From Marilutibacter penaei (GTDB taxonomy: Bacteria; Pseudomonadota; Gammaproteobacteria; Xanthomonadales; Xanthomonadaceae): a DNA stretch of 64,000 bases. The position numbers and the translations under genes are program-made. The stretch lies in NCBI RefSeq assembly GCF_014145395.1, contig NZ_JACHTE010000003.1:124001-188000 (forward strand), given 5' to 3'. The notes under the pieces were generated by a model. That model searched no databases. It saw only the letters and a program-made list of their open reading frames with translations, and was not told the origin of the DNA. Numbering within the stretch: position 1 is the stretch's first letter; the number at the start of each line of letters is the position of its first letter. Positions 1 through 64,000 of this stretch are shown one piece after another.

Positions 1-1
1 C

Positions 2-832
<831 letters not shown>

Positions 833-874
833 TCGACGCTAACGCCGGCAACGCGAGCGCCAGCAACGTTTCCA

Positions 875-982
875 GACGTGGGTGGGATTGGCTTTGCCGG
901 ACCGTATGCGGCATGGATGCCGCATCCGAGCCCCCATGGATGGGTTCACGGCGAGTCCGGCAAAGCCAATCCCACCCGCGTC
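875..982. repeat. Folded intergenic repeat, copy 1 (long closing stem plus two hairpins)
   Basis: Arms 875-902 and 955-982 are complementary over 28 bases with one mismatch. They enclose a 52-base core (903-954) that contains two small hairpins, at 906-925 (loop ATGGAT) and 933-944. The core matches the reverse complement of the core at 41602-41653 at 43 of 52 positions, and three of the predicted pairs change on both sides. The outer arms of the two copies are largely different. It lies between adhC and fghA, so it would be transcribed with them and could attenuate, process or stabilise the message. It may belong to a dispersed Xanthomonadaceae repeat family; that is inference. Confidence 0.85.
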
Positions 983-1030
983 CCACTGCGAACGCAAGAA
1001 CGCCACCCGAACGCCATTGGATCCGCAACC

Positions 1031-1861
1031 ATGCAGAAAATCGAATCCCACGCCTGTTTCGGCGGCCGCCAGGAAGTCTGGCAACACCTGTCCGGCGTCC
1101 TCGGCTGCGAGATGCGTTTCGGCGTCTACCTGCCGCCACAGGTGGCGCTCGGGCCCTGCCCGGTGCTGTACTGGCTGTCCGGCCTGACTTGCAGCGAGCA
1201 GAACTTCATCACCAAGGCAGGGGCCCAGCGGTATGCCGCGGAACACGGCTTGATCCTGGTCGCGCCCGATACCAGTCCGCGTGGCGAGGATGTCGTCGAC
1301 GCTGACGGCTATGACCTCGGCAAGGGCGCCGGCTTCTACGTCAACGCGACCGAGGCGCCGTGGTCGCGCCACTACCGGATGCACGACTACGTGGTCGAGG
1401 AACTGCCGGCCCTGGTCGATGCCCACTTCCCGACCACCACCGCGCGCGGCATCAGCGGTCATTCGATGGGCGGCCACGGGGCGCTGGTGGTGGCGCTGCG
1501 CAACCCCGGGCGCTACCGCAGCGTCTCGGCGTTCTCGCCGATCGTCGCGCCGACGCGCGTGCCGTGGGGACAAAAGGCCTTCGGGGCCTACCTCGGGCTG
1601 GACACGGAAACCTGGCGCGAGTGGGATGCCTGCGAGCTGGTCGCCGGTGCGAAGGCGCGGCTGCCGCTGCTCGTCGACCAGGGCGAGGCCGACGAGTTCC
1701 TCGACCGGGAGCTGCAACCGTCGCGCCTGCAGGCCGCCTGCGAGGCTGCAGGCCATCCGCTGGAGTTGCGTCTGCAGCCCGGTTACGACCACAGCTATTA
1801 CTTCATCGCCAGTTTCATCGGCGACCACATCGCGCACCATGCGCGCGCACTGAAGGAGTAG
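1031..1861 (+). CDS. fghA: S-formylglutathione hydrolase
   Basis: A 276-residue serine hydrolase of the esterase D family that splits S-formylglutathione into formate and glutathione, completing the pathway begun by the upstream dehydrogenase. The nucleophile elbow is GHSMGGHG, the oxyanion region is WLSGLTCSEQNFITKAG, the catalytic His lies in the GYDHSYYFI segment, and the Asp precedes it in DQGEADEFL. The start MQKIESHACFGG matches the usual family N-terminus; reading further upstream would translate through the folded repeat. The stop is four bases from the start of the next gene, so the two are probably cotranscribed. Confidence 0.96.
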   Translation: MQKIESHACFGGRQEVWQHLSGVLGCEMRFGVYLPPQVALGPCPVLYWLSGLTCSEQNFITKAGAQRYAAEHGLILVAPDTSPRGEDVVDADGYDLGKGAGFYVNATEAPWSRHYRMHDYVVEELPALVDAHFPTTTARGISGHSMGGHGALVVALRNPGRYRSVSAFSPIVAPTRVPWGQKAFGAYLGLDTETWREWDACELVAGAKARLPLLVDQGEADEFLDRELQPSRLQAACEAAGHPLELRLQPGYDHSYYFIASFIGDHIAHHARALKE

Positions 1862-1864
1862 GCC

Positions 1865-2218
1865 ATGCCCGCCGACCGCCGCATCAACTACATCGAGTTG
1901 CCTGCCGCCGACCTCGAGGCGGTCAAGGCGTTCTACGCCCGGGCGTTCGGCTGGACGTTCGTCGACTACGGTCCCGACTACGTGGCGTTCAACGATGGCG
2001 CGTTCGATGGCGGCTTCTTTCGCGCGCCCCTGAGTTCGAGCACGGCCAACGGAGCCGCGCTCGTCGTGCTTTACGCCGACGATCTGCAGGCGATGGTCGA
2101 GACCATCACCGCAGCGGGCGGGCACATCGTCAAGCCGGTCTTCGACTTCCCCGGTGGCCGGCGCTTCCATTTCGCCGACCCCGCCGGCAATGAACTGGCG
2201 GTCTGGTCCGCGGGCTGA
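1865..2218 (+). CDS. VOC (glyoxalase/bleomycin-resistance fold) family protein
   Basis: A 117-residue single-domain vicinal-oxygen-chelate protein. The N-terminal INYIELPAADLEAVKAFYARAFGW is the first beta-alpha-beta unit of the fold (a shortened family hallmark), and the C-terminal FHFADPAGNELAVWS is the typical closing strand with an acidic metal ligand. Members include lactoylglutathione lyase-like and other metal-dependent enzymes; the substrate cannot be read from sequence. It follows fghA after three bases, so it probably belongs to the formaldehyde/glutathione operon and may act on a related glutathione adduct, which is inference. Confidence 0.85.
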   Translation: MPADRRINYIELPAADLEAVKAFYARAFGWTFVDYGPDYVAFNDGAFDGGFFRAPLSSSTANGAALVVLYADDLQAMVETITAAGGHIVKPVFDFPGGRRFHFADPAGNELAVWSAG

Positions 2219-2224
2219 GCCGGA

Positions 2225-2581
2225 TCATGCGCCCGTCACGTCACGCAGCTGCCAGCCGGTGCCAGCCAGCAGCCGCAGCCGATGGCGCAGCACGTTACCC
2301 GGCAAGGCCGTCGTGACGATCAGCTCCACCTGCCCGCTCTTGTCCCGGCCCTCGACCCGCGCCCCCGGATCCGTACCCGCGAACTCAGCGGCCTCGGGGT
2401 CGTCTTCGGACTCGTCGACTTCGCGGGCGTCGACCCAGCGCTTGAACAGGCCATCCTCTCGCAGCGCCTCGCCGAGCTGCCGGGCGAATGCATCCGCGCC
2501 ATGTGCGGTGAAGGCGAGGGCGGCATCTTCGCCACGCGCCCGGGCGGGATCGGGGAGGGTGATGTAGTAACGCAGTGCCAT
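2225..2581 (-). CDS. Conserved hypothetical protein (118 aa)
   Basis: A short acidic soluble protein starting MALRYYITLPDPARARG. It has no signal peptide or membrane segment and no catalytic motif that I recognise. An in-frame ATG at 2599 would add six residues; neither start has a strong ribosome-binding site, and I prefer the shorter form because the MALRYYITL start looks like a conserved N-terminus in related genomes (from memory). It converges with the VOC gene, ending six bases from that gene's stop. Function unknown. Confidence 0.7.
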   Translation of the reverse strand: MALRYYITLPDPARARGEDAALAFTAHGADAFARQLGEALREDGLFKRWVDAREVDESEDDPEAAEFAGTDPGARVEGRDKSGQVELIVTTALPGNVLRHRLRLLAGTGWQLRDVTGA

Positions 2582-2660
2582 GGAATGTCCGGTTGCCATG
2601 CGGGATGCACAGCCTAGGCCGCCGGGGATTCGCGGCGAGTGAACGCAGCCGGGGCGCGCC

Positions 2661-2690
2661 GACGACGACACCACTCGGGGTGCCGTCGTC
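2661..2690 (-). terminator. Hairpin terminator downstream of the PD40-amidohydrolase gene
   Basis: GACGACGACACC pairs with GGTGCCGTCGTC (one mismatch) around a six-base loop. It lies 12 bases beyond the stop codon of the gene ending at 2703. There is no clear T-run, so termination strength is uncertain. Confidence 0.5.
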
Positions 2691-2702
2691 GCCCACGTGC
2701 CT

Positions 2703-5700
2703 TCAGTGGACGTGGCCGCCCGGCGCGCCGTGGCCCTTCGGGCAATGGCAGATCGCGGTGGGGCCGAATTCCAGCCCGAAGGTCTGGCCGTCGCGGTGGC
2801 GCTGCCAGTAGAACTCCGGTGCCGCCGCGCCGCGGTTGCCGATCTCCGCCATGTCGGCGTCGACGTCGAACAGGCGGCCATCGACCATCACGTAGCGGGT
2901 GTCGATCGTGCTGCGGATGTTCTCCAGCGGGTTGCTGTTGAGCACCACCAGGTCGGCCTGCTTGCCGGCCTCGATCGAACCCAGCTGCGATGCCAGCCCG
3001 AGCAGGTCAGCGCCATCGAAGGTCGCCGCGCGCAGCGCCTCGAAATTGCTGAAGCCGCCCTGGGTCAGCATCCAGGTCTCCCAGTTCGGCGACAGGCCCT
3101 GCAACTGGCCGTGGCCGCCGACCTGGATCTTCACCCCGGCGTCGCGCAGGACCTTCGCCGACTTCGCCACCTCGACGTGCCAGTAATCCCAGTCGGGCGC
3201 GGTCTCGCGGCGGATGCTGCGTGCGTCCAGCGTCTCGCGCGGGAAGAAGCGGTTGAGCTTGGCGTCCTCCCAGACATTGTCACGCGCATACCACCAGTAC
3301 TCGCCCGACAGGCCGCCGTAGCTGACCACCAGGGTCGGCGTGTTGCGCACGTCGGTCTGCGACCACAGCTGCACCACGTCGCGGTACAGCGGCGCGACCG
3401 GGATGTTGTGCTCGATGCTGGTCGCACCGTCGAGGATCATCGTCATGTTGTGGTGGAAGGTGCTGCCGCCTTCCTCGACCACCAGCATGCCCAGCTCCCG
3501 TGCCGCCTGGTTGATCTGCTGGCGCTGCTCGCGCCGCGGCTGGTTGTAGCTCTTGACCGAGAACGCACCGTTGGCCTTCATGCGTGCGAGGTGGCCGCGG
3601 GCGTCGTCGAGCGAATTGACCACCGCCTTGAAGTCGCCATCCGCGCCGTACAGGATCGTGCCAGTGGAGAACACGCGCGGGCCGACCATCTCGCCCGCCT
3701 TCTGCAGCTCGCTTTCCGAGAACACGAACTCGGTCGTCGCCGACGGGTCGTGCATGGTGGTCACGCCGAAGGCGAGGTTGGTGTAGTACGCCCAGTTCTG
3801 CTGCGGCACCACGCCCTGGCCGAAGTGCGCCGCGTGCGCGTGCACGTCGACGTAGCCCGGCACGATGGTCTTGCCGCTGGCGTCGATCACGCGCGCTCCG
3901 GCGGGGACCGTGACGTCCGCACCGACTGCCTCGATCACGTCACCGCGCACGACCACCGTCCCGCGCTCGATCACGTCCTCGCGGTTCTCGGCATCGCGCA
4001 TGGTGACGATGCGGGCGTTGGTGAAGGCGACCACGTCCTTCGGCGCGTCGACCGGCAGCTGCAGGCCGACCGGTATGCCACCGTCGTTGCTCGGCTCGGG
4101 AAGCTCGGCCGGTGCGCCGTCGACGAAGGCGAAGCTGTCGCGCAGCGCACGCGAGAAATAGCGGTCGCCGACCATCCAGTTCAGCGACTGGCTGTCCGCG
4201 CTCCAGTGCAGGTAGCTGCCGACGTTCTCGGTGACCTGTCGGACAGGCACCGCCTGGGTGTCCTTGCTCAGCTCGACCGGCTTGCCGGTGGTCGCCAGCG
4301 GTGCCACGTAGGCGTTGAACAGTTCGGTGAAGGCCACCCACTGGCCGTCCGGCGACAGGCTGACCGCGTCCACGTACTTGAGGTTGAACACCTCGCGCGG
4401 GTCCTCGCCGTTGAGGCCGACCGACATCAGCTTCTTTTCCATCCCGCCGCCAGCCAGGTAGTACACGCGCGTGCCGTCGGCGCTGAACTGCGGCGACTCG
4501 CCCGATTCGGCGATGCGCACCGGCGTGCCGCCCCCGCTGGGCATCACGTAGATCCCGCGGTCGCCGGACCACAGCGAACCGGTCAGGCCACCGCCGCCGG
4601 ACTTGCTGTAGACGATGCGGCGCCCGTCGGGCGAGAAGCGCGGGCCGTAGTAGAAGCCCTTTTCCTGCGTCAGGCGCGTGCCGGTGCCGCCGCCGTTGGC
4701 GCTGCGGACGTAGATCGCGCCCATGCCGGCATCCGACCACGTGGTGTAAAGCAGCTTGCTGCCGTCGGGGCTGAAGCTCGGCTGGTACTCGTACACATTG
4801 CGGTTGGAGGTCAGTCGCTCGGGCTGGCCGTCCGGCAGGCGCTTGCGCCACAGCTGGCCAACCGCATGGAACACCAGGGTGCGGCCGTCGGCGCTGGTGG
4901 CGACGTCGCGGATCATCCGCGGCGTGAACATGCCTTCGTCGATGTGCTGCTCGAAGCGCAGCGGCTCGGCCACGGTCTGCTCGACGCTGGCGTTGAACGG
5001 AATGCCGCGCGCCTCGCCGCTGGCCATGTCAACGTTCCACAGCTTGCCCTGCGCCCAGACCACGACGGACTTCGAGTCCGGCGTCCAGTCGAAGTTGGCG
5101 TAGGGGCCGAAGATCGCCCACGCCTCCTGCTGGTCGTGCGACAGGCCGTCCCAGACGGGGCGCGTCTCGCCACTGGCGAGGTCGAGCACGTGCAGGACCG
5201 ACTTGTCGCGGATGCGCTTGACGAAGGCCAGCGAGCGCCCGTCCGGCGAGGGCTGCGGACGCACCGCGCCACCCGGCGTGGCGATGATCGTCTCGATCTC
5301 GCCGCTCTCGCGGTCGAGGCGCTTGATCGCGTAGATCAGCCCGTGCGGGTTCTTGTTGTACTCGAAGGTAGTGCCGCCACTGACGTCCTCGGAGAAGTAC
5401 ACGTAGCGGCCGTCCGGCGATACCGCGGGCTCGCCGAGGTCCTGTTGGTCGTTCTTCTTCTCGGTCAGCTGGATGCCGCCGCTGGCCTCGCCGCTGGCGT
5501 GGTACATCCACAGCTCGCCGGCGCCCAGCGAGCGCGTCGAAGTGAAGTGCTTGCGGCCGATGATGAAGCGGCCGTCAGGCGTCCACGCCGGGTTGTTGAG
5601 CAGGCGGAAGTCTTCCTTGGTCACCTGCACGGGATTCGAACCGTCGACACCGATCCGCCACAGGTTGTTGCCACCGGCGCGGTCGGAGGTGAAGGCCAGT

Positions 5701-6137
5701 TCGCGGCCATTGGGCGAGAAGCGCGGCTGCACATCCCAGGCCGGACCGGAGGTCACGCGGCGTGCGCTGCCGCCGCCGATCGGCAGGGTGTACAGGTCGC
5801 CCAGCAGGGAGAACGCCAGGGTGCGGCCATCGGGCGAGACGTCGACGTCCATCCAGGTGCCTTCGTCGGTGTCGAAACGCACGGTGTGGACCGGGCCGTG
5901 CGGCGCGCTGACATCCCACTTCGCCTCTTCGGCTTCTTCGCCGGGGCTGGTGCGACCGCGCGCCGTGGTGGGATCGGCCACCGCCGGGTCGGTGCCGGCC
6001 GGGTCGAGCGCATCTTGCTCGAGCTGGGCTTCGCGGTCCTCCTGCGCGTCAGCGGGCGGGTCCTGGGCGAAAGCGGGCAGGGCGGGCAGGGTCAGGGCGC
6101 TGGACAGCGCCACGGCGAGCAGGCGGCGGGACAACAT
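2703..6137 (-). CDS. Exported TolB-like beta-propeller/amidohydrolase fusion protein (1144 aa)
   Basis: A large periplasmic or cell-surface protein. Residues 1-22 form a signal peptide ending at AFAQ. A long middle part (roughly 70-700) contains repeated SPDGR/SPDG-type PD40 (TolB propeller) blades, and the C-terminal third is an amidohydrolase with the metal-binding VDVHAHAAHFG segment and the late QADLVVLNSNPLENI motif. Such fusions are common in Xanthomonadaceae and are thought to hydrolyse cyclic amides or peptides; the substrate is unknown. The start MLSRRLLAVAL is chosen because it begins the signal peptide. Two more amidohydrolases lie at 9.0-11.8 kb, so the region may serve scavenging. 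Confidence 0.88.
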   Translation of the reverse strand: MLSRRLLAVALSSALTLPALPAFAQDPPADAQEDREAQLEQDALDPAGTDPAVADPTTARGRTSPGEEAEEAKWDVSAPHGPVHTVRFDTDEGTWMDVDVSPDGRTLAFSLLGDLYTLPIGGGSARRVTSGPAWDVQPRFSPNGRELAFTSDRAGGNNLWRIGVDGSNPVQVTKEDFRLLNNPAWTPDGRFIIGRKHFTSTRSLGAGELWMYHASGEASGGIQLTEKKNDQQDLGEPAVSPDGRYVYFSEDVSGGTTFEYNKNPHGLIYAIKRLDRESGEIETIIATPGGAVRPQPSPDGRSLAFVKRIRDKSVLHVLDLASGETRPVWDGLSHDQQEAWAIFGPYANFDWTPDSKSVVVWAQGKLWNVDMASGEARGIPFNASVEQTVAEPLRFEQHIDEGMFTPRMIRDVATSADGRTLVFHAVGQLWRKRLPDGQPERLTSNRNVYEYQPSFSPDGSKLLYTTWSDAGMGAIYVRSANGGGTGTRLTQEKGFYYGPRFSPDGRRIVYSKSGGGGLTGSLWSGDRGIYVMPSGGGTPVRIAESGESPQFSADGTRVYYLAGGGMEKKLMSVGLNGEDPREVFNLKYVDAVSLSPDGQWVAFTELFNAYVAPLATTGKPVELSKDTQAVPVRQVTENVGSYLHWSADSQSLNWMVGDRYFSRALRDSFAFVDGAPAELPEPSNDGGIPVGLQLPVDAPKDVVAFTNARIVTMRDAENREDVIERGTVVVRGDVIEAVGADVTVPAGARVIDASGKTIVPGYVDVHAHAAHFGQGVVPQQNWAYYTNLAFGVTTMHDPSATTEFVFSESELQKAGEMVGPRVFSTGTILYGADGDFKAVVNSLDDARGHLARMKANGAFSVKSYNQPRREQRQQINQAARELGMLVVEEGGSTFHHNMTMILDGATSIEHNIPVAPLYRDVVQLWSQTDVRNTPTLVVSYGGLSGEYWWYARDNVWEDAKLNRFFPRETLDARSIRRETAPDWDYWHVEVAKSAKVLRDAGVKIQVGGHGQLQGLSPNWETWMLTQGGFSNFEALRAATFDGADLLGLASQLGSIEAGKQADLVVLNSNPLENIRSTIDTRYVMVDGRLFDVDADMAEIGNRGAAAPEFYWQRHRDGQTFGLEFGPTAICHCPKGHGAPGGHVH

Positions 6138-6235
6138 CAATGGGATTCCCCGGGCAACAAGACCCCGCAGCGTAACCCGCCGCGGGTCAGGCAGCCCCGG
6201 GTCGAAAGTCGTGGTGGCGCGACGTGCCTGCCGGG

Positions 6236-7180
6236 TCAGGTGAACTCCGGCGTGCGCTCCGCGGCGAAGGCCACGACCACGGCTCCCTTGCCGACGTTGA
6301 CCATGCCGGTCAGGCTCATCACGCTCTCGAACACCTCGATGTTGTGCGCCTTGCATACCTCGATGAGGTGCGTGTACCCCGGGAGGGCGCGCATGTGTTC
6401 AAGCTCGCCGCCGTAGCTCAGGCACAGCGTCGGGGTCATCAGGCCCTTCTCCACCTCGCGGGCGGCATGCTTGAAGAGGCGCTCCACCGCTGCATCGAAG
6501 CCCTTGATCTTCGCCGCCGGCCGGGTCTCGCCGCGATACCCCAGCAGCACCGGCTTGATGTCCAGCGCGCTGCCCAGCGTGGCGCTCAGCAGGCTCACGC
6601 TGCGGTCGTTCTTCTTGCGGGCACGGGCACGCAGGTAATACAGGTCCGGCGGGATCATGTAGCCGTGCGTGTGCAGCGCGATGTTCTCCAGCCGTGCGCG
6701 GATCTTCGGCGCGCCCTCGCCGGCATCGCGCAGGCGGATCGCCTCGACCGCGGTGATGCCCTGCGCCGCGAACAGGTTCTGGGTATCGATCACGCGCAAT
6801 GCGAACGGCGTGTTGTTGCCCGCCGCCGCACGCACCGGCTTGTAGTCGTTGAGGATCGCGAAGCTCGCCTGCTGGGCGTTGTCGTAGATCGGGCTGCGCG
6901 ACTTCGTGATCGTCATGCAGAACACGTAGTCGTAGTCGATCACCAGCCGTTCGATGAACAGGTCGTGGATCTGCTGGACCGTGAACGGCATGGTTTCCGC
7001 CTCGGCGCCACGCTCGGCGACGTGGGCGTGCAGGAACTCCAGGGTCGCCTCTTCGTCGCGGTGGTCGGCGAGGACGGCTTCGCCGATGCGGACGGTGATG
7101 GGCAGTACGGTGACGTCGTGTCGTTGCAGATAGTCCAGCGGCAGGTCGCATGCCGAGTCCACGACGAGACCGATGCGCAT
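6236..7180 (-). CDS. DegV family (fatty-acid-binding, FakB-like) protein
   Basis: A 314-residue cytosolic protein with the DegV N-terminus MRIGLVVDSACDLP. It carries the variable domain with FDAAVERLFKHA and a C-terminal EVFESVMSLTGMVNVGKGAVVVAF strand segment. Family members bind a single fatty acid and, in Firmicutes, present it to the kinase FakA; no fakA partner is visible here, so its role in this Gram-negative host is open. The start at 7180 is the canonical family start; longer versions add a low-complexity Arg/Pro-rich stretch. It is divergent from the diguanylate cyclase gene. Confidence 0.85.
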   Translation of the reverse strand: MRIGLVVDSACDLPLDYLQRHDVTVLPITVRIGEAVLADHRDEEATLEFLHAHVAERGAEAETMPFTVQQIHDLFIERLVIDYDYVFCMTITKSRSPIYDNAQQASFAILNDYKPVRAAAGNNTPFALRVIDTQNLFAAQGITAVEAIRLRDAGEGAPKIRARLENIALHTHGYMIPPDLYYLRARARKKNDRSVSLLSATLGSALDIKPVLLGYRGETRPAAKIKGFDAAVERLFKHAAREVEKGLMTPTLCLSYGGELEHMRALPGYTHLIEVCKAHNIEVFESVMSLTGMVNVGKGAVVVAFAAERTPEFT

Positions 7181-7386
7181 GAGGGGCGACTCCAGGGGCG
7201 AGGTGACGCCTGCAGAATAGCGTGACGCCGGTCTCGGCTCATGCTGCAACGCGGCAGTGGTTGCGTGCGGGTGGCCAAGGGCCAGACCTCCCGTGCGGCC
7301 GGGCGCAGCCGGCGTGGCACGAAGGCGGCCGGGGTTGTCGCGCGCGCCATCGCGGGGGGACACTGGGGCCCCCAGCGGAGAGCGGA

Positions 7387-9072
7387 ATGCCCCGGATCTG
7401 GACTGCGATCGCGTTGTGCCTGCTGTGCGTGTGCTCGGGCACCGGCCGTGCGGCGCTGCCGGAACGGGTGGAGCGGCTCGAAGCCGCCCCGGATGCGTCG
7501 ACGGTGGCGTTGCGCTCCGCCACGCGTCATGCACGGCCGGTGGACGCCGGGCTAGGGAACGGCTGGTGGCGCGTAACGCCCGGCGCGGGAGGGGAACACG
7601 CGGAAAGGGAGCACGCGGAAGGGGAGCACGGACGCCTGCTGCTGGTCTACCACCCCTACAGCGCAGAGGTGACCGTGCGGGCGCCTCCCGATTATCGGCC
7701 GGTCGTCGCCGACATCTTCGGCCACGGCGAGCCGGCCCATTCCCGACGCGCCCTCGTGTTCGAGCTCGCGTCGTCGGCGCCCGTCTATGTCGGCATCCGC
7801 GATGCCCGCTACCCCCTGCAGCTGGCGATACGTTCCCCCGCGGCCTATGCGGTGGAGGACCATGCCCACGTGCGCGTGCTGTGGGGGTGCATCGGCGTCC
7901 TGCTGGGGGTCTCGCTGGTCGTGCTGCTGTTCTGGCTGCGCCTGCGCGAACGGGTGTACCTGCTGTTCGCGCTGAGCATGCTCTCGCAGACGTTGTACCT
8001 GCTGTGCGCCTATGGCGACGCGTATGCGCTTCCCGGCTTGGGCTGGCTGGGGCGTTTCGGCGTGCAGGGCATCTGGTTCGTGGCCACCGGATCCACCATG
8101 GTCACGGTGTTGTTCCTGCTGGATTTCGGCGAACTCAGGCCACGGGCGCCGCGCCTGAGCCAATGGCTCTGGGCGGTGGGGTTCGTATTGCCCGCGGTGC
8201 TGTTGGCGGCCTTGCTGGTGCCCACCGGAGGCAGCAAGGCGTGGTTCCCGCCGCTCGGCAACGGCTTGCTGCTGCTCGCGAACGCGCTTGCGCTGGTCGC
8301 GCTGGCGCGGGCCTGGCTGAAGGGCGGACGGCATGCCGGCTTCGTGCTGATCGCGTGGGTGCCGATCGTGGCGGTGTCGACCGCCCGGGCCGTGCAGCTG
8401 GGCCTCGGCGCGCGGCTGGTGCCATGGCTGGAATATGGCCTGCCGTTGATGCTGGCGTTCGCCGCGGTGGTGCTCGTGCTCGGGCTGGCCGACCGGATGC
8501 TGATGTTCCGGCGCGAGCGCGACGAAGCCAAGCAGCACGCCGAGCACGACGGCCTCACCGGTGCCTACAACCGGGAGGGCATCATCGCGGGACTGGAGCG
8601 GGCGCTGCAGGAGTCACGTCGGACCCACCAGCCGGTGGCGGTGCTGTTCCTCGACCTCGACCGCTTCAAGACGATCAACGACACGCACGGCCATGCGGTC
8701 GGCGATGCCTGCCTGCGCGCCGTGGTCCAGGTGATCCGGGAACAGGCGCGGCTGGGCGACCACCTGGGCCGCGTGGGGGGCGAGGAGTTCCTGCTCTATC
8801 TCCCGGGGGCCACCCTGGCGGCGGCCCGCGGCACCGCGGAGCGGCTGCGTTCGGAAGTCGAGAGCCGCTGCGCGCGGGTGATGGGGGCGCCGGTTGGCCT
8901 GACCCTCAGCATCGGCGTGGTCGGCTGCAGCGACCAGGACGACGTCCACTCGCTGATCGAGCGGGCCGACGCCGCCATGTACCAGGCCAAGCGCGATGGC
9001 CGGAACCGCGTCGTCGTGTTCGACGGCGACGCGGCCTCAAGCCGGCCTCAGCCCCCGGCGGGCGCCGGGTAG
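7387..9072 (+). CDS. Membrane diguanylate cyclase with extracytoplasmic sensor and 7TM region
   Basis: A 561-residue protein starting MPRIWTAIALCLLCVC, with a GGAG ribosome-binding site just upstream. Order: signal sequence, periplasmic domain (about 25-165), seven hydrophobic helices (about 165-375, 7TMR-DISM type), then a GGDEF domain with DGLTGAYNR, DRFKTINDTHGH and an intact GGEEF active site, so it should make c-di-GMP. There is no RxxD inhibitory site directly before GGEEF. A 15-bp repeat inserts EHAER/EHAEG units in the periplasmic part. The last 25 bases overlap the convergent amidohydrolase gene. Confidence 0.92.
   Translation: MPRIWTAIALCLLCVCSGTGRAALPERVERLEAAPDASTVALRSATRHARPVDAGLGNGWWRVTPGAGGEHAEREHAEGEHGRLLLVYHPYSAEVTVRAPPDYRPVVADIFGHGEPAHSRRALVFELASSAPVYVGIRDARYPLQLAIRSPAAYAVEDHAHVRVLWGCIGVLLGVSLVVLLFWLRLRERVYLLFALSMLSQTLYLLCAYGDAYALPGLGWLGRFGVQGIWFVATGSTMVTVLFLLDFGELRPRAPRLSQWLWAVGFVLPAVLLAALLVPTGGSKAWFPPLGNGLLLLANALALVALARAWLKGGRHAGFVLIAWVPIVAVSTARAVQLGLGARLVPWLEYGLPLMLAFAAVVLVLGLADRMLMFRRERDEAKQHAEHDGLTGAYNREGIIAGLERALQESRRTHQPVAVLFLDLDRFKTINDTHGHAVGDACLRAVVQVIREQARLGDHLGRVGGEEFLLYLPGATLAAARGTAERLRSEVESRCARVMGAPVGLTLSIGVVGCSDQDDVHSLIERADAAMYQAKRDGRNRVVVFDGDAASSRPQPPAGAG
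7594..7632 (+). repeat. 15-bp coding minisatellite (about 2.6 units)
   Basis: Units GAACACGCGGAAAGG, GAGCACGCGGAAGGG and a partial GAGCACGGA lie inside the periplasmic domain of the diguanylate cyclase. They encode EHAER, EHAEG and EHG. The period is a multiple of three, so unit-number changes would keep the frame. Confidence 0.8.
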
Positions 9073-10372
9073 GCGCGGGGCAGCCCGCCCTGGTCGCGCG
9101 GTGCCTGCGGGCGCAGGTAACGGTCGCGCAGTTCGGTCTGGCGGCTGCGCATCGGGATCGCGCGACCATCCAGCCAGACCTGCTGGGCGACGCTGCTCAC
9201 CTCGAGCGGGTCGCCGCTCCACAGCACCAGGTCGGCGCGGTGGCCCGGTGCGATGCGGCCGACTTCGCCGGCCACCCCGAGCGCCTGCGCCGGTACCGTG
9301 GTCAGTCCGGCCAGCGCCTTGTCCCAGGGCAGCCCGTGTGCGACCGCGTTGCCGGCGAGCTGGCGGACCTTCCGCGCATTGTGCGAGTCGCCGAGGGTGA
9401 AGCCGACCGGCACCCCGGCCGCCGACAGCCGGGCAGCGTTCTCGAAGCTCGCATGGGTGGCATCGAAACTGGACGGCAGATTGTCCAGCGGATTGACGAA
9501 CACCGGCACGCCGGCTGCCGCCAGCTCCCCCGCGACCTGCCAGGCTTCGCCGCCGCCGGTGATCGCGATCCGCACGCCATGGCGCCTGGACCAGCGCAAC
9601 AGTTGCCGGATGTCGGCGGCACGGTCGACGTCGACGAACACGCGTCCGCCGTTGTCGATGTAGTGCAGCAGGGTGCGGCGGCCGGCCGGCGTGAGCAGGG
9701 CCATGTTCGACGACGACGGGACCTGTCCGCGGGCCTCGTCGATCAGCTGGTCCAGCAGCATCCACTGCGCGGCCCGCGACTTGCCGGTCAGGCCCGACGC
9801 GCGGCTGCCCAGCCCCAGGAACAGCACGCGGTTGCCAATCGGGTCGAGGCTGCCGTCCAGGCGCACCGGCGCGCCCTGGCCGCCGATCAGCGAGCCGCCG
9901 GCCGTGCTGCCGGCCCCAAGCAGGGTCCAGCCGATGCCTTCGATCCGCGCCACCGGCACCAGTACCGACGCGGGGTTGTAGGCGAGGGTGACGTCGAATT
10001 CCGGACGGACCGTCATTTCCTTGGTCTCGGCGCCGAGCGCAAGCGTCGCATCGACCGTGCTTTCCTCGCCCGACACTTCTTCCAGGCCGATCTCGGTGAT
10101 GCCGCCGAAGAGGGTCGGGGTCAGGTAACGGCCTTCGGCTTCCACCACCTGCACGCCGGCAGGTGCTGGCAGCTGGCATTCGGCGGATGCCGTGACGACA
10201 ACCGAGCGGACCACGCCACCACGGACCAGCACGCAGCCACTTTCAGCGACCCCCGCGGCTTCGGCGCCCTGCACGCGGGCATTGCGGACCAGCAGGTCCT
10301 GCGCGAACGCCGGCATGGCGGCGCCGGCCAGCATCAGGCTGGCGGCAGCGAGCGCCTGGATCACGGGCCGCT

Positions 10373-10376
<4 letters not shown>
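9048..10376 (-). CDS. Exported amidohydrolase-family protein (442 aa)
   Basis: Signal peptide MKRPVIQALAAASLMLAGAA up to AFAQ, then a composite amidohydrolase fold: the N-terminal beta-sandwich (DLLVRNARV), the GRYLTPTLFGGI segment, and the C-terminal GRIAPGHRADLVLWSGDPLEV. The metal-binding HxH expected after the first barrel strand is not seen: TPTLFGGITE stands where DxHxH normally is, so this protein may have lost one metal site or catalysis altogether. Its start overlaps the stop of the upstream amidohydrolase by four bases (ATGA), so the two are translationally coupled and may form a pair. Confidence 0.85.
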
Positions 10377-11761
<1,385 letters not shown>

Positions 11762-11913
11762 GCGGTGGTTCCCCGGGGTGTCACGTGACAACCCGACGAC
11801 CCTAGACGGCGCCGGCGCCCCTGCCAACCCTGACGAAGGTCATGGCGGGCGCCGGGTCGCAGCGTGGGAGACCGCGAACGGGCACACTAGCGTGCTAAAC
11901 CGAAGGAGCGGTC

Positions 11914-12504
11914 ATGGAACAGGTTCTGTATCTCATCGTTGGCGCGGCCTTGACCTGGACGTTCTACTTCGTCCAGCGAAGGGTCGAGCGCCGGCGCAGC
12001 ACCGACGCCATCGACCGGCACCAGCGCCTTCTTGCGCTGAAGCAGGGCCTGGAGTCCGCCGACACCAGCGTCGAGGACCTGCGCCGGTTCGAGAACCGCC
12101 TGCTCGGACGTGCCGAGACCGCCGCGCGGCTGGCCGACAACTGGTTCACCAAGGCCGAAGCGCTGGCTCGCCATGCTGGCGACGAGGGCACCACGGTCAC
12201 CGACATCGACCGCGAAGCGATGGCCGCGGTGCGTGAGGCCGATGCCACCCTCGAGGTGCTCGTCCGCCACCTGCGCCGGCAGCTCGACGGGGAAGCCCTG
12301 CAGACCTTCGAGCAGGCGCACGCGCGATGGCTGGAATACCGCGAGCGCTACGCGCGCTTCGTCGCCGCCTCGTACTCGGGCGGTGCACTGCGCCCGCTGA
12401 TCCACGCCGTCACCCTCGAAAGCGTGACCCTCGCCTGGATCAACGAACTGGAAATGCAACTCGGCGACGAGGACGAGACCGACCTGGAGGACGCCCCGGC
12501 GTGA
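11914..12504 (+). CDS. Membrane-anchored protein with LprI-like (DUF1311) C-terminal domain
   Basis: A 196-residue protein. Residues 3-22 form a single N-terminal hydrophobic anchor, followed by a long charged helical stretch (about 25-130), then a region that resembles the lysozyme-inhibitor LprI family: ARWLEYRERYARF, SYSGGALRPLIHA, and a helix ending NELEMQL. The Cys pair of classical LprI proteins is absent, so the assignment is to the fold rather than to inhibitor function. No operon partner is obvious. Confidence 0.65.
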   Translation: MEQVLYLIVGAALTWTFYFVQRRVERRRSTDAIDRHQRLLALKQGLESADTSVEDLRRFENRLLGRAETAARLADNWFTKAEALARHAGDEGTTVTDIDREAMAAVREADATLEVLVRHLRRQLDGEALQTFEQAHARWLEYRERYARFVAASYSGGALRPLIHAVTLESVTLAWINELEMQLGDEDETDLEDAPA

Positions 12505-12637
12505 ATGCGGCTCCCCGGCAGGAGCGGGGGATGCCGCGCATGCGGGTGGCCGGCCTCGCGGTGGGGCGCCCGGCGCTCTTGCGCCGGCGCACACGAGGGG
12601 GCTGTTAGGGTAGTCGCCCCCCGAACAGGAGCCCACC

Positions 12638-13180
12638 GTGAACGTCAGCCCATCCGAAGTCGTTACTTTCTGGCGCGATGCCGGCGTCGAACGCTGGTTC
12701 GGCAAGGACGAGACCTTCGACGACATGTGCGAGATGGCCTTCGAGGACGCCGTCGAGGACGCCGCCGCAGGCAAGGCCGAACACTGGATGGACTCGGCCG
12801 AGGGCGCGCTCGCCCTGGTCCTGCTGCTCGACCAGATGCCGCGCAACATCCACCGGGACAGTGCCCAGGCCTATGCGCACGACGCGCTTGCGCGCCAGTA
12901 TGCCGACCAGGCCATCGAGCGCGGCTATGACGTTGAGGTCGATCCAACCCTGCAGGTGTTCTTCTACCTGCCGTTCGAGCACTCCGAGGACCTCGAGGAC
13001 CAGCAGCGCTCGGTGGAGCTGCACCAGAACCTGGTGGGCGAGGACGCCGACAAGTGGGCCGTGCTGCACAAGGACATCATCGAGCGCTTCGGCCGCTTCC
13101 CGCACCGAAATGCCGTGCTTGGCCGCGAGACCACGGCCGAGGAGCAGGCCTGGCTGGATGCCGGCGGCTTCAAGGGCTGA
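12638..13180 (+). CDS. DUF924 family protein
   Basis: A 180-residue soluble helical protein. Family marks are the early VTFWRDAGVERWFGKD, the central LVLLLDQMPRNIHRDSAQAYA, the YLPFEHSEDLEDQQRSV block and the C-terminal ERFGRFPHRNAVLGRETT. These residues are strongly conserved in DUF924 proteins across bacteria and eukaryotes, but no activity is known to me. An AACAGGAG ribosome-binding site precedes the ATG. It converges on the glutaredoxin gene, sharing the terminator at 13188-13227. Confidence 0.9.
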   Translation: MNVSPSEVVTFWRDAGVERWFGKDETFDDMCEMAFEDAVEDAAAGKAEHWMDSAEGALALVLLLDQMPRNIHRDSAQAYAHDALARQYADQAIERGYDVEVDPTLQVFFYLPFEHSEDLEDQQRSVELHQNLVGEDADKWAVLHKDIIERFGRFPHRNAVLGRETTAEEQAWLDAGGFKG

Positions 13181-13187
13181 GCCGGCC

Positions 13188-13227
13188 CCTGCAACGAAGA
13201 AGGCGCCGGGCCCGGCCCGACGCCTTC
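13188..13227 (-). terminator. Terminator of the glutaredoxin-rhodanese gene
   Basis: Read on the minus strand, a stem of about 12 bp (AAGGCG-T-CGGGC with GCCCG-G-CGCCTT) is followed by the tail TTCTTCGTTGCAGG. The same tail follows the alanine dehydrogenase terminator at 45281-45317. It may also work for the convergent DUF924 gene. Confidence 0.75.
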
Positions 13228-13252
13228 CTGTCACGCGGTCACGCGGGTGCGA

Positions 13253-14182
13253 TCAGTACTTCGCGATCGCGCCGTCCACGTCCGCCCAGGCATCGATGCC
13301 GCCGGTGACGTTGTAAACCTCCCGGAAGCCGAGGCCGCGGAAATGTTCCGCGGCCTGCGCGCTGCGCTGGCCGTGGTGGCAGAGGAACGCAATCGGTGTC
13401 GCCTTGTCGAGCGCTTCGAGCGCCTTGATCCCATCGCCGTCGATGTCCGAGAACGCCACGTTGACCGAGGCCTGCGCGCGCTCGGCCGCCGGGCGCACGT
13501 CGACCAGGGTGAGCGTGCCCGCGGCCACGCGGGAAGCGGCATCAGCCGGGGCGATGTCGCGCACCTTGGGCGGCGCGTTCGGGTTCTCGATCACCAGGCC
13601 GCGGCCGCGCTCGTCGTCGACCCAGTCGATCGACAGGCCGTCCGCGCGGCGCACGCCGGCGACGTCGAACTGCAGGCGCAGGCCATCGAGCTCCACCGCG
13701 ATCGCGTTGGCATCGGCCGGCGCGAGCTGGAGCCGGGCCTGGAAACGCGGATCGACCTCGACCTGCACCGCATAGCCGGCACCGGCGCCTTCGGCCGCTT
13801 CGCGCAGCATCTTCAGCGCCGACGGCGTCACCGTGATCGTCGGCGGGCTGCGGTCGGGTGCCGGTAGGCCCAGCGCCGCGTGCAGCTCACCGGAATTCAG
13901 CATCTGCTCGACGATGTCGCTGCCGCCGACCAGCTCGCCGCCGATGTAGAGCTGCGGGATCGTCGGCCACTCGCCGTAGACCTTGATGCCTTCGCGCAGC
14001 TCCGGGTCGGAGAGCACGTCGACGTGGGCGTAACCCTGCGGCAGCAGGCTGTTCAGCGCGCCCGAGGCCTTCGCGGAGAAGCCGCACTGGGGGGCATCCG
14101 GGGCGCCCTTCATGAACAGGACGACCGGGTTCGACTGCAACAGGGACTCGATGCGCGAACGCACGGCGGGGTCGAGGGACAT
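13253..14182 (-). CDS. Monothiol glutaredoxin (CGFS) - IscA-like - rhodanese fusion protein
   Basis: 309 residues in three parts. Residues 1-105 are a Grx4-type monothiol glutaredoxin with the CGFS active site (Cys33) and WPTIPQLYIGGELVGGSDI, which in the family binds a [2Fe-2S] cluster with glutathione. Residues about 115-205 resemble an A-type (HesB/IscA) scaffold, including ITVTPSALKML and ENPNAP, but lack its three Cys ligands. Residues about 215-309 are a rhodanese domain with catalytic Cys268 in FLCHHGQRS. Related triple fusions occur in Xanthomonas (from memory). Likely role: Fe-S cluster delivery with sulfur handling. The degenerate middle domain is the odd feature. Confidence 0.9.
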   Translation of the reverse strand: MSLDPAVRSRIESLLQSNPVVLFMKGAPDAPQCGFSAKASGALNSLLPQGYAHVDVLSDPELREGIKVYGEWPTIPQLYIGGELVGGSDIVEQMLNSGELHAALGLPAPDRSPPTITVTPSALKMLREAAEGAGAGYAVQVEVDPRFQARLQLAPADANAIAVELDGLRLQFDVAGVRRADGLSIDWVDDERGRGLVIENPNAPPKVRDIAPADAASRVAAGTLTLVDVRPAAERAQASVNVAFSDIDGDGIKALEALDKATPIAFLCHHGQRSAQAAEHFRGLGFREVYNVTGGIDAWADVDGAIAKY

Positions 14183-14268
14183 CGGGCTACCTTCGTCTGG
14201 CGTGGGGTGTGGTCGGAACGTGGGGGCGGTGCGCCGGGGATGCAAGCGCGACCGGGGTAGGATGCCGC

Positions 14269-15069
14269 ATGCGCCCTGAAGACCGCCTGCACCAATGTCC
14301 CCGCCATCCCTGGGCCTGGGCGTGGCTGTTCGGCGCCTCGCAGCTGGGGGTGGCCGCTCTGTGGTGGGCCGGGGGCTGGCGCTGTGGATTGCCGGCGCTG
14401 GCACTGAGCCACCTGGCGATGGTCTGGGGCACGCTGAAGCCGCAGTCGCGGCTGTTCGGTCCCGTATTGGACCGTCTGGAGACGGAGGAGAAGGTGGTCT
14501 GGCTGACCATCGACGACGGCCCTTCGGACGAGACGCCTGCGGTGCTCGACCTGCTGGAACGCCATGGGGCGCGCGCGACGTTCTTCATGGTCGGCGCGCG
14601 CGCGGCGGCACGGCCCGACCGCGTCCGCGAGGTGCTCCGGCGCGGCCACGAGGTCGGCAACCACAGCCTCGACCATCCCTCGGCGCGCTTCTGGATGCTG
14701 GGGCCGCGGGCCATGCGGCACCAGGTGGAAGACGGGCAGGCCGCGCTGGCCGCCATCACCGGCAGGCCGCCGCGCTGGTTCCGCGCGGTCGTCGGCATGG
14801 CCAATCCCTTCGTGCATGCGCCACTGAAAGACCTGGGCCTGGCCCGGGTGGCCTGGAGCGCACGCGGCTTCGACGCGGTCGCGTCGGACCCGACGCAAGT
14901 AGTCGCGCGCATCGAGCGCGACCTCGCGCCCGGCGCGATCGTCCTGCTGCACGAAGGCGCTGCGCATGGCCGGAACCTCGAGACGCTGGCGCTGCTGCTG
15001 CAGCGTCTGGACGCGCTGGGTTACCGCGCCGTCATCCCGGACGCGTCGCCAGCACCCGCCAGTTGTTGA
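14269..15069 (+). CDS. Polysaccharide deacetylase (NodB homology) family protein
   Basis: 266 residues. Two N-terminal hydrophobic segments (about 17-33 and 38-53) would anchor it in the inner membrane. The NodB domain has LTIDDGPSDETP (catalytic Asp and metal Asp), the metal-binding GNHSLDHPS, and the late IVLLHEGA strand with the supporting His. Substrate not readable; relatives deacetylate N-acetyl sugars in envelope polymers. The start at 14269 is preferred over an ATG at 14209 because the upstream extension lacks conserved features. Its 3' end overlaps the convergent methyltransferase by 38 bases. Confidence 0.88.
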   Translation: MRPEDRLHQCPRHPWAWAWLFGASQLGVAALWWAGGWRCGLPALALSHLAMVWGTLKPQSRLFGPVLDRLETEEKVVWLTIDDGPSDETPAVLDLLERHGARATFFMVGARAAARPDRVREVLRRGHEVGNHSLDHPSARFWMLGPRAMRHQVEDGQAALAAITGRPPRWFRAVVGMANPFVHAPLKDLGLARVAWSARGFDAVASDPTQVVARIERDLAPGAIVLLHEGAAHGRNLETLALLLQRLDALGYRAVIPDASPAPASC

Positions 15070-15727
15070 AGGGCGTGTTGCCGGACAGCGAGGCGACCTG
15101 CACCTGCAGGCCGGCCGCTTCCAGCCGGCCGCACAACCCTGCCCGGTCCGGATAGCGGTCGGGGCCGGCGGCCATCCAGCCCAGCGCCCGCGAGAACACA
15201 TCGACCGCGCGGGTGACCCGGGCACGGCGGCCGCCATCGTCGAACCCGGTGCGGATCACCAGCACCCCGCCGGGCGGCAGCATGCCGATGCAGGCGTCGA
15301 GCAGGTCGGCATGCGCGTGGGCCGGGACGAACTGCAGCACGTCCAGCAGGGCCACGTCGCCGGTGTGCGTGGGTCGCGACCGGGCCAGGTCGACCGCTTC
15401 GAAGGCAACATCCGCCAGTCCCGCCCGGGCTGCGGCACGCCGGGCACGCGCGACCTTGCCGGCATCGATGTCGACGCCCCGGTAGGGCATCGCTTCGCCG
15501 CCGTCACGCAGGGCGTGCGCCAGCAGGCCCAGGCCGCAGCCGAGGTCGAGCAGTGGCGTCTTCCGGCCGTGCAGTGCCTCCATGACGCCCGGGTAGAGCG
15601 GATCACGCGCGAGCTTGCTGCGCGTGTAGAAGTAGTCCCAGTAGTTGCCCAGTGCACGCTGCGGGCGGTAGGCCGCGGCGATCCGTCCGGCCGTGGCCGG
15701 CGGCAGTGCGCGCGTTTCGTCGCCCAT
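15032..15727 (-). CDS. Class I SAM-dependent methyltransferase
   Basis: A 231-residue protein with motif I LLDLGCGLGLLAHAL, the acidic loop of motif II in YRGVDIDAGK, motif III DVALLDVLQFV and the LLPPGGVLVIRTG post-motif. The substrate is unknown. The N-terminal YWDYFYTRSKLARDPLYPGV segment may shape the acceptor pocket. It lies seven bases downstream of the SGNH lipoprotein gene in the same direction, so cotranscription is likely. It overlaps the 3' end of the deacetylase on the other strand. Confidence 0.85.
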   Translation of the reverse strand: MGDETRALPPATAGRIAAAYRPQRALGNYWDYFYTRSKLARDPLYPGVMEALHGRKTPLLDLGCGLGLLAHALRDGGEAMPYRGVDIDAGKVARARRAAARAGLADVAFEAVDLARSRPTHTGDVALLDVLQFVPAHAHADLLDACIGMLPPGGVLVIRTGFDDGGRRARVTRAVDVFSRALGWMAAGPDRYPDRAGLCGRLEAAGLQVQVASLSGNTPFNNWRVLATRPG

Positions 15728-15733
15728 CGGGTC

Positions 15734-16444
15734 TCAGCGGGCGAGCAGGCCGCGCGCGACCGGGACGGCCTCGCGGGTCCATTCGGCGTACATCGCGGCC
15801 GAGGGGTGCAGGCCATCGTCCGCGACCATGGCCGGCTCGCCACCTCGTGCCCGCGACACCGGGGTGATGTCGACGAAGGCCACGCCCCGCGCGGCGCAGC
15901 GCTCACGCGCGGTCGCATTGAAGGCGTCGATGGCCTGGCCGATGGACTCGCTCCCACGCGTGTCCTCGCGCCCGAACGGGGTCACCCCCCAGTCGGGTAT
16001 CGACAGCACCACCACGCGTTCGGGACGGCCGCCTGCATACGCAATCGCGCGCTGCAGCAGCGCATCGAACTCGTCGCGGTAATTGTCGAGCGGACGGTTC
16101 CGATACTGGTTGTTCACGCCGATCAGCAGACTGACGAAGCCCCATTCGCCCAGCGGTTCGGCCGCATCCAGCGCGGTGGCGAGTTCGTCGGTGGTCCACC
16201 CGGTGGTGGCGATGATGCGCGGGTCCGCGAGCGGGAGGCCGTCGGCGCGCAGCGCCGTGGCCAGCTGTACCGGCCATCGGCTCTCCTCGGCCACCGCTTC
16301 GCCGATGGTGTAGCTGTCGCCGAGTGCGAGGTAGGTCGTCATCGGGGCGTCCCGGGTCTCATGGGGGGTGCATGCCGCCAACAGCACCGCGAACAGCAGG
16401 GCCGCGGCCGAGGCCAGCCGCACGGGGCTAGGCGATCGCCGCAC
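15734..16444 (-). CDS. SGNH/GDSL-type esterase lipoprotein
   Basis: 236 residues. Lipoprotein signal with lipobox LLAAC (Cys25), so it is anchored at the periplasmic face of a membrane. SGNH blocks: block I LALGDSYTIGEAV (nucleophile Ser), block II Gly in ATTGWTTDEL, block III GVNNQY (Asn), and block V DDGLHPS (Asp-x2-His). A lysophospholipase/arylesterase-like activity is expected; the natural substrate is not known. Its start overlaps the end of the aminotransferase gene by 17 bases, indicating one operon. Confidence 0.9.
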   Translation of the reverse strand: MRRSPSPVRLASAAALLFAVLLAACTPHETRDAPMTTYLALGDSYTIGEAVAEESRWPVQLATALRADGLPLADPRIIATTGWTTDELATALDAAEPLGEWGFVSLLIGVNNQYRNRPLDNYRDEFDALLQRAIAYAGGRPERVVVLSIPDWGVTPFGREDTRGSESIGQAIDAFNATARERCAARGVAFVDITPVSRARGGEPAMVADDGLHPSAAMYAEWTREAVPVARGLLAR

Positions 16445-17681
16445 GGGTATCGCGACGGGACGCCCCGGCCATGCGGTCGAGCACCCGGTCGATGCGCTCG
16501 AACACTTCGCGCAGCTGCTCCGGCGGCGGCAGCAGGGTCACGCGGAAATGGTTGCGGTAGGGCACGTTGAAGCTGCTGCCGGGCACCACCAGCACGTCCT
16601 CGGACTCCAGCAGCTCGAGCGCGAAGCGGTGGTCGTCGAAGCCTTCCGCTGCCTCGCCCACCACCGACGGGAACGCGTACAGCGCGGCATCCGGGGTGAC
16701 CAGGGCCAGGTGCGGACTGGCCGCGACGGCGTCGACCACGGCGCGGCGCGCCTCATGCAGGCGCCCACCGGGCGCGCACAGCGCGCCGATGGTGTCGTCG
16801 CCCTGCAGCGCCGCCTGCACCGCGAACTGGCCGGGCACATTGGCGCACAGGCGCAGCGCGCCAAGCAGGTCCATCGCATGGTGGAACGCGCCCACCCGCA
16901 TCGGATCGCCCGACAGCACCGCCCAGCCCACGCGCCAGCCGCAGGCGCGGTGCACCTTGCTCAGGCCGCTGAAGGACAGGCAAGGCACGTCGCCGGCGAG
17001 CGGTGCGATCGGTTGGAACGCCGCGTCGTCGTAGAGGATTGCGTCGTAGATCTCGTCGCAGAGCAGCAGCAGGCCATGGCGCTCGGCGATGGCGACGATG
17101 CGTTCGATCAGCTCGCGTGGATAGTTCGCGCCGGTCGGGTTGTTCGGGTTGATCAGCACGATCGCGCGGGTCCGGCTGGACACCAGCGCCTCGATCTCGT
17201 CCGGGTCCGGCAGGAAGCCGTTCGACGGCAGGCAGCGGTAATAGACCGGGCGCCCATCGTTGAGGATGGTCGCCGCCGACCACAGCGGATAGTCCGGCGA
17301 CGGCAGCAGCACCTCGTCACCCGGGTTCAGCAGGGCACGCAGCGACAGGTCGATCAGCTCGCTGACGCCATTGCCGATGAATACGCGCTCCGGGGTCACG
17401 TGCGGGGTGCCGCGTGCCTTGTAGTGCGCGGCGACCGCCTCGCGCGCTTCCGGTAGGCCCTGCTGGTGGGTGTACGGATCGGTCTGGTCGATACCGTCGA
17501 CGATCGCGCGCTGCAGGTGCGCCGGCGCACGGAAGCCGAAGGCCCCCGGGTTGCCGATGTTGAGCTTGATCAGCGTGCGGCCCTGCACCTCCAGCTCGCG
17601 GGCCCGCCGGGCGAGCTCACCACGAATCTCGTAACGGACTTCGGACAGGCGTTCGCGGGTCTTGAGGGGGGCAGCGGGCAT
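16428..17681 (-). CDS. alaA: Alanine aminotransferase AlaA-type, PLP-dependent
   Basis: 417 residues of fold-type I aminotransferase. Visible marks: KLNIGNPGAFGF, the PNNPTGANYP substrate/PLP loop, DEIYDAILYDDA with the PLP-contacting Asp and Tyr, the Schiff-base Lys in SFSGLSKVHRACGWRVGW, and the carboxylate-binding Arg in the HFRVTLLPP segment. It would interconvert pyruvate and alanine with glutamate/2-oxoglutarate. The window also encodes alanine dehydrogenase at 45.4 kb. The gene starts the alaA-lipoprotein-methyltransferase run. Confidence 0.9.
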   Translation of the reverse strand: MPAAPLKTRERLSEVRYEIRGELARRARELEVQGRTLIKLNIGNPGAFGFRAPAHLQRAIVDGIDQTDPYTHQQGLPEAREAVAAHYKARGTPHVTPERVFIGNGVSELIDLSLRALLNPGDEVLLPSPDYPLWSAATILNDGRPVYYRCLPSNGFLPDPDEIEALVSSRTRAIVLINPNNPTGANYPRELIERIVAIAERHGLLLLCDEIYDAILYDDAAFQPIAPLAGDVPCLSFSGLSKVHRACGWRVGWAVLSGDPMRVGAFHHAMDLLGALRLCANVPGQFAVQAALQGDDTIGALCAPGGRLHEARRAVVDAVAASPHLALVTPDAALYAFPSVVGEAAEGFDDHRFALELLESEDVLVVPGSSFNVPYRNHFRVTLLPPPEQLREVFERIDRVLDRMAGASRRDTRAAIA

Positions 17682-17941
17682 CGGCGGGAAGGGGCGGTGT
17701 GAAGGGATGGGCGAAATTTCCGCCAGACTATCCGAATGCGCGGCCGTGTCCAATCAGGACAATGCCGATATGCCGGCGTTGTCCCGAGCTGGATATATGG
17801 CACCGCTCACTGCCAATATTTGCACGGTGCGGATTCCAGTTGTCGATGGCCAGACCTTGTCTTGGGTGCAGACAACGCTGACACCCAAAGTTCTGCGCGT
17901 TAAATGTGGGCGCTGGTGACTCCCTGACCTGGTGAGAGCTG

Positions 17942-19609
17942 TCAGCTCACGTCAGGAAATACCATGCCCATGCAGGTAAAGCTGCCCTCGTGCCACTCGG
18001 TCCTGACGCCATCTGCGTCAGTGAGGCGCGCGCGAAATTCGATGATCTGTTGTTCCGGCGGATCTCCACCGCATCTGAAGGGAAAGAGCAGTGGAGATTC
18101 AGTGCCCATCGTGGGATAGGTGCCATCCTCGCATTCTACGCCGGCAGGGCAGTGAAGTGTTTCTATCTCAATCGTTGCGGGAAGCTGAGGGTAACCTTCG
18201 TAGTGCGCGAGCAACGGCACGTATTTGCCAGGCGGGTTGGATCCAGCGCCAATCATGGGTATGTCAGTGACCCTGAACTCCTTGCATGGTTCTCCCTCGG
18301 CATGCAAGCGATAGCCTTTCTCAACTCCTTTCATTGCGGCTGTACGAAAAGCCGGGTCCTTTAGCGCTGCGGCATCGCTCGGATTGGTATGAAATCCAGA
18401 CTCGACAATCACCGATGGCATTTCGGCCAAGCGATTCTTGCCTTTGTTGTTTGGCTCTGCTGCAGTTGCAACGTAGTAATCTTCGTATGGTCCCTGGGCT
18501 TGGATTAATTCCTTCATGTAGCAGAGAATGCTGTTGCCTAAACTCGAATCGGCAGGACGTCCTGTTTGGTAGTACACGCGAGTCCCGGTGATAGTTGTGT
18601 TCTCTGAGGCATTGGTATGCAGGTGGAGAAGTGTTGCGGCTTTTATATGGTTGGCAAACTTCGGTCGACTGCGAATGTCCTCTAAGGCCTCCCGATTTGC
18701 TTCAGGACTGCTCGGCAAGGAGGCCCATATTTCCGCCTCAGTTGGGAAGGCCGCTTCTAATGCGTAGCGTGCCCCCATTTGCCACCAGGGATGGCCACTT
18801 GCCGTATGCAATTCTGGTGATTGACTACGCGGGCGGGCGATAGCGCCTAACGTTTCGTGACTGCGCTCGATCAACCAGTGGCTGAGTTCGTCCGCGTACG
18901 CTGGTGTAATGAAATCTTCAACTATCCCATTGTGCTGGTCACGCTGGGGGCACCATGGCGTACCACACGCAGAGTCATAATGTAGATAAACGCCGTGTCC
19001 AGCGGCAACGACGACCGTCCCGTTGGTTGTGAATCTGTTGGTATCAGGCTGATAGGAGCGAAGTCGCTCAGGAGGTGCTTCTTCGGGGTAGTAGTGATAG
19101 ATATCCCTGCCCTCGAAAAGGATCTCGACTCCGTTGATCTTCACTACATCTCGAAGTAATTCGTGAGCGGCCATGGAGATCGCTGACATGGCATCCTCGA
19201 AGTCTGCACCTATATAGCGTACGCCTCGGTTGTAGTCTGAGTTGCGCGGTAGATATCCTTTGCCCATGTCTACGATCAACCAAGGCGCGTTGGCGCCCGT
19301 GCCAAACTCGTCGCGGTGTTCGAATCGGGAGGACAAGACGAGAGGATGCATCCCTTGCCCTTCAATGCGCTTCTGTCTGTCAACGGTCCCCTGCAATTCC
19401 GCTTTCAACATTCTTTCCAGCTGAGCACGTTCTGTCTGCTTCATCTGGAAGGGCGATAGCGGTCGTGCCTGACCTTCAGTCTGAGCGATGACTGCCGGAG
19501 CACCCAATGCCAGGGCGAGTACCAACAGAGCGCGACGTAGTCCAGTCCTCATGAGGGGCTTTGCCCTTGAGGGTTTTGGCGAGCGAGACGAGCAGTACAT
19601 AGTAGACAC
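17942..19609 (-). CDS. Exported N-acetylmuramoyl-L-alanine amidase (Amidase_3), atypical composition
   Basis: About 555 residues. An n-region of about 20 residues precedes a signal peptide core (LRRALLVLALALGAPAVIAQ). The amidase domain has the zinc-binding VVAAGHGVYLH and VEDF, the HLHTNAS motif and the catalytic-Glu segment VIVESGFHTNPSDAAAL, so it should cut the MurNAc-L-Ala bond of peptidoglycan. A C-terminal extension of about 100 residues with four Cys follows. The start is a GTG chosen by a perfect AAGGAGGT five bases upstream; ATGs at 19600 and 19552 lack such a site. Codon and base use are visibly AT-richer than both neighbours, suggesting acquisition. Confidence 0.88.
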   Translation of the reverse strand: MSTMYCSSRSPKPSRAKPLMRTGLRRALLVLALALGAPAVIAQTEGQARPLSPFQMKQTERAQLERMLKAELQGTVDRQKRIEGQGMHPLVLSSRFEHRDEFGTGANAPWLIVDMGKGYLPRNSDYNRGVRYIGADFEDAMSAISMAAHELLRDVVKINGVEILFEGRDIYHYYPEEAPPERLRSYQPDTNRFTTNGTVVVAAGHGVYLHYDSACGTPWCPQRDQHNGIVEDFITPAYADELSHWLIERSHETLGAIARPRSQSPELHTASGHPWWQMGARYALEAAFPTEAEIWASLPSSPEANREALEDIRSRPKFANHIKAATLLHLHTNASENTTITGTRVYYQTGRPADSSLGNSILCYMKELIQAQGPYEDYYVATAAEPNNKGKNRLAEMPSVIVESGFHTNPSDAAALKDPAFRTAAMKGVEKGYRLHAEGEPCKEFRVTDIPMIGAGSNPPGKYVPLLAHYEGYPQLPATIEIETLHCPAGVECEDGTYPTMGTESPLLFPFRCGGDPPEQQIIEFRARLTDADGVRTEWHEGSFTCMGMVFPDVS

Positions 19610-19613
19610 GTTG

Positions 19614-19621
19614 ACCTCCTT
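19614..19621 (-). promoter_or_regulatory. Strong Shine-Dalgarno site fixing the GTG start of the amidase
   Basis: AAGGAGGT on the minus strand lies five bases before GTG at 19609. It is the most canonical ribosome-binding site I noticed in the window and argues against the downstream ATG starts. An AT-rich stretch with a plausible -10 (TTATAC) lies further upstream near 19680-19700. Confidence 0.75.
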
Positions 19622-19729
19622 GTTCCTTGTCTGTGCGTGATCAGACTCCTGCAAAAGAAGCGTCACGTCAAATAACTCCGAATTTTGTATAACTTGTTGC
19701 CTAAGCAGCACGCCCCTTCTTCCGTCCGG

Positions 19730-19735
19730 TAGAAT
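19730..19735 (+). promoter_or_regulatory. Putative -10 element of rsgA
   Basis: TAGAAT followed by CC lies 29 bases before the rsgA ATG. The identical TAGAATCC octamer precedes maeB and aceE. No convincing -35 is seen. Confidence 0.35.
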
Positions 19736-19764
19736 CCCGCTAACCGCGATGGTGATCTATTCGT

Positions 19765-20907
19765 ATGACCTCTGCGCTACAGGTAATCGGTTGGCCTTTT
19801 GTCGGGTCGCGGCCCATTGCAGGCGAAACCGTTCCCGGCGGCTGGGCAGTTCTGTTTATAGCCCATCCCGGCGCCCGGCCTGCCCGCATCGTCGAGCAGC
19901 ACCGCAGCGGCTACGTCGTCGCCGAGGCGCCGGACGACGGCTACCCCGCCGAATCGCTGCCCGAATGGCAGCGCGCGGGCAACTACCGCAAGGGCGGCAT
20001 CGACCCCGAATCGCGGCCGGCGGTCGGCGACTGGGTGCTGGTCGAGGGCGAAGGCGGCGCGGCCCGCATCGTCGCGCTGCTGCCGCGCTACAGCGCGGTC
20101 AAGCGCGCCGCGGCGGGCGAGCACTACAAACAGCAGCTGATCGCCGCCAACGTCGACACCGTGTTCGTCGTGTGCGGCCTCGACGACGACTTCAATCCGC
20201 GCCGGATCGAGCGCTACCTGCTGCTGGTGCGCAGTGGCGGCGCCGAGCCGGTGGTGGTGCTGACCAAGGCCGACCGCGCCGAGGCCGGGCGTCAAGGAGC
20301 GGTGGCGGACGCCGTCGCAGGTCTCGGTGACCTGGGCCTCGAAGGCCTGGCCGTGGTGCCGGTCAACGCACGCGACCCGTCCAGCGTCGATGCGCTGGCG
20401 GACTGGCTGCATCCCGGCCGCACGGTGGTGCTCGTCGGCAGTTCGGGCGCGGGCAAGTCCACGCTGACCAACAGCCTGTTCGGCAACGAGCGGATGAAGA
20501 CCGGCGCGGTGCGCGAGCGGGATTCCCGTGGCCGCCACACCACGACCCACCGGGCGCTGGTGGCGCTGCCGAGCGGGGCCTGCCTGATCGACACGCCCGG
20601 CATGCGCGAACTCAAGCCGACCGGCGAGGAAGACGTCACCGAGAACTTCAGCGATATCGAAGCGCTGGCCGCGACCTGCCGGTTCCGCGATTGCGCCCAT
20701 GGCAAAGAGCCCGGCTGCGCGGTGCGCGCAGCGATCGAGTCCGGCGTGCTGGACGCCGAACGCTTCGCCAACTACCGCAAGCTCAGCGACGAAGTCGCCG
20801 GTGCCGCCGCCACCCTGGCCGAGCGCCGTGTCGAGCAGAAAGCCCGCGGCCGCGACCAGAGCCGCACCCTCAACCGCCGCCTCGACGAGAAGTACGGCCG
20901 CCACTGA
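19765..20907 (+). CDS. rsgA: Ribosome small-subunit-dependent GTPase A
   Basis: 380 residues, a circularly permuted GTPase that helps late 30S subunit maturation in the cytosol. The N-terminal OB-fold region contains RPAVGDWVLVEG. G4 comes first (VLTKAD), then the P-loop GSSGAGKST, the switch region RGRHTTTHR and G3 DTPGMRE, as expected for the permuted order. The C-terminal zinc site is CRFRDCAHGKEPGC. The tail is Arg/Lys-rich. The start ATG follows the putative -10 at 19730. It reads in the same direction as the next two genes. Confidence 0.96.
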   Translation: MTSALQVIGWPFVGSRPIAGETVPGGWAVLFIAHPGARPARIVEQHRSGYVVAEAPDDGYPAESLPEWQRAGNYRKGGIDPESRPAVGDWVLVEGEGGAARIVALLPRYSAVKRAAAGEHYKQQLIAANVDTVFVVCGLDDDFNPRRIERYLLLVRSGGAEPVVVLTKADRAEAGRQGAVADAVAGLGDLGLEGLAVVPVNARDPSSVDALADWLHPGRTVVLVGSSGAGKSTLTNSLFGNERMKTGAVRERDSRGRHTTTHRALVALPSGACLIDTPGMRELKPTGEEDVTENFSDIEALAATCRFRDCAHGKEPGCAVRAAIESGVLDAERFANYRKLSDEVAGAAATLAERRVEQKARGRDQSRTLNRRLDEKYGRH

Positions 20908-20967
20908 GGCGCCACCGCGCCGGCGAACGGGTATGCTCGGGCCAGGTCGACCCGCCCGCCGAGCCCA

Positions 20968-22230
20968 ATGCCGGAAGCCCTGAACGCCATCGACCACCAT
21001 GCCGCGCTGGATGCGCGCATGGTCGCCGCCGCCCGCGGCATCCACCTGCTGTCGCTGACCAGCTGGCCGGCGCGGGTCGAGGACACCTTCCTTGCGGCCC
21101 ATGCCCGCGGCGCCCTGGTGCTGCCGCAGGTCGAGTATCCGAAGCACGACTTCAGTGAATCGCGCGCCGAACTGCAGGCGGTATACCAGGCGGCTGATCC
21201 GGACCACCCCCTGGGCCAGTACATCCGCGAATCCGCGACCAGTTGGATGAGCGCCACGCACCTGCTCGAGTGCCTGGGCACCCCCGACGTCACCCGACAC
21301 TCGATCGACCTGTTCGGGCGTCCTGACCAGCCGCTTCCGGGCGACGGGCCGACCACCGTCGATGCCGCGCGCCACTTCATCTCGATCGCCGACGAACTCG
21401 ACCGCGAGCTGCTCGCGCCCTCCGAGCACATCACCGTGTCCGCCACTGCGCTGCAACTGCAGCTCCAGCGCGAGCTCGACAATTTCTTCGGCGAACGCGT
21501 GATCGACGTCGAACTCGACCCCGACATGATCGCCAAGGCCGCCGCCGGCGCGACCCGCATCCGCCTGCGCAGCAATGCGGCGTTCTCCGATTACGACCGC
21601 GAGCAGCTGCTCCAGCACGAGGCCTTCGTCCATTCGCTGACCGCGATCAACGGCCGCGCGCAGCCGGTGCTCGGCAGCCTGGGGCTGGCCTCGCCGCGCA
21701 GCACCGAGACGCAGGAAGGTCTGGCGACCTTCGCCGAGCAGATCACCGGCGCCATCGACATCAGCCGGATGAAGCGCATCAGCCTGCGCATCGAAGCGGT
21801 GGGCATGGCGCTGGAGGGTGCGGACTTCATCCAGGTGTTCCAGTACTTCCTCGCCGCCGGGCAGACCGCCGAGGAAAGCTTCGCGTCCGCCCAGCGCGTG
21901 TTCCGGGGCTGCCCGGTCACCGGCGGTTACGCCTTCACCAAGGACTCGGTCTACCTGCGCGGCCTGGTGTCGGTGCACACCTTCTTCCGCTGGGCCCTGC
22001 GCGAACAGAAACTGCAGCTGTGCCGCTGGCTGTTCGCCGGGAAGATGACCCTGGACGACGTCCAGCGTTTCGAGCCGCTCTTCATCGATGGCACCCTCGA
22101 ACCCGCGCGCTGGATGCCGCACTGGCTGACGCGTGCCAACGGCCTGGCCGGCACGCTGGCCTTCTCGCTGTTCGCCAACCGCATCCGCCTCGATGCCATC
22201 GCCGGTGGCGACGAGCCGCTGAGCCTGTAG
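20968..22230 (+). CDS. Flavohemoglobin expression-modulating QEGLA motif protein (DUF1704, MATCAP-like metallopeptidase fold)
   Basis: 420 residues. The family name motif is present as STETQEGLATFAE. A HEAFVH sequence (HExxxH) about 50 residues earlier and the Glu of QEGLA form the metal-site pattern known from eukaryotic DUF1704 proteins, some of which are tubulin tyrosine carboxypeptidases. The bacterial substrate is unknown. The middle contains long hydrophilic helices; no signal peptide is seen. It sits 60 bases after rsgA and about 100 before maeB, so coexpression is possible but unproven. Confidence 0.85.
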   Translation: MPEALNAIDHHAALDARMVAAARGIHLLSLTSWPARVEDTFLAAHARGALVLPQVEYPKHDFSESRAELQAVYQAADPDHPLGQYIRESATSWMSATHLLECLGTPDVTRHSIDLFGRPDQPLPGDGPTTVDAARHFISIADELDRELLAPSEHITVSATALQLQLQRELDNFFGERVIDVELDPDMIAKAAAGATRIRLRSNAAFSDYDREQLLQHEAFVHSLTAINGRAQPVLGSLGLASPRSTETQEGLATFAEQITGAIDISRMKRISLRIEAVGMALEGADFIQVFQYFLAAGQTAEESFASAQRVFRGCPVTGGYAFTKDSVYLRGLVSVHTFFRWALREQKLQLCRWLFAGKMTLDDVQRFEPLFIDGTLEPARWMPHWLTRANGLAGTLAFSLFANRIRLDAIAGGDEPLSL

Positions 22231-22300
22231 GATGGCCGCAGTGCGCTGGCGTATGGATGGACGGCCAAGTGGGGTCACCGCCTGTTTGGACGCGCGGCGT

Positions 22301-22306
22301 TAGAAT
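22301..22306 (+). promoter_or_regulatory. Putative -10 element of maeB
   Basis: TAGAAT followed by CC lies 28 bases before the maeB ATG, at almost the same distance as in rsgA. No good -35 is visible. Confidence 0.35.
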
Positions 22307-22334
22307 CCACGGCCCGCTCACGGTTCCACGCCCG

Positions 22335-24629
<2,295 letters not shown>

Positions 24630-24704
24630 GCCGCCCGGCATCGCCATGCGACGGGGCGGCCATGGCCGTCCCGTCTGCGTTCATGGCGCCCCGTTGCACC
24701 CCGG

Positions 24705-25118
24705 TCAGTGACCGAAGTCGTCCTCGGCCGGCCGCTCGTCGCCGAGCAGGCCTTCCAGCACCTGACGCTGCACCTCGTCGAGATAGGCGTCCAGCGCCTC
24801 GGTGGTATCGAACACGGCCTCCAGCGGCACGGCGCGGGCGAGGTCCATCACCTTGCGGATCTGCGCCTGCGGATGCAGCACCAGCACCTGCCCGCGCTTC
24901 GGCGCCAGCGCCTGCCGCGCCTGCAGGATGCAGCGGATCCCGGCGCTGCTGATGTACTCCAGATGCGCCATGTCCAGGACCAGCGCGCGCGGCCCGTCGG
25001 ACAGCAGGTCCTCCAGCGCGTCCTGGAGCTGCCCGTAGGTATGGGTGTCCAGCCGTCCGGACAGTTTCAGGTACTGGTTGCCGTTGACCGGCGGGTAGAC
25101 ATCGATGTCCAGCGGCAC
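24705..25118 (-). CDS. STAS-domain protein (anti-sigma-factor antagonist type), second copy
   Basis: A 137-residue single STAS domain. SGRLDTHTYGQL opens the fold and LVLDMAHLEYISSAGIRC contains the phosphorylatable Ser after Ile-Ser, the site used by RsbW-type kinases. The start is a GTG: a GGAGG lies eight bases before it, and the ATG much further upstream would overlap the preceding stop. It is clearly paralogous to the STAS gene just upstream (same HTY and ISSAGIR motifs) but has a longer acidic tail ending EDDFGH. Last gene of the partner-switching operon. Confidence 0.88.
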   Translation of the reverse strand: MPLDIDVYPPVNGNQYLKLSGRLDTHTYGQLQDALEDLLSDGPRALVLDMAHLEYISSAGIRCILQARQALAPKRGQVLVLHPQAQIRKVMDLARAVPLEAVFDTTEALDAYLDEVQRQVLEGLLGDERPAEDDFGH

Positions 25119-25152
25119 GGCTGCGCCCTCCGTGTGAGCCGTTGCGTCGGGG

Positions 25153-25536
25153 TCAGTCTTCGTCGTCGCCCTGCAGCACCTTGCGCTGCATCGCGTCGAG
25201 GTAGGCATCCGCTTCCTCGGTCGAGGCGAAGATCTCGTTCATCGGCACCGCCTTGACCATGTCGAAGACCTTGCGGATCTGCGGCTGCGGGTTTGCCACC
25301 AGGACCCGGCCGCCGCGCGCCGCCAGCGCCTTGCGCGCCTTGAAGATCGAGCGGATGCCGGCCGAGCTGATGTACTCCAGCCCGCCCAGGTCCAGCACCA
25401 GCGTGGTCACGCCGCCGTCGGCGAGGGTCGGCACCAGGGCCTGATCGAGCTGGTCGTAGGTGTGGGTGTCGAGGCGTCCGGACACGGTGACGCGCTGGCT
25501 GTCCGCGCCCGGTTGGAGGTCGATCAAGAGGCTCAT
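25153..25536 (-). CDS. STAS-domain protein (anti-sigma-factor antagonist type), first copy
   Basis: A 127-residue single STAS domain with VSGRLDTHTYDQLDQAL and LVLDLGGLEYISSAGIRS carrying the candidate phospho-Ser. Its ATG overlaps the stop of the kinase gene by one base (TGATG), so translation is coupled. In partner switching the unphosphorylated STAS protein binds the kinase and releases the kinase's other client; the client here is not encoded nearby. The C-terminal FASTEEADAYLDAMQRKVL helix is shared with the second copy. Confidence 0.9.
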   Translation of the reverse strand: MSLLIDLQPGADSQRVTVSGRLDTHTYDQLDQALVPTLADGGVTTLVLDLGGLEYISSAGIRSIFKARKALAARGGRVLVANPQPQIRKVFDMVKAVPMNEIFASTEEADAYLDAMQRKVLQGDDED

Positions 25537-25967
25537 CAGGCGGTCTCCGTGTCGTGCATGCGCAGGGTCAGGTCCAGCAGGTTATACGGTCCTTCGCGCC
25601 GGTACTCCACCGACTCGGCAAGGTTGCGGATCAGGTGCAGGCCCAGCCCGCCGATATCGCGGTCGAGGATGTCCGCGTCCAGGTCCGGTTCGGCCATCGC
25701 GGTCGGGTCGAAGGGTGCACCGGTATCGCGGAACTCCAGCTTGAGCAGGTCGTCATCGATGCCGATGTGCACGGACAGCTCATGCCGCGGCATGCCCGAC
25801 GGATCGCCGCCGTACTTGATGACGTTGCTGGCGAGTTCCTCGACGATCAGCCGCACGTCGTCGCGCAGCGCCTGGCCAATGCCATGGCGCAGCAGCACGG
25901 CCTCCAGCGAGGCATTCATGTCTTCCACCCGGGCCAGCTCGCCGGGCACGATCAGGCGTATCAACAT
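25536..25967 (-). CDS. RsbW/SpoIIAB-type serine kinase (GHKL ATPase)
   Basis: 143 residues of GHKL ATPase. The N-box is VEELASNVIKYG (Glu and Asn for Mg-ATP), the G1 box FRDTGAPFDP, and the G2 box GGLGLHLI. It has no histidine-phosphoacceptor domain, which fits anti-sigma-type serine kinases. Its expected substrates are the two STAS proteins downstream. Its start overlaps the end of the phosphatase gene by seven bases and its stop overlaps the first STAS start, so the operon is tightly packed. Confidence 0.9.
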   Translation of the reverse strand: MLIRLIVPGELARVEDMNASLEAVLLRHGIGQALRDDVRLIVEELASNVIKYGGDPSGMPRHELSVHIGIDDDLLKLEFRDTGAPFDPTAMAEPDLDADILDRDIGGLGLHLIRNLAESVEYRREGPYNLLDLTLRMHDTETA

Positions 25968-27934
25968 CCTCGGGCCTCCTCCGGGAGCGGTGCTCCGTCC
26001 TCGCGCAGGCGGATCGCCAGCACGGTGATGTCGTCCTGTGCCGCCGGCTGCGCGTAGGCATGCACGTCGGCGATCAGGCGTTCGCACTGGTCGCGCGCAT
26101 CGCGCTCGGCGCGGACGCTCGCCACCAGTCCCTCCATACCGAAAGCCACGTTACCCGCATCGAAGGCCTCGGTCACGCCGTCGGTGTAGGCGAGCAGGGT
26201 CATGCCGGCGGCGAGGCGCCCGTGCCAGCTCGGGAACGCCTCGTGGACTTCGAAGCCCAGCGGCGGCCCCGACTCGAACTCCAGCACGTCCGCGCGCCCG
26301 TCCGCATGCAGCAGCAGCGGCGGGTCGTGGCCCGCGCTCGACAGCACGCAGTCGCCCGTGCGCACGTTGATGCGCCCGCACAGCACCGTCGCGAACATGC
26401 AGGTGTCGTTGCCCTCGACCAGCCGCCGCGACGCGCGCGCGAGCACCTGTGCCGGCTCGCCGGTCGCCCGCGCCGCGACTTCGAGCACGGTGGTGGTGCG
26501 CGCCATGAACAGCGCGGCGGGCACGCCCTTGTCCGACACGTCGCCGATCGCGAACCACAGGTCGCCATCGCCCAGTTCGACGAAGGTGTAGAAGTCGCCG
26601 CCGACCGCCTTGGCCGGCTCCAGCTGTGCGTGGACCTCCAGGTGGTGGTCGGCACGGTCGATGACGCGGCCCGGCGGCAGCATCGCCAGCTGGATGTCGC
26701 GCGCGATCGACAGCTCGCTCTCCAGTTTCTGCCGCGCCGCACCCATTGCCTCGATCTCGGCCAGTTGCCGCTGGATCGAGGTGCGTGCGTGTTCCAGCGT
26801 GCGTGCCATCACCCCGACCTCGTCGCGGCGCCGGGTATGCGCCATCGGGCTGTCGTAATCGCCCGCGGCGATGCGCGCGGCCGATGCGGTCAGCGCCTGC
26901 ACCGGCGTGGCGATGCGCTTGGCCAGCCGCCGCACCACGAACATGCACAGCAGGCTCAGTACCAGCCCGGCCAGCGCGATCAGCACCAGCGCCTGGTGGG
27001 CGCGCGCCAGCATCAGCGATTGCGACTGCGAGACCAGCAGCATCCAGCCGGTATCGCCGACCGGCTCCGCCACGCTGTAGCGCGACTCCCCGGTCTCGGT
27101 GTTGACGTGGGCGAAGGCGAGGTAGCGGCGGGCCTGGACCGCCTCGATCAGCGGGCCCAGGTCGGTGCGGCCGAAGGCGACGGCGAGTTCGTCCAGGGTG
27201 CGCCGGTCCTCGGTGACGTTGACGAAGCTGTCCATCGCCAGGGTGCCGTCGGGCGCGACCAGGGTCACCCGGGAGCCAGGCAGGTAGGCCAATGGCTCGA
27301 GTTCCCGGGTCAGCGTCTCCACCGGCAGGTCCAGGCTGACCATGCCGCGGTTCTCGCCGTCCGCGCCCCGCAGCGGCGCGTTGTAGGTCACGGTCCACAG
27401 GTGGCCGGCGGTCTCGTTCAGATAGGGGTCGGACCACCAGGCCGCGTCGGACGCGATCGTGCGCTGGAACCAGGCCTGCGCGCGGTAGTCGTAGCCGGTC
27501 GCGATGAAGTCGCGGCCTTCGCCGCTGGCCGGGGAATAGACCGCGTAGGCCGGCTGCTCGCCGCGGGGCTCCAGCGCCAGCAGGCCGCCGATGCAGCCCG
27601 GTGTCGCCGCGACCAGCGCACGCAGGGTCTGGGTGAGTTCGGCCGGCGCGAGGTCCGAACCGGCGGCCAGCGTCGACAGCCCCTGCGTGGTCACCGTGGT
27701 GGTGTGCATCACCGTTTCCAGGTGGTCGGCCGCCTGGCGCGCGTTCGCCATCGCATCCAGCCGGCTTTCCTCGGCGATGTCCCAGTGCAGGTAGGCGCCG
27801 ATGGCGGTGGTCAGCAGCACCACCACCGCGATCAGCATCGCGCCCGTCCACAGCGCGATGCGCGTGCGCAGGCTGTCGCGGGCACGGACATGGTTCGGGT
27901 CGCCTGCGCGACCGGTGGGCCTGCCTTCCTGCAT
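25961..27934 (-). CDS. Membrane sensor SpoIIE/PP2C-type serine phosphatase
   Basis: 657 residues. An N-terminal TM helix (about 25-47), a large periplasmic sensor that looks like a double Cache domain (about 48-315, with DYRAQAWFQRTIASD and WSDPYLNE), a second TM (about 315-335), HAMP (RIATPVQALTASAARIAAGDY), a short coiled coil, then the SpoIIE phosphatase with AVGGDFYTFVEL, DVSDKGVPAALFMA and AQDDITVLAI supplying the Mn-binding Asp residues. It should dephosphorylate the STAS proteins when the periplasmic signal is present. First gene of the operon and divergent from aceE. Confidence 0.93.
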   Translation of the reverse strand: MQEGRPTGRAGDPNHVRARDSLRTRIALWTGAMLIAVVVLLTTAIGAYLHWDIAEESRLDAMANARQAADHLETVMHTTTVTTQGLSTLAAGSDLAPAELTQTLRALVAATPGCIGGLLALEPRGEQPAYAVYSPASGEGRDFIATGYDYRAQAWFQRTIASDAAWWSDPYLNETAGHLWTVTYNAPLRGADGENRGMVSLDLPVETLTRELEPLAYLPGSRVTLVAPDGTLAMDSFVNVTEDRRTLDELAVAFGRTDLGPLIEAVQARRYLAFAHVNTETGESRYSVAEPVGDTGWMLLVSQSQSLMLARAHQALVLIALAGLVLSLLCMFVVRRLAKRIATPVQALTASAARIAAGDYDSPMAHTRRRDEVGVMARTLEHARTSIQRQLAEIEAMGAARQKLESELSIARDIQLAMLPPGRVIDRADHHLEVHAQLEPAKAVGGDFYTFVELGDGDLWFAIGDVSDKGVPAALFMARTTTVLEVAARATGEPAQVLARASRRLVEGNDTCMFATVLCGRINVRTGDCVLSSAGHDPPLLLHADGRADVLEFESGPPLGFEVHEAFPSWHGRLAAGMTLLAYTDGVTEAFDAGNVAFGMEGLVASVRAERDARDQCERLIADVHAYAQPAAQDDITVLAIRLREDGAPLPEEARGC

Positions 27935-28103
27935 CGATCGTCGTCCCCCGGGCGGCCGCGCGCGCGGCCAGGGTCGAGTGTAGCCATGCGCGATGTCTGC
28001 ATGGCGTGGACAGCCACGGACCGCGCGACCATGCGCCCGCGCATGTCCCGGGACAGCGCGGCCACGCGACCAAAGCCTCGTCCGGCGGTGTCATGGCCCC
28101 TGC

Positions 28104-28109
28104 TAGAAT
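28104..28109 (+). promoter_or_regulatory. Putative -10 element of aceE
   Basis: TAGAAT followed by CC, 59 bases before the aceE ATG, within the 234-bp divergent region shared with the phosphatase operon. It matches the octamers upstream of rsgA and maeB. Confidence 0.35.
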
Positions 28110-28168
28110 CCAAGGGTTTCTGTCGTCCATCCCCTATCGAGAGGCGCGGCCACGGGGCCGCGGAATGC

Positions 28169-30874
<2,706 letters not shown>

Positions 30875-30887
30875 TCGGTCCGGTGAT

Positions 30888-30918
30888 CCGGAAGGGCGCC
30901 CACGAGGCGCCTTTCCGG
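30888..30918 (+). terminator. aceE terminator (possibly bidirectional)
   Basis: CCGGAAGGGCGCC pairs with GGCGCCTTTCCGG around the loop CACGA, a 13-bp stem with one wobble. It sits between the aceE stop and the convergent fic stop. The T-run is only three bases. Confidence 0.75.
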
Positions 30919-30922
30919 GTGC

Positions 30923-32254
30923 CTAGCGAAGCCGCTCCGCCAGGTCCGGACGCGCCACGAATACGTGCGCCTTGCCCTGCTTGTGCCGTTGCATCAGCCT
31001 GGCATCCACCAACCCGACAAGGTCGGAGCGGGCGGTGTCATAGACGATGTCGTGCGTGCGCTGGTGCACGGCGATGGTGTAGGCCTTGCCAGGGTTCCTG
31101 AGCGCGTTCAGCAGGAGTGCGCGCTGACGGTGGTTCAGGCGACGCGCGAGCCTGCTGCCCGGCCTCAGCAAGGTCTGCGCCTCCGCTTGCAACTGCTGCT
31201 TGCGCGCGATGTAGCCGTGCACGCCATCGATGGCCTCGAGCAGGACCTCCAGTTGGTGGGCCACGAAGTAGCTGAGGTCGCCTTCGTCCGATTCGGTGAA
31301 CAGATAAGCGCGGGTGTATTGCGCCGGGGCGTTCTTGAGGATGCTGGAGATGGAGAAGTATTCCGTCATCCAGAAGCCGGCGCGAAGCATTGACCAGTAG
31401 AACAGCGCACGCGCCGTGCGCCCGTTGCCGTCCACGAAGGGATGGTCGTAGCCGATCATGAAGTGGATCACGATCGCCCGCACGACAGGATGGATGAAGT
31501 AATCGCCGTCGTCGGTCTGGTTGGCGAAGTCGCATAGCGCCTGCAACCGTTGCGGAAGCTCGCCCGCCGGGGGCGGCACGTGTAAGGTGGTACCGATCTC
31601 ATCCTCGACGACGATGTCCTCGCCGGCCATGCGGAAGCGTCCAGCTGCGCCGGGATCTTTCAGCGTGCCGTCGGTCAGCATCCGATGGATCTCGAACACG
31701 GTATCCGGCGTCAACGGTTGCCCCAGCCACCGCTTAAGCTCCCGCATCGTCATGAAATTGTTGGCGATCATGCGTTCGCCGTAGTCGCGCGGCGCACGCC
31801 CGGAGCGCAGCATGTCCTTGGCCACCTGGGTGGTGGTTGCTGCGCCTTCCAGTTGCGAGGAGGTCATGGCCTCTTCCATCAGCGAGCGCACCAGGTAACG
31901 CTCCTGCATTGCGCCGGTGGGAAGCGCGTCCGCACCCTGCAAGGCGCCCGCGGCGTCGCGGGCGACCTGGTACAGGCGGCGCTGGATGCCGTCGCTCGGG
32001 CAGACATGGAACGGCTTGCCAGTCTTGTCCTGCAGCGGAAGCTCCTTCCGCAAGGACTGCCGCGCCAGCTTGATGCCCAGCCACCATTGCTCGACGTCGA
32101 CGCCCTGTGGCGGCGTGAGATGTCGAAGGCGGTCCCAGTGCTCGTAGACGCCCCTGATCTCGGCGCGAATCCCGTGTCCCAGGATGGCTTGTATCTGCCC
32201 GGCATGGCGGTGGAAGAGGTCCAACCAGGGGGGCGGCGGAACGGGAAGCTTCAT
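30923..32254 (-). CDS. Fic-domain protein (AMP-transferase type) with winged-helix C-terminus
   Basis: 443 residues. The Fic motif HPFVDGNGRTAR (271-282) is complete, so it should transfer AMP or another nucleotide to a target hydroxyl. The inhibitory helix motif SxxxEG is present at Ser132-Gly137 (SSQLEG), placing it in the class with an N-terminal inhibitory helix. Residues about 370-443 look like a winged helix. ATG 32254 is preferred; a TTG at 32290 lies inside an inverted repeat. The gene is somewhat AT-richer than aceE. No antitoxin is encoded next to it, consistent with built-in inhibition. Confidence 0.9.
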   Translation of the reverse strand: MKLPVPPPPWLDLFHRHAGQIQAILGHGIRAEIRGVYEHWDRLRHLTPPQGVDVEQWWLGIKLARQSLRKELPLQDKTGKPFHVCPSDGIQRRLYQVARDAAGALQGADALPTGAMQERYLVRSLMEEAMTSSQLEGAATTTQVAKDMLRSGRAPRDYGERMIANNFMTMRELKRWLGQPLTPDTVFEIHRMLTDGTLKDPGAAGRFRMAGEDIVVEDEIGTTLHVPPPAGELPQRLQALCDFANQTDDGDYFIHPVVRAIVIHFMIGYDHPFVDGNGRTARALFYWSMLRAGFWMTEYFSISSILKNAPAQYTRAYLFTESDEGDLSYFVAHQLEVLLEAIDGVHGYIARKQQLQAEAQTLLRPGSRLARRLNHRQRALLLNALRNPGKAYTIAVHQRTHDIVYDTARSDLVGLVDARLMQRHKQGKAHVFVARPDLAERLR

Positions 32255-32266
32255 GGGTATCGACCG

Positions 32267-32302
32267 ATTTTCTACCGAAACATATAGCAATCGGTAGAAA
32301 AT
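32267..32302. promoter_or_regulatory. Perfect inverted repeat upstream of fic, likely operator
   Basis: ATTTTCTACCGA (32267-32278) and its exact reverse complement TCGGTAGAAAAT (32291-32302) flank a 12-base AT-rich spacer. The centre is about 30 bases before the fic ATG. The symmetric form, two arms about two helical turns apart, suits a dimeric DNA-binding protein, possibly the winged-helix part of Fic itself. That last point is inference. Confidence 0.75.
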
Positions 32303-32529
32303 TGGTAGGTGGATGCCATCTGGTTGAATGTAAACGGGAAATCAAGGCAAGAAAGAACGCCCAGGCGTACGCCTGCGGATTCCTGCCCGATGCCATCGCC
32401 GCCGACTCCCTGCACTCTCGCCGCCTCTGGAGACGCGGCCCGCGCGCTGCATCCAATCGCGCGCCGGCTGCGTAACGGGTCGAGTCGTTGCCTCGCAACG
32501 CACCCGTCCCCCACAAAGGAGTCTGCGCG

Positions 32530-33333
32530 ATGAATCGCAATCTGCTGTTGGCTGCCGGCATTTCGCTGGCCGGCTTCACGTTGGCTTTCTCCGCCCCCGC
32601 GGCCGCCGCCGGCCCCGAGCAGGGCCGCTGGTCATTCACGGTGCTGGGCGGCACCGACACGCCGGTCGACGGCGAGGTGCACGACGGCGCCGTCGTGGTG
32701 GTCCCGGACCTGGGCCCGCTGAACCCGGCGCTGGCCGGTGTCGACGCGGAGCTGCGCATCGGCGCGCGCGGACACGACCAGATCTACGACAACGCCATCG
32801 GGTACGGACTGGAGTTGGGCTACGGCCTGAGCGACCGCGCCGAGGTGTTCGGCCACCTGCGCGAGACGGAAGCCGACGCAGGCACGGTGCAGGTCGGCGG
32901 CGCCTTCGTGCCGGCATTGAACACCGAGCTGCCGGTATTCGGCACCTTCAGCGACTACGAGGCCTGGAGCGCCGAGCTGGGCTACCGCTACTACTTCATG
33001 GAGCCCGGCGGCGCGCGTCCGTTCATCGCCGGCCGCGTGGGCGCCGCCGAGACCGAACAGATCCGCGCGACCTTCGTGATCCCGGACGCCGGCATCGCCA
33101 TCAACGACGTGCCGTTCACCGACAAGGGCTGGGTGGTGAGCGGCGGCGTCGACATCGGCGTGCTGATCCCCATGGGCGAGCGCTTCAGCCTGGTCGCGCA
33201 GACCGGCGTGCGCTACGTCGACGATCTGGAAGGCGACGACAGCGCGATCGGCGGCCTGGGCCTGGGGTCGATCAACGACACCGGCAGCCGCTTGTCGGTC
33301 CCGGTATCGCTGGCGGCGCGCTGGGATTTTTGA
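32530..33333 (+). CDS. Outer-membrane beta-barrel protein
   Basis: 267 residues with a signal peptide (MNRNLLLAAGISLAGFTLAF to AAAA). The mature part alternates polar and hydrophobic residues in strand-sized units, with aromatic girdles (ELGYRYYFMEPG, LVAQTGVRYVDDL), and ends LAARWDF, a C-terminal Phe typical of outer-membrane barrels. An AAAGGAG ribosome-binding site lies seven bases before the ATG. Ligand and role are unknown. It keeps the high-GC host style, unlike the genes on the far side of it. Confidence 0.8.
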   Translation: MNRNLLLAAGISLAGFTLAFSAPAAAAGPEQGRWSFTVLGGTDTPVDGEVHDGAVVVVPDLGPLNPALAGVDAELRIGARGHDQIYDNAIGYGLELGYGLSDRAEVFGHLRETEADAGTVQVGGAFVPALNTELPVFGTFSDYEAWSAELGYRYYFMEPGGARPFIAGRVGAAETEQIRATFVIPDAGIAINDVPFTDKGWVVSGGVDIGVLIPMGERFSLVAQTGVRYVDDLEGDDSAIGGLGLGSINDTGSRLSVPVSLAARWDF

Positions 33334-33349
33334 GGATTGGCGGAAGCAA

Positions 33350-33398
33350 GGGCAGGGTCGGCTTTCGCGCCGCACACCGTGAAGCGTCGACTCTGCCC
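33350..33398. terminator. Hairpin between the barrel protein and the restriction island
   Basis: GGGCAGGGTCG (33350-33360) pairs with CGACTCTGCCC (33388-33398) with one central mismatch. It lies just past the barrel gene stop and just past the 43-aa ORF, so it could end transcription from either side. No T-run. Confidence 0.4.
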
Positions 33399-33404
33399 TG
33401 AGGT

Positions 33405-33536
33405 TCAACGCCCCGCGAATGCGTGGATGATGTAGAAGAAACACCCGTCGTCAGCCCCTTTCTGTTTGAGGGCGCTCTCAGCCGCGGGCATGCAGTTGAT
33501 TCGCTTGACGCCGTGCTCAAATTTTCGAATGTTCAT
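33405..33536 (-). CDS. 43-aa ORF coupled to the RecB-like nuclease gene
   Basis: A small ORF starting MNIRKFEHGVKRINCMPAA and ending IIHAFAGR. Its ATG overlaps the stop of the nuclease gene by four bases (ATGA), and GGAG lies six bases before it, which is the normal signature of a translationally coupled downstream gene. It has two Cys (in INCMP and DGCFF), a basic N-terminal half and a short hydrophobic C-terminus. I do not recognise it. It could be a partner or regulator of the nuclease; it could also be a chance ORF of 43 codons. Confidence 0.5.
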   Translation of the reverse strand: MNIRKFEHGVKRINCMPAAESALKQKGADDGCFFYIIHAFAGR

Positions 33537-34447
33537 TCTTGCTCCGCCTCAAGTGGAACCTGTTGGAACCGTACCTGCAGACGTTTAATGAGTGCGCGGG
33601 TCTGCGCATTTGGAGCGCGCGTGCACACGAGGACAGCCTCGCCGTTGGGTACATAGCGCATGGCTTTCTGCTCAGCCCGCACGATCGCGCGATACTTCAC
33701 GCACTGGTAGACGCCCCTTTGGAGCTCATCCTCCGCGCACGTACTTGTCTTCACTTCCACGGCCAAGCGTTGCTTGCCATTGTCGAAGTGGACATCCAGC
33801 CTGTCGCCTGAGCTAAGCAACTTTTCATTCTTGCCGACGCTGAAGTTGCCGAAGTCGGCCAGCTCTTCAGGATGCTCAGCAACCCACTTTTTCAAAGCCT
33901 TATGCGTTGCACTTTCTAGGCCACCGCCTTGCTGGACGTTTGGAAGAGGGATGGCGTGTGGGCCGTCGCCCTCAGACTTCTTTCCGCTGGATACTGGAAG
34001 GATAGGCGCCCCTAGAGCTCGGGCAACGCGATCCCAGTCTGGGTAGGTGACAACATCCTGAAACGCTTCCTCGAAGTGAGCCTTTCGTTGATCCGCGGTA
34101 TCCATGGGCTTCCCTTCGAAATACGACGGAACGATATTCACAGCGCCCTCTCCGGGGATGCCCATGTTCTTATTGATGACTATGACGTGCAGTGGCGGAA
34201 TCGCCTCGGCCCATTGGCCGCTCAGCCACTCGATAGCCTGCGCAACGCCGCCGGCGACGCGGCCGTAGTTCAAAGCGTGCTTAATGGAATGACCGTTCCG
34301 ATCGTGTAGCTCACGGGCCAGGTCCGAGTACGACCGATGTTCGCCCTCCTTGGCCCACCGAAGAAGAATGGGTAGTGCATCGGGTACGAGCGGCCCCAGC
34401 TTCTCGCTCTGGGCCAACGGAATCAGCTTCCAGCTGAACTTCTCCAT
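33533..34447 (-). CDS. Putative RecB-like nuclease of the restriction island (304 aa)
   Basis: Not a family I can name. Residues about 178-255 fit a PD-(D/E)xK nuclease of the RecB/Cas4 style: LESATHKAL as motif I, Asp218 in GDRLDVHF, E231-V-K233 in LAVEVKTS, then QCVKY (QxxxY) at 248-252. The N-terminal 110 residues (HRSYSDLARELHD, then AIPPLHVIVINKNMGIPGEG) loosely resemble the DNA-binding wing of alkylguanine transferases, without the active Cys; this part is speculative. Start ATG 34447 has a GGAG seven bases upstream; a GTG at 34543 would add 32 residues. AT-rich like its neighbours and in the same direction as the restriction genes. Confidence 0.65.
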   Translation of the reverse strand: MEKFSWKLIPLAQSEKLGPLVPDALPILLRWAKEGEHRSYSDLARELHDRNGHSIKHALNYGRVAGGVAQAIEWLSGQWAEAIPPLHVIVINKNMGIPGEGAVNIVPSYFEGKPMDTADQRKAHFEEAFQDVVTYPDWDRVARALGAPILPVSSGKKSEGDGPHAIPLPNVQQGGGLESATHKALKKWVAEHPEELADFGNFSVGKNEKLLSSGDRLDVHFDNGKQRLAVEVKTSTCAEDELQRGVYQCVKYRAIVRAEQKAMRYVPNGEAVLVCTRAPNAQTRALIKRLQVRFQQVPLEAEQE

Positions 34448-34614
34448 TCGTTTTCTCCATTCTCGTTGATCGATGGTTGTTACAGATTCAAACGACTGAG
34501 CTCTAAAGTCCCTTTCAAGCGTCTTTGAATTCAATAGCTCCACATTTCGTGAGGCGTATTGAGAAAGCCGGCGTTGGAGTGGTTCGCCAAATCCGTTGGC
34601 GAGTCCGATGATAG

Positions 34615-35877
34615 TCAGGGGGACATGCCTGCCTGAGGATCGGGATCAGGCTGGCCAAGGAGATGAAACTCCCCCGGTGGGAAAAGTAGATCCATGTCGC
34701 GCCGCCATATCCTGAACAAAGGTCCTTGCTCTCTAACTCGCCCTCGCTTGTTCTTGGTGATCAGGTGGTCAACCGTGACCACGCCAGTTTCCAGCAGGGT
34801 TGGCAATGCAGACGCTATTGGCTTCTTGGTGTGCAGGACGCTTTCATATCTAAACTCCTCCGCGTCGGAAGCAAGCCTGTTGCTTCTCGCGGTCACCCAG
34901 AATGTTTCTGGGTGTTTCATTTGCAAGGCCGACTTCAATTCGTCAATACGCCAAGTGGCCACTTCCCTGAGATCTGGCTGGATGCTGCCTTCATGGAGGT
35001 AGGCACCATCGCTTGGTACAAGCAAGAAGAGTCCTTGGGTATTCGGGCCTCTTGCGGAAACAGTGCACCTCAGCTGCTTCAGGTAGCTGTCGCCACGGAC
35101 ATAGCCGAACCTGTCGAGTATCTCGGCGCTGCTTTTTAGGTTGCTAAGGTGCCAGTCTGGAACCTTTGCAAACAGCGTCTGTCGGGTGCTGGACCTGCTG
35201 CGACCTGCTTTTATCTCGATCCCCTTGTAGTCAGGGCTTCTTGAGCTATTGGGCCTAATGCCAAGCAGCTCTTCGAGCAATCGGCCCACTTCCGTATCCC
35301 TTCGTATCCCCGGTACTCCCGCATGCCATTTGCCTGCTATTCCGTGTAGTAGTTCGAGGAGTTCAGTGGCCGTGTCGTTTGAGCGCGCAACCAAAGGCGC
35401 CAATATCGTTTCGAGGTCGACGTCGATGGCGTCCCTGATCTCGATCCGTTCGCCAGCGCGGGGTGGTACTCCGGGGACCAGTCCAGCATTACTTGCGTTG
35501 ATGACCAGCAGTTCGTCTTTGCCGACAGCGACTAGGGCGAGCAAGTTGCCTGCTGATGCATGTTGCGCAAGACCATAGATCCAGATGCGTGGATCGCCAG
35601 CCTTCGTGACGGGTCTATAGAGGCTAGTCTGGGTTCCAACGATTCCGGCAGATGTCACGATTCGCGTGCGTAGCAGGCGCTTATGGGCTTGTCCTTGCGG
35701 CTGCCCTTCAAAGTCATGGAGCCCGCTGCTTCGAAGGAACTCACGGACATTGCCGGTGGCATCCATGATGCTTTTTGCCATTCCTGTTTCAGTAGGAACA
35801 AGCAGGCCTACTTCAATCCCGCGTTTCGTGAAGTATCTGAGAACCTCTTGGATCGATACATCTGACGTGGCGAGCAT
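34615..35877 (-). CDS. MvaI/BcnI-family type II restriction endonuclease
   Basis: 420 residues. The region GRLLEELLGIRPNSSRSPDY is followed by the catalytic D-x4-E-x-K in PDYKGIEIKAGR, exactly the spacing of MvaI/BcnI enzymes, which cut CCWGG or CCSGG as monomers. The N-terminal 180 residues form an extra domain of unknown role. It follows the cytosine methyltransferase by 28 bases with a GGGGGGA ribosome-binding region. Base composition is AT-richer than the chromosome, as usual for restriction genes. The exact recognition site cannot be read from sequence. Confidence 0.88.
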   Translation of the reverse strand: MLATSDVSIQEVLRYFTKRGIEVGLLVPTETGMAKSIMDATGNVREFLRSSGLHDFEGQPQGQAHKRLLRTRIVTSAGIVGTQTSLYRPVTKAGDPRIWIYGLAQHASAGNLLALVAVGKDELLVINASNAGLVPGVPPRAGERIEIRDAIDVDLETILAPLVARSNDTATELLELLHGIAGKWHAGVPGIRRDTEVGRLLEELLGIRPNSSRSPDYKGIEIKAGRSRSSTRQTLFAKVPDWHLSNLKSSAEILDRFGYVRGDSYLKQLRCTVSARGPNTQGLFLLVPSDGAYLHEGSIQPDLREVATWRIDELKSALQMKHPETFWVTARSNRLASDAEEFRYESVLHTKKPIASALPTLLETGVVTVDHLITKNKRGRVREQGPLFRIWRRDMDLLFPPGEFHLLGQPDPDPQAGMSP

Positions 35878-35905
35878 TTGTCCCCCCTGTTTCGCCCGGT
35901 TCGCC

Positions 35906-37237
35906 TTATCTCTCTAGGATGCCTCTGAGATGCTCGCCGACCGCCTTTGCCAACCCGACCGGCACCGCATTTCCGATCTGCGTGTACTTCGGGACTTCCC
36001 GGTCGAAGATGCCTTCGCGCGGATTGCCTGCCCGGCGAATACCGCCCGTGGTGCGCTTGCCCGCGAACTGGTACCAGTCCGGGAACATCTGGAGACGCGC
36101 CCATTCGCGAACGGTCAAGACGCGCGGTTGTGAGAAGTGCACGTAGTCGTCGGCGAGGGAGGTCGCAGTAATCGTCGGCCCGGCGTCACCCCATCGGGCG
36201 GGAAGCAGGCGCTGCGCGAACTTCTTGGTCTGGAACTCAGTCGGGACTGCGCCGCCGTTGGCATGCATGGCCTTGAACTTGGCGAGGATCCGCTCGTTGT
36301 GCTTGCTGTACTCGTGCTCCGTGAGCGGGTCGCCCTTCCGGAACGGCGTTCCCCCGCCCGCTGGCGTCCTGAGGTGCTTCTGGATCGCGGTGCGAGCAGC
36401 GGCGGGATATTGAACCGTCGCGCCACCGTTCTCATAGCCCGGGTCGACAAGGTCGCCAAGCAAGTCGATGAGGTCGGGCGCTTTGATCGAGCCGCCTGCA
36501 GGCAGGTAGCCACGTGCGATCGCATCCTCCGGATTGCCTTCCCGCGTGATGCCGCTGCCGACGTCATCGCGGATGCCGACCATCAGGACGCGCGGACGGT
36601 TCTGCGGGACGCCATAGTCTTTCGCGTAAACAAGGGAATAGGCGACGGAGTAACCGGGGATCTTCTGGTACGTGCCCAGGATGTCTTGCCAGATCTCACC
36701 ATTGCGCCCGTCGGTGGTCCACTTGCTGTGCAAGAGCCCACGGACGTTCTCGAACAGGAATGCACGAGGCCGCAGGCGGTGGATGATCGCCGCCATGTCC
36801 TGGAAGAGGTGGTTGGAAGGCAGCTGCTCCTTGTCGACCGAGTAGGACCGGCGATGGCCGATCCCGGAAAAGCCTTGGCATGGTGGGCCGCCCACTAGCA
36901 GGTCAAGCTCGCCATGCTCGATCCCGAAGATGCTTGCGAAGCGCTTCTCGAGCGACGGCAAGAACGCCTTGTCCAGCACCATGCCCTTGACGTCGGAAGA
37001 GTGGAAACCCGGCTCGGCCAGCCACTCATGGGCATCGACGCGGTTCTGGATGTATGTTCCCCGTGCATCCGGACTGAGTTCGTTGACGAACACGGGCGTG
37101 AAGCCAGCCTGTTCCAGGCCCAACGAGAGCCCGCCGCATCCTGCGAAAAGGTCCATGACCTTCAAGGTCTTCTTGTTCAATTTCTTGGCCTCCCGGCCCT
37201 GTGCCTGGGAAGGCAAGTATCCACCGTCCAATCTCAC
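35906..37237 (-). CDS. DNA (cytosine-5) methyltransferase, Dcm type
   Basis: 443 residues with the ordered C5-methyltransferase motifs: I DLFAGCGGLSLGLEQAGF, IV GGPPCQGFSG (catalytic Cys), VI FENVRGLL, VIII QNRPRVLMVG, a target-recognition region after it, and X QIGNAVPVGLAKAVG. It would protect the cognate endonuclease sites. The GTG start overlaps the vsr stop by four bases (GTGA), so translation is coupled; methionine alternatives inside would cut into motif I. Presence of Vsr implies methylation of the inner C of a CCNGG-type site, which agrees with the endonuclease family. Confidence 0.94.
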   Translation of the reverse strand: MRLDGGYLPSQAQGREAKKLNKKTLKVMDLFAGCGGLSLGLEQAGFTPVFVNELSPDARGTYIQNRVDAHEWLAEPGFHSSDVKGMVLDKAFLPSLEKRFASIFGIEHGELDLLVGGPPCQGFSGIGHRRSYSVDKEQLPSNHLFQDMAAIIHRLRPRAFLFENVRGLLHSKWTTDGRNGEIWQDILGTYQKIPGYSVAYSLVYAKDYGVPQNRPRVLMVGIRDDVGSGITREGNPEDAIARGYLPAGGSIKAPDLIDLLGDLVDPGYENGGATVQYPAAARTAIQKHLRTPAGGGTPFRKGDPLTEHEYSKHNERILAKFKAMHANGGAVPTEFQTKKFAQRLLPARWGDAGPTITATSLADDYVHFSQPRVLTVREWARLQMFPDWYQFAGKRTTGGIRRAGNPREGIFDREVPKYTQIGNAVPVGLAKAVGEHLRGILER

Positions 37238-37656
37238 GCTCCGCGACGCAGTCTGTTGGCGAGCTTGTCGATCGCGCGCTCACGCGTCGACGCCTTCGCG
37301 AGTTCACATTCCCAAAGGGTCAGCACCCGCCAACCCATCGACCTCAAGGCCCTGTTGTTCCGGGCATCCCGCTTGCGGTTCGCTTCGAACTTGGCTTGCC
37401 AGAAAGCTCCCCGGGTCGATGGGATCCTCCCTTTTTGGCATGCATGGGCATGCCAGAAGCAACCATGGACGAAGACTACCGCGCCATACTTTGGCAGAAC
37501 CAAGTCTGGCCGTCCAGGGAGATCCTTGCGCTGGAGGCTGAACCGAAAGCCTCGCGCATGCAGGCCCCGCCGCACCCAAAGCTCAGGCTTGGTGTCCCGG
37601 CTCCGGATCCGGGACATGCGCTCACTGCGTCCCTCGGGGGTCAAGGTATCGACCAT
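37234..37656 (-). CDS. vsr: Very short patch repair endonuclease
   Basis: 140 residues, full length. It nicks 5' of the T in T:G mismatches that arise when 5-methylcytosine deaminates at the methyltransferase's sites. Family residues: RMSRIRSRDTKPELWVRR (catalytic Glu), LPGRPDLVLPKYGAVVFVHGCFWHAHAC (metal Asp, catalytic His, zinc His/Cys), and RSMGWRVLTLWECEL. It is the first gene of the vsr-dcm-endonuclease run; its promoter must lie in or next to the 22-bp repeat array upstream. Confidence 0.95.
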   Translation of the reverse strand: MVDTLTPEGRSERMSRIRSRDTKPELWVRRGLHARGFRFSLQRKDLPGRPDLVLPKYGAVVFVHGCFWHAHACQKGRIPSTRGAFWQAKFEANRKRDARNNRALRSMGWRVLTLWECELAKASTRERAIDKLANRLRRGA

Positions 37657-37748
37657 GGCAATAGCTTCGCCGAAGGAAGCTGGGAATTCCAGGGGCTACG
37701 CTATTCAGTTTGAGGCGGGTGGTCGCCGGTTCCTTTCATGACCATTGA

Positions 37749-38056
37749 ACCCCAAGAGCTCGAAGCTTCCACCCCAAGAGGTCCAGCCTTCGACCTCAAA
37801 GGGTCGGAGCTTCCACCCCAAAAGGTCCAACCTCCCACCCCAGGAGCTCGAACCTTCCACCCCAAAAGGTCCAACCTTCGACCTCTGAAGGTCCAAGCTT
37901 CCACCCCGGAAGGTCGAAGCTTCGACCTCGATAGGTCCAGGCTTCCACCTCGGGAGGTCGAACCTTCCACCCCTTAGGGTCCAGGCTTCCACCCCAAAAG
38001 GTCGAAACTTCCACCCCTGGGGCTCCAACCCCCGACCCCCAGAGGTCCAAGCCCCA
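37749..38056. repeat. Tandem array of fourteen 22-bp degenerate near-palindromic units
   Basis: Fourteen head-to-tail units of exactly 22 bp, each of the form ACC(C/T)C-NNN-(A/G)GGTCSAASCTTCS, with no spacers. The three N positions vary most. Across unit boundaries the sequence forms AGGT-SS-AAGCTT-SS-ACCT dyads; the one at 37911-37928 (AGGTCGAAGCTTCGACCT) is a perfect 18-bp palindrome. The period is not a multiple of three and both strands stay open in several frames, so it is not coding. It fills most of the 493-bp gap between vsr and the next gene. Confidence 0.9.
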
Positions 38057-38095
38057 AACAAACCCGGCGGAAGGGCTTCCGCCACCTCCGCCGGG
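38053..38095 (-). terminator. Rho-independent terminator of the 160-aa hypothetical gene
   Basis: Read on the minus strand, CCCGGCGG (38095-38088) pairs with CCGCCGGG (38070-38063), and the tail TTTGTTTGGGG follows. An inner GGCGGAAG/CTTCCGCC pairing competes with it. It lies directly against the repeat array. Confidence 0.8.
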
Positions 38096-38149
38096 CAGGG
38101 CCCCGGGCATTGCATGCCGGGGCGGTGCTTCAGTGCGCCGTGGGCGCGG

Positions 38150-38632
38150 TCAGAACGGCTTGGGCGCGGGGTCCGGCTCGGGGTCGGTCGGGCGGCGCTT
38201 GCGGGCGAAGCGGGTGGACAGTTCGCGGCGGGCGCTCTTGAGCGCTTCGCCCTTGCCGGACACTTCGAGCAGGCGGTAGCCCTCGAGGGCGATGGCCATC
38301 ATGTCGCTGCCCAGGGCCATCTCGGTGTCGTCGGCGCGTTCGACCAGCTGGTGCAGTTGCTGCAGGCGCGGGCGCAGGTGCTCCAGCGCGGTGCGGTCGG
38401 CGAGCGCTTCGTCCAGACCGAGGTTGGGCGGGACCATCTGGCGGTTGTTGTCGAGCAGGGTCAGGGCCTGCTCGCAGAACTCGCGCGACTTGGGGCCCAT
38501 TTTCTTCAGCTCGATGCGGTCGCTGGGCTGCAGGGCGACGAACGGGGTGAACACCCGCTGCAGCGTGGCGATGGCGGCGTCGAGGTCGGCGAGGTCCTGT
38601 TCGGACAGGGTGAGTGAAATCAGGTTCTGCAT
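38150..38632 (-). CDS. Conserved hypothetical protein (160 aa)
   Basis: A helical soluble protein beginning MQNLISLTLSEQDLADLDAA and ending in a Lys/Arg/Pro-rich tail. The centre contains RIELKKMGPKSREFCEQAL and ALGSDMMAIALEGYRLLEVSGKGE, which I recall as conserved in hypothetical proteins of several phyla but cannot assign. The start is chosen by an AAGGAAA ribosome-binding site; the longer upstream reading is Pro/Arg-rich and not conserved in style. It has its own terminator. Confidence 0.75.
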   Translation of the reverse strand: MQNLISLTLSEQDLADLDAAIATLQRVFTPFVALQPSDRIELKKMGPKSREFCEQALTLLDNNRQMVPPNLGLDEALADRTALEHLRPRLQQLHQLVERADDTEMALGSDMMAIALEGYRLLEVSGKGEALKSARRELSTRFARKRRPTDPEPDPAPKPF

Positions 38633-38836
38633 TTGGCTTTCCTTATCTCCGTGTGCGAGTCCGGGCGTGCCAGGTGGCTGGGCCGGACGGTCCATGCTCC
38701 GCCGCGTTCCGTGCGGGCGGGTGTTGCGAGGCTGCGGTGCTGCGTGACCGACCGGGGTCGGCGGGGGAGCGGGCCGAGTGTGGCAGAGGGGGGATCGGCC
38801 GGAAACTGTGCGGCGGGGTACGTCGTGCACCCCGTC

Positions 38837-39334
38837 TCACCCCGCCTCCAGCTCCCGCTGCGTCAGGTACAGCCGCAGGTCGAACTCAAGCTGGTGGTAG
38901 TCGGGCGCCATGTGCGTGCACAGCTGGTAGAAGGCCTTGTTGTGCTCGGCTTCCTTCAGGTGCGCGAGTTCGTGCACCACGATCATCTTGAGGAACTCGG
39001 CGGGGGCATCGCGGAACACGCTGGCGATGCGGATCTCGCGGCTCGCCTTGAGCCGGCCGCCGTGGACGCGCGACACCGCGGTGTGGGTGCCCAGGGCCTG
39101 CTTCACCACCTGCAGCTTGCCGTCGTAGAGGACCTTGCCCAGCGGCACGGCCTTGCGCAGGTAGCGGTTCTTGAGCGCCTGCACGTAGTCGTACAGCTGG
39201 CCATCGTTGCGCACGGCGTGGGGCTCGGGGTACTTGTCGGACAGCATCGCGCCCAGCCGGTCCCGTGCGATCAGCGCGCGCACCTGGTCCTGCAGGTGCG
39301 GGGGATAGCCGGCGAGGTACTTCAGCGGTTGCAT
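38837..39334 (-). CDS. YgjP/SprT-like zinc metallopeptidase (M48/DUF45 type)
   Basis: 165 residues with the zinc motif VVHELAHLKE followed by EHNKAFYQLCTHMAPDY, the standard third-ligand region of YgjP-type proteins. LKASREIRIASVFRDAP and FLKMIVVHELAH match the family order. It is probably a cytosolic protease or nuclease-associated factor; the bacterial role is not established. MQPLKYLAGYP is taken as the start because it begins the conserved region; an in-frame ATG at 39364 would add ten residues. Confidence 0.88.
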   Translation of the reverse strand: MQPLKYLAGYPPHLQDQVRALIARDRLGAMLSDKYPEPHAVRNDGQLYDYVQALKNRYLRKAVPLGKVLYDGKLQVVKQALGTHTAVSRVHGGRLKASREIRIASVFRDAPAEFLKMIVVHELAHLKEAEHNKAFYQLCTHMAPDYHQLEFDLRLYLTQRELEAG

Positions 39335-39413
39335 CGGCGCGGGCGATGCGGCGACGGCCCCCATGATGGGCCGCGACCGGGGGAAGGGCCAGCCGCGCGA
39401 GTGTTGCGCGGCG

Positions 39414-40121
39414 CTAGTCTGCCCCGTCCCGCCGGCGGTCGTACCAGAGTTCGAGCCCCTCGCGGGACTGCAGGATGCCGCGGCCGCGGAACACCAGGCG
39501 CAGCATCAGGCGCAGGTGTTCGCCGGGGCTGAAAGTGCGCAGCTTGCGGTCGGAGGTGCGGACCGACTCGCGCAGGACGACGAAGCGGCCGTGGCCGGCC
39601 AGCGTGCGGCTCATGGCGACGTCCTCGCCGGCGTACCAGCGCGGGTCGAAGCCACCGACCGCATCGAAGGCCGCGCGGGTGCAGAACAGGAAACAGCCGG
39701 GTGCGATGCGGGTCCAGCGGAAGCCGACCGCCGCGACCGCGGCGACGGCGCGTTCGTGCCAGCGCGCGGCGCGGGCCAAACGCACGCGGCAGCCCCCGCC
39801 GACGGCGCCGTCGTTCATCGCACGCATCGCCGCGCCGAGCACTTCGGCATCGACCAGGGTGTCGGCATCGAGGAACAGCAGCCGCGGATAGCGGGCCACC
39901 GCGGCCCCGGCATTGCGGGTAGCGGCGATCTGCCGGTGCTCGACACGCAGCACCCGCGCGCCGCGCGCGGCGGCGATCTCGGCGGTGCCGTCGCTCGACG
40001 CGTCGTCGACCACGATCACCTCGTGCACCAGGCCGAGCGCGCGCGTGGCGGTCGCCAGCGCATCGAGCGTCGCGCCGATCAGCGCGGCTTCGTCATGGGC
40101 GGGGATGATCACCGAGAGCAT
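39414..40121 (-). CDS. Family 2 glycosyltransferase
   Basis: 235 residues. GT-A fold marks: MLSVIIPAHDEAALIGATL, the nucleotide-sugar site VVDDASSDGTAEI, the DxD-type LFLDADTLVDAE, and the acceptor-side GEDVAMSRTL. No membrane helices, so it is likely cytosolic or peripheral. The sugar and acceptor are unknown. It lies 80 bases upstream of the metallopeptidase gene in the same direction. Confidence 0.88.
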   Translation of the reverse strand: MLSVIIPAHDEAALIGATLDALATATRALGLVHEVIVVDDASSDGTAEIAAARGARVLRVEHRQIAATRNAGAAVARYPRLLFLDADTLVDAEVLGAAMRAMNDGAVGGGCRVRLARAARWHERAVAAVAAVGFRWTRIAPGCFLFCTRAAFDAVGGFDPRWYAGEDVAMSRTLAGHGRFVVLRESVRTSDRKLRTFSPGEHLRLMLRLVFRGRGILQSREGLELWYDRRRDGAD

Positions 40122-40202
40122 GCGCGCAGGGTGGCACGTCCGCTTGCGTGGCGGAGGTGAAGGCGACTCGTCGATGTTCAGGTGCGGGTCGGGCGACGCC
40201 AC

Positions 40203-41447
40203 CTACTCCGCGACGAAGCGGTACTCCGGCGCGATCACATGGTCCCGCCAGCGGTAATAGCCGTCGCAGCGACTCTCGGCAGAGTTGTCGTCGACGCAGC
40301 TGGACGAACCGCGCGCCTCGTAGACACGGTCGTGGTAGACGAGGGTGCGGGTGGCCTCGTCCCATTCCACGTGCTCACCGTCGGCGAACAGGCCGATTTC
40401 GATCGGCAGTTCGTAGATGCGGTCGACGCCGGTGAAGGACGGCGGGAAGTCCACCCGGTAGCGCACGTCGCGGGCCGTGGCGCGGTACAGGTGGTAGCCG
40501 TTGCTCAACGGCGTGTAGATCGGGTCGGAGTAGTTCACCCGGTACTGGATGCGGAACCAGCTGGTGGTGCCTTCCGCGCGCAGCCGCCTGAGGCGGAACT
40601 CCACGGCCTTGTCGCCCTGCACGAAGCGCCAGCTGTCCAGCCATTGATCGGACCCGGCAAGCAGGGCGGCGGGTTCGGCCACGACCGGCAGCGCGGAAGC
40701 CGGTGGGATAGCGGCTGCGACGGGCGCAGGCGCAGGCACAGGCACAGGCACAGGCGTAGGGGCCGGTGCAGGCGGCGCGGCTGCCGCGGTCGCCGCGGGT
40801 ATGGGCGTAGGCGGCGCCAGCTTGGCCGCCCCGGCCGCCTCCGAGCGCGCCTGCTTCAGCACCTCGGCCTTGCTCACCGCGGGTGCCGGTTCCGCCATCC
40901 GCGTTTCAAGTTCGACAGAGGCGACCGCCTGCGTGTCACGCGCCGGCGCACCCTGCCGCGCATACCGGTTGACGTAGCGCTCGTTGACCGTCCAGCGGCC
41001 ATCGACCTCGCGCAGGGACTGGGTCAGGAATTCGCCCTGCGGACCCATCGCGATGCCATAGGGCATCTTGATCAGCGCATCGCGGACGAAATGGATCGAA
41101 CCGTCGGGCTGGATCGCGCCGTCCCACACCTGCACCACACCCAGAGGCTTGCGCACCGACGCACTGAGGCGCCCGGGTCCGGCACGGCGGATCAGGGTGA
41201 CGGTGCCCTCGCGGTCGCCGGTGAGCTGCACCTCACGGATTTCCTCGCCCGGCACCGCCCATTCGATCCGGTAGGCGGCGCTGGTGCTGGAAGACGTGCC
41301 GAACCGATGCCCGACCAGATCGGCATACACCCCCCATTCCTCGCGAGACGCGGCCGCCTCCTGGGCGTGCAAGGGCACGAGGGCCGCGACCGCGGCCAGG
41401 ATGAGCGCACACACGGCCGCACGCGCGGCCCGCACTGGATTCGACAT
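40203..41447 (-). CDS. Exported hypothetical protein with Pro/Ala-rich linker (414 aa)
   Basis: Signal peptide MSNPVRAARAAVCALILAAV to LHAQ. Residues about 30-140 form one domain (EEWGVYADLVGHRFG, REVDGRWTVNERYVNRY). A Pro/Ala/Val linker follows (about 190-250; the DNA is a GGCGCA/GGCACA-type tandem run near 40720-40770). Residues about 255-414 form a second domain with many aromatic residues (SWFRIQYRVNYSDPIYTPLSNGYHLYR) and two Cys near the end. I recognise neither domain. Probably periplasmic. The folded repeat copy 2 lies upstream. Confidence 0.75.
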   Translation of the reverse strand: MSNPVRAARAAVCALILAAVAALVPLHAQEAAASREEWGVYADLVGHRFGTSSSTSAAYRIEWAVPGEEIREVQLTGDREGTVTLIRRAGPGRLSASVRKPLGVVQVWDGAIQPDGSIHFVRDALIKMPYGIAMGPQGEFLTQSLREVDGRWTVNERYVNRYARQGAPARDTQAVASVELETRMAEPAPAVSKAEVLKQARSEAAGAAKLAPPTPIPAATAAAAPPAPAPTPVPVPVPAPAPVAAAIPPASALPVVAEPAALLAGSDQWLDSWRFVQGDKAVEFRLRRLRAEGTTSWFRIQYRVNYSDPIYTPLSNGYHLYRATARDVRYRVDFPPSFTGVDRIYELPIEIGLFADGEHVEWDEATRTLVYHDRVYEARGSSSCVDDNSAESRCDGYYRWRDHVIAPEYRFVAE

Positions 41448-41571
41448 GTCGGTGTTCCCCCTGTGGGCCGACTATAGCGCTGCGGAGGCGCCCCGCGGGG
41501 CATTGGCGGGACCTTTCGAAACCGTGCAGGGCCGGGCTCCGGCCGGTCCGGAAAGCGCTGGTGCCCTGACT

Positions 41572-41683
41572 GGAAGCGGGCGACCCTGGAGTTCGCGTGA
41601 CACGCCGTAAATCCATCCCTGGAGGCTCGGGCGCGGCATCCATGCCGCGCACGGTCACGCGAACTCCAGGGTCACCCGCTTCC
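41572..41683. repeat. Folded intergenic repeat, copy 2
   Basis: Arms 41572-41601 and 41654-41683 are complementary over 30 bases with one mismatch and enclose a 52-base core (41602-41653). In reverse complement the core aligns without gaps to 903-954. Both hairpins are kept: stem positions 4/23, 5/22 and 31/42 of the core differ between copies but stay paired. The outer arms share little sequence with copy 1 beyond GCGGGTG at one edge. It lies in the 284-bp gap between two minus-strand genes. Confidence 0.85.
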
Positions 41684-41731
41684 TCCAAACACCTCCGGCG
41701 CTCGGGAAAGCCTCCAGAACTCCGCCTCTCC

Positions 41732-42328
41732 TCAGTAGTCGACCGCCACCGACATGATCCGCAACGGCCCCGCATGGCCCCCCTGCCGCACGATGTCGAA
41801 ATACCACCAGTCCGCACTCGGCGAAAACCCATTGCCCGGCGGAATCACCACCGTCTGCTGCAACACGATCGTCAACGTCTGCGGCGCCGGCAGGATGTCG
41901 CTCCCGATCGACCCGTACGTCTCGAAACTGTTGCCGTGGTTCAACCCCAAGGGCGTCACCACGAACTGGATGTCCCCCGCCTGGTCGCTCATCACCTGGT
42001 GGAACAGCGTGATCCGCACCTTGCCCCCCGTGTAATCCAGCGGACGCCGCAACGTCAGGCTCATCACCCCCGTGTCGGCCAGCCAGTTGACCCCCCGCGC
42101 ATGCAGGGTGAACGCGTTCGCGGGACCAAACGACAGCGCGTGTGCGGGAAAACTGATCCGATGCGCCGGCTTGCGCAGCAGGGTCGGGTCGAGCGCCAGC
42201 GCGGGCGACGCCGTGGGCGATACCTCGGGCCGCACGTCCGTGGCGACCTGTCCGGTCGGGCCGGCAGGGGTGCCGAACCCCACCAGCAGGGGGATCGCGA
42301 TGAGGCATGCAAAAGGGGCGGACTTCAT
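41732..42328 (-). CDS. Exported hypothetical protein (198 aa)
   Basis: Starts MKSAPFACLIAIPLLVGFG, a signal peptide, with GGAGA eight bases before the ATG. The mature part looks all-beta (FTLHARGVNWLADTGVMSLTLRRPLDYTGGKVRITLFHQVMSD) and ends SADWWYFDIVRQGG...SVAVDY. I do not recognise the family. No Cys pairs or catalytic motifs are apparent. It is followed by the folded repeat and then the 414-aa exported protein. Confidence 0.75.
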   Translation of the reverse strand: MKSAPFACLIAIPLLVGFGTPAGPTGQVATDVRPEVSPTASPALALDPTLLRKPAHRISFPAHALSFGPANAFTLHARGVNWLADTGVMSLTLRRPLDYTGGKVRITLFHQVMSDQAGDIQFVVTPLGLNHGNSFETYGSIGSDILPAPQTLTIVLQQTVVIPPGNGFSPSADWWYFDIVRQGGHAGPLRIMSVAVDY

Positions 42329-42444
42329 TCCGTTGTCTCCGAAGGGGTGTGACCGGAGCCAACGCGGCGCCACCGCCGACACGGACAGGTGATCGCCGCC
42401 CGGCGAGCCCGTACAGTGCGGGGATCGCCCCGCGGAGCCCGATG

Positions 42445-42912
42445 ATGACCCCCGCCGAACGCGCGCACGCCGACCGCCAGATGCGCTGGATCATGGCCCT
42501 GACCGTGCCGGTGTATTTCGCCACCTGGGGCCTCGTGCTCGACGGCTGGTTCATCGGCACTGCCGGGCTGGCCTGGGCCACCGCCCTGGTCTATGCCGGC
42601 CTGCACGCGGTCGAGAACCGCTGGCGCGGCCACTGCATGCTGTCCGCGGACGCGACCGCGGTACCGGCCGCGGCGCTCGTGTACGGCGCGGGCATCGCAT
42701 GGCTGTCGTACCACTTCCACCCGGAACTCGAGGGCTGGCGGGCGCTGAGCGCGCTGTTCGCGTTCGGCAGCGCGTTGATGGCCGGGCATGTCGCCGCGTT
42801 TGCCTGGGCCGCGCTGGTCGGCTGGGCGCTGGAGCGGTGGTGGACGTTGCCGCCGCAGGCGCCGGCGGACGTGCCGGCTGACGCGTCGGCGGATGGAGGC
42901 CGCGAGGCCTGA
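42445..42912 (+). CDS. Small integral membrane protein (155 aa)
   Basis: Four predicted transmembrane stretches (about 13-33, 36-52, 70-84 and 95-123) and a Pro/Ala/Asp-rich C-terminal tail. A GGAG lies seven bases before this ATG; an ATG three bases earlier is also possible. No recognisable family. It is divergent from the exported 198-aa protein. Confidence 0.7.
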   Translation: MTPAERAHADRQMRWIMALTVPVYFATWGLVLDGWFIGTAGLAWATALVYAGLHAVENRWRGHCMLSADATAVPAAALVYGAGIAWLSYHFHPELEGWRALSALFAFGSALMAGHVAAFAWAALVGWALERWWTLPPQAPADVPADASADGGREA

Positions 42913-42931
42913 AGGCCGGCCGGAGCGCCGC

Positions 42932-43201
42932 TCAGGCCCCGGAAATCCCCAGCGTGTCGGAGCCGAGTTCGATGTCGGTCAGCAGGCCCAGCCGGTGTGC
43001 GTCGGCCGCGCGCTGCAGGGCGGCGTCGATCCACACCCGGTGCGGGTTCTCCTGCCAGCGCGGCAGCTTGTAGATGTGCGCGCGCGGGTATTGGCGGATG
43101 GTGTCGGCGTCCTGGATCCACTTCCAATCGCCCGGCATCAGCTCCTCGGTGTGGGCGAAGGCGCGGGCGGTGGCGAAACTGCGGGCGTAGATCAGGTTCA
43201 T
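42932..43201 (-). CDS. Conserved hypothetical protein (89 aa)
   Basis: A small soluble protein starting MNLIYARSFATARAF, with WKWIQDADTIRQYPRAHIYKLPRW in the middle. The ATG is the first that begins this compact domain; reading upstream gives a low-complexity Arg/Pro stretch. Unknown function. It is 20 bases from the convergent membrane-protein gene. Confidence 0.65.
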   Translation of the reverse strand: MNLIYARSFATARAFAHTEELMPGDWKWIQDADTIRQYPRAHIYKLPRWQENPHRVWIDAALQRAADAHRLGLLTDIELGSDTLGISGA

Positions 43202-43283
43202 GGGGACGGCGGCCGGTGCGGGTCTCCCCAAGCCAACGCGACCCCCGACGATGCGCGGCCAGTCGCCGCCGCGCCGGCCCGGC

Positions 43284-43961
43284 TCAGGGCGTGGGAAAGG
43301 CGTCGTTGCCGCTGTCGAAGTCGCCCTCGCCCTCAAGGTCGGGCACCGGCAGCGGCTCCGGTTCCGGCAGCGCTTCGAACACCGGCGGCGGGGGCGGCGG
43401 GCCGAGCGCCTCGGTGCTGGGCACGTAGTAGGCGACCAGGTCGAAGAAGCGCGTGTAGAACTCGCCGCTCTGCACGGTGTTGCTGGCGACCTTGACCAGG
43501 TTGCCGACGCTGCTGCCGATGGGCAGCGACACCGAGCCGAGCATGCTGACGCCGACGCTGGCCGACTTCAGCGTGCTGTTGAGCGCGTAGCGGTCCTGCA
43601 CGGCGTTGACGAACACGATCGAGCCGCCGCCGGTCTGCGCCAGGCAGGTCGCGCGGATCAGCAGCTGGGTGTGGATGTCGTCCTCGGGCTGGAAGTTCTT
43701 GCTGGCCTGCAGGGTGTCGGGCGTGGTGGCTTCGCCGATCACGTAGCCCTGGCCGAGCAGGGCGCGCCGGGTCGCCTCGCAGGCGGTCGCTGCCGGCACC
43801 GCGTAGGTGCGCGAGAACGTGTCATTGGCGCCGAAGGTCTCGCCCGAGGGCGGCGGCTCCGCTTTCTGGTTCCAGCCGCAGGCGGACAGCGACGCCGCCA
43901 GCATGGCAGCGAGGGCCAGGGCGGTCGGGGTCGGTCGGCGATGGGGGCTCGGCTGGGGCAT
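43284..43961 (-). CDS. DUF2242 lipoprotein
   Basis: 225 residues. Lipoprotein signal ending SLSACG (Cys28). The DUF2242 core includes DTFSRTYAVPAATACEATRRALLGQGYVI, VFVNAVQDRYALNSTLKSASVGVSMLGSVSLPIGSS and GEFYTRFFDLVAYYV. The C-terminus is a Pro/Glu/Asp-rich tail. The family is found in proteobacterial envelopes, with no known activity. Confidence 0.85.
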   Translation of the reverse strand: MPQPSPHRRPTPTALALAAMLAASLSACGWNQKAEPPPSGETFGANDTFSRTYAVPAATACEATRRALLGQGYVIGEATTPDTLQASKNFQPEDDIHTQLLIRATCLAQTGGGSIVFVNAVQDRYALNSTLKSASVGVSMLGSVSLPIGSSVGNLVKVASNTVQSGEFYTRFFDLVAYYVPSTEALGPPPPPPVFEALPEPEPLPVPDLEGEGDFDSGNDAFPTP

Positions 43962-44059
43962 GGCGCGGCACGGGGTGGATTCGACGCGCGAGTGTATCGG
44001 CGGCCGGGTGGGCCGCTGCTGAATGGAGGCTGTGCCGGGGACAGGTGCTGAGGCGCGCC

Positions 44060-45214
44060 TCAGGCCCGGTGCAGGCGCCACCCGCCGGCGGCGCGCTCGC
44101 GCAGGGCGAGGGTGGCGATCAGCAGGCAGGGCAGGAAGGTCAGGGTGACCACCGCCGAAGTGGCGATGCCCGACAGCACGATCGCGCCGAGGCCGCGGTA
44201 CAGCTCGGTGCCGGCGCCGGGGATCAGCACCAGCGGGGCAAGGCCGAACAGCGTCGTGCAGGTCGACATCAGGATCGGCCGCAGGCGGGTGCGCACGGCG
44301 TCGTTCACCGCCTCGACCACCGAGGCCGCGCCTTCCTCCATGCGCGCGTAGGTCTCCAGCACGATCAGGATCGGGTTGTTGACCACGGTGCCGAGCAGCA
44401 CCAGGAAACCGAGCAGGGTGATCATGTCGAAGGACTGGGTGATCGGCGCCAGCCCGACCGCGCCGAGCACCGCGCCCAGGCCGTTGAGCAGGGCAAGGCC
44501 GACGATGCCGCCGGCGATGCCCAGCGGCACCGTCGCCATTACGAACAGCGGCCGGCCCCAGTGGCGGAAGATCGCCACGAGCAGCAGGTAGGACAGCAGC
44601 AGGGCGATGGCGAAGTTGCCGGTCACCGCCTCGCGGGTGGCGTCGAGCTGGTCGCTGGCGCCGGAGATGTCGATGCTGACGTCGGGCGGGATCTCGCCCT
44701 CGCGGCGCATCGCCTCGATCAGTTCGGCGCGCACGCGCTCGACGCCGGTCTCCAGCGCGACCGAGCGCGGCGGCACGATGTTGAGGGTGACCGTGCGGCG
44801 GCCGTCGAGGCGGCGGATGCTGTCGGTGCCGGCGGCCTCGCGCAGGTCGGCCAGCGCCGACACCGGCAGCACCGCGCCGGAGGGCGTCGCCACCGGCAGG
44901 TCGCCGAGGCGGTCGAGGCGCTGTTCATTGCCGGCGCTGCTGAACAGGAAGATGTCGACCTTGCGGTCGCCGATGATCATTTCGTCGGCGAAGGCGCCGT
45001 CGCTCAGCGCCGCCACCGAGTAGCCGAAGCTGCCGGCGTCCAGCCCGGTCTCGGCGAGGCGTTCCCAGCGCGGGTGCAGTTCCAGCAGCGGCTGGTCCAG
45101 GCTCAGCGAGGACGGCGAGGAGCCGACGCGGGCGCCTTCGAACATTGACTCGGCACGCTCGACCGCACGCCCGGCGACGCGGTAGATCGCCGGCAGGTCG
45201 GGGCCGGAGATGTT
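44060..45214 (-). pseudogene. 5'-truncated RND efflux permease (C-terminal third only)
   Basis: The reading frame carries the C-terminal part of an HAE1-type RND pump: the late periplasmic domain (NISGPDLPAIYRVAGRAVERA, then LPVSALADLREAAG) and the final transmembrane block (AIALLLSYLLLVAIF, DMITLLGFLVLLGTVVNNPILIVLETYA, STCTTLFGLAPLVL). Such proteins have about 1,000-1,050 residues; only about 385 are here. RND similarity stops at about 45214 and is replaced by non-homologous sequence running into the ald terminator, so the first two thirds are deleted. An internal ATG at 45145 could still make a fragment, but a working pump is not expected. No adaptor gene is nearby. Confidence 0.8.
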
Positions 45215-45280
45215 CCCCGTCGACCAGTGTGCCGGACCCGTCCTGCCGCTTCCAGCCGGAGTCAGGGCGCGCCGCCCGGT

Positions 45281-45317
45281 CCTGCAACGAAGAAGGGCGG
45301 CCTCGATGGGCCGCCCT
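45281..45317 (-). terminator. ald terminator
   Basis: On the minus strand AGGGCGGCC pairs with GGCCGCCCT around a six-base loop, followed by TTCTTCGTTGCAGG. The same tail follows the glutaredoxin terminator at 13188-13227. Confidence 0.8.
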
Positions 45318-45355
45318 CCGGGTGTCGCGCGTGCGCGTCGCGTGCGTGGTCGCGG

Positions 45356-46474
45356 TCAGAGTCCCAGCACGGTCTCCGCCGGCACGTAGGCCAGGTCCTG
45401 GGCCTGGGCGACCGGCTCGCAGGTCACCTGGCCTTCGCAGACGTTCAGGCCGTTGCGCAGGTGCACGTCGTCGGTCAGCGCCTGCTTCCAGCCCTTGTTG
45501 GCCAGCGCCAGGGTGAAGGGCAGGGTGACGTTGTTCAGCGCGAAGGTCGAGGTGCGGGCAACCGCGCCGGGCATGTTGGCGACGCAGTAGTGGACGACGT
45601 CGTCGACCACGTAGGTCGGCTCGGCATGGGTGGTGGCGCGCGAAGTCTCGACGCAGCCGCCCTGGTCGATCGCGACGTCGACGATCACGGCACCCGGCTT
45701 CATGGTCTTGACCATGTCGGCGGTGACCAGCTTCGGCGCGGCGGCGCCGGGAATCAGCACGGTGCCGATCAGCAGGTCGGCGCGCGCGACCAGCGTCTCG
45801 ATGGCCTGGCGGGTCGAGAACACGGTGGAGATGGAGGTGCCGAACTGGCTGGCAAGGCGCTTGAGCGCGTCGGCCGAGCGGTCGACCACGGTCACGTTGG
45901 CGCCCATGCCGATCGCGATCGTGGTGGCGTGGGTACCGGAGACGCCGCCGCCGAGCACCACGACCTCGGCCGCCGGTACGCCCGGCACGCCGCCCAGCAG
46001 CACGCCGCGGCCGCCCTGGGCCTTCTCCAGCGCGTGCGCGCCGACCTGCGGCGCGAGGCGGCCGGCGACCTCGGACATCGGGGTCAGCAGCGGCAGCGAG
46101 CCGTTCGGCGCGGTGACGGTCTCGTAGGCGATGCAGATCGCGCCGGAGTCGATCAGGTCCTTGGTCTGCGGCGCGTCGGGCGCGAGGTGCAGGTAGGTGA
46201 AGAGCACCTGGCCCCTGCGCAGCTTGCGGCGCTCCTCGGCCAGCGGCTCCTTCACCTTGACGATCATGTCGGCCTGCGCGAACACCTCGTCGGCGGTGGC
46301 GAGGATGCTGGCACCGGCGCTCTGGTAGTCCTCGTCGGTCAGGCCGATGCCGAGGCCCGCGCCGGACTGCACCACGACTTCATGGCCGTGGTGGACGAGT
46401 TCCTGCACGGACGACGGGATCAGGCCGACGCGGTACTCGTGGTTCTTGATTTCGGTGGGGACGCCGATGCGCAT
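45356..46474 (-). CDS. ald: Alanine dehydrogenase
   Basis: 372 residues, typical length. It interconverts L-alanine and pyruvate plus ammonia with NAD. Marks: [18 protein letters not shown], catalytic Lys in MIVKVKEPL, catalytic His in YLHLAPD, the Rossmann motif [11 protein letters not shown], and [18 protein letters not shown]. Divergent from an Lrp/AsnC gene with a 174-bp AT-rich interval, the usual arrangement for alanine-responsive control. A clear terminator follows the stop. Confidence 0.97.
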
Positions 46475-46571
46475 CGCGATGTTCTCTCGATTCGGGAAGG
46501 GGCGGGGCGAGGGCGCGCCGCCGGCGGGAAAGTGGTGAAGTATGATCGAACAATCACGCACTTATTCGCCA

Positions 46572-46606
46572 AATATGCCCCTGTTAAGGCGATGGCATGG
46601 CATATT
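46572..46606. promoter_or_regulatory. Candidate Lrp/AsnC operator between ald and its regulator
   Basis: AATATGCC (46572-46579) and GGCATATT (46599-46606) are exact inverted repeats with a 19-base spacer inside the only clearly AT-rich part of the divergent intergenic region. Spacing of about 27 bp centre to centre suits an Lrp-family dimer or octamer. Confidence 0.5.
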
Positions 46607-46648
46607 CTGCGTTCATTGGCCGATTTCATTGAATCAGGATTCGAACAA

Positions 46649-47113
46649 ATGAAGATCGACGTGGATCGACGCGACCGCGCCATCCTCGGGCTGCTGCAGG
46701 AAGACGGCCGCCTGACCAATGCGGAGCTCGCCCAACGCATCAACCTCTCGCCCTCGGCCTGCCTGCGCCGGGTGAAGCTGCTGGAGGAGCGCGGGCTGAT
46801 CGCCCGCTACGTGATGCTGCTCGACGAGGAGCTGGCGGGGCTGGCCGGCACGGCGTTCGTGCTGGTCACCCTGGACCAGCAGGGCCGTGCCGCGCTGGAT
46901 GCGTTCGAGGATGCGATCCAGGACCATCCGGAAGTCACCGAGTGCTGCCTGCTCGCCGGCGCCGCGGATTACATGGTGCGGGTGGCCTATGCGGACTCGG
47001 CGGACTTCGAGCGCATCCACACCGAGATCCTGACCCAGCTGCCGGGCGTGGTGCGGGTGCAGTCCACGCTCGCGTTGCGTACGGTCAAGAAGACCACCGC
47101 GCTGCCGGTATGA
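46649..47113 (+). CDS. Lrp/AsnC family transcriptional regulator (probable ald regulator)
   Basis: 154 residues. N-terminal helix-turn-helix (DRAILGLLQEDGRLTNAELAQRINLSPSACLRRVKLLEERGLI), then the RAM/AsnC effector domain (GTAFVLVTLDQQ, VTECCLLAGAADYMVRVAYAD, LTQLPGVVRVQSTLALRTVKKT). Position divergent from ald suggests that it senses alanine and controls that gene. ATG 46649 is the family-like start; longer readings run through the AT-rich promoter. Confidence 0.93.
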   Translation: MKIDVDRRDRAILGLLQEDGRLTNAELAQRINLSPSACLRRVKLLEERGLIARYVMLLDEELAGLAGTAFVLVTLDQQGRAALDAFEDAIQDHPEVTECCLLAGAADYMVRVAYADSADFERIHTEILTQLPGVVRVQSTLALRTVKKTTALPV

Positions 47114-47173
47114 GGATGCAGGCGCCGGGTGCCGGCGTGGTGTCCGCAGGCCGCTCCGGCAACGCGAGCAGGC

Positions 47174-47473
47174 TCAGCGGGTCTTCGTGAACATCGCCAG
47201 CCAGCGCCAGACGGCATACAGGCTGAGCAGGCCGAGCACCGGCCAGATCACCAGCAGGTCCACCCGGATGTCGGCCCCCGGGGTGCGCCATTGCACGAGT
47301 GCCTCCCACGCCGCATAGGCCAGCCACGCCGCCGCCGCCCAGGTCATGGCCCGGCGTGCCCGCGGCAGGGCGGTCGCGCTGTAACGCGGCCACCACGCGG
47401 CGAGCACGAACGGCACGGCGACCAGCAGGATGTTCAGCGGCTGGCCGACGAAGAACGAGGCGAGGGTTTCCAT
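47174..47473 (-). CDS. Small membrane protein (99 aa)
   Basis: Three hydrophobic segments (about 8-25, 38-53 and 72-92) with a short loop QWRTPGADIRVD. Start METLASFFVGQP. No family that I recognise. It lies 16 bases downstream of the RcnB-like gene in the same direction and may share its transcript. Confidence 0.7.
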   Translation of the reverse strand: METLASFFVGQPLNILLVAVPFVLAAWWPRYSATALPRARRAMTWAAAAWLAYAAWEALVQWRTPGADIRVDLLVIWPVLGLLSLYAVWRWLAMFTKTR

Positions 47474-47489
47474 CCGCGCGTTGGAGGGC

Positions 47490-47852
47490 CTAGTAGCCGA
47501 GCGCTTCGGCGATGACGCCTGTGGCGATCTCGACCAGCAGGTACCGGTCGTCCATCGGACGGACCCAGCGGTAGCCGCGTGGCGGTTCGCGGAGGCGGTA
47601 GTGGGCGTAATCGTCCAGGTAATAACGCGGGTCGATGTCGGCATAGGGCACGCGATCGCCACGCTTCCATTGCTGCTTGTACCAGCCCTCATGGCGCCCG
47701 TTGTCGTGGCGCGCGGCATCGCGGGCATGCGGAGGGGCATTGGAATGCGGCGGCGGTCCCTTGTCGTGGCCGCGGCCGTTGCCGGCGAAAGCCGCCGGCG
47801 TCGCGAACGCCGTCACGGCCAGTGCGGTGGAGAGCGCGAGGGTGCGGATCAT
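47490..47852 (-). CDS. RcnB-like periplasmic protein
   Basis: 120 residues: signal peptide MIRTLALSTALAVTAFATPAAFA, a His/Pro/Arg-rich stretch (GRGHDKGPPPHSNAPPHARDAARHD), then the RcnB domain with WKRGDRVP, YYLDDYAHYRLREPPRGYRWVR and the closing LLVEIATGVI. RcnB in E. coli modulates nickel/cobalt efflux; many relatives are only structurally similar, so metal homeostasis is a guess supported by the His-rich part. No rcnA is visible here. Confidence 0.85.
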   Translation of the reverse strand: MIRTLALSTALAVTAFATPAAFAGNGRGHDKGPPPHSNAPPHARDAARHDNGRHEGWYKQQWKRGDRVPYADIDPRYYLDDYAHYRLREPPRGYRWVRPMDDRYLLVEIATGVIAEALGY

Positions 47853-47943
47853 GCGGAGTCTCCGGTGTGGGTACGGGCGGATGTTCGCGCCTTGGGCGTG
47901 AACGGCGCGGGACAGGGCGCTGAACGGATTCCGAACCCCTGCC

Positions 47944-50493
47944 TCACCCCGCCGCCGATGGCGTCCCGGGTGCGGGAGGCCCGTCGGCTCGTGCGCCTTC
48001 GATCAGCCGATCGCGCGCTTCGTCCGACACGCTGCGCAGGTGCAGGTCGCGTTGCGGGAAGGGAATCTCGATGCCGTTCTCGTTGAGGGTCGCGTAGATG
48101 CGGATCATCAGGTGGCTGCGGATGGCCAGCCAGTTGTCGTAGTCGCGGGTCCATGCACGTGCGGAGAAGTCCAGCGAGCTGGCACCGAATTCCATGAAGA
48201 ACACCCGCGGTTCGGGATGTGTCGAGACCCCCGGTTCGGAGGCGAGCACGCCCATGATCAGTTCGATCACCTGTTCCGGATCGGCCCCATAGGCGACGCC
48301 GAACTTCACCTCGATCCGGCGGAACATGTCGCGCAGGGTCCAGTTGGTCAGGTTCTCGGACAGCAGGCTGCCGTTGGGGACGACGACGTCGGCGCCTTCG
48401 AAGGTCTTGATGGTGGTCGCGCGCATGCCGATCTCGCGGACGTTGCCCGAGGTGGTGCCGATGTCCACCACGTCGCCTGGTTGGATCGGGCGCTCGAACA
48501 TCAGGATCAGGCCGGAGACGAAATTGTTCACCACCGTCTGCAGGCCGAAGCCGATGCCGACGCCCAGCGCGCCGAAAATGAAGGTCAGTTGCCCGACCTT
48601 GAACCCCGCGGCGGACAGGGCCACCAGCAGGCCCACCAGCAGCAGGGCGTAATAGCTCAACGAGGCGATGCTGTTGCCGACGCCGCGCGGCAGCGACATG
48701 CGCGGCGTGATCTCCTCGGCGAGGATGAAGCGCATGGTCTTGGCGACCCAGAAGGCGATGAACACGCCGAACACGAACACCAGCACGTGGCCCAGGGAGA
48801 AGGTGATGGCGCCGATCCCGAACTCGTGCCCGAGCACCCCCGTCACCCAGGCCTCGATGGGGCGGAAGATCCGGAAGCGGATCATTGCGAACATGATCCA
48901 CCCGCCCACCGCGGTCCACGTGGCCAGGCGTTGCAGCAGGTCCAGGAGCGGCGTCGCGTGGTCGCGGGAAAGCCGGAACCGGAAGCGTTGGCGCTCCTGG
49001 ATGAGGAGGTGCATCAGGGCCTTGAAGACCACGAGTCCGACGTACAGCAGCAGCGCCATGTAACCGCAGTCGACGACCCCGCGGACCAGCATCTCCGACA
49101 GCGCGAAGGCGCCCACCACATTGGCGATGGTGGCGATCGAGAGCAGGACGATCGACACCCACAGCGCGGCGACGAGTGCCTTGCCGGTGCGGCCGGTGCG
49201 CTGCGCCAGGTTGCCGTGCCGTGCACGCAGCAGCAGCCAGGCGCTCAGCGCGATCGCGGCCACGCCGAGGACCAGGAAATACCAGCGGTAGAGATAGACG
49301 TTGGGGGTCAGCAGCGTGGCGAGCCGCAGCAGCAGGTAGATACCCGTCGCGACCAGCGGCCATGGTCCGAGCAGGCGGTAGGCATGGGGTGGCAACAGGC
49401 GAAGGACCGGGACGAGGGCGACGAGTGCCGCCAGCTGGTGCAGCACCAGCGGCGCTTCCGGCTCGAACACCAGCACGCCGATCATCGACAGCATCAGCCA
49501 GGATGAGAGCGGCCGCTGCAGTACGCGGCGGGAGCTTTCGTCCGTCTGCACGGCGTGGGAATCGCCGTCACCCCCTGCGTCGTCGGCTAGCCGGCGCCGG
49601 CTGTGCCGCGACAGCCAGAGCAGGAGTGGCAGCAATGCCAGCTGCAGCACCAGCAGCACTCGCTGGTTGTAGTGGTTGGATGCGCTGTAGTCGCTGATGA
49701 AGCGGCCTTCGGACTCGATGCCCTGTTGCAGGGCCGCCATGGCATTGCGTTGCATCGCCTGGCCTGCCGCGAGGTCGGCCAGCGGTTGCGAGTCGGCATG
49801 GAACAGGCGGCGGTTGATGTGCACGATCGCGTCGCTGACCACCGCGAGGCCCGACTCGATCTGCGCTTCGGCGGTATTCGCGCGACGGCCCAGTTCGATG
49901 TAGCGTTCCAGCGGTGGCGACAGGGCCTGCTCCGCTTCGTTGAGCCGTTCGATGACCTGCCTGGCCTGGTCGAGCAGTGCGCTGGCCAGGCCCTTGCTCT
50001 CCGCCGCCGCGAGAGTGGCCTGCCATTCGGCGCGGCGTTGGCCGAGGTCCGCGGCGGCCTTCGAATAGGGATCGCTCGAGGCATGCAGCGAGGCATCCCA
50101 CTCCTGCAGGCGGCGCTGGTCGAACTTCCAGTGCCGCTCGAGTCCGTCGAGGTAGCTGACCGGCAACGCGCGCAGGGTCGCGGTGTCGAAGCTGGTCGAC
50201 TTCTGCTGGATCGACTGGATGATGGCATCCAGCTCCGTCCCGAGGTGCTGGCTGGCCGCCTCGGTGCCTGCGCGCAGGATCACCTGTTCGGCAAAGCGCT
50301 CGTCCGTGTCCGCCCGGTCCTGCAATTCGGTGACGGGAATGGCCTGTGGTCCCGCGTCCTTCGCGGCGCCGTCCGCGCCCGCCTCGCTGGCGGTAGTGCC
50401 CTGGGCATCCTGCGCCATCGCCGGTCCCGGGGCGAGTGCGGACTGCAAGCCCAAGGCGACGAGCAACAGCAGGGACAGAAGACGGACGGGCAT
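47944..50493 (-). CDS. Large mechanosensitive ion channel (MscS family, extended N-terminus)
   Basis: 849 residues. Signal peptide (MPVRLLSLLLLVALGLQSAL to AMAQ), a periplasmic helical domain (about 50-270), about ten transmembrane helices (about 275-640), then the MscS pore helix and beta domain: SAAGFKVGQLTFIFGALGVGIGFGLQTVVNNFVSGL, ERPIQPGDVVDIG, GNVREIGMRATTIKTFEGADVVVPNG. It should open under membrane tension in the inner membrane. Size and architecture are like the MscK/YbdG-type long channels. Confidence 0.92.
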   Translation of the reverse strand: MPVRLLSLLLLVALGLQSALAPGPAMAQDAQGTTASEAGADGAAKDAGPQAIPVTELQDRADTDERFAEQVILRAGTEAASQHLGTELDAIIQSIQQKSTSFDTATLRALPVSYLDGLERHWKFDQRRLQEWDASLHASSDPYSKAAADLGQRRAEWQATLAAAESKGLASALLDQARQVIERLNEAEQALSPPLERYIELGRRANTAEAQIESGLAVVSDAIVHINRRLFHADSQPLADLAAGQAMQRNAMAALQQGIESEGRFISDYSASNHYNQRVLLVLQLALLPLLLWLSRHSRRRLADDAGGDGDSHAVQTDESSRRVLQRPLSSWLMLSMIGVLVFEPEAPLVLHQLAALVALVPVLRLLPPHAYRLLGPWPLVATGIYLLLRLATLLTPNVYLYRWYFLVLGVAAIALSAWLLLRARHGNLAQRTGRTGKALVAALWVSIVLLSIATIANVVGAFALSEMLVRGVVDCGYMALLLYVGLVVFKALMHLLIQERQRFRFRLSRDHATPLLDLLQRLATWTAVGGWIMFAMIRFRIFRPIEAWVTGVLGHEFGIGAITFSLGHVLVFVFGVFIAFWVAKTMRFILAEEITPRMSLPRGVGNSIASLSYYALLLVGLLVALSAAGFKVGQLTFIFGALGVGIGFGLQTVVNNFVSGLILMFERPIQPGDVVDIGTTSGNVREIGMRATTIKTFEGADVVVPNGSLLSENLTNWTLRDMFRRIEVKFGVAYGADPEQVIELIMGVLASEPGVSTHPEPRVFFMEFGASSLDFSARAWTRDYDNWLAIRSHLMIRIYATLNENGIEIPFPQRDLHLRSVSDEARDRLIEGARADGPPAPGTPSAAG

Positions 50494-50536
50494 GGCTCCC
50501 CTGGAGGACGGCGTGGCTGGGATCCCGGGAAGTCTA

Positions 50537-50561
50537 GCAGCGGCCCTCGAAGGGCCGCTGC
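50537..50561 (-). terminator. Terminator of the histone-like gene
   Basis: GCAGCGGCCC and GGGCCGCTGC form a perfect 10-bp stem with a five-base loop, in the 94-bp gap between the histone-like gene stop and the channel gene start. No T-run. Confidence 0.65.
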
Positions 50562-50587
50562 GCGGATGGAAGCGTCAGGCCCGGATA

Positions 50588-51352
50588 TCAGCGCTTGTCG
50601 CGCTTGCCCTGCGCGTGCCGGTCGTGGGTGCTGATGCTGCCCTGGATGGCCTGCATGCGGCTCTCGCCGGCATGTAGCGTTTCGGCATGGGCATGCGCGC
50701 CTTCGCTACCGTGGCCATGCACGCCGCCGTGCGGTTCGCCATGGCCCTCATGGTGACCGATTGCCTGCCATGCGGGGGTCTCGCGATCGTGGGCCTGCTT
50801 GGCCTCGAGGAGCTTGCGCGTATTGGCGAGCGCCTGCTTGCGGGTGATCTTCTTTTGGGTGGATTTCGACGCCGGCGTCTTCCGTGCCGCTGCGGCGGGG
50901 GCAGTCGACCGCGTGGCGGCCTTCTTCGATGCCGCCTTCTTCGCAGCAGCCTTCTTCGCCGTGGTCTTCTTCGCAGCAGTCTTCTTGGCAGTCGTCTTCT
51001 TCGCGGCTGCCTTTTTCGCAGTCTTTTTCGTCGCAGTAGCCGTCTTTGCGGTCGCCTTCCGGGCGGTGGTCTTGCTGGCCGAACTCTTCTTTGAAGCGGA
51101 TTTGGAGGCGGCTGCCTTTTTCGTCGTTGCCTTCTTCGCTGTCGCCTTCTTCGCCGCGGCCTTTTGGGTGGTCGCCTTCTTGGCTGTGCGGCTCGACGAC
51201 GTGGCCGCGCGCTTGCGCGCTTTCAGGGACGCGGCTTCGTCCTTGGCCGCCTGGCTGGCGGCGCGCAGGTTGCGTCGCGCCGTGCCAACGATCTTGCGGG
51301 CGGTCTTGCGAGGGGACGAAGCCCCGTCGGACGGGGTGCGCGTGCTTGCCAT
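50588..51352 (-). CDS. Histone H1-like Lys/Ala-rich protein with His-rich tail (254 aa)
   Basis: Residues about 1-55 are a basic N-terminal part (KTARKIVGTARRNLRAAS). Residues about 55-165 are an almost pure Lys/Ala/Thr repeat of KKA, KKT and AKK units like the C-terminal tail of histone H1 and bacterial AlgP/HctB-type proteins. Then comes a short KITRKQALANTRKLL helix and a His/Gly-rich tail (about 205-235, GHHEGHGEPHGGVHGHG). It is expected to bind DNA non-specifically and compact the nucleoid; the His tail may bind metal. The repetitive DNA is prone to copy-number change. Confidence 0.85.
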   Translation of the reverse strand: MASTRTPSDGASSPRKTARKIVGTARRNLRAASQAAKDEAASLKARKRAATSSSRTAKKATTQKAAAKKATAKKATTKKAAASKSASKKSSASKTTARKATAKTATATKKTAKKAAAKKTTAKKTAAKKTTAKKAAAKKAASKKAATRSTAPAAAARKTPASKSTQKKITRKQALANTRKLLEAKQAHDRETPAWQAIGHHEGHGEPHGGVHGHGSEGAHAHAETLHAGESRMQAIQGSISTHDRHAQGKRDKR

Positions 51353-51485
51353 GTCGGCCTCCGTGGATGCGGTCCAGTCGTGTGTGCTGCCGGGATACCA
51401 TCCGCTGCATTGAGGCAAGGTGATGACAGACGTGCGGCATAGGCGCTGCGTTCATCGTGTCGCAAGGCTGGGGCATGATGGGGCC

Positions 51486-52295
51486 ATGCAGACGATGGCG
51501 GGGTGGCGGATGCGGTGGCGGGATGCGGTGGTGATGGCGTGCATGGCGGGCCTGGGCATGGCGGGCGGTCCCGCGGGAGCAGGTCCGGTGGACGGCGGCA
51601 CGGGGACGGGGCTCGACGCCTGCGTGGCGTCCGCGGCCGGGGCGCTGCCCGACAAGGTGCGTGCGGCGCTGGGGGCGATGGATGGAACGCCGCGCCAGGC
51701 GCTTGCGCTGCGTTCGTACCTGAGGGCCGGGAACCTCGATGCGCGATGGAGCTGGACCGACGCCGAGATCGAGGCGTACCAGGACTCCCCGGCGCACGAA
51801 CGGGCGATGGCGGCGCTGGCACGCGTGCAGGCGCGGTTCGCCGAGACCCACCCGGGCTACACGCTTTACGTGAACACCCGCGTTCGCAGCCTCGATACGC
51901 AGCTGCAGCGCTGGAATACCAATGCTTCGGTGGGCCAGGCCGCCCTGCAGTTGGAGGCGCCGGCGACGCGCGCCTGCGGCGACGATCCCGACGGCTTCGC
52001 CGCCTGGCTGCGGGCATGGCGACCGGAGCCCGCCCCCAACCTCGCTGCGCCGGGCCTGTCGGCGCATGGCCAGGCGCGGGCCTTTGATTTCCAGGTCATG
52101 CAGGGCGACGTCCTCGTGGCAGGGACCGATTCCCGGCGCATCGACACGGACTGGGTCGATGCGGGATGGGCGGCGCGGCTGGCCGAGCTGATGGCGATGG
52201 ATCCGGCGTTCGAGGGGCCGCTGGCGCAGCCCACGGAGCCCTGGCATTACGCCTATCGGCCGGAGGCCGATGCAGCAGACGCCGGAACGCGGTAG
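51486..52295 (+). CDS. Exported M15-like (D-Ala-D-Ala peptidase fold) protein
   Basis: 269 residues. Hydrophobic signal region AVVMACMAGLGMAGGPAGAG. The C-terminal half has SAHGQARAFDF (a zinc His and Asp with M15 spacing) and EPWHYAYRPE (final zinc His), the pattern of VanY/DdpX-type metallopeptidases. The region between is diverged, so activity on peptidoglycan peptides is probable but not certain. Several Met codons are possible starts; 51486 is the first compatible with a signal peptide. Confidence 0.7.
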   Translation: MQTMAGWRMRWRDAVVMACMAGLGMAGGPAGAGPVDGGTGTGLDACVASAAGALPDKVRAALGAMDGTPRQALALRSYLRAGNLDARWSWTDAEIEAYQDSPAHERAMAALARVQARFAETHPGYTLYVNTRVRSLDTQLQRWNTNASVGQAALQLEAPATRACGDDPDGFAAWLRAWRPEPAPNLAAPGLSAHGQARAFDFQVMQGDVLVAGTDSRRIDTDWVDAGWAARLAELMAMDPAFEGPLAQPTEPWHYAYRPEADAADAGTR

Positions 52296-52332
52296 TAAGC
52301 TGTCCCGCAGGAACGAACCAAGGGCCGATGCC

Positions 52333-52758
52333 ATGTCCAGAGACTCAAAGGCCCGGCGCGATGCGCGTCGCCAGCAGGCGGGATCGCGGCCGATCCGTCG
52401 CCTCGGTGGCGTGATGAAGCCCCACGCCCAGCTTCTCGATGCGGACGGCCAGGTGGTGGGGGGCGCCGGCCTGCGTGACGGTGAATGGGTGCTGGTGCTC
52501 GGTGCCAAGGCCATCACCACCACCAGCAGCGCGGCGATGGTGCTGGCGATGCTCAAGCACACCATCGCGACGCGCGCGCAGGCGGGACTCGAACTGCGGC
52601 TGCAGGTGTCGAGTGCCCTGGATGCGGCGGCCACGCACGAAGCCATGTCGGTCGGCAAGTCGCTTCCGCAATACCTGGAGTGGCTGGAAGAAGAGCGGTC
52701 GCAGCGCCGGACCGGTCCGGACGAAACGGCCGCGACGGCCACTGCTGCGCGGCATTGA
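52333..52758 (+). CDS. Conserved hypothetical protein (141 aa)
   Basis: A basic N-terminus (MSRDSKARRDARRQQ) leads into a small alpha-beta domain (AQLLDADGQVVGGAGLRDGEWVLVLG, then TTTSSAAMVLAMLKHTI). There is no signal peptide. I cannot assign a family. It lies 37 bases after the M15-like gene and 42 before the next membrane protein, so the three may be cotranscribed. Confidence 0.7.
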   Translation: MSRDSKARRDARRQQAGSRPIRRLGGVMKPHAQLLDADGQVVGGAGLRDGEWVLVLGAKAITTTSSAAMVLAMLKHTIATRAQAGLELRLQVSSALDAAATHEAMSVGKSLPQYLEWLEEERSQRRTGPDETAATATAARH

Positions 52759-52800
52759 GGGGCAGGCGCCCAGACGCATCAACGATGAGGGGGTGGGGCA

Positions 52801-53214
52801 ATGAGCGTGTCGACGAAACCGGGCAAGGGGTTTTATGTCATCGCGGTGCTGGCGCTGCTGTGGGAGCTGATGGGCGTGGTGTCCTTCCTGCTGCAGGACC
52901 GCATGGCCACGACCGAGGCGCAGATCGCGTTGCAAGCGCAGAGCCCGGCGTGGATCAACCTGCTGTATGCGCTGGCCGTGTTCTCCGGCGCGCTGGGCGC
53001 GTTGTTGCTGGTGATGCGCAGGCGCGCGGCGGCGCTGCTGTTCCTGCTGTCGTTCATCGCCGCTGCGCTTCAGTTCGGCGGGGTGTTCGCGTTCACCGAC
53101 GCGTTGGCGCTGCTGGGCGGCAGCAGCGTGGTGTTCCCGGTGATCGTGGTGCTGGTTGGCATCGCGCTGTGGCTGTACGCCCGGCGCTGCGCTTCGCGCG
53201 GGTGGCTGCGCTGA
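52801..53214 (+). CDS. Small integral membrane protein (137 aa)
   Basis: Four transmembrane segments (about 11-31, 50-70, 75-97 and 106-126), start MSVSTKPGKGFYVIAVLALLWEL, basic C-terminus. It resembles small uncharacterised sugar-transporter or DoxX-like membrane proteins only in general shape. Function unknown. Confidence 0.7.
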   Translation: MSVSTKPGKGFYVIAVLALLWELMGVVSFLLQDRMATTEAQIALQAQSPAWINLLYALAVFSGALGALLLVMRRRAAALLFLLSFIAAALQFGGVFAFTDALALLGGSSVVFPVIVVLVGIALWLYARRCASRGWLR

Positions 53215-53306
53215 AGCCTGCCCGGGCCTGAACGGCCGCGGCACGGCTCACGCCGAAGTCACGGCGGGGGCCCAAGGATCCTCCCGTCACTTCAACGGAG
53301 GTTCCC

Positions 53307-53861
53307 ATGCGACGCCTCGTGCCGTCCCTCGCCTGCCTTGCCCTGTTGCCCGCAATGGCCTTCGCGCCCGTCCGCGCGGCTGATCCCCTGCCCAACGTCC
53401 CGGTCGAGGCGCTTGACCTGCAGCAGTATGCGGGCGAGTGGCACGAGATCGCCCACCTGCCCATGTTCTTCCAGCGGCAGTGCGTGTCCGATATCACCGC
53501 CACCTACACCCCGCGCGCGGATGGCACGGTCGGCGTCCGCAATGCCTGCCGCACCGAGGACGGTGAGATGGACGTGTCCGAAGGCGTTGCCCGCCCGGCC
53601 GGGGATGCGGAAGGCGCCCTGGAAGTCCGGTTTGCGCCCGAATGGTTATCGTGGGTGCCGTTCGTGTGGGGGGACTACTGGGTGCTCGAACACGATCCGC
53701 AGTACCGCTGGGCGGTCGTGGGTTCGCCCAGCCTCGACTACCTGTGGGTGCTGTCGCGGGAGCCGACGATGGACCGCAGTCTGTTCGAGCAGTTGCGGAC
53801 ACGGGCCCTGGCGCGCGGCTACCCCGTCGATGAACTGGTGATGGCCGCGGAACTGCGCTGA
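53307..53861 (+). CDS. Lipocalin family protein (Blc-like)
   Basis: 184 residues with a cleavable signal (MRRLVPSLACLALLPAMAF to VRAA) and no lipobox, so probably periplasmic rather than a lipoprotein as in E. coli Blc. Lipocalin regions: LQQYAGEWHEIAHLPMFFQRQC (GxW), the middle ATYTPRADGTVGVRNAC, VWGDYWVLEHDPQYRWAVVGSPSLDYLWVLSREP and the C-terminal helix. It likely carries lipids or other hydrophobic compounds. A GGAGG site precedes the ATG. Confidence 0.92.
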   Translation: MRRLVPSLACLALLPAMAFAPVRAADPLPNVPVEALDLQQYAGEWHEIAHLPMFFQRQCVSDITATYTPRADGTVGVRNACRTEDGEMDVSEGVARPAGDAEGALEVRFAPEWLSWVPFVWGDYWVLEHDPQYRWAVVGSPSLDYLWVLSREPTMDRSLFEQLRTRALARGYPVDELVMAAELR

Positions 53862-53911
53862 CGGCGGGACACCGGCCGGGCCAGGCGGGCGGCATGCGAC
53901 AATGCGTGCCG

Positions 53912-54688
53912 ATGAACGAAGCCGTCTTCCTCGAGGCGCCCGCGGGCCTTGCCCGGCTGCGCCGGAGCTGCTCGCTGTGTTCGCTCCAGCAACTCTGCCT
54001 TCCCTCGGGGCTTGATGCCGAGTCCCTCGCGCACCTGGAACGGACGCTCCGGCGACCGCGCCGGGTGCGTCGTGGCGAGCACCTGTATTTCGTGGGCACG
54101 GCCCAGGAGGCGCTGTTCGTCGCGAGCAGCGGCGCCCTGAAAACCGTCAGCATCAGCGAGGGTGGCGAAGCGCACGTGGTCGGTTTCCACCTGCCCGGGG
54201 AACTGGTCGGGCTGGACGGCCTGGCCGGCGGCGTCCATCGCTGCGAAGCCGTGGCGCTGGTGGACTCCGAGGTCTGCGAGGTGCAACTGGACCGGTTGAA
54301 TGCGGTGGCGCGCGAAGTGCCCGGCCTGCAGGCGCAGTTGCTGCGGGTCATCGGGCGCAGCCTCGAGCGCGACCACCTGCATGCCGGCCTGCTGGTACGG
54401 CGACAGGCACACGAGCGCCTCGCCCTGTTCCTGCAGGGCCTCTCGGAGCGCTACGCGCTGGTCGGGGCCTCGGCCAGCGAACTGCGACTGCCGATGAGCC
54501 GGGACGATATCGCCCGCTACCTGGGGCTTGCGCTGGAAACCGTGAGCCGCGGCCTGACGCGGATGCAGGAGGACGGCGTGATCGACGTGCGCGGCCGGCG
54601 GGTGTGCATTCGCGACCCGGCGGCCCTCGCGCTGCTCGCCCACGACGGCGAGGCCTGCGAGGGCCTGTCGGGCCGCCAGTCGGCCTGA
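53912..54688 (+). CDS. fnr: Fnr/Anr-type oxygen-sensing transcriptional regulator
   Basis: 258 residues. N-terminal Cys cluster CSLCSLQQLC (C-x2-C-x5-C) plus the distant Cys in DSEVCEVQL give the four [4Fe-4S] ligands of FNR. The effector/dimer domain follows (GAQEALF-type strands, GFHLPGELVGLDGLAGG), and the HTH is RDDIARYLGLALETVSRGLTRMQEDGVI with the Glu, Ser and Arg that read TTGAT. It is expected to activate the cbb3 operon, whose promoter carries a matching box at 63754-63767. It converges with the TauE gene, four bases apart. Confidence 0.93.
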   Translation: MNEAVFLEAPAGLARLRRSCSLCSLQQLCLPSGLDAESLAHLERTLRRPRRVRRGEHLYFVGTAQEALFVASSGALKTVSISEGGEAHVVGFHLPGELVGLDGLAGGVHRCEAVALVDSEVCEVQLDRLNAVAREVPGLQAQLLRVIGRSLERDHLHAGLLVRRQAHERLALFLQGLSERYALVGASASELRLPMSRDDIARYLGLALETVSRGLTRMQEDGVIDVRGRRVCIRDPAALALLAHDGEACEGLSGRQSA

Positions 54689-54692
54689 CCGC

Positions 54693-55424
54693 TTAGCCTT
54701 GCGGCAGGGTGGCGCAGCCCAGCCGTTCCAGCAATCCGTGCAGGGCCGGGACCTGCATCAGCCACGGCGCGGTGAGCGTCAGCAGGCCGGCCAGCATCAC
54801 CAGCAGTGCCGCCGCGGTGCGCCAGCGTGGATCGGCCAGCAGGCGGCCCAGCCGGGCCCCGGACCAGGTGAGCGGCAACATCACGGGCAGGGTGCCGAGC
54901 CCGAAGGCCGCCATCGTCAATGCGCCATTGCGAGCGTCGGCCTGCAGCCAGGCGGCCAGCAGGAGGGTGGTGCTCAGGCCGCAGGGCAGCCATCCCCACA
55001 GCATGCCCAGCGCAACCCGGCGCGGGGTGCTGCGCGCCGGCAACAGCGGCCCCTGCAACGGGCGCAGCCATTGCCAGAAGCGATGGCCCAGGCCGGTCAG
55101 GAACACCAGCCGACCGCCGCGGTCCAGCAGCCGCAAGGCCACCGCGACCAGTACGACGCCGACCAGCATGCGCAGGCCCAGGGCAAAGGCGTCCACCCGG
55201 GCGACCTGCACGATGCCCTGCCCGATGCCGCCGGCGATCGCACCGGCGAGCACGTACCCGGCGACGCGGCCGAGGTTCACTTCAACGGCCGTCCTGAGGG
55301 CGGCATTGCCACCGCCCATCGCGGAGAAGCCGGTCGCGATGCCACCGCACATCGCCGCGCAATGCACCCCGCCGAGCAGGCCGGTGAGCAGCGCGGCACC
55401 GACGGTCAGCCAGTCGATCGGCAT
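54693..55424 (-). CDS. TauE/SafE-like (UreH domain) membrane protein of the cco maturation cluster
   Basis: 243 residues, about six transmembrane helices. The N-terminal TGLLGGVHCAAMCGGIATGFS with paired Cys is the signature of the cbb3-associated SafE-like family, often found beside ccoS; copper supply to the oxidase is suspected. A second conserved MLWGWLPCGLSTTLLLAAW block follows, ending in a short Cys-containing tail. Its start is three bases after the ccoS stop. Confidence 0.88.
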   Translation of the reverse strand: MPIDWLTVGAALLTGLLGGVHCAAMCGGIATGFSAMGGGNAALRTAVEVNLGRVAGYVLAGAIAGGIGQGIVQVARVDAFALGLRMLVGVVLVAVALRLLDRGGRLVFLTGLGHRFWQWLRPLQGPLLPARSTPRRVALGMLWGWLPCGLSTTLLLAAWLQADARNGALTMAAFGLGTLPVMLPLTWSGARLGRLLADPRWRTAAALLVMLAGLLTLTAPWLMQVPALHGLLERLGCATLPQG

Positions 55425-55427
55425 GGC

Positions 55428-55604
55428 TCAGTCGCGCGGCGCCCGCTCCGCGGGGTCGCGGGGGGCGGGATCGTCGCGCAGGATGTCAAGCGCCGGTGTG
55501 TCGAGGTCGTCGAACTGCCCCTTGCGGACCGCCCAGGTGAACGCCCAGATGGCCGCGACGAGCAGGCCAAGGCTGAGCGGGATGAGGATGAGCAGGATCG
55601 TCAT
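55428..55604 (-). CDS. ccoS: cbb3-type cytochrome oxidase assembly protein CcoS
   Basis: 58 residues: one N-terminal transmembrane helix (MTILLILIPLSLGLLVAAIW) followed by the conserved WAVRKGQFDDLDTPALDIL and an acidic tail. CcoS is needed for copper and heme insertion into CcoN. Its ATG overlaps the ccoI stop by four bases (ATGA), confirming translation despite its small size. Confidence 0.93.
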   Translation of the reverse strand: MTILLILIPLSLGLLVAAIWAFTWAVRKGQFDDLDTPALDILRDDPAPRDPAERAPRD

Positions 55605-58063
55605 GGCGAGGGCGTGGCGCGTGCGGCGGGGGTGGCAGCCGGCGGGGCGAGCGGGCGCGGCGAGCGCGCCAGGCGCAGCGCATTGAGGGTCACCAGCAAC
55701 GAGGATAGCGCCATTCCGAGCGCGGCCATCCAGGGCGTCACGTGGCCGCTGGCGGCAAGCGGAAGCGCAAGCAGGTTGTAGCCGGTGGCCCAGGCCAGGT
55801 TCTGGCGGACGATGCGACGGGTACGTCGCGCGATCTCCACGGCCTCGGGGATGCGCAGCAGCGAAGGGCTGGTGACGACGAAGTCCGCCGCCCGTTGCGC
55901 CAGCGACGCCCCATCGGCCATCGCCAGCGATACGTTGGCCCCGGCGAGTACCGGCGCATCGTTGAGCCCATCGCCCACCATGCCCACGGTGTCGCCGCGG
56001 GCCTGGAGGGTGCGCACGTGGGCGAGCTTGTCCTCGGGGGACTGCCGCGCCTGCACGGTATCGATCCCCAGCACGCGGGCGAAGCGTTCGACGGCCGACG
56101 CCGCATCGCCGCTGCAGATTTCCACCGCCATCCCCTGCCCACGCAGCGCGTCGATGGCGGACCGGGCATCGACGCGTGTCGACTCACGGATGTCGAAGCG
56201 GGCGATGGGCTGGCCCGCCTCGCCGAGCCACAGCCCGCTGTCGTCACCGGGCTGCCCGGCGCAGGCGAAGCCGGCGCGGCCGAGGCGCCACTCGCGACCG
56301 TCGACGCGACCCGACAGCCCCTCGCCGGGGTGCAGGTGCGCCGCCTCTGCCCGGGGCACGCCCTCGACCCGTTCGAAAGCGCGCGCGATCGGGTGCCGGC
56401 TGTCCCGTTCCAGTGCCGCCGCGATGCGCATCGCGGCCGGTGCGTCGAGATCGCCGTACGCCTGCACGCCGGCGACGACCGGGTGTCCATCGCTGAGCGT
56501 GCCGGTCTTGTCGAAGACCATGCGGTCCACCCCGGCCAGCGCCTCCAGCGCGTCAGGCCGCAAGGCCAGCACGCCCATGCGGGCGAGCGCGCCGTGCGCC
56601 GTCGTCAGCGCCGTCGGGACCGCGAGCGACAGCGCGCAGGGGCAGCTGACCACCAGCACCGCGAGCGTGACTTCCAGGGCGCGCGTGGGGTCGTGGATCC
56701 GCCACCCGAGGTAAACGAGCACGGCGATCGCCAGTAGCCCCACGACGAAGCGGCTCGCGACCTGGTCGGCGATGGCGGCCGCGCGGGGGCGGGCGGCCTG
56801 TGCCTGGTCGACCAGCCGGCCCAGTTGCGACAGCCGGGTATCGTGGCCGGTGCGCACCAGGCGGATGCGCGCGGGGGTGCCGCGGCAATGGCTGCCGGCC
56901 AGTACGGTATCGCCCGGCTGGCGTGCCGCGGCGGTGGACTCGCCGGTCAGCAGGGCCTCGTCGAAGGCGGAGGCGCGGTCCAGCAGCACGCCGTCCGCCG
57001 GCACGGCCTCGCCGGGCGCCACCCGTACCACGTCGCCCACTTCGAGCTCGGCCAGGGGGACCTGCTCCGGCAGCGCCCCACCGTCCCGCTCGCGCGTCGC
57101 CAACGCCGGACGCGCGCGGGCGAGTGCATCCACCTGGGCACTGGCGATGCCACGCGCGCGCTGCTCGAGCATCCGCGCGACCAGCAGCAGCAACACGAAC
57201 ATCACCGCGGCGTCGTACCACACATGAGGCCCGCCACGCAGGGTTTCCAGCAGGCTGGCGAAGTAGGCCAGCAGCGTGGAGCCGGCGATCAAGGTATCCA
57301 TTCCCGGACGGCGAGCGCGAAGTTCGCGGGCCATGCCCTCGAGGAACGGCCATCCCGAATAGAACACCACCGGCGTGGACACCAGGAAGGTCAGCCAGCG
57401 GAAGAAATCGCGGGTGGCGACCGGCATGCTCTGGTTGACGTCGAGGTACAGCGCCTCGGCCAGCATCATCGCCTGCATGGCCCCCAGCCCGGCGACGCCC
57501 AGGCGGAGCAGCCATTGCCGGCGGGTCCGTCGGCGTTCGCGTTCCCGCGCCTCGCCGGTCGCCAGCCACGGCCGGTAGCCGAGCGCCGCGAGCCGGGCCA
57601 TGAGCGTGGACAGGGGGACGACCTCCGGGTTCCAGGCCACCTGGATCCGCCCGGTAACGGCGTTCGCGGTCACGTCCAGGACCCCGCGCGTGCCGCGCAG
57701 GGCGCGGTCGATCAGCCATGCGCAGGCGGCGCAGCGCATGCCGTCGGTCAGCACGGTGATCTCACGCCCGCCCTCGACGGCATGGCTGTGTGCGTCGAGC
57801 ACGTGGGCGCGATCGAAGGCAGCATAGTCCGGCAGGTCGGTACCGACGCGCCCCGCCGGCGCCTGGCGCAGGCGGTAGTAGTCGTCGAGGTCGGCCGCCT
57901 CGATCCACCGGGCGGCCGCTGCGCACCCGTCGCAACAGAAGCGTTGCGCGTCGCCGCCCACGCGGATCTCGACGCACTCCCGCGCCGGCAGGCGTTCGCC
58001 GCAGTGGTGGCAGGCGCCGGTTGGCGCGACCGTCGCCTCCGCCGCGTGCGCGTGCCCGTCCAC
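55601..58063 (-). CDS. ccoI: Copper-exporting P1B ATPase CcoI/FixI
   Basis: 820 residues. N-terminal Cys-rich metal domain (CHHCGE..., CCDGC) and an HMA domain with GMRCAACAWL, then transmembrane helices, the actuator LLTGEST, the CPC ion-path motif in VSCPCALSLAVP, the phosphorylation site DKTGTLS, the ATP-binding HP in SRHPIA, and the hinge GDGLNDAP. It moves copper across the inner membrane for cbb3 oxidase assembly. Its position between the fixH-like and ccoS genes is diagnostic. Confidence 0.97.
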   Translation of the reverse strand: MDGHAHAAEATVAPTGACHHCGERLPARECVEIRVGGDAQRFCCDGCAAAARWIEAADLDDYYRLRQAPAGRVGTDLPDYAAFDRAHVLDAHSHAVEGGREITVLTDGMRCAACAWLIDRALRGTRGVLDVTANAVTGRIQVAWNPEVVPLSTLMARLAALGYRPWLATGEARERERRRTRRQWLLRLGVAGLGAMQAMMLAEALYLDVNQSMPVATRDFFRWLTFLVSTPVVFYSGWPFLEGMARELRARRPGMDTLIAGSTLLAYFASLLETLRGGPHVWYDAAVMFVLLLLVARMLEQRARGIASAQVDALARARPALATRERDGGALPEQVPLAELEVGDVVRVAPGEAVPADGVLLDRASAFDEALLTGESTAAARQPGDTVLAGSHCRGTPARIRLVRTGHDTRLSQLGRLVDQAQAARPRAAAIADQVASRFVVGLLAIAVLVYLGWRIHDPTRALEVTLAVLVVSCPCALSLAVPTALTTAHGALARMGVLALRPDALEALAGVDRMVFDKTGTLSDGHPVVAGVQAYGDLDAPAAMRIAAALERDSRHPIARAFERVEGVPRAEAAHLHPGEGLSGRVDGREWRLGRAGFACAGQPGDDSGLWLGEAGQPIARFDIRESTRVDARSAIDALRGQGMAVEICSGDAASAVERFARVLGIDTVQARQSPEDKLAHVRTLQARGDTVGMVGDGLNDAPVLAGANVSLAMADGASLAQRAADFVVTSPSLLRIPEAVEIARRTRRIVRQNLAWATGYNLLALPLAASGHVTPWMAALGMALSSLLVTLNALRLARSPRPLAPPAATPAARATPSP

Positions 58064-58069
58064 GCGCGT

Positions 58070-58660
58070 CTAGTCCTCCGCCAGCGCAGGTCCCAGGCGG
58101 GCGGCGTGCTGGCCGGCCAGGAGGCGGCCGCGGAGGCGCCAATGGCCGCCGGCCGGCGTCAGGCGCGCCAGCCAGTCGTGACCGGGGTCGAGGGGCGCGG
58201 ATAGTTCGGTTTCCCAGCCGAGGTCGCTGGGGGCGAGCTGCAGGTGCAGGTCATCCTCCGCCCGGCTGGGGTGCGAGAGGACCAGTTCCAGGGTCTGCTG
58301 GTGCGAGGTGGCGTCGCGCAGCCGCTGCGAGGCACTCGGACGCGCAGTGTCCTGCGCCTCGTCGTCGTCGTCGTCGCCGGACGTGGTGTCCACCACCCAG
58401 TCGCCGCTGGCGGGAAGCAACCGCAGGCGTTGGCCATCGACCTGCAGCACGGCCGACAGCTTGAGCGCCGCGGCGCGTTCGTCCGGACCCAGCTCGACCG
58501 TCTGGATCTGCGCAGTGCGCTCGCCGGGGTCGATGACGGCATCGGCACCGCCGCTGCGCGAGGAGATCACCACCGTGGCGATGCCCGCCACGACGGCGAC
58601 GACCGGGAGGCCGACCAGCAGCCAGACCATGGGTTCACGCAAGGGGTGGCGCTGGGTCAT
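58070..58660 (-). CDS. ccoH: FixH/CcoH family protein
   Basis: 196 residues. One N-terminal transmembrane helix (WLLVGLPVVAVVAGIATVVI), then a periplasmic beta domain ending HWRLRGRLLAGQHAARLG. A run of Asp (GDDDDDEAQD) near residue 95 is unusual. CcoH-type proteins associate with the oxidase during assembly; sequence conservation is weak, so the call rests on length, topology and position between ccoG and ccoI. Its ATG overlaps the ccoG stop by four bases. Confidence 0.85.
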   Translation of the reverse strand: MTQRHPLREPMVWLLVGLPVVAVVAGIATVVISSRSGGADAVIDPGERTAQIQTVELGPDERAAALKLSAVLQVDGQRLRLLPASGDWVVDTTSGDDDDDEAQDTARPSASQRLRDATSHQQTLELVLSHPSRAEDDLHLQLAPSDLGWETELSAPLDPGHDWLARLTPAGGHWRLRGRLLAGQHAARLGPALAED

Positions 58661-60192
58661 TCGACGGGTCCGAAGAAGCTCGATTCGACGTCCTCGCGCG
58701 CGCTGCCGTCGCTGGACTCGATGGTGAAAACGACGGGCTGCCGGCCCTGCACGGTATCGCGGTCGGCGGCCAGCGTCAGCGGCAGGGTCAGGACCTGCTC
58801 GGCGCCTGCCTCGATACGCGTGTCGCCATCGACGAGGGCAACGCCCGCCGGCGCCTGTACGCGGAGGGTATACGACTGCGGCTCGACGGTCTTGTTCACC
58901 AGCTTGAGCTGGTACCCGTTCTCGATGCGTCCGCCGTCCGCTTCGCGATAAAGCGCATTGCGATCGCGCAGGACCTCCGCGATCAGAGGGCTGCGATGAG
59001 TGACGCCCCATGCCCAGGCCAAGAACAGGCCCCCCAGCAGCACGCCGTAGACGAGGATGCGCGGGCGCAACACGCGCGTGGGCTTGCCATCGATGGCGTT
59101 CTGGGTGGCATAGCGGATCAGCCCGGGCGGATAGCCCATCTTGTCCATCACCTGGTCGCAGGCATCGATGCACGCGCCGCATGCGATGCATTCGTACTGC
59201 AGGCCGTTGCGGATGTCGATGCCGGTGGGGCAGACCTGTACGCACAGCGTGCAGTCGATGCAGTCACCCAGTTCTTCCGGCGCGAACTTCGGCAACGGCT
59301 CGGCCACCAGGCCCTCGTCCATGATCGAGGTGGTCCCGGCGGCCTGCACCTTCTGTTGCGCGTGCGCGGCGCGGAAGACGTAGTCGTTGGCGATGTCGAG
59401 GCCGATCAGGCCCCGCGCGCGTTCCAGCACGCTCGCCAGCCCCCGCTTGCGCGGACCGCGCGGCTCGCCGCGCATCGGATCGTAGGCGATCAGCAGGGTG
59501 TTGCGGTCGAACATCGCGCTCTGGAAGCGCGCGTACGGACACATGTACTTGCAGACCTGTTCGCGCAGGAAGCCGGCGTTGCCCCAGGTGGCCAGCGCGT
59601 AGAACAGCACCCAGAAGGTCTCCCAGGCCCCCCAGCCAAACGGCGCGCGTGCCGCCAGGTCCTTGATCGGGGTGAAGAAGCCGGTGAAGGTGAAGCCGGT
59701 CCACAGCGCGAACACCAGCCAGAGCAGGTGCTTGCCGCCCTTCCTCAGCAGCTTCTCCCGGCTCCAGGGCGCGGCGTCGAGCTTCATCCGCTTCATGCGG
59801 TCGCCCTCCGTCCAGCGCTCCATCCACAGGAACACCTCCGTCCACACGGTCTGCGGGCATGCGTAGCCGCACCACAGGCGGCCGGCCAGCGCGGTGAAGA
59901 AGAACAGCGCGAGGCCGGCGATGATCAGCAACAGCGCGAGGAAGATGAAGTCCTGGGGCCAGAAGTTCAGCCCGAACACGTAGAACTTGCGTGCCGGGAG
60001 GTCGAACAGCACCGCCTGCCGGCCGTCCCAGGTGAGCCACGGGAACACGTAGAACATGCCCAGCAGCACCCATACCGCGATCTTGCGCAGCGTCTGGTAG
60101 CGGCCCTCCACGTCGCGCGGATAGATCTTGCGCTCGCTGACGTACAGTGCGCTGCCGTCATCCAGCAGGTCGATGGGGATTTTCTCGCTCAT
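58657..60192 (-). CDS. ccoG: Cytochrome c oxidase accessory protein CcoG (4Fe-4S, copper-reducing)
   Basis: 511 residues. Several transmembrane helices, the Cys-containing GRLWCGYACPQTVWTEVFLWMER, a second KYMCPYARFQ, two ferredoxin-type clusters (CIDCTLCVQVCPTGID and CIACGACIDACDQVMDKMGYP) and a C-terminal immunoglobulin-like domain (EAGAEQVLTLPLTL). CcoG reduces Cu(II) during cbb3 biogenesis. ATG 60192 is preferred to an upstream GTG at 60201 because MSEKIPIDLL is the family-like start. Confidence 0.97.
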   Translation of the reverse strand: MSEKIPIDLLDDGSALYVSERKIYPRDVEGRYQTLRKIAVWVLLGMFYVFPWLTWDGRQAVLFDLPARKFYVFGLNFWPQDFIFLALLLIIAGLALFFFTALAGRLWCGYACPQTVWTEVFLWMERWTEGDRMKRMKLDAAPWSREKLLRKGGKHLLWLVFALWTGFTFTGFFTPIKDLAARAPFGWGAWETFWVLFYALATWGNAGFLREQVCKYMCPYARFQSAMFDRNTLLIAYDPMRGEPRGPRKRGLASVLERARGLIGLDIANDYVFRAAHAQQKVQAAGTTSIMDEGLVAEPLPKFAPEELGDCIDCTLCVQVCPTGIDIRNGLQYECIACGACIDACDQVMDKMGYPPGLIRYATQNAIDGKPTRVLRPRILVYGVLLGGLFLAWAWGVTHRSPLIAEVLRDRNALYREADGGRIENGYQLKLVNKTVEPQSYTLRVQAPAGVALVDGDTRIEAGAEQVLTLPLTLAADRDTVQGRQPVVFTIESSDGSAREDVESSFFGPVE

Positions 60193-60215
60193 CGTGGGCA
60201 CTCACCGCGCCGGGG

Positions 60216-60512
60216 TCATCCCGGGGGCAGCGGTTTGTTGAAGCGGCTGGGCGGCCGCAGCAGGATCCAGGTGAACAGGCTGGAGGCCGCGGCCGCCAGC
60301 CAGAACATGAAGAAGCCGATGCTGTAGCCCAGTGCGCGGGTCAGCGGCAGGCCGGGGAAGGTCAGGTCGCGCAGCTCGAGTGGATCGAGGTGGGCGAAGA
60401 ACACCATGGTGCAGATGCAGGCGGTGAAGAAGCTGGGCCACAGGATCGCGCCCACCCGCTGCGCCATCGGTCGCGGCGGGTGGTCCAGCCGGGGAGCGGT
60501 GTAGTCGGGCAT
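60216..60512 (-). CDS. Small membrane protein of the cco cluster (98 aa)
   Basis: Two transmembrane segments (about 23-41 and 62-86) separated by a loop with DPLELRDLTFPGLPLTRA; Pro-rich at both ends. It sits between ccoP and ccoG, three bases after ccoP, which implies cotranscription with the oxidase. I know of no function; a small structural or assembly subunit is the natural guess. Confidence 0.8.
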   Translation of the reverse strand: MPDYTAPRLDHPPRPMAQRVGAILWPSFFTACICTMVFFAHLDPLELRDLTFPGLPLTRALGYSIGFFMFWLAAAASSLFTWILLRPPSRFNKPLPPG

Positions 60513-60515
60513 GGG

Positions 60516-61445
60516 CTATTGCGCGGTCCCGGCGCCGTCCTCGTGGGACAGCGACCACACGTACGCGGCCACGAGGCGTGAGCGCGTTTCGCCCAGCAGT
60601 TCCCGGTGCGCGGGCATCACCCCGTGCCGGCCGTGGGCGATGGTCTGGTACAGGCTGGCCTTGCTGGTGCCGTACATCCAGTAGCCGTCGGTCAGGTCGG
60701 GCGCGCCGAGTTCCTGGTTGCCGGTGCCGTCGATACCGTGGCAGGCGACGCAGACGCCTTCGTACAGCGGCTTGCCCTGGGCGGCCATGAAATCGCCCTG
60801 GAGGGCTTCGGGATTGGACAGCGTGCGCACGTAGGCGATCACGTAGTCCACTGCATTGTCGCCTTTCATGCCGGTCAGCACCTTGCCCCACTCGGGCATC
60901 ACGCCCTCGCGTCCATCCAGCACGGTGTGCAGGATCTGGTCGGGGCTGCCGCCCCAGTGCCAGATGTCGTCGGTGAGGTTGGGGTAGCCGATGGCGCCCT
61001 GCGCGGTGGAGCCGTGGCAGGTGGCGCAGGTGTTGCTGAAGATCGCCCGGCCCAGTTCCACCGCGGTGGGGTCGCGCGCGATCACGTCGATCGACTGGCC
61101 CACGTAGGGACGGAAGGTTTCCTCCAGGCGGGCGTCGAACTTTTCCTTGTCCTGCTCGTGCTTGCCTGCCGACGTCCAGCCGGCGACGCCGGGGTAGGCA
61201 CCGAGGCCGGGATAGTAGATCAGGTAGCCGATGGAGAACACGATGGTGATGTAGAAGAGGTTGATCCACCACTTCGGCATCGGCTTGTTGTATTCGGTGA
61301 TGTCGCCGTCCCAGTAGTGGCTGGTGTCGGTGGGCGCCGGGTCGCCCGGCTTGCGCCGGCCCGTCCACCAGAGCAGCCAGACGCAGCCGACGATGTTGAG
61401 CACGATCAGGGCGATCACGTACCACGACCAGGCAGCGCTCATCAT
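60516..61445 (-). CDS. ccoP: cbb3-type cytochrome c oxidase subunit III (diheme)
   Basis: 309 residues. Two N-terminal transmembrane helices (about 7-27 and 60-77), then two class I cytochrome c domains with CATCHG and CVACHG heme sites and axial Met in VMPEWG and VMPAH. It passes electrons from soluble cytochromes to CcoO. Its ATG overlaps the ccoQ stop by four bases. Confidence 0.97.
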   Translation of the reverse strand: MMSAAWSWYVIALIVLNIVGCVWLLWWTGRRKPGDPAPTDTSHYWDGDITEYNKPMPKWWINLFYITIVFSIGYLIYYPGLGAYPGVAGWTSAGKHEQDKEKFDARLEETFRPYVGQSIDVIARDPTAVELGRAIFSNTCATCHGSTAQGAIGYPNLTDDIWHWGGSPDQILHTVLDGREGVMPEWGKVLTGMKGDNAVDYVIAYVRTLSNPEALQGDFMAAQGKPLYEGVCVACHGIDGTGNQELGAPDLTDGYWMYGTSKASLYQTIAHGRHGVMPAHRELLGETRSRLVAAYVWSLSHEDGAGTAQ

Positions 61446-61597
61446 TGCGTCTCCTCCGGGCCTTCAAGCGGCTCGCCTTCATCGAACGGCAGCCGCGCGG
61501 CGGCCTCCAGCTCGGGTTTCAGCTTCGGGTTCCACAGGTGGATCCAGCCGCCGACGAACAGCACCAGCAGGACCAGGGTGACGATGCCGGAGACCAT
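61442..61597 (-). CDS. ccoQ: cbb3-type cytochrome oxidase subunit CcoQ/FixQ
   Basis: 51 residues: one transmembrane helix (VSGIVTLVLLVLFVGGWIHLW) followed by an acidic tail with LPFDEGEP. It stabilises the CcoP-core interaction. It overlaps ccoO by one base (TGATG) upstream and ccoP by four bases downstream. Small size and position are standard for the operon. Confidence 0.93.
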   Translation of the reverse strand: MVSGIVTLVLLVLFVGGWIHLWNPKLKPELEAAARLPFDEGEPLEGPEETQ

Positions 61598-62214
61598 CAC
61601 TCACCTCCCCGCGGTGCGTGCCGGCCGAGGCCCTGCAGGTACGCCACCATCGCGTCGAGCTCACTCTTGCCGGCAACGGCCTCGCGTGCACCGGCGATGT
61701 CCTCGTCGGTGTAGGGGTCGCCGATCCGGCGCAGCGCCTTCATCCGTGCCTCCACCTCGGCGCCATCGACCGTCGCCGTCTCCAGCCAGGGGAACGCCGG
61801 CATGTTGGACTCCGGCACCACGTCGCGCGGGTTGATCAGGTGCACGCGGTGCCAGGCGTCGGAATAACGGCCGCCCACCCGGGCCAGGTCCGGACCGGTG
61901 CGCTTGCTGCCCCACTGGAACGGGCGGTCGTACACCGACTCCCCAGCCAGTGAGTAGTGCCCGTAGCGCTCGGTTTCGAAGCGAAGCGTCCGCACCATCT
62001 GCGAGTGGCAGTTGTAGCAGCCCTCGCGCACGTAGACGTCGCGGCCGGCCAGCTCCAGCGCGGGGTAAGGCTTGACGCCGGGCAGGGGCTTGATGGCCTC
62101 CGCCTGGTACATCAGCGGCACGATCTCGGCCAGGCCGCCGAACGACACCGCCACCGCGATCAGCACGGCCATCAGGCCGACGTTGGTCTCGACTTTCTCG
62201 TGGGAATGGCTCAT
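61597..62214 (-). CDS. ccoO: cbb3-type cytochrome c oxidase subunit II (monoheme)
   Basis: 205 residues. One N-terminal helix ([23 protein letters not shown]), heme c site [10 protein letters not shown], and [37 protein letters not shown], the strongly conserved CcoO stretch. The axial Met is in SNMPAFPWL. Located ten bases after ccoN. Confidence 0.98.
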
Positions 62215-62224
62215 GCGTCGGTCC

Positions 62225-63664
62225 TCAGGCGATCGCCTCGGCGCGGTGCGGCGGCAGCACGGGCGTGGGCTCCAGCGCAGGCGCGCGCTGCCAGGTCTTG
62301 AACACGTTCCAGGCCATCAGCACCATGCCCGACACCACCAGCACGCCACCGATGAAGCGGGCCAGGTAGTAGGGGTAGGTGGCGTTGAGCGCCTCGACGA
62401 AGCTGTAGGTCAGCGTCCCGTCGTCGTTGGTGGCGCGCCACATCAGGCCCTGCATGACGCCCGCGATCCACATCGCGGCGATGTAGAAGACCACGCCGAT
62501 GGTGTGGATCCAGAAGTGCGCGTCGATCGCCCTGACCGAGTGCATCTGCTTCTGGCCCAGCAGCCCCGGCAACATCGCGTAGATGGAGCCCAGCGTGATC
62601 ATCGCGACCCAGCCCAGCGCGCCGCCGTGCACGTGGCCGACGGTCCAGTCGGTGTAGTGGGACAGCGAATTGACCGTCTTGATCGACATCATCGGCCCCT
62701 CGAAGGTGGCGATCATGTAGAAGGAGATCGCGACGATCAGGAACTTGAGGATGGGGTCGGTGCGGAGCTTGTGCCAGGCGCCCGACAGCGTGAGGATGCC
62801 GTTGATCGCACCGCCCCAGCTGGGCGCGAGCAGGATCAGCGAGAACACCATGCCCACGGACTGCACCCAGTCGGGGAGCGCGGTGTATTGCAGGTGGTGC
62901 GGGCCGGCCCACATATAGATGGCGATCAGCGCCCAGAAGTGCACGATCGACAGCCGATAGGAATAGACCGGGCGCTGTGCCTGCTTGGGTACGTAGTAAT
63001 ACATCATCCCGAGGAAGCCGGCGGTCAGGAAGAAGCCCACCGCGTTGTGCCCGTACCACCATTGCGCCATCGCATCGACGGCACCGGTATAGAGCGAGTA
63101 GGACTTGCCCCAGCCGACCGGGATCGCGAGGTTGTTGACGATGTGCAGCAGCGCGATGGTGATGATGAAGGCGCCGTAGAACCAGTTGGCGACGTAGATG
63201 TGCTTCACCCGGCGTTTCGCGATCGTGCCGAAGAACACCACCGCGTAGGCCACCCAGACCGCAGTGATCAGGATGTCGATCGGCCACTCCAGCTCCGCGT
63301 ATTCCTTGCCCTGGGTCAGCCCCATCGGCAGGGTGATCGCGGCGGCGACGATCACCGCCTGCCAGCCCCAGAAGACGAAGGCCGCCAGCTTGTCCGAGAA
63401 CAGGCGCACGTGGCAGGTGCGCTGGACCACGTGGAAACTGGTCGCCATCAGGGCGCTGCCGCCGAACGCGAAGATCACCGCATTGGTGTGCAGCGGACGC
63501 AGGCGACCGTAGCTGAGCCACGGAATGCCTTCGCCCAGGGTGGGCCAGTACAGCTGGGCGGCGATGAACACGCCCACCGCCATGCCCACGATGCCCCAGA
63601 CCACGGTCATCACCGTGAGCTGGCGCACGACCTTGTCGTTATAGGTTTCCACCGACGTTTGCAT
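62225..63664 (-). CDS. ccoN: cbb3-type cytochrome c oxidase subunit I
   Basis: 479 residues, twelve transmembrane helices. It holds heme b, heme b3 and CuB and reduces oxygen at high affinity. Visible ligands: [41 protein letters not shown] with the CuB His and the cross-linked Tyr region, [12 protein letters not shown], and [15 protein letters not shown] with the heme His pair. ATG 63664 is preferred; a GTG at 63709 would add 15 residues. The FNR box lies 90 bases upstream. Confidence 0.98.
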
Positions 63665-63753
63665 CCGGACGATCCCCAGTTCGGGCCAGGAAGGGCGGTT
63701 CGAGATCACGGCCGAGGCCGCCGACCAGCATGGACCGCGACCGTTAACCCCGT

Positions 63754-63767
63754 TTGACCTCGATCAA
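63754..63767. promoter_or_regulatory. FNR/Anr box of the cco operon
   Basis: TTGACCTCGATCAA matches the FNR consensus TTGAT-N4-ATCAA with one change, and the same 14-mer type is found at known Anr-controlled cbb3 promoters. It is 90 bases before the ccoN start, a spacing that leaves room for class II activation at about -41. Fnr is encoded in this window at 53.9 kb. Confidence 0.88.
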
Positions 63768-63882
63768 AAGCACGTGGCCTGGACAGGCGGATGCGGATCG
63801 GATGTGGCGGCAGGCTGCTCCGGATCCGGGTTCAGCCTGCCGCAGGGAATGCAAGGAGCGCGTGAAGATGAACGGGTGAGGC

Positions 63883-64000
63883 TCAGTCGGCCTCGGCCGG
63901 GGCGGGTGCGGGCGGCGGGGGCGAGAGTTCCAGCAGGCGGGCGTCGTCGCCGTCTTCGATCAGCCACAGGTGTCCCTGCGGTCCCTGGGCGATGCCGCGC
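63883..64000 (-). CDS. Probable PQQ-dependent sugar dehydrogenase, 3' end only
   Basis: The window ends inside this gene; only the last 38 residues are present, RGIAQGPQGHLWLIEDGDD followed by ARLLELSP and a Pro/Ala-rich tail. The RGIAQGPxG...L(L/W)L-type closing blade resembles soluble aldose sugar dehydrogenases (YliI-like six-bladed propellers). That resemblance is short, so the call is tentative. It reads in the same direction as ccoN, ending 218 bases upstream of the ccoN start. Confidence 0.45.
   Translation of the reverse strand, partial: RGIAQGPQGHLWLIEDGDDARLLELSPPPPAPAPAEAD

Follow-up and report, generated by a model that had tools for sequence, protein, structure and literature searches.

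A small gene and an adjacent array of near-palindromic repeats form a recurring chromosomal locus, a possible landing site for genes of bacterial immunity

We found that a gene for a small protein, here called X, and a tandem array of near-palindromic units form a recurring two-part locus, and that the array pairs with X rather than with vsr, the restriction-associated gene on its other side in the stretch of 64,000 nucleotides analysed here (the window). The position of the X-array block is constant in several genera at one locus and in three species at another, the genes beside it turn over, and vsr genes occur near X more often than expected by chance. Since different species keep the block in place but differ in the restriction and other genes next to it, the block may act as a site where immune genes land. 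A dedicated gene-array pair fixed across genera would make it testable why defence genes accumulate at certain chromosomal sites.

A 14-unit array adjoins gene X

The array in the window (37749-38056, no strand assigned) consists of 14 contiguous units of exactly 22 bp, without an indel, and has the consensus ACCYC-NNN-RGGTCSAASCTTCS. Nine of the 22 positions are invariant and positions 6-8 are the most variable. The self-match at a lag of 22 is 0.72, compared with at most 0.41 at the best of any lag from 5 to 99 in 2000 shuffles, and among the 30 rows returned by TRF for the window the array has the top score (37749-38050, score 331). The exact 14 x 22-bp register over 308 bp and the three hypervariable positions per unit, both described in a previous sequence-only reading of this DNA, are thus confirmed. 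Its description of the units as dyads holds for a perfect 18-bp palindrome, AGGTCGAAGCTTCGACCT, located at 37911-37928 inside the array, and less well elsewhere: the dyad is degenerate, so that most units are merely near-palindromes. A second, shorter dyad has to be added, giving two centres per unit and one about every 11 bp, the first at AASCTT and the shorter one at the variable triplet. The proximal and distal thirds of the array do not differ, and therefore no directional decay was seen along it. A split array with a second half at the aceE end was rejected, because the model places window-type units solely at 37749-38055 in the window.

On the flank away from vsr, gene X is followed by a terminator-like hairpin and then by the array. 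X (38150-38632, minus strand) is unannotated and encodes 160 aa with a predicted all-helical fold and no convincing known family. It is preceded by a leader/promoter block of ~150 bp (38633-38782, minus strand), near the far end of which homology between close X relatives usually stops. The hairpin, with its T-rich tail, was placed at 38057-38095 (minus strand) by eye, and its listed core, 38065-38084, is not above chance, with 1.1 such sites expected in that stretch.

The array pairs with X across loci

In gene contexts, a relative of X adjoins an array in G043, and G000, the genome of the window, has an X paralogue next to an array other than the window's. The results given here are for 90 of the loci matching X (30 + 60), near which any tandem repeat was sought by TRF regardless of sequence, with 92 pieces of 2 kb from nearby contexts as controls. 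Arrays with a period of 20-23 bp, or multiples thereof, were present in 55/90 X loci (43 downstream and 12 upstream of the gene). Scores of at least 60 were reached in 48 loci and of at least 80 in 38, all within 436 bp of X; among the control pieces, 8/92 reached a score of 50, 2/92 reached 60 and none reached 80. A periodic model, which is more sensitive but also scores on ordinary genomic DNA, agreed with this, detecting an array in 49/90 X loci and 3/122 control pieces at 150 bits, and in 43/90 X loci at a strict cut lying above every control piece. At a loose cut of 85 bits, set against shuffles, 75/90 X loci and 26/122 control pieces passed and 15/90 loci fell below; this cut was dropped because real genomic pieces reach 164 bits, which we read as codon periodicity, and at least 165 bits together with TRF was used instead. 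A literature search limited to open PMC papers, a scope outside which most subscription papers lie, returned no description of the X-array pair.

X is a multi-copy family confined to one bacterial family in our searches

Protein searches matched X in 64/198 genomes, spread over 23/54 genera of a single bacterial family. A genome has at most 11 matches, and some matches contain in-frame stops. In the genome with eleven matches (G104), the array types differ. No relative was found outside the family in 398 genomes of the phylum, with up to nine candidates scored per genome, in plasmid and phage collections searched with one query, or in viral contigs searched with the family pattern. X-like proteins may also occur in Bacteroidota.

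For the alignment we used 83 of the 90 proteins, excluding 7 with stops or unusual length. Searches of X members against Pfam, NCBIfam, PHROGs and PDB sequences gave scattered weak matches and no consistent one. There was no transposase or integrase among the Pfam, NCBIfam and PHROGs families listed for X members, and the Y1 transposase domain of RAYT proteins was absent among the 17 Pfam families listed for the 83 members. No Rep or ParA/ParB-type protein was recognised in these searches; single weak matches (a ParB domain, E = 0.041; a plasmid partitioning model, E = 0.034) were taken as noise. AlphaFold2 predicts an all-helical structure that includes a helix of 53 residues (pLDDT 89, pTM 0.70), and a fold search with it in PDB and BFVD gave no significant match. 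The net charge is near zero (median pI 5.7); Arg/Lys residues are conserved at positions on the long helix, and a basic segment lies close to the C-terminus.

Close relatives of X carry a short common stretch upstream of the gene. Among 10 pairs of X loci with protein identity of at least 84%, nine share 146-187 bp directly upstream, with no further homology in the flank examined, and the tenth shares none. The border can be sharp: in L075/L076, 98.6% identity extends across 146 bp and then ceases. Exceptions occur at lower identity, where L090/L089 share 465 bp upstream and L073/L072 share a glycosyltransferase region farther out. In one of these loci (L073, G028), whose X relative stands at 83% identity, no array was seen in the 738 bp examined, which hold two small ORFs that look toxin-antitoxin-like by eye.

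The block stays in place while its neighbours change

We compared 43 X contexts, comprising 40 fetched ones, L023, L070 and the window. In seven of these, from six genera, aceE (pyruvate dehydrogenase E1) lies on the array side, at a distance of 109 to 7640 bp. The window's aceE (28169-30874, plus strand; 85% identity to that of G087, with Pfam run on the relatives) has its 3' end facing the array and forms the conserved far border of a variable interval. There the gap holds a Fic/DOC-domain ORF (30923-32290), another ORF, a 336-aa ORF of low GC3 without a Pfam match (33533-34543), an MvaI/BcnI-family restriction endonuclease (34615-35877), a dcm-like C5 DNA methylase (35906-37237) and the mismatch endonuclease vsr (37234-37656), whose start is 92 bp from the array; the coordinates given are all on the minus strand, and we regard the last four genes as island cargo. 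In the other three of the four gaps compared, G043 has other low-GC ORFs, G026 a 1009-aa ORF without a Pfam match, and G087 no cargo.

On the gene side, the window has a YgjP-like metallopeptidase (38837-39364, minus strand) as border, followed by a family 2 glycosyltransferase (39414-40202, minus strand) with relatives on the same side in G028 and G087. The distance from YgjP to the block is 57 bp in the window versus 2.9 kb in G043. In G001 and G006 a different gene follows YgjP, and X is absent from the 1.5 kb examined. At a second locus, g4, X, the array and core B are collinear in three species, with gene-side cargo that differs by species (a Schlafen-type helicase; a type I methylase and GmrSD; a type I methylase). 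A common left flank of this locus was found in two of the three species, at distances of 2.5 kb and 7.5 kb from the block. Conserved borders with interchangeable content, by which we define a hotspot, were therefore found at the aceE locus and at one g4 locus; some other loci had no common flanks within 20 kb. Inspection by eye of a few island borders revealed neither att sites nor target duplications, and a few loci showed no terminal repeats at their borders.

Base composition changes near the block. GC beside it is lower than farther out in 32/43 contexts (p = 9e-4, Wilcoxon). On the gene side, ORFs with GC3 below 0.75 make up 54% of 128 near ORFs versus 25% of 106 far ones; on the array side the near ORFs are not lower (37% of 126 versus 35% of 110). 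Near ORFs carry restriction and defence-related Pfam families (144/254 scanned; HNH_2, 4; C5 methylase, N6 methylase, Schlafen helicase and NERD, 3 each; MvaI_BcnI, Vsr and Methylase_S, 2 each), and far ORFs (138/216 scanned) have GmrSD and AAA_21, 2 each, among the 25 families listed. This comparison is descriptive, since ORF calling was mechanical and the listing covers the top 25 families, so that families with a single member are mostly hidden. PADLOC families number 242 near and 253 far (5-8.5 kb away), and by that count there is no near/far difference.

The reading we prefer, which we hold to be evenly poised between right and wrong, is that the gene and its array are the two parts of a single chromosomal locus that marks, and perhaps creates, an island hotspot. 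The array would serve as a DNA platform whose ~15 degenerate quasi-palindromic sites are spaced by two helical turns and occupied on one helix face by a protein dimer, in the simplest case X, or else a partner. The block would be inherited in place, with cargo, often restriction or other defence genes, gained and lost on either side of it, where the X leader ends and past the far end of the array. As the block is kept in place while cargo turns over, it would mark the hotspot and may help to create or maintain it. Binding by X, its cooperativity, and a bearing on insertion rather than mere tolerance are what we infer. Against this reading, no DNA-binding domain was recognised in X, a nearly neutral protein, and the hotspot and the vsr excess could instead reflect a common tolerant site. 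Also counting against it are the weak dependence of unit similarity on X identity, the X loci that fall below the strict cut or even the loose one, the window-type arrays with no clear X, the array-side GC3 and the PADLOC counts, neither of which separates near from far ORFs, and the absence of att sites and target duplications at the few borders inspected.

A serious rival, which we judge unlikely, holds that the block is itself cargo, namely a small mobile or defence element resident in islands whose array serves as its own regulatory or decoy DNA. This would accord with the patchy presence of X (64/198 genomes), its up to 11 matches per genome with occasional in-frame stops, the many restriction and defence families among its neighbours and its absence beside YgjP in G001 and G006, as well as with a near-identical X (97%) in two genera that have ~146 bp of common leader and no homology just beyond. 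However, the aceE and g4 loci keep the block and vary in its neighbours, and neither the families listed for X members nor the plasmid, phage and viral searches described above link X to a transposase, an integrase or a mobile replicon.

Arrays keep their geometry while the unit sequence drifts

Of the 65 X loci that score 110 bits or more, 55 have a best period of 21 bp, 8 of 22, 1 of 24 and 1 of 27. The 43 strong arrays have a mean period of 21.15 bp (median 21.07, i.e. two helical turns) and a median of 17 units. Consensus units are more palindromic than shuffled ones (mean 5.63 versus 4.61 of 7 pairs, over the 75 arrays passing the loose 85-bit cut). Unit sequences vary widely between X-array copies, but period, size and quasi-palindromy persist. 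Unit similarity averages 0.81 in 6 pairs with X identity above 80% and ~0.50 below 55%; its correlation with X identity is weak (Mantel rho 0.154, with 4/999 permutations as high) and disappears below ~55-60% identity. By eye, the side of X on which the array lies (3' or 5') tracks the clades of the X tree.

The recurrence of degenerate dyads with a ~21-22-bp period beside X bears out the sequence-only reading of the array as a multi-site near-palindromic element, and a spacing of about two turns of B-DNA would fit a row of protein sites on one helix face. That reading had also excluded a CRISPR, rightly so: both combine a gene with a repeat array, but here the units are contiguous with a period of 21-22 bp, just three adjacent positions are hypervariable in the window, the whole unit drifts, and there are no unique spacers.

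Could the array be a neutral satellite, its register kept by slippage or unequal exchange? Arrays do diverge faster than the adjacent gene in L075/L076 and L106/L115, and several show higher-order repeats of 42-44 bp. We nevertheless consider this improbable, because arrays recur beside one gene family despite unrelated unit sequences, their period stays near two helical turns and quasi-palindromy is retained.

At the RNA level, we could not detect compensatory changes at dyad pairs in the 43 strong arrays (965 paired cells versus 957.8 expected, z = 0.52; 76 double changes versus 77.1 expected), nor covariation at dyads in the window-type arrays alone, supporting that the symmetry is not that of an RNA stem. 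In addition, permuting unit order left the fold energy unchanged in six arrays, and local or long hairpins were rejected on these two grounds. A persistent period and quasi-palindromy without compensatory changes suggest protein sites at the DNA level. A transcribed array acting as RNA (a guide array, a repeat sRNA or a structured 3' element) is thus very improbable. Its G/T-rich strand runs with X transcription in the window and in G043 and folds more stably, and the unit is near-palindromic; yet, besides the two results above, no Rfam match overlaps an array or leader in 16 loci, the terminator-like hairpin separates X from the array in the window, and in another clade the array lies 5' of X. 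A coding array was rejected as well, in agreement with the previous claim that it is not a gene, because 22-bp and mixed 21/22-bp arrays cannot keep one reading frame; we took the long open frames across arrays as a by-product of base composition.

Restriction genes lie near X beyond chance

The 43 contexts come from 31 X-bearing genomes, which hold 11 vsr genes. Seven of the 11 lie within 10 kb of an X match, versus 0.21 expected under uniform placement (p ~ 1e-10, in a test chosen after the window and the contexts had been seen), with five within 5 kb and four within 3 kb. The excess persists without the window (6/10 within 10 kb, p = 2.5e-9). Each of the remaining four vsr genes lies either on a contig that lacks an X match or hundreds of kb away from one. 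Next to another X, G091 carries a similar cassette of vsr, dcm and MvaI (identities of 64%, 80% and 60%, respectively). Relatives of vsr occur in 5/43 X contexts (the window, L193, L207, L210 and L217).

The link between the array and restriction genes proposed from the sequence therefore extends beyond chance, and the accompanying suggestion that the array may mark an integration site is consistent with a block that adjoins turning-over cargo at the aceE and g4 loci. The proposal that the array is mainly a promoter or regulator of vsr-dcm is not supported, as like arrays occur beside X at many loci and 38/43 contexts lack vsr. That it is the promoter or operator of a vsr-dcm-MvaI operon is hardly credible: it ends 92 bp before vsr, but vsr relatives are absent from the remaining six contexts in which aceE faces the array, and in G087 the array lies 109 bp from aceE with no cargo between.

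A survey of such arrays and their flanking genes in relatives, which had been put forward as a check, turned up window-type arrays with neither X nor vsr adjoining, in G000 and other genomes, and the proposal had missed the partner gene X. A DNA search of 395 genomes of the same family gave three with matches to the window array. A covariance model built on sequence only matched at least six genomes, with few candidates scored per genome, of which four (G000, G011, G040 and G043) were accepted after parsing; the matches in G048 and G306 were rejected at that step as not being arrays of the window kind. A fixed-pattern scan of genome contigs yielded four single matches and no array, the pattern being too narrow for the array family because unit sequences differ. 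Parsed window-type arrays have ~12-18 units of 21-22 bp. One of 16 units is on a different contig of G000 (C13:168837-169190; L002, L026); it begins 15 bp after a long ORF, kinase-like by eye, with no clear X in its 20-kb context. Window-type arrays with no clear X in 20-kb contexts were also seen at L022, L024, L025, L068 and L069 (G043, G040 and G011).

Comparison with known systems

The core defence hotspots cDHS1/2 of Pseudomonas aeruginosa are defined by ordinary core marker genes (PMC10250203). As far as the parts of that account considered here go, they resemble X loci in that the flanking genes are conserved, the defence content varies, GC is lower inside and no single mobilising mechanism is obvious, and differ in that no dedicated gene-plus-repeat-array is described for them (PMC10250203).

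Two other systems combine repeats with a gene. In the iteron arrays of plasmid origins and partition centromeres, near-palindromic sites are repeated in tandem at a spacing of two helical turns next to a small gene, an arrangement that the X-array locus shares; in contrast to them, X has no convincing Rep, ParA or ParB match, the contigs are chromosomal and a genome holds many diverged copies. REP/BIME elements with RAYT transposases are palindromic repeats near gene 3' ends with a single linked gene and extra copies without it, again as in the X-array family, whereas X has no transposase match in Pfam and its units are contiguous, 21-22 bp long and ~9-30 per array.

It is possible, if doubtful, that the X-array locus represents a novel type of genetic element. 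It would be a landing pad in the chromosome, complete in itself, in which a small DNA-binding protein and its own fast-evolving multi-site array attract or protect defence-gene insertion next to them, with several diverged and possibly orthogonal copies per genome. The pair would serve as a sequence marker for finding islands. A family without a convincing Pfam, NCBIfam or PHROGs match, whose arrays change sequence and keep their geometry, would also offer a clean case of co-evolution between a protein and its DNA sites.

Some X loci have RNA genes nearby. At L084:2603-2830, ~600-850 bp past X, a C4 antisense RNA scores above its gathering threshold, with weaker c4-a1b1 and isrK matches, and is perhaps a P4-like phage element beside the X-array. 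At L152:1008-1093, ~400 bp from X, Rfam sRNA-Xcc1 scores just above its gathering threshold, and a very regular 21-bp array lies on the other side of X. Together with a remark in the sequence-only reading, this match points to Xanthomonadaceae as the probable host family. Elsewhere in the window, positions 50919-51181 hold repeats of 15/30 bp with GCCTTCTTCGC units, perhaps, as judged by eye, the repetitive tail of a lysine/alanine-rich protein encoded on the minus strand.
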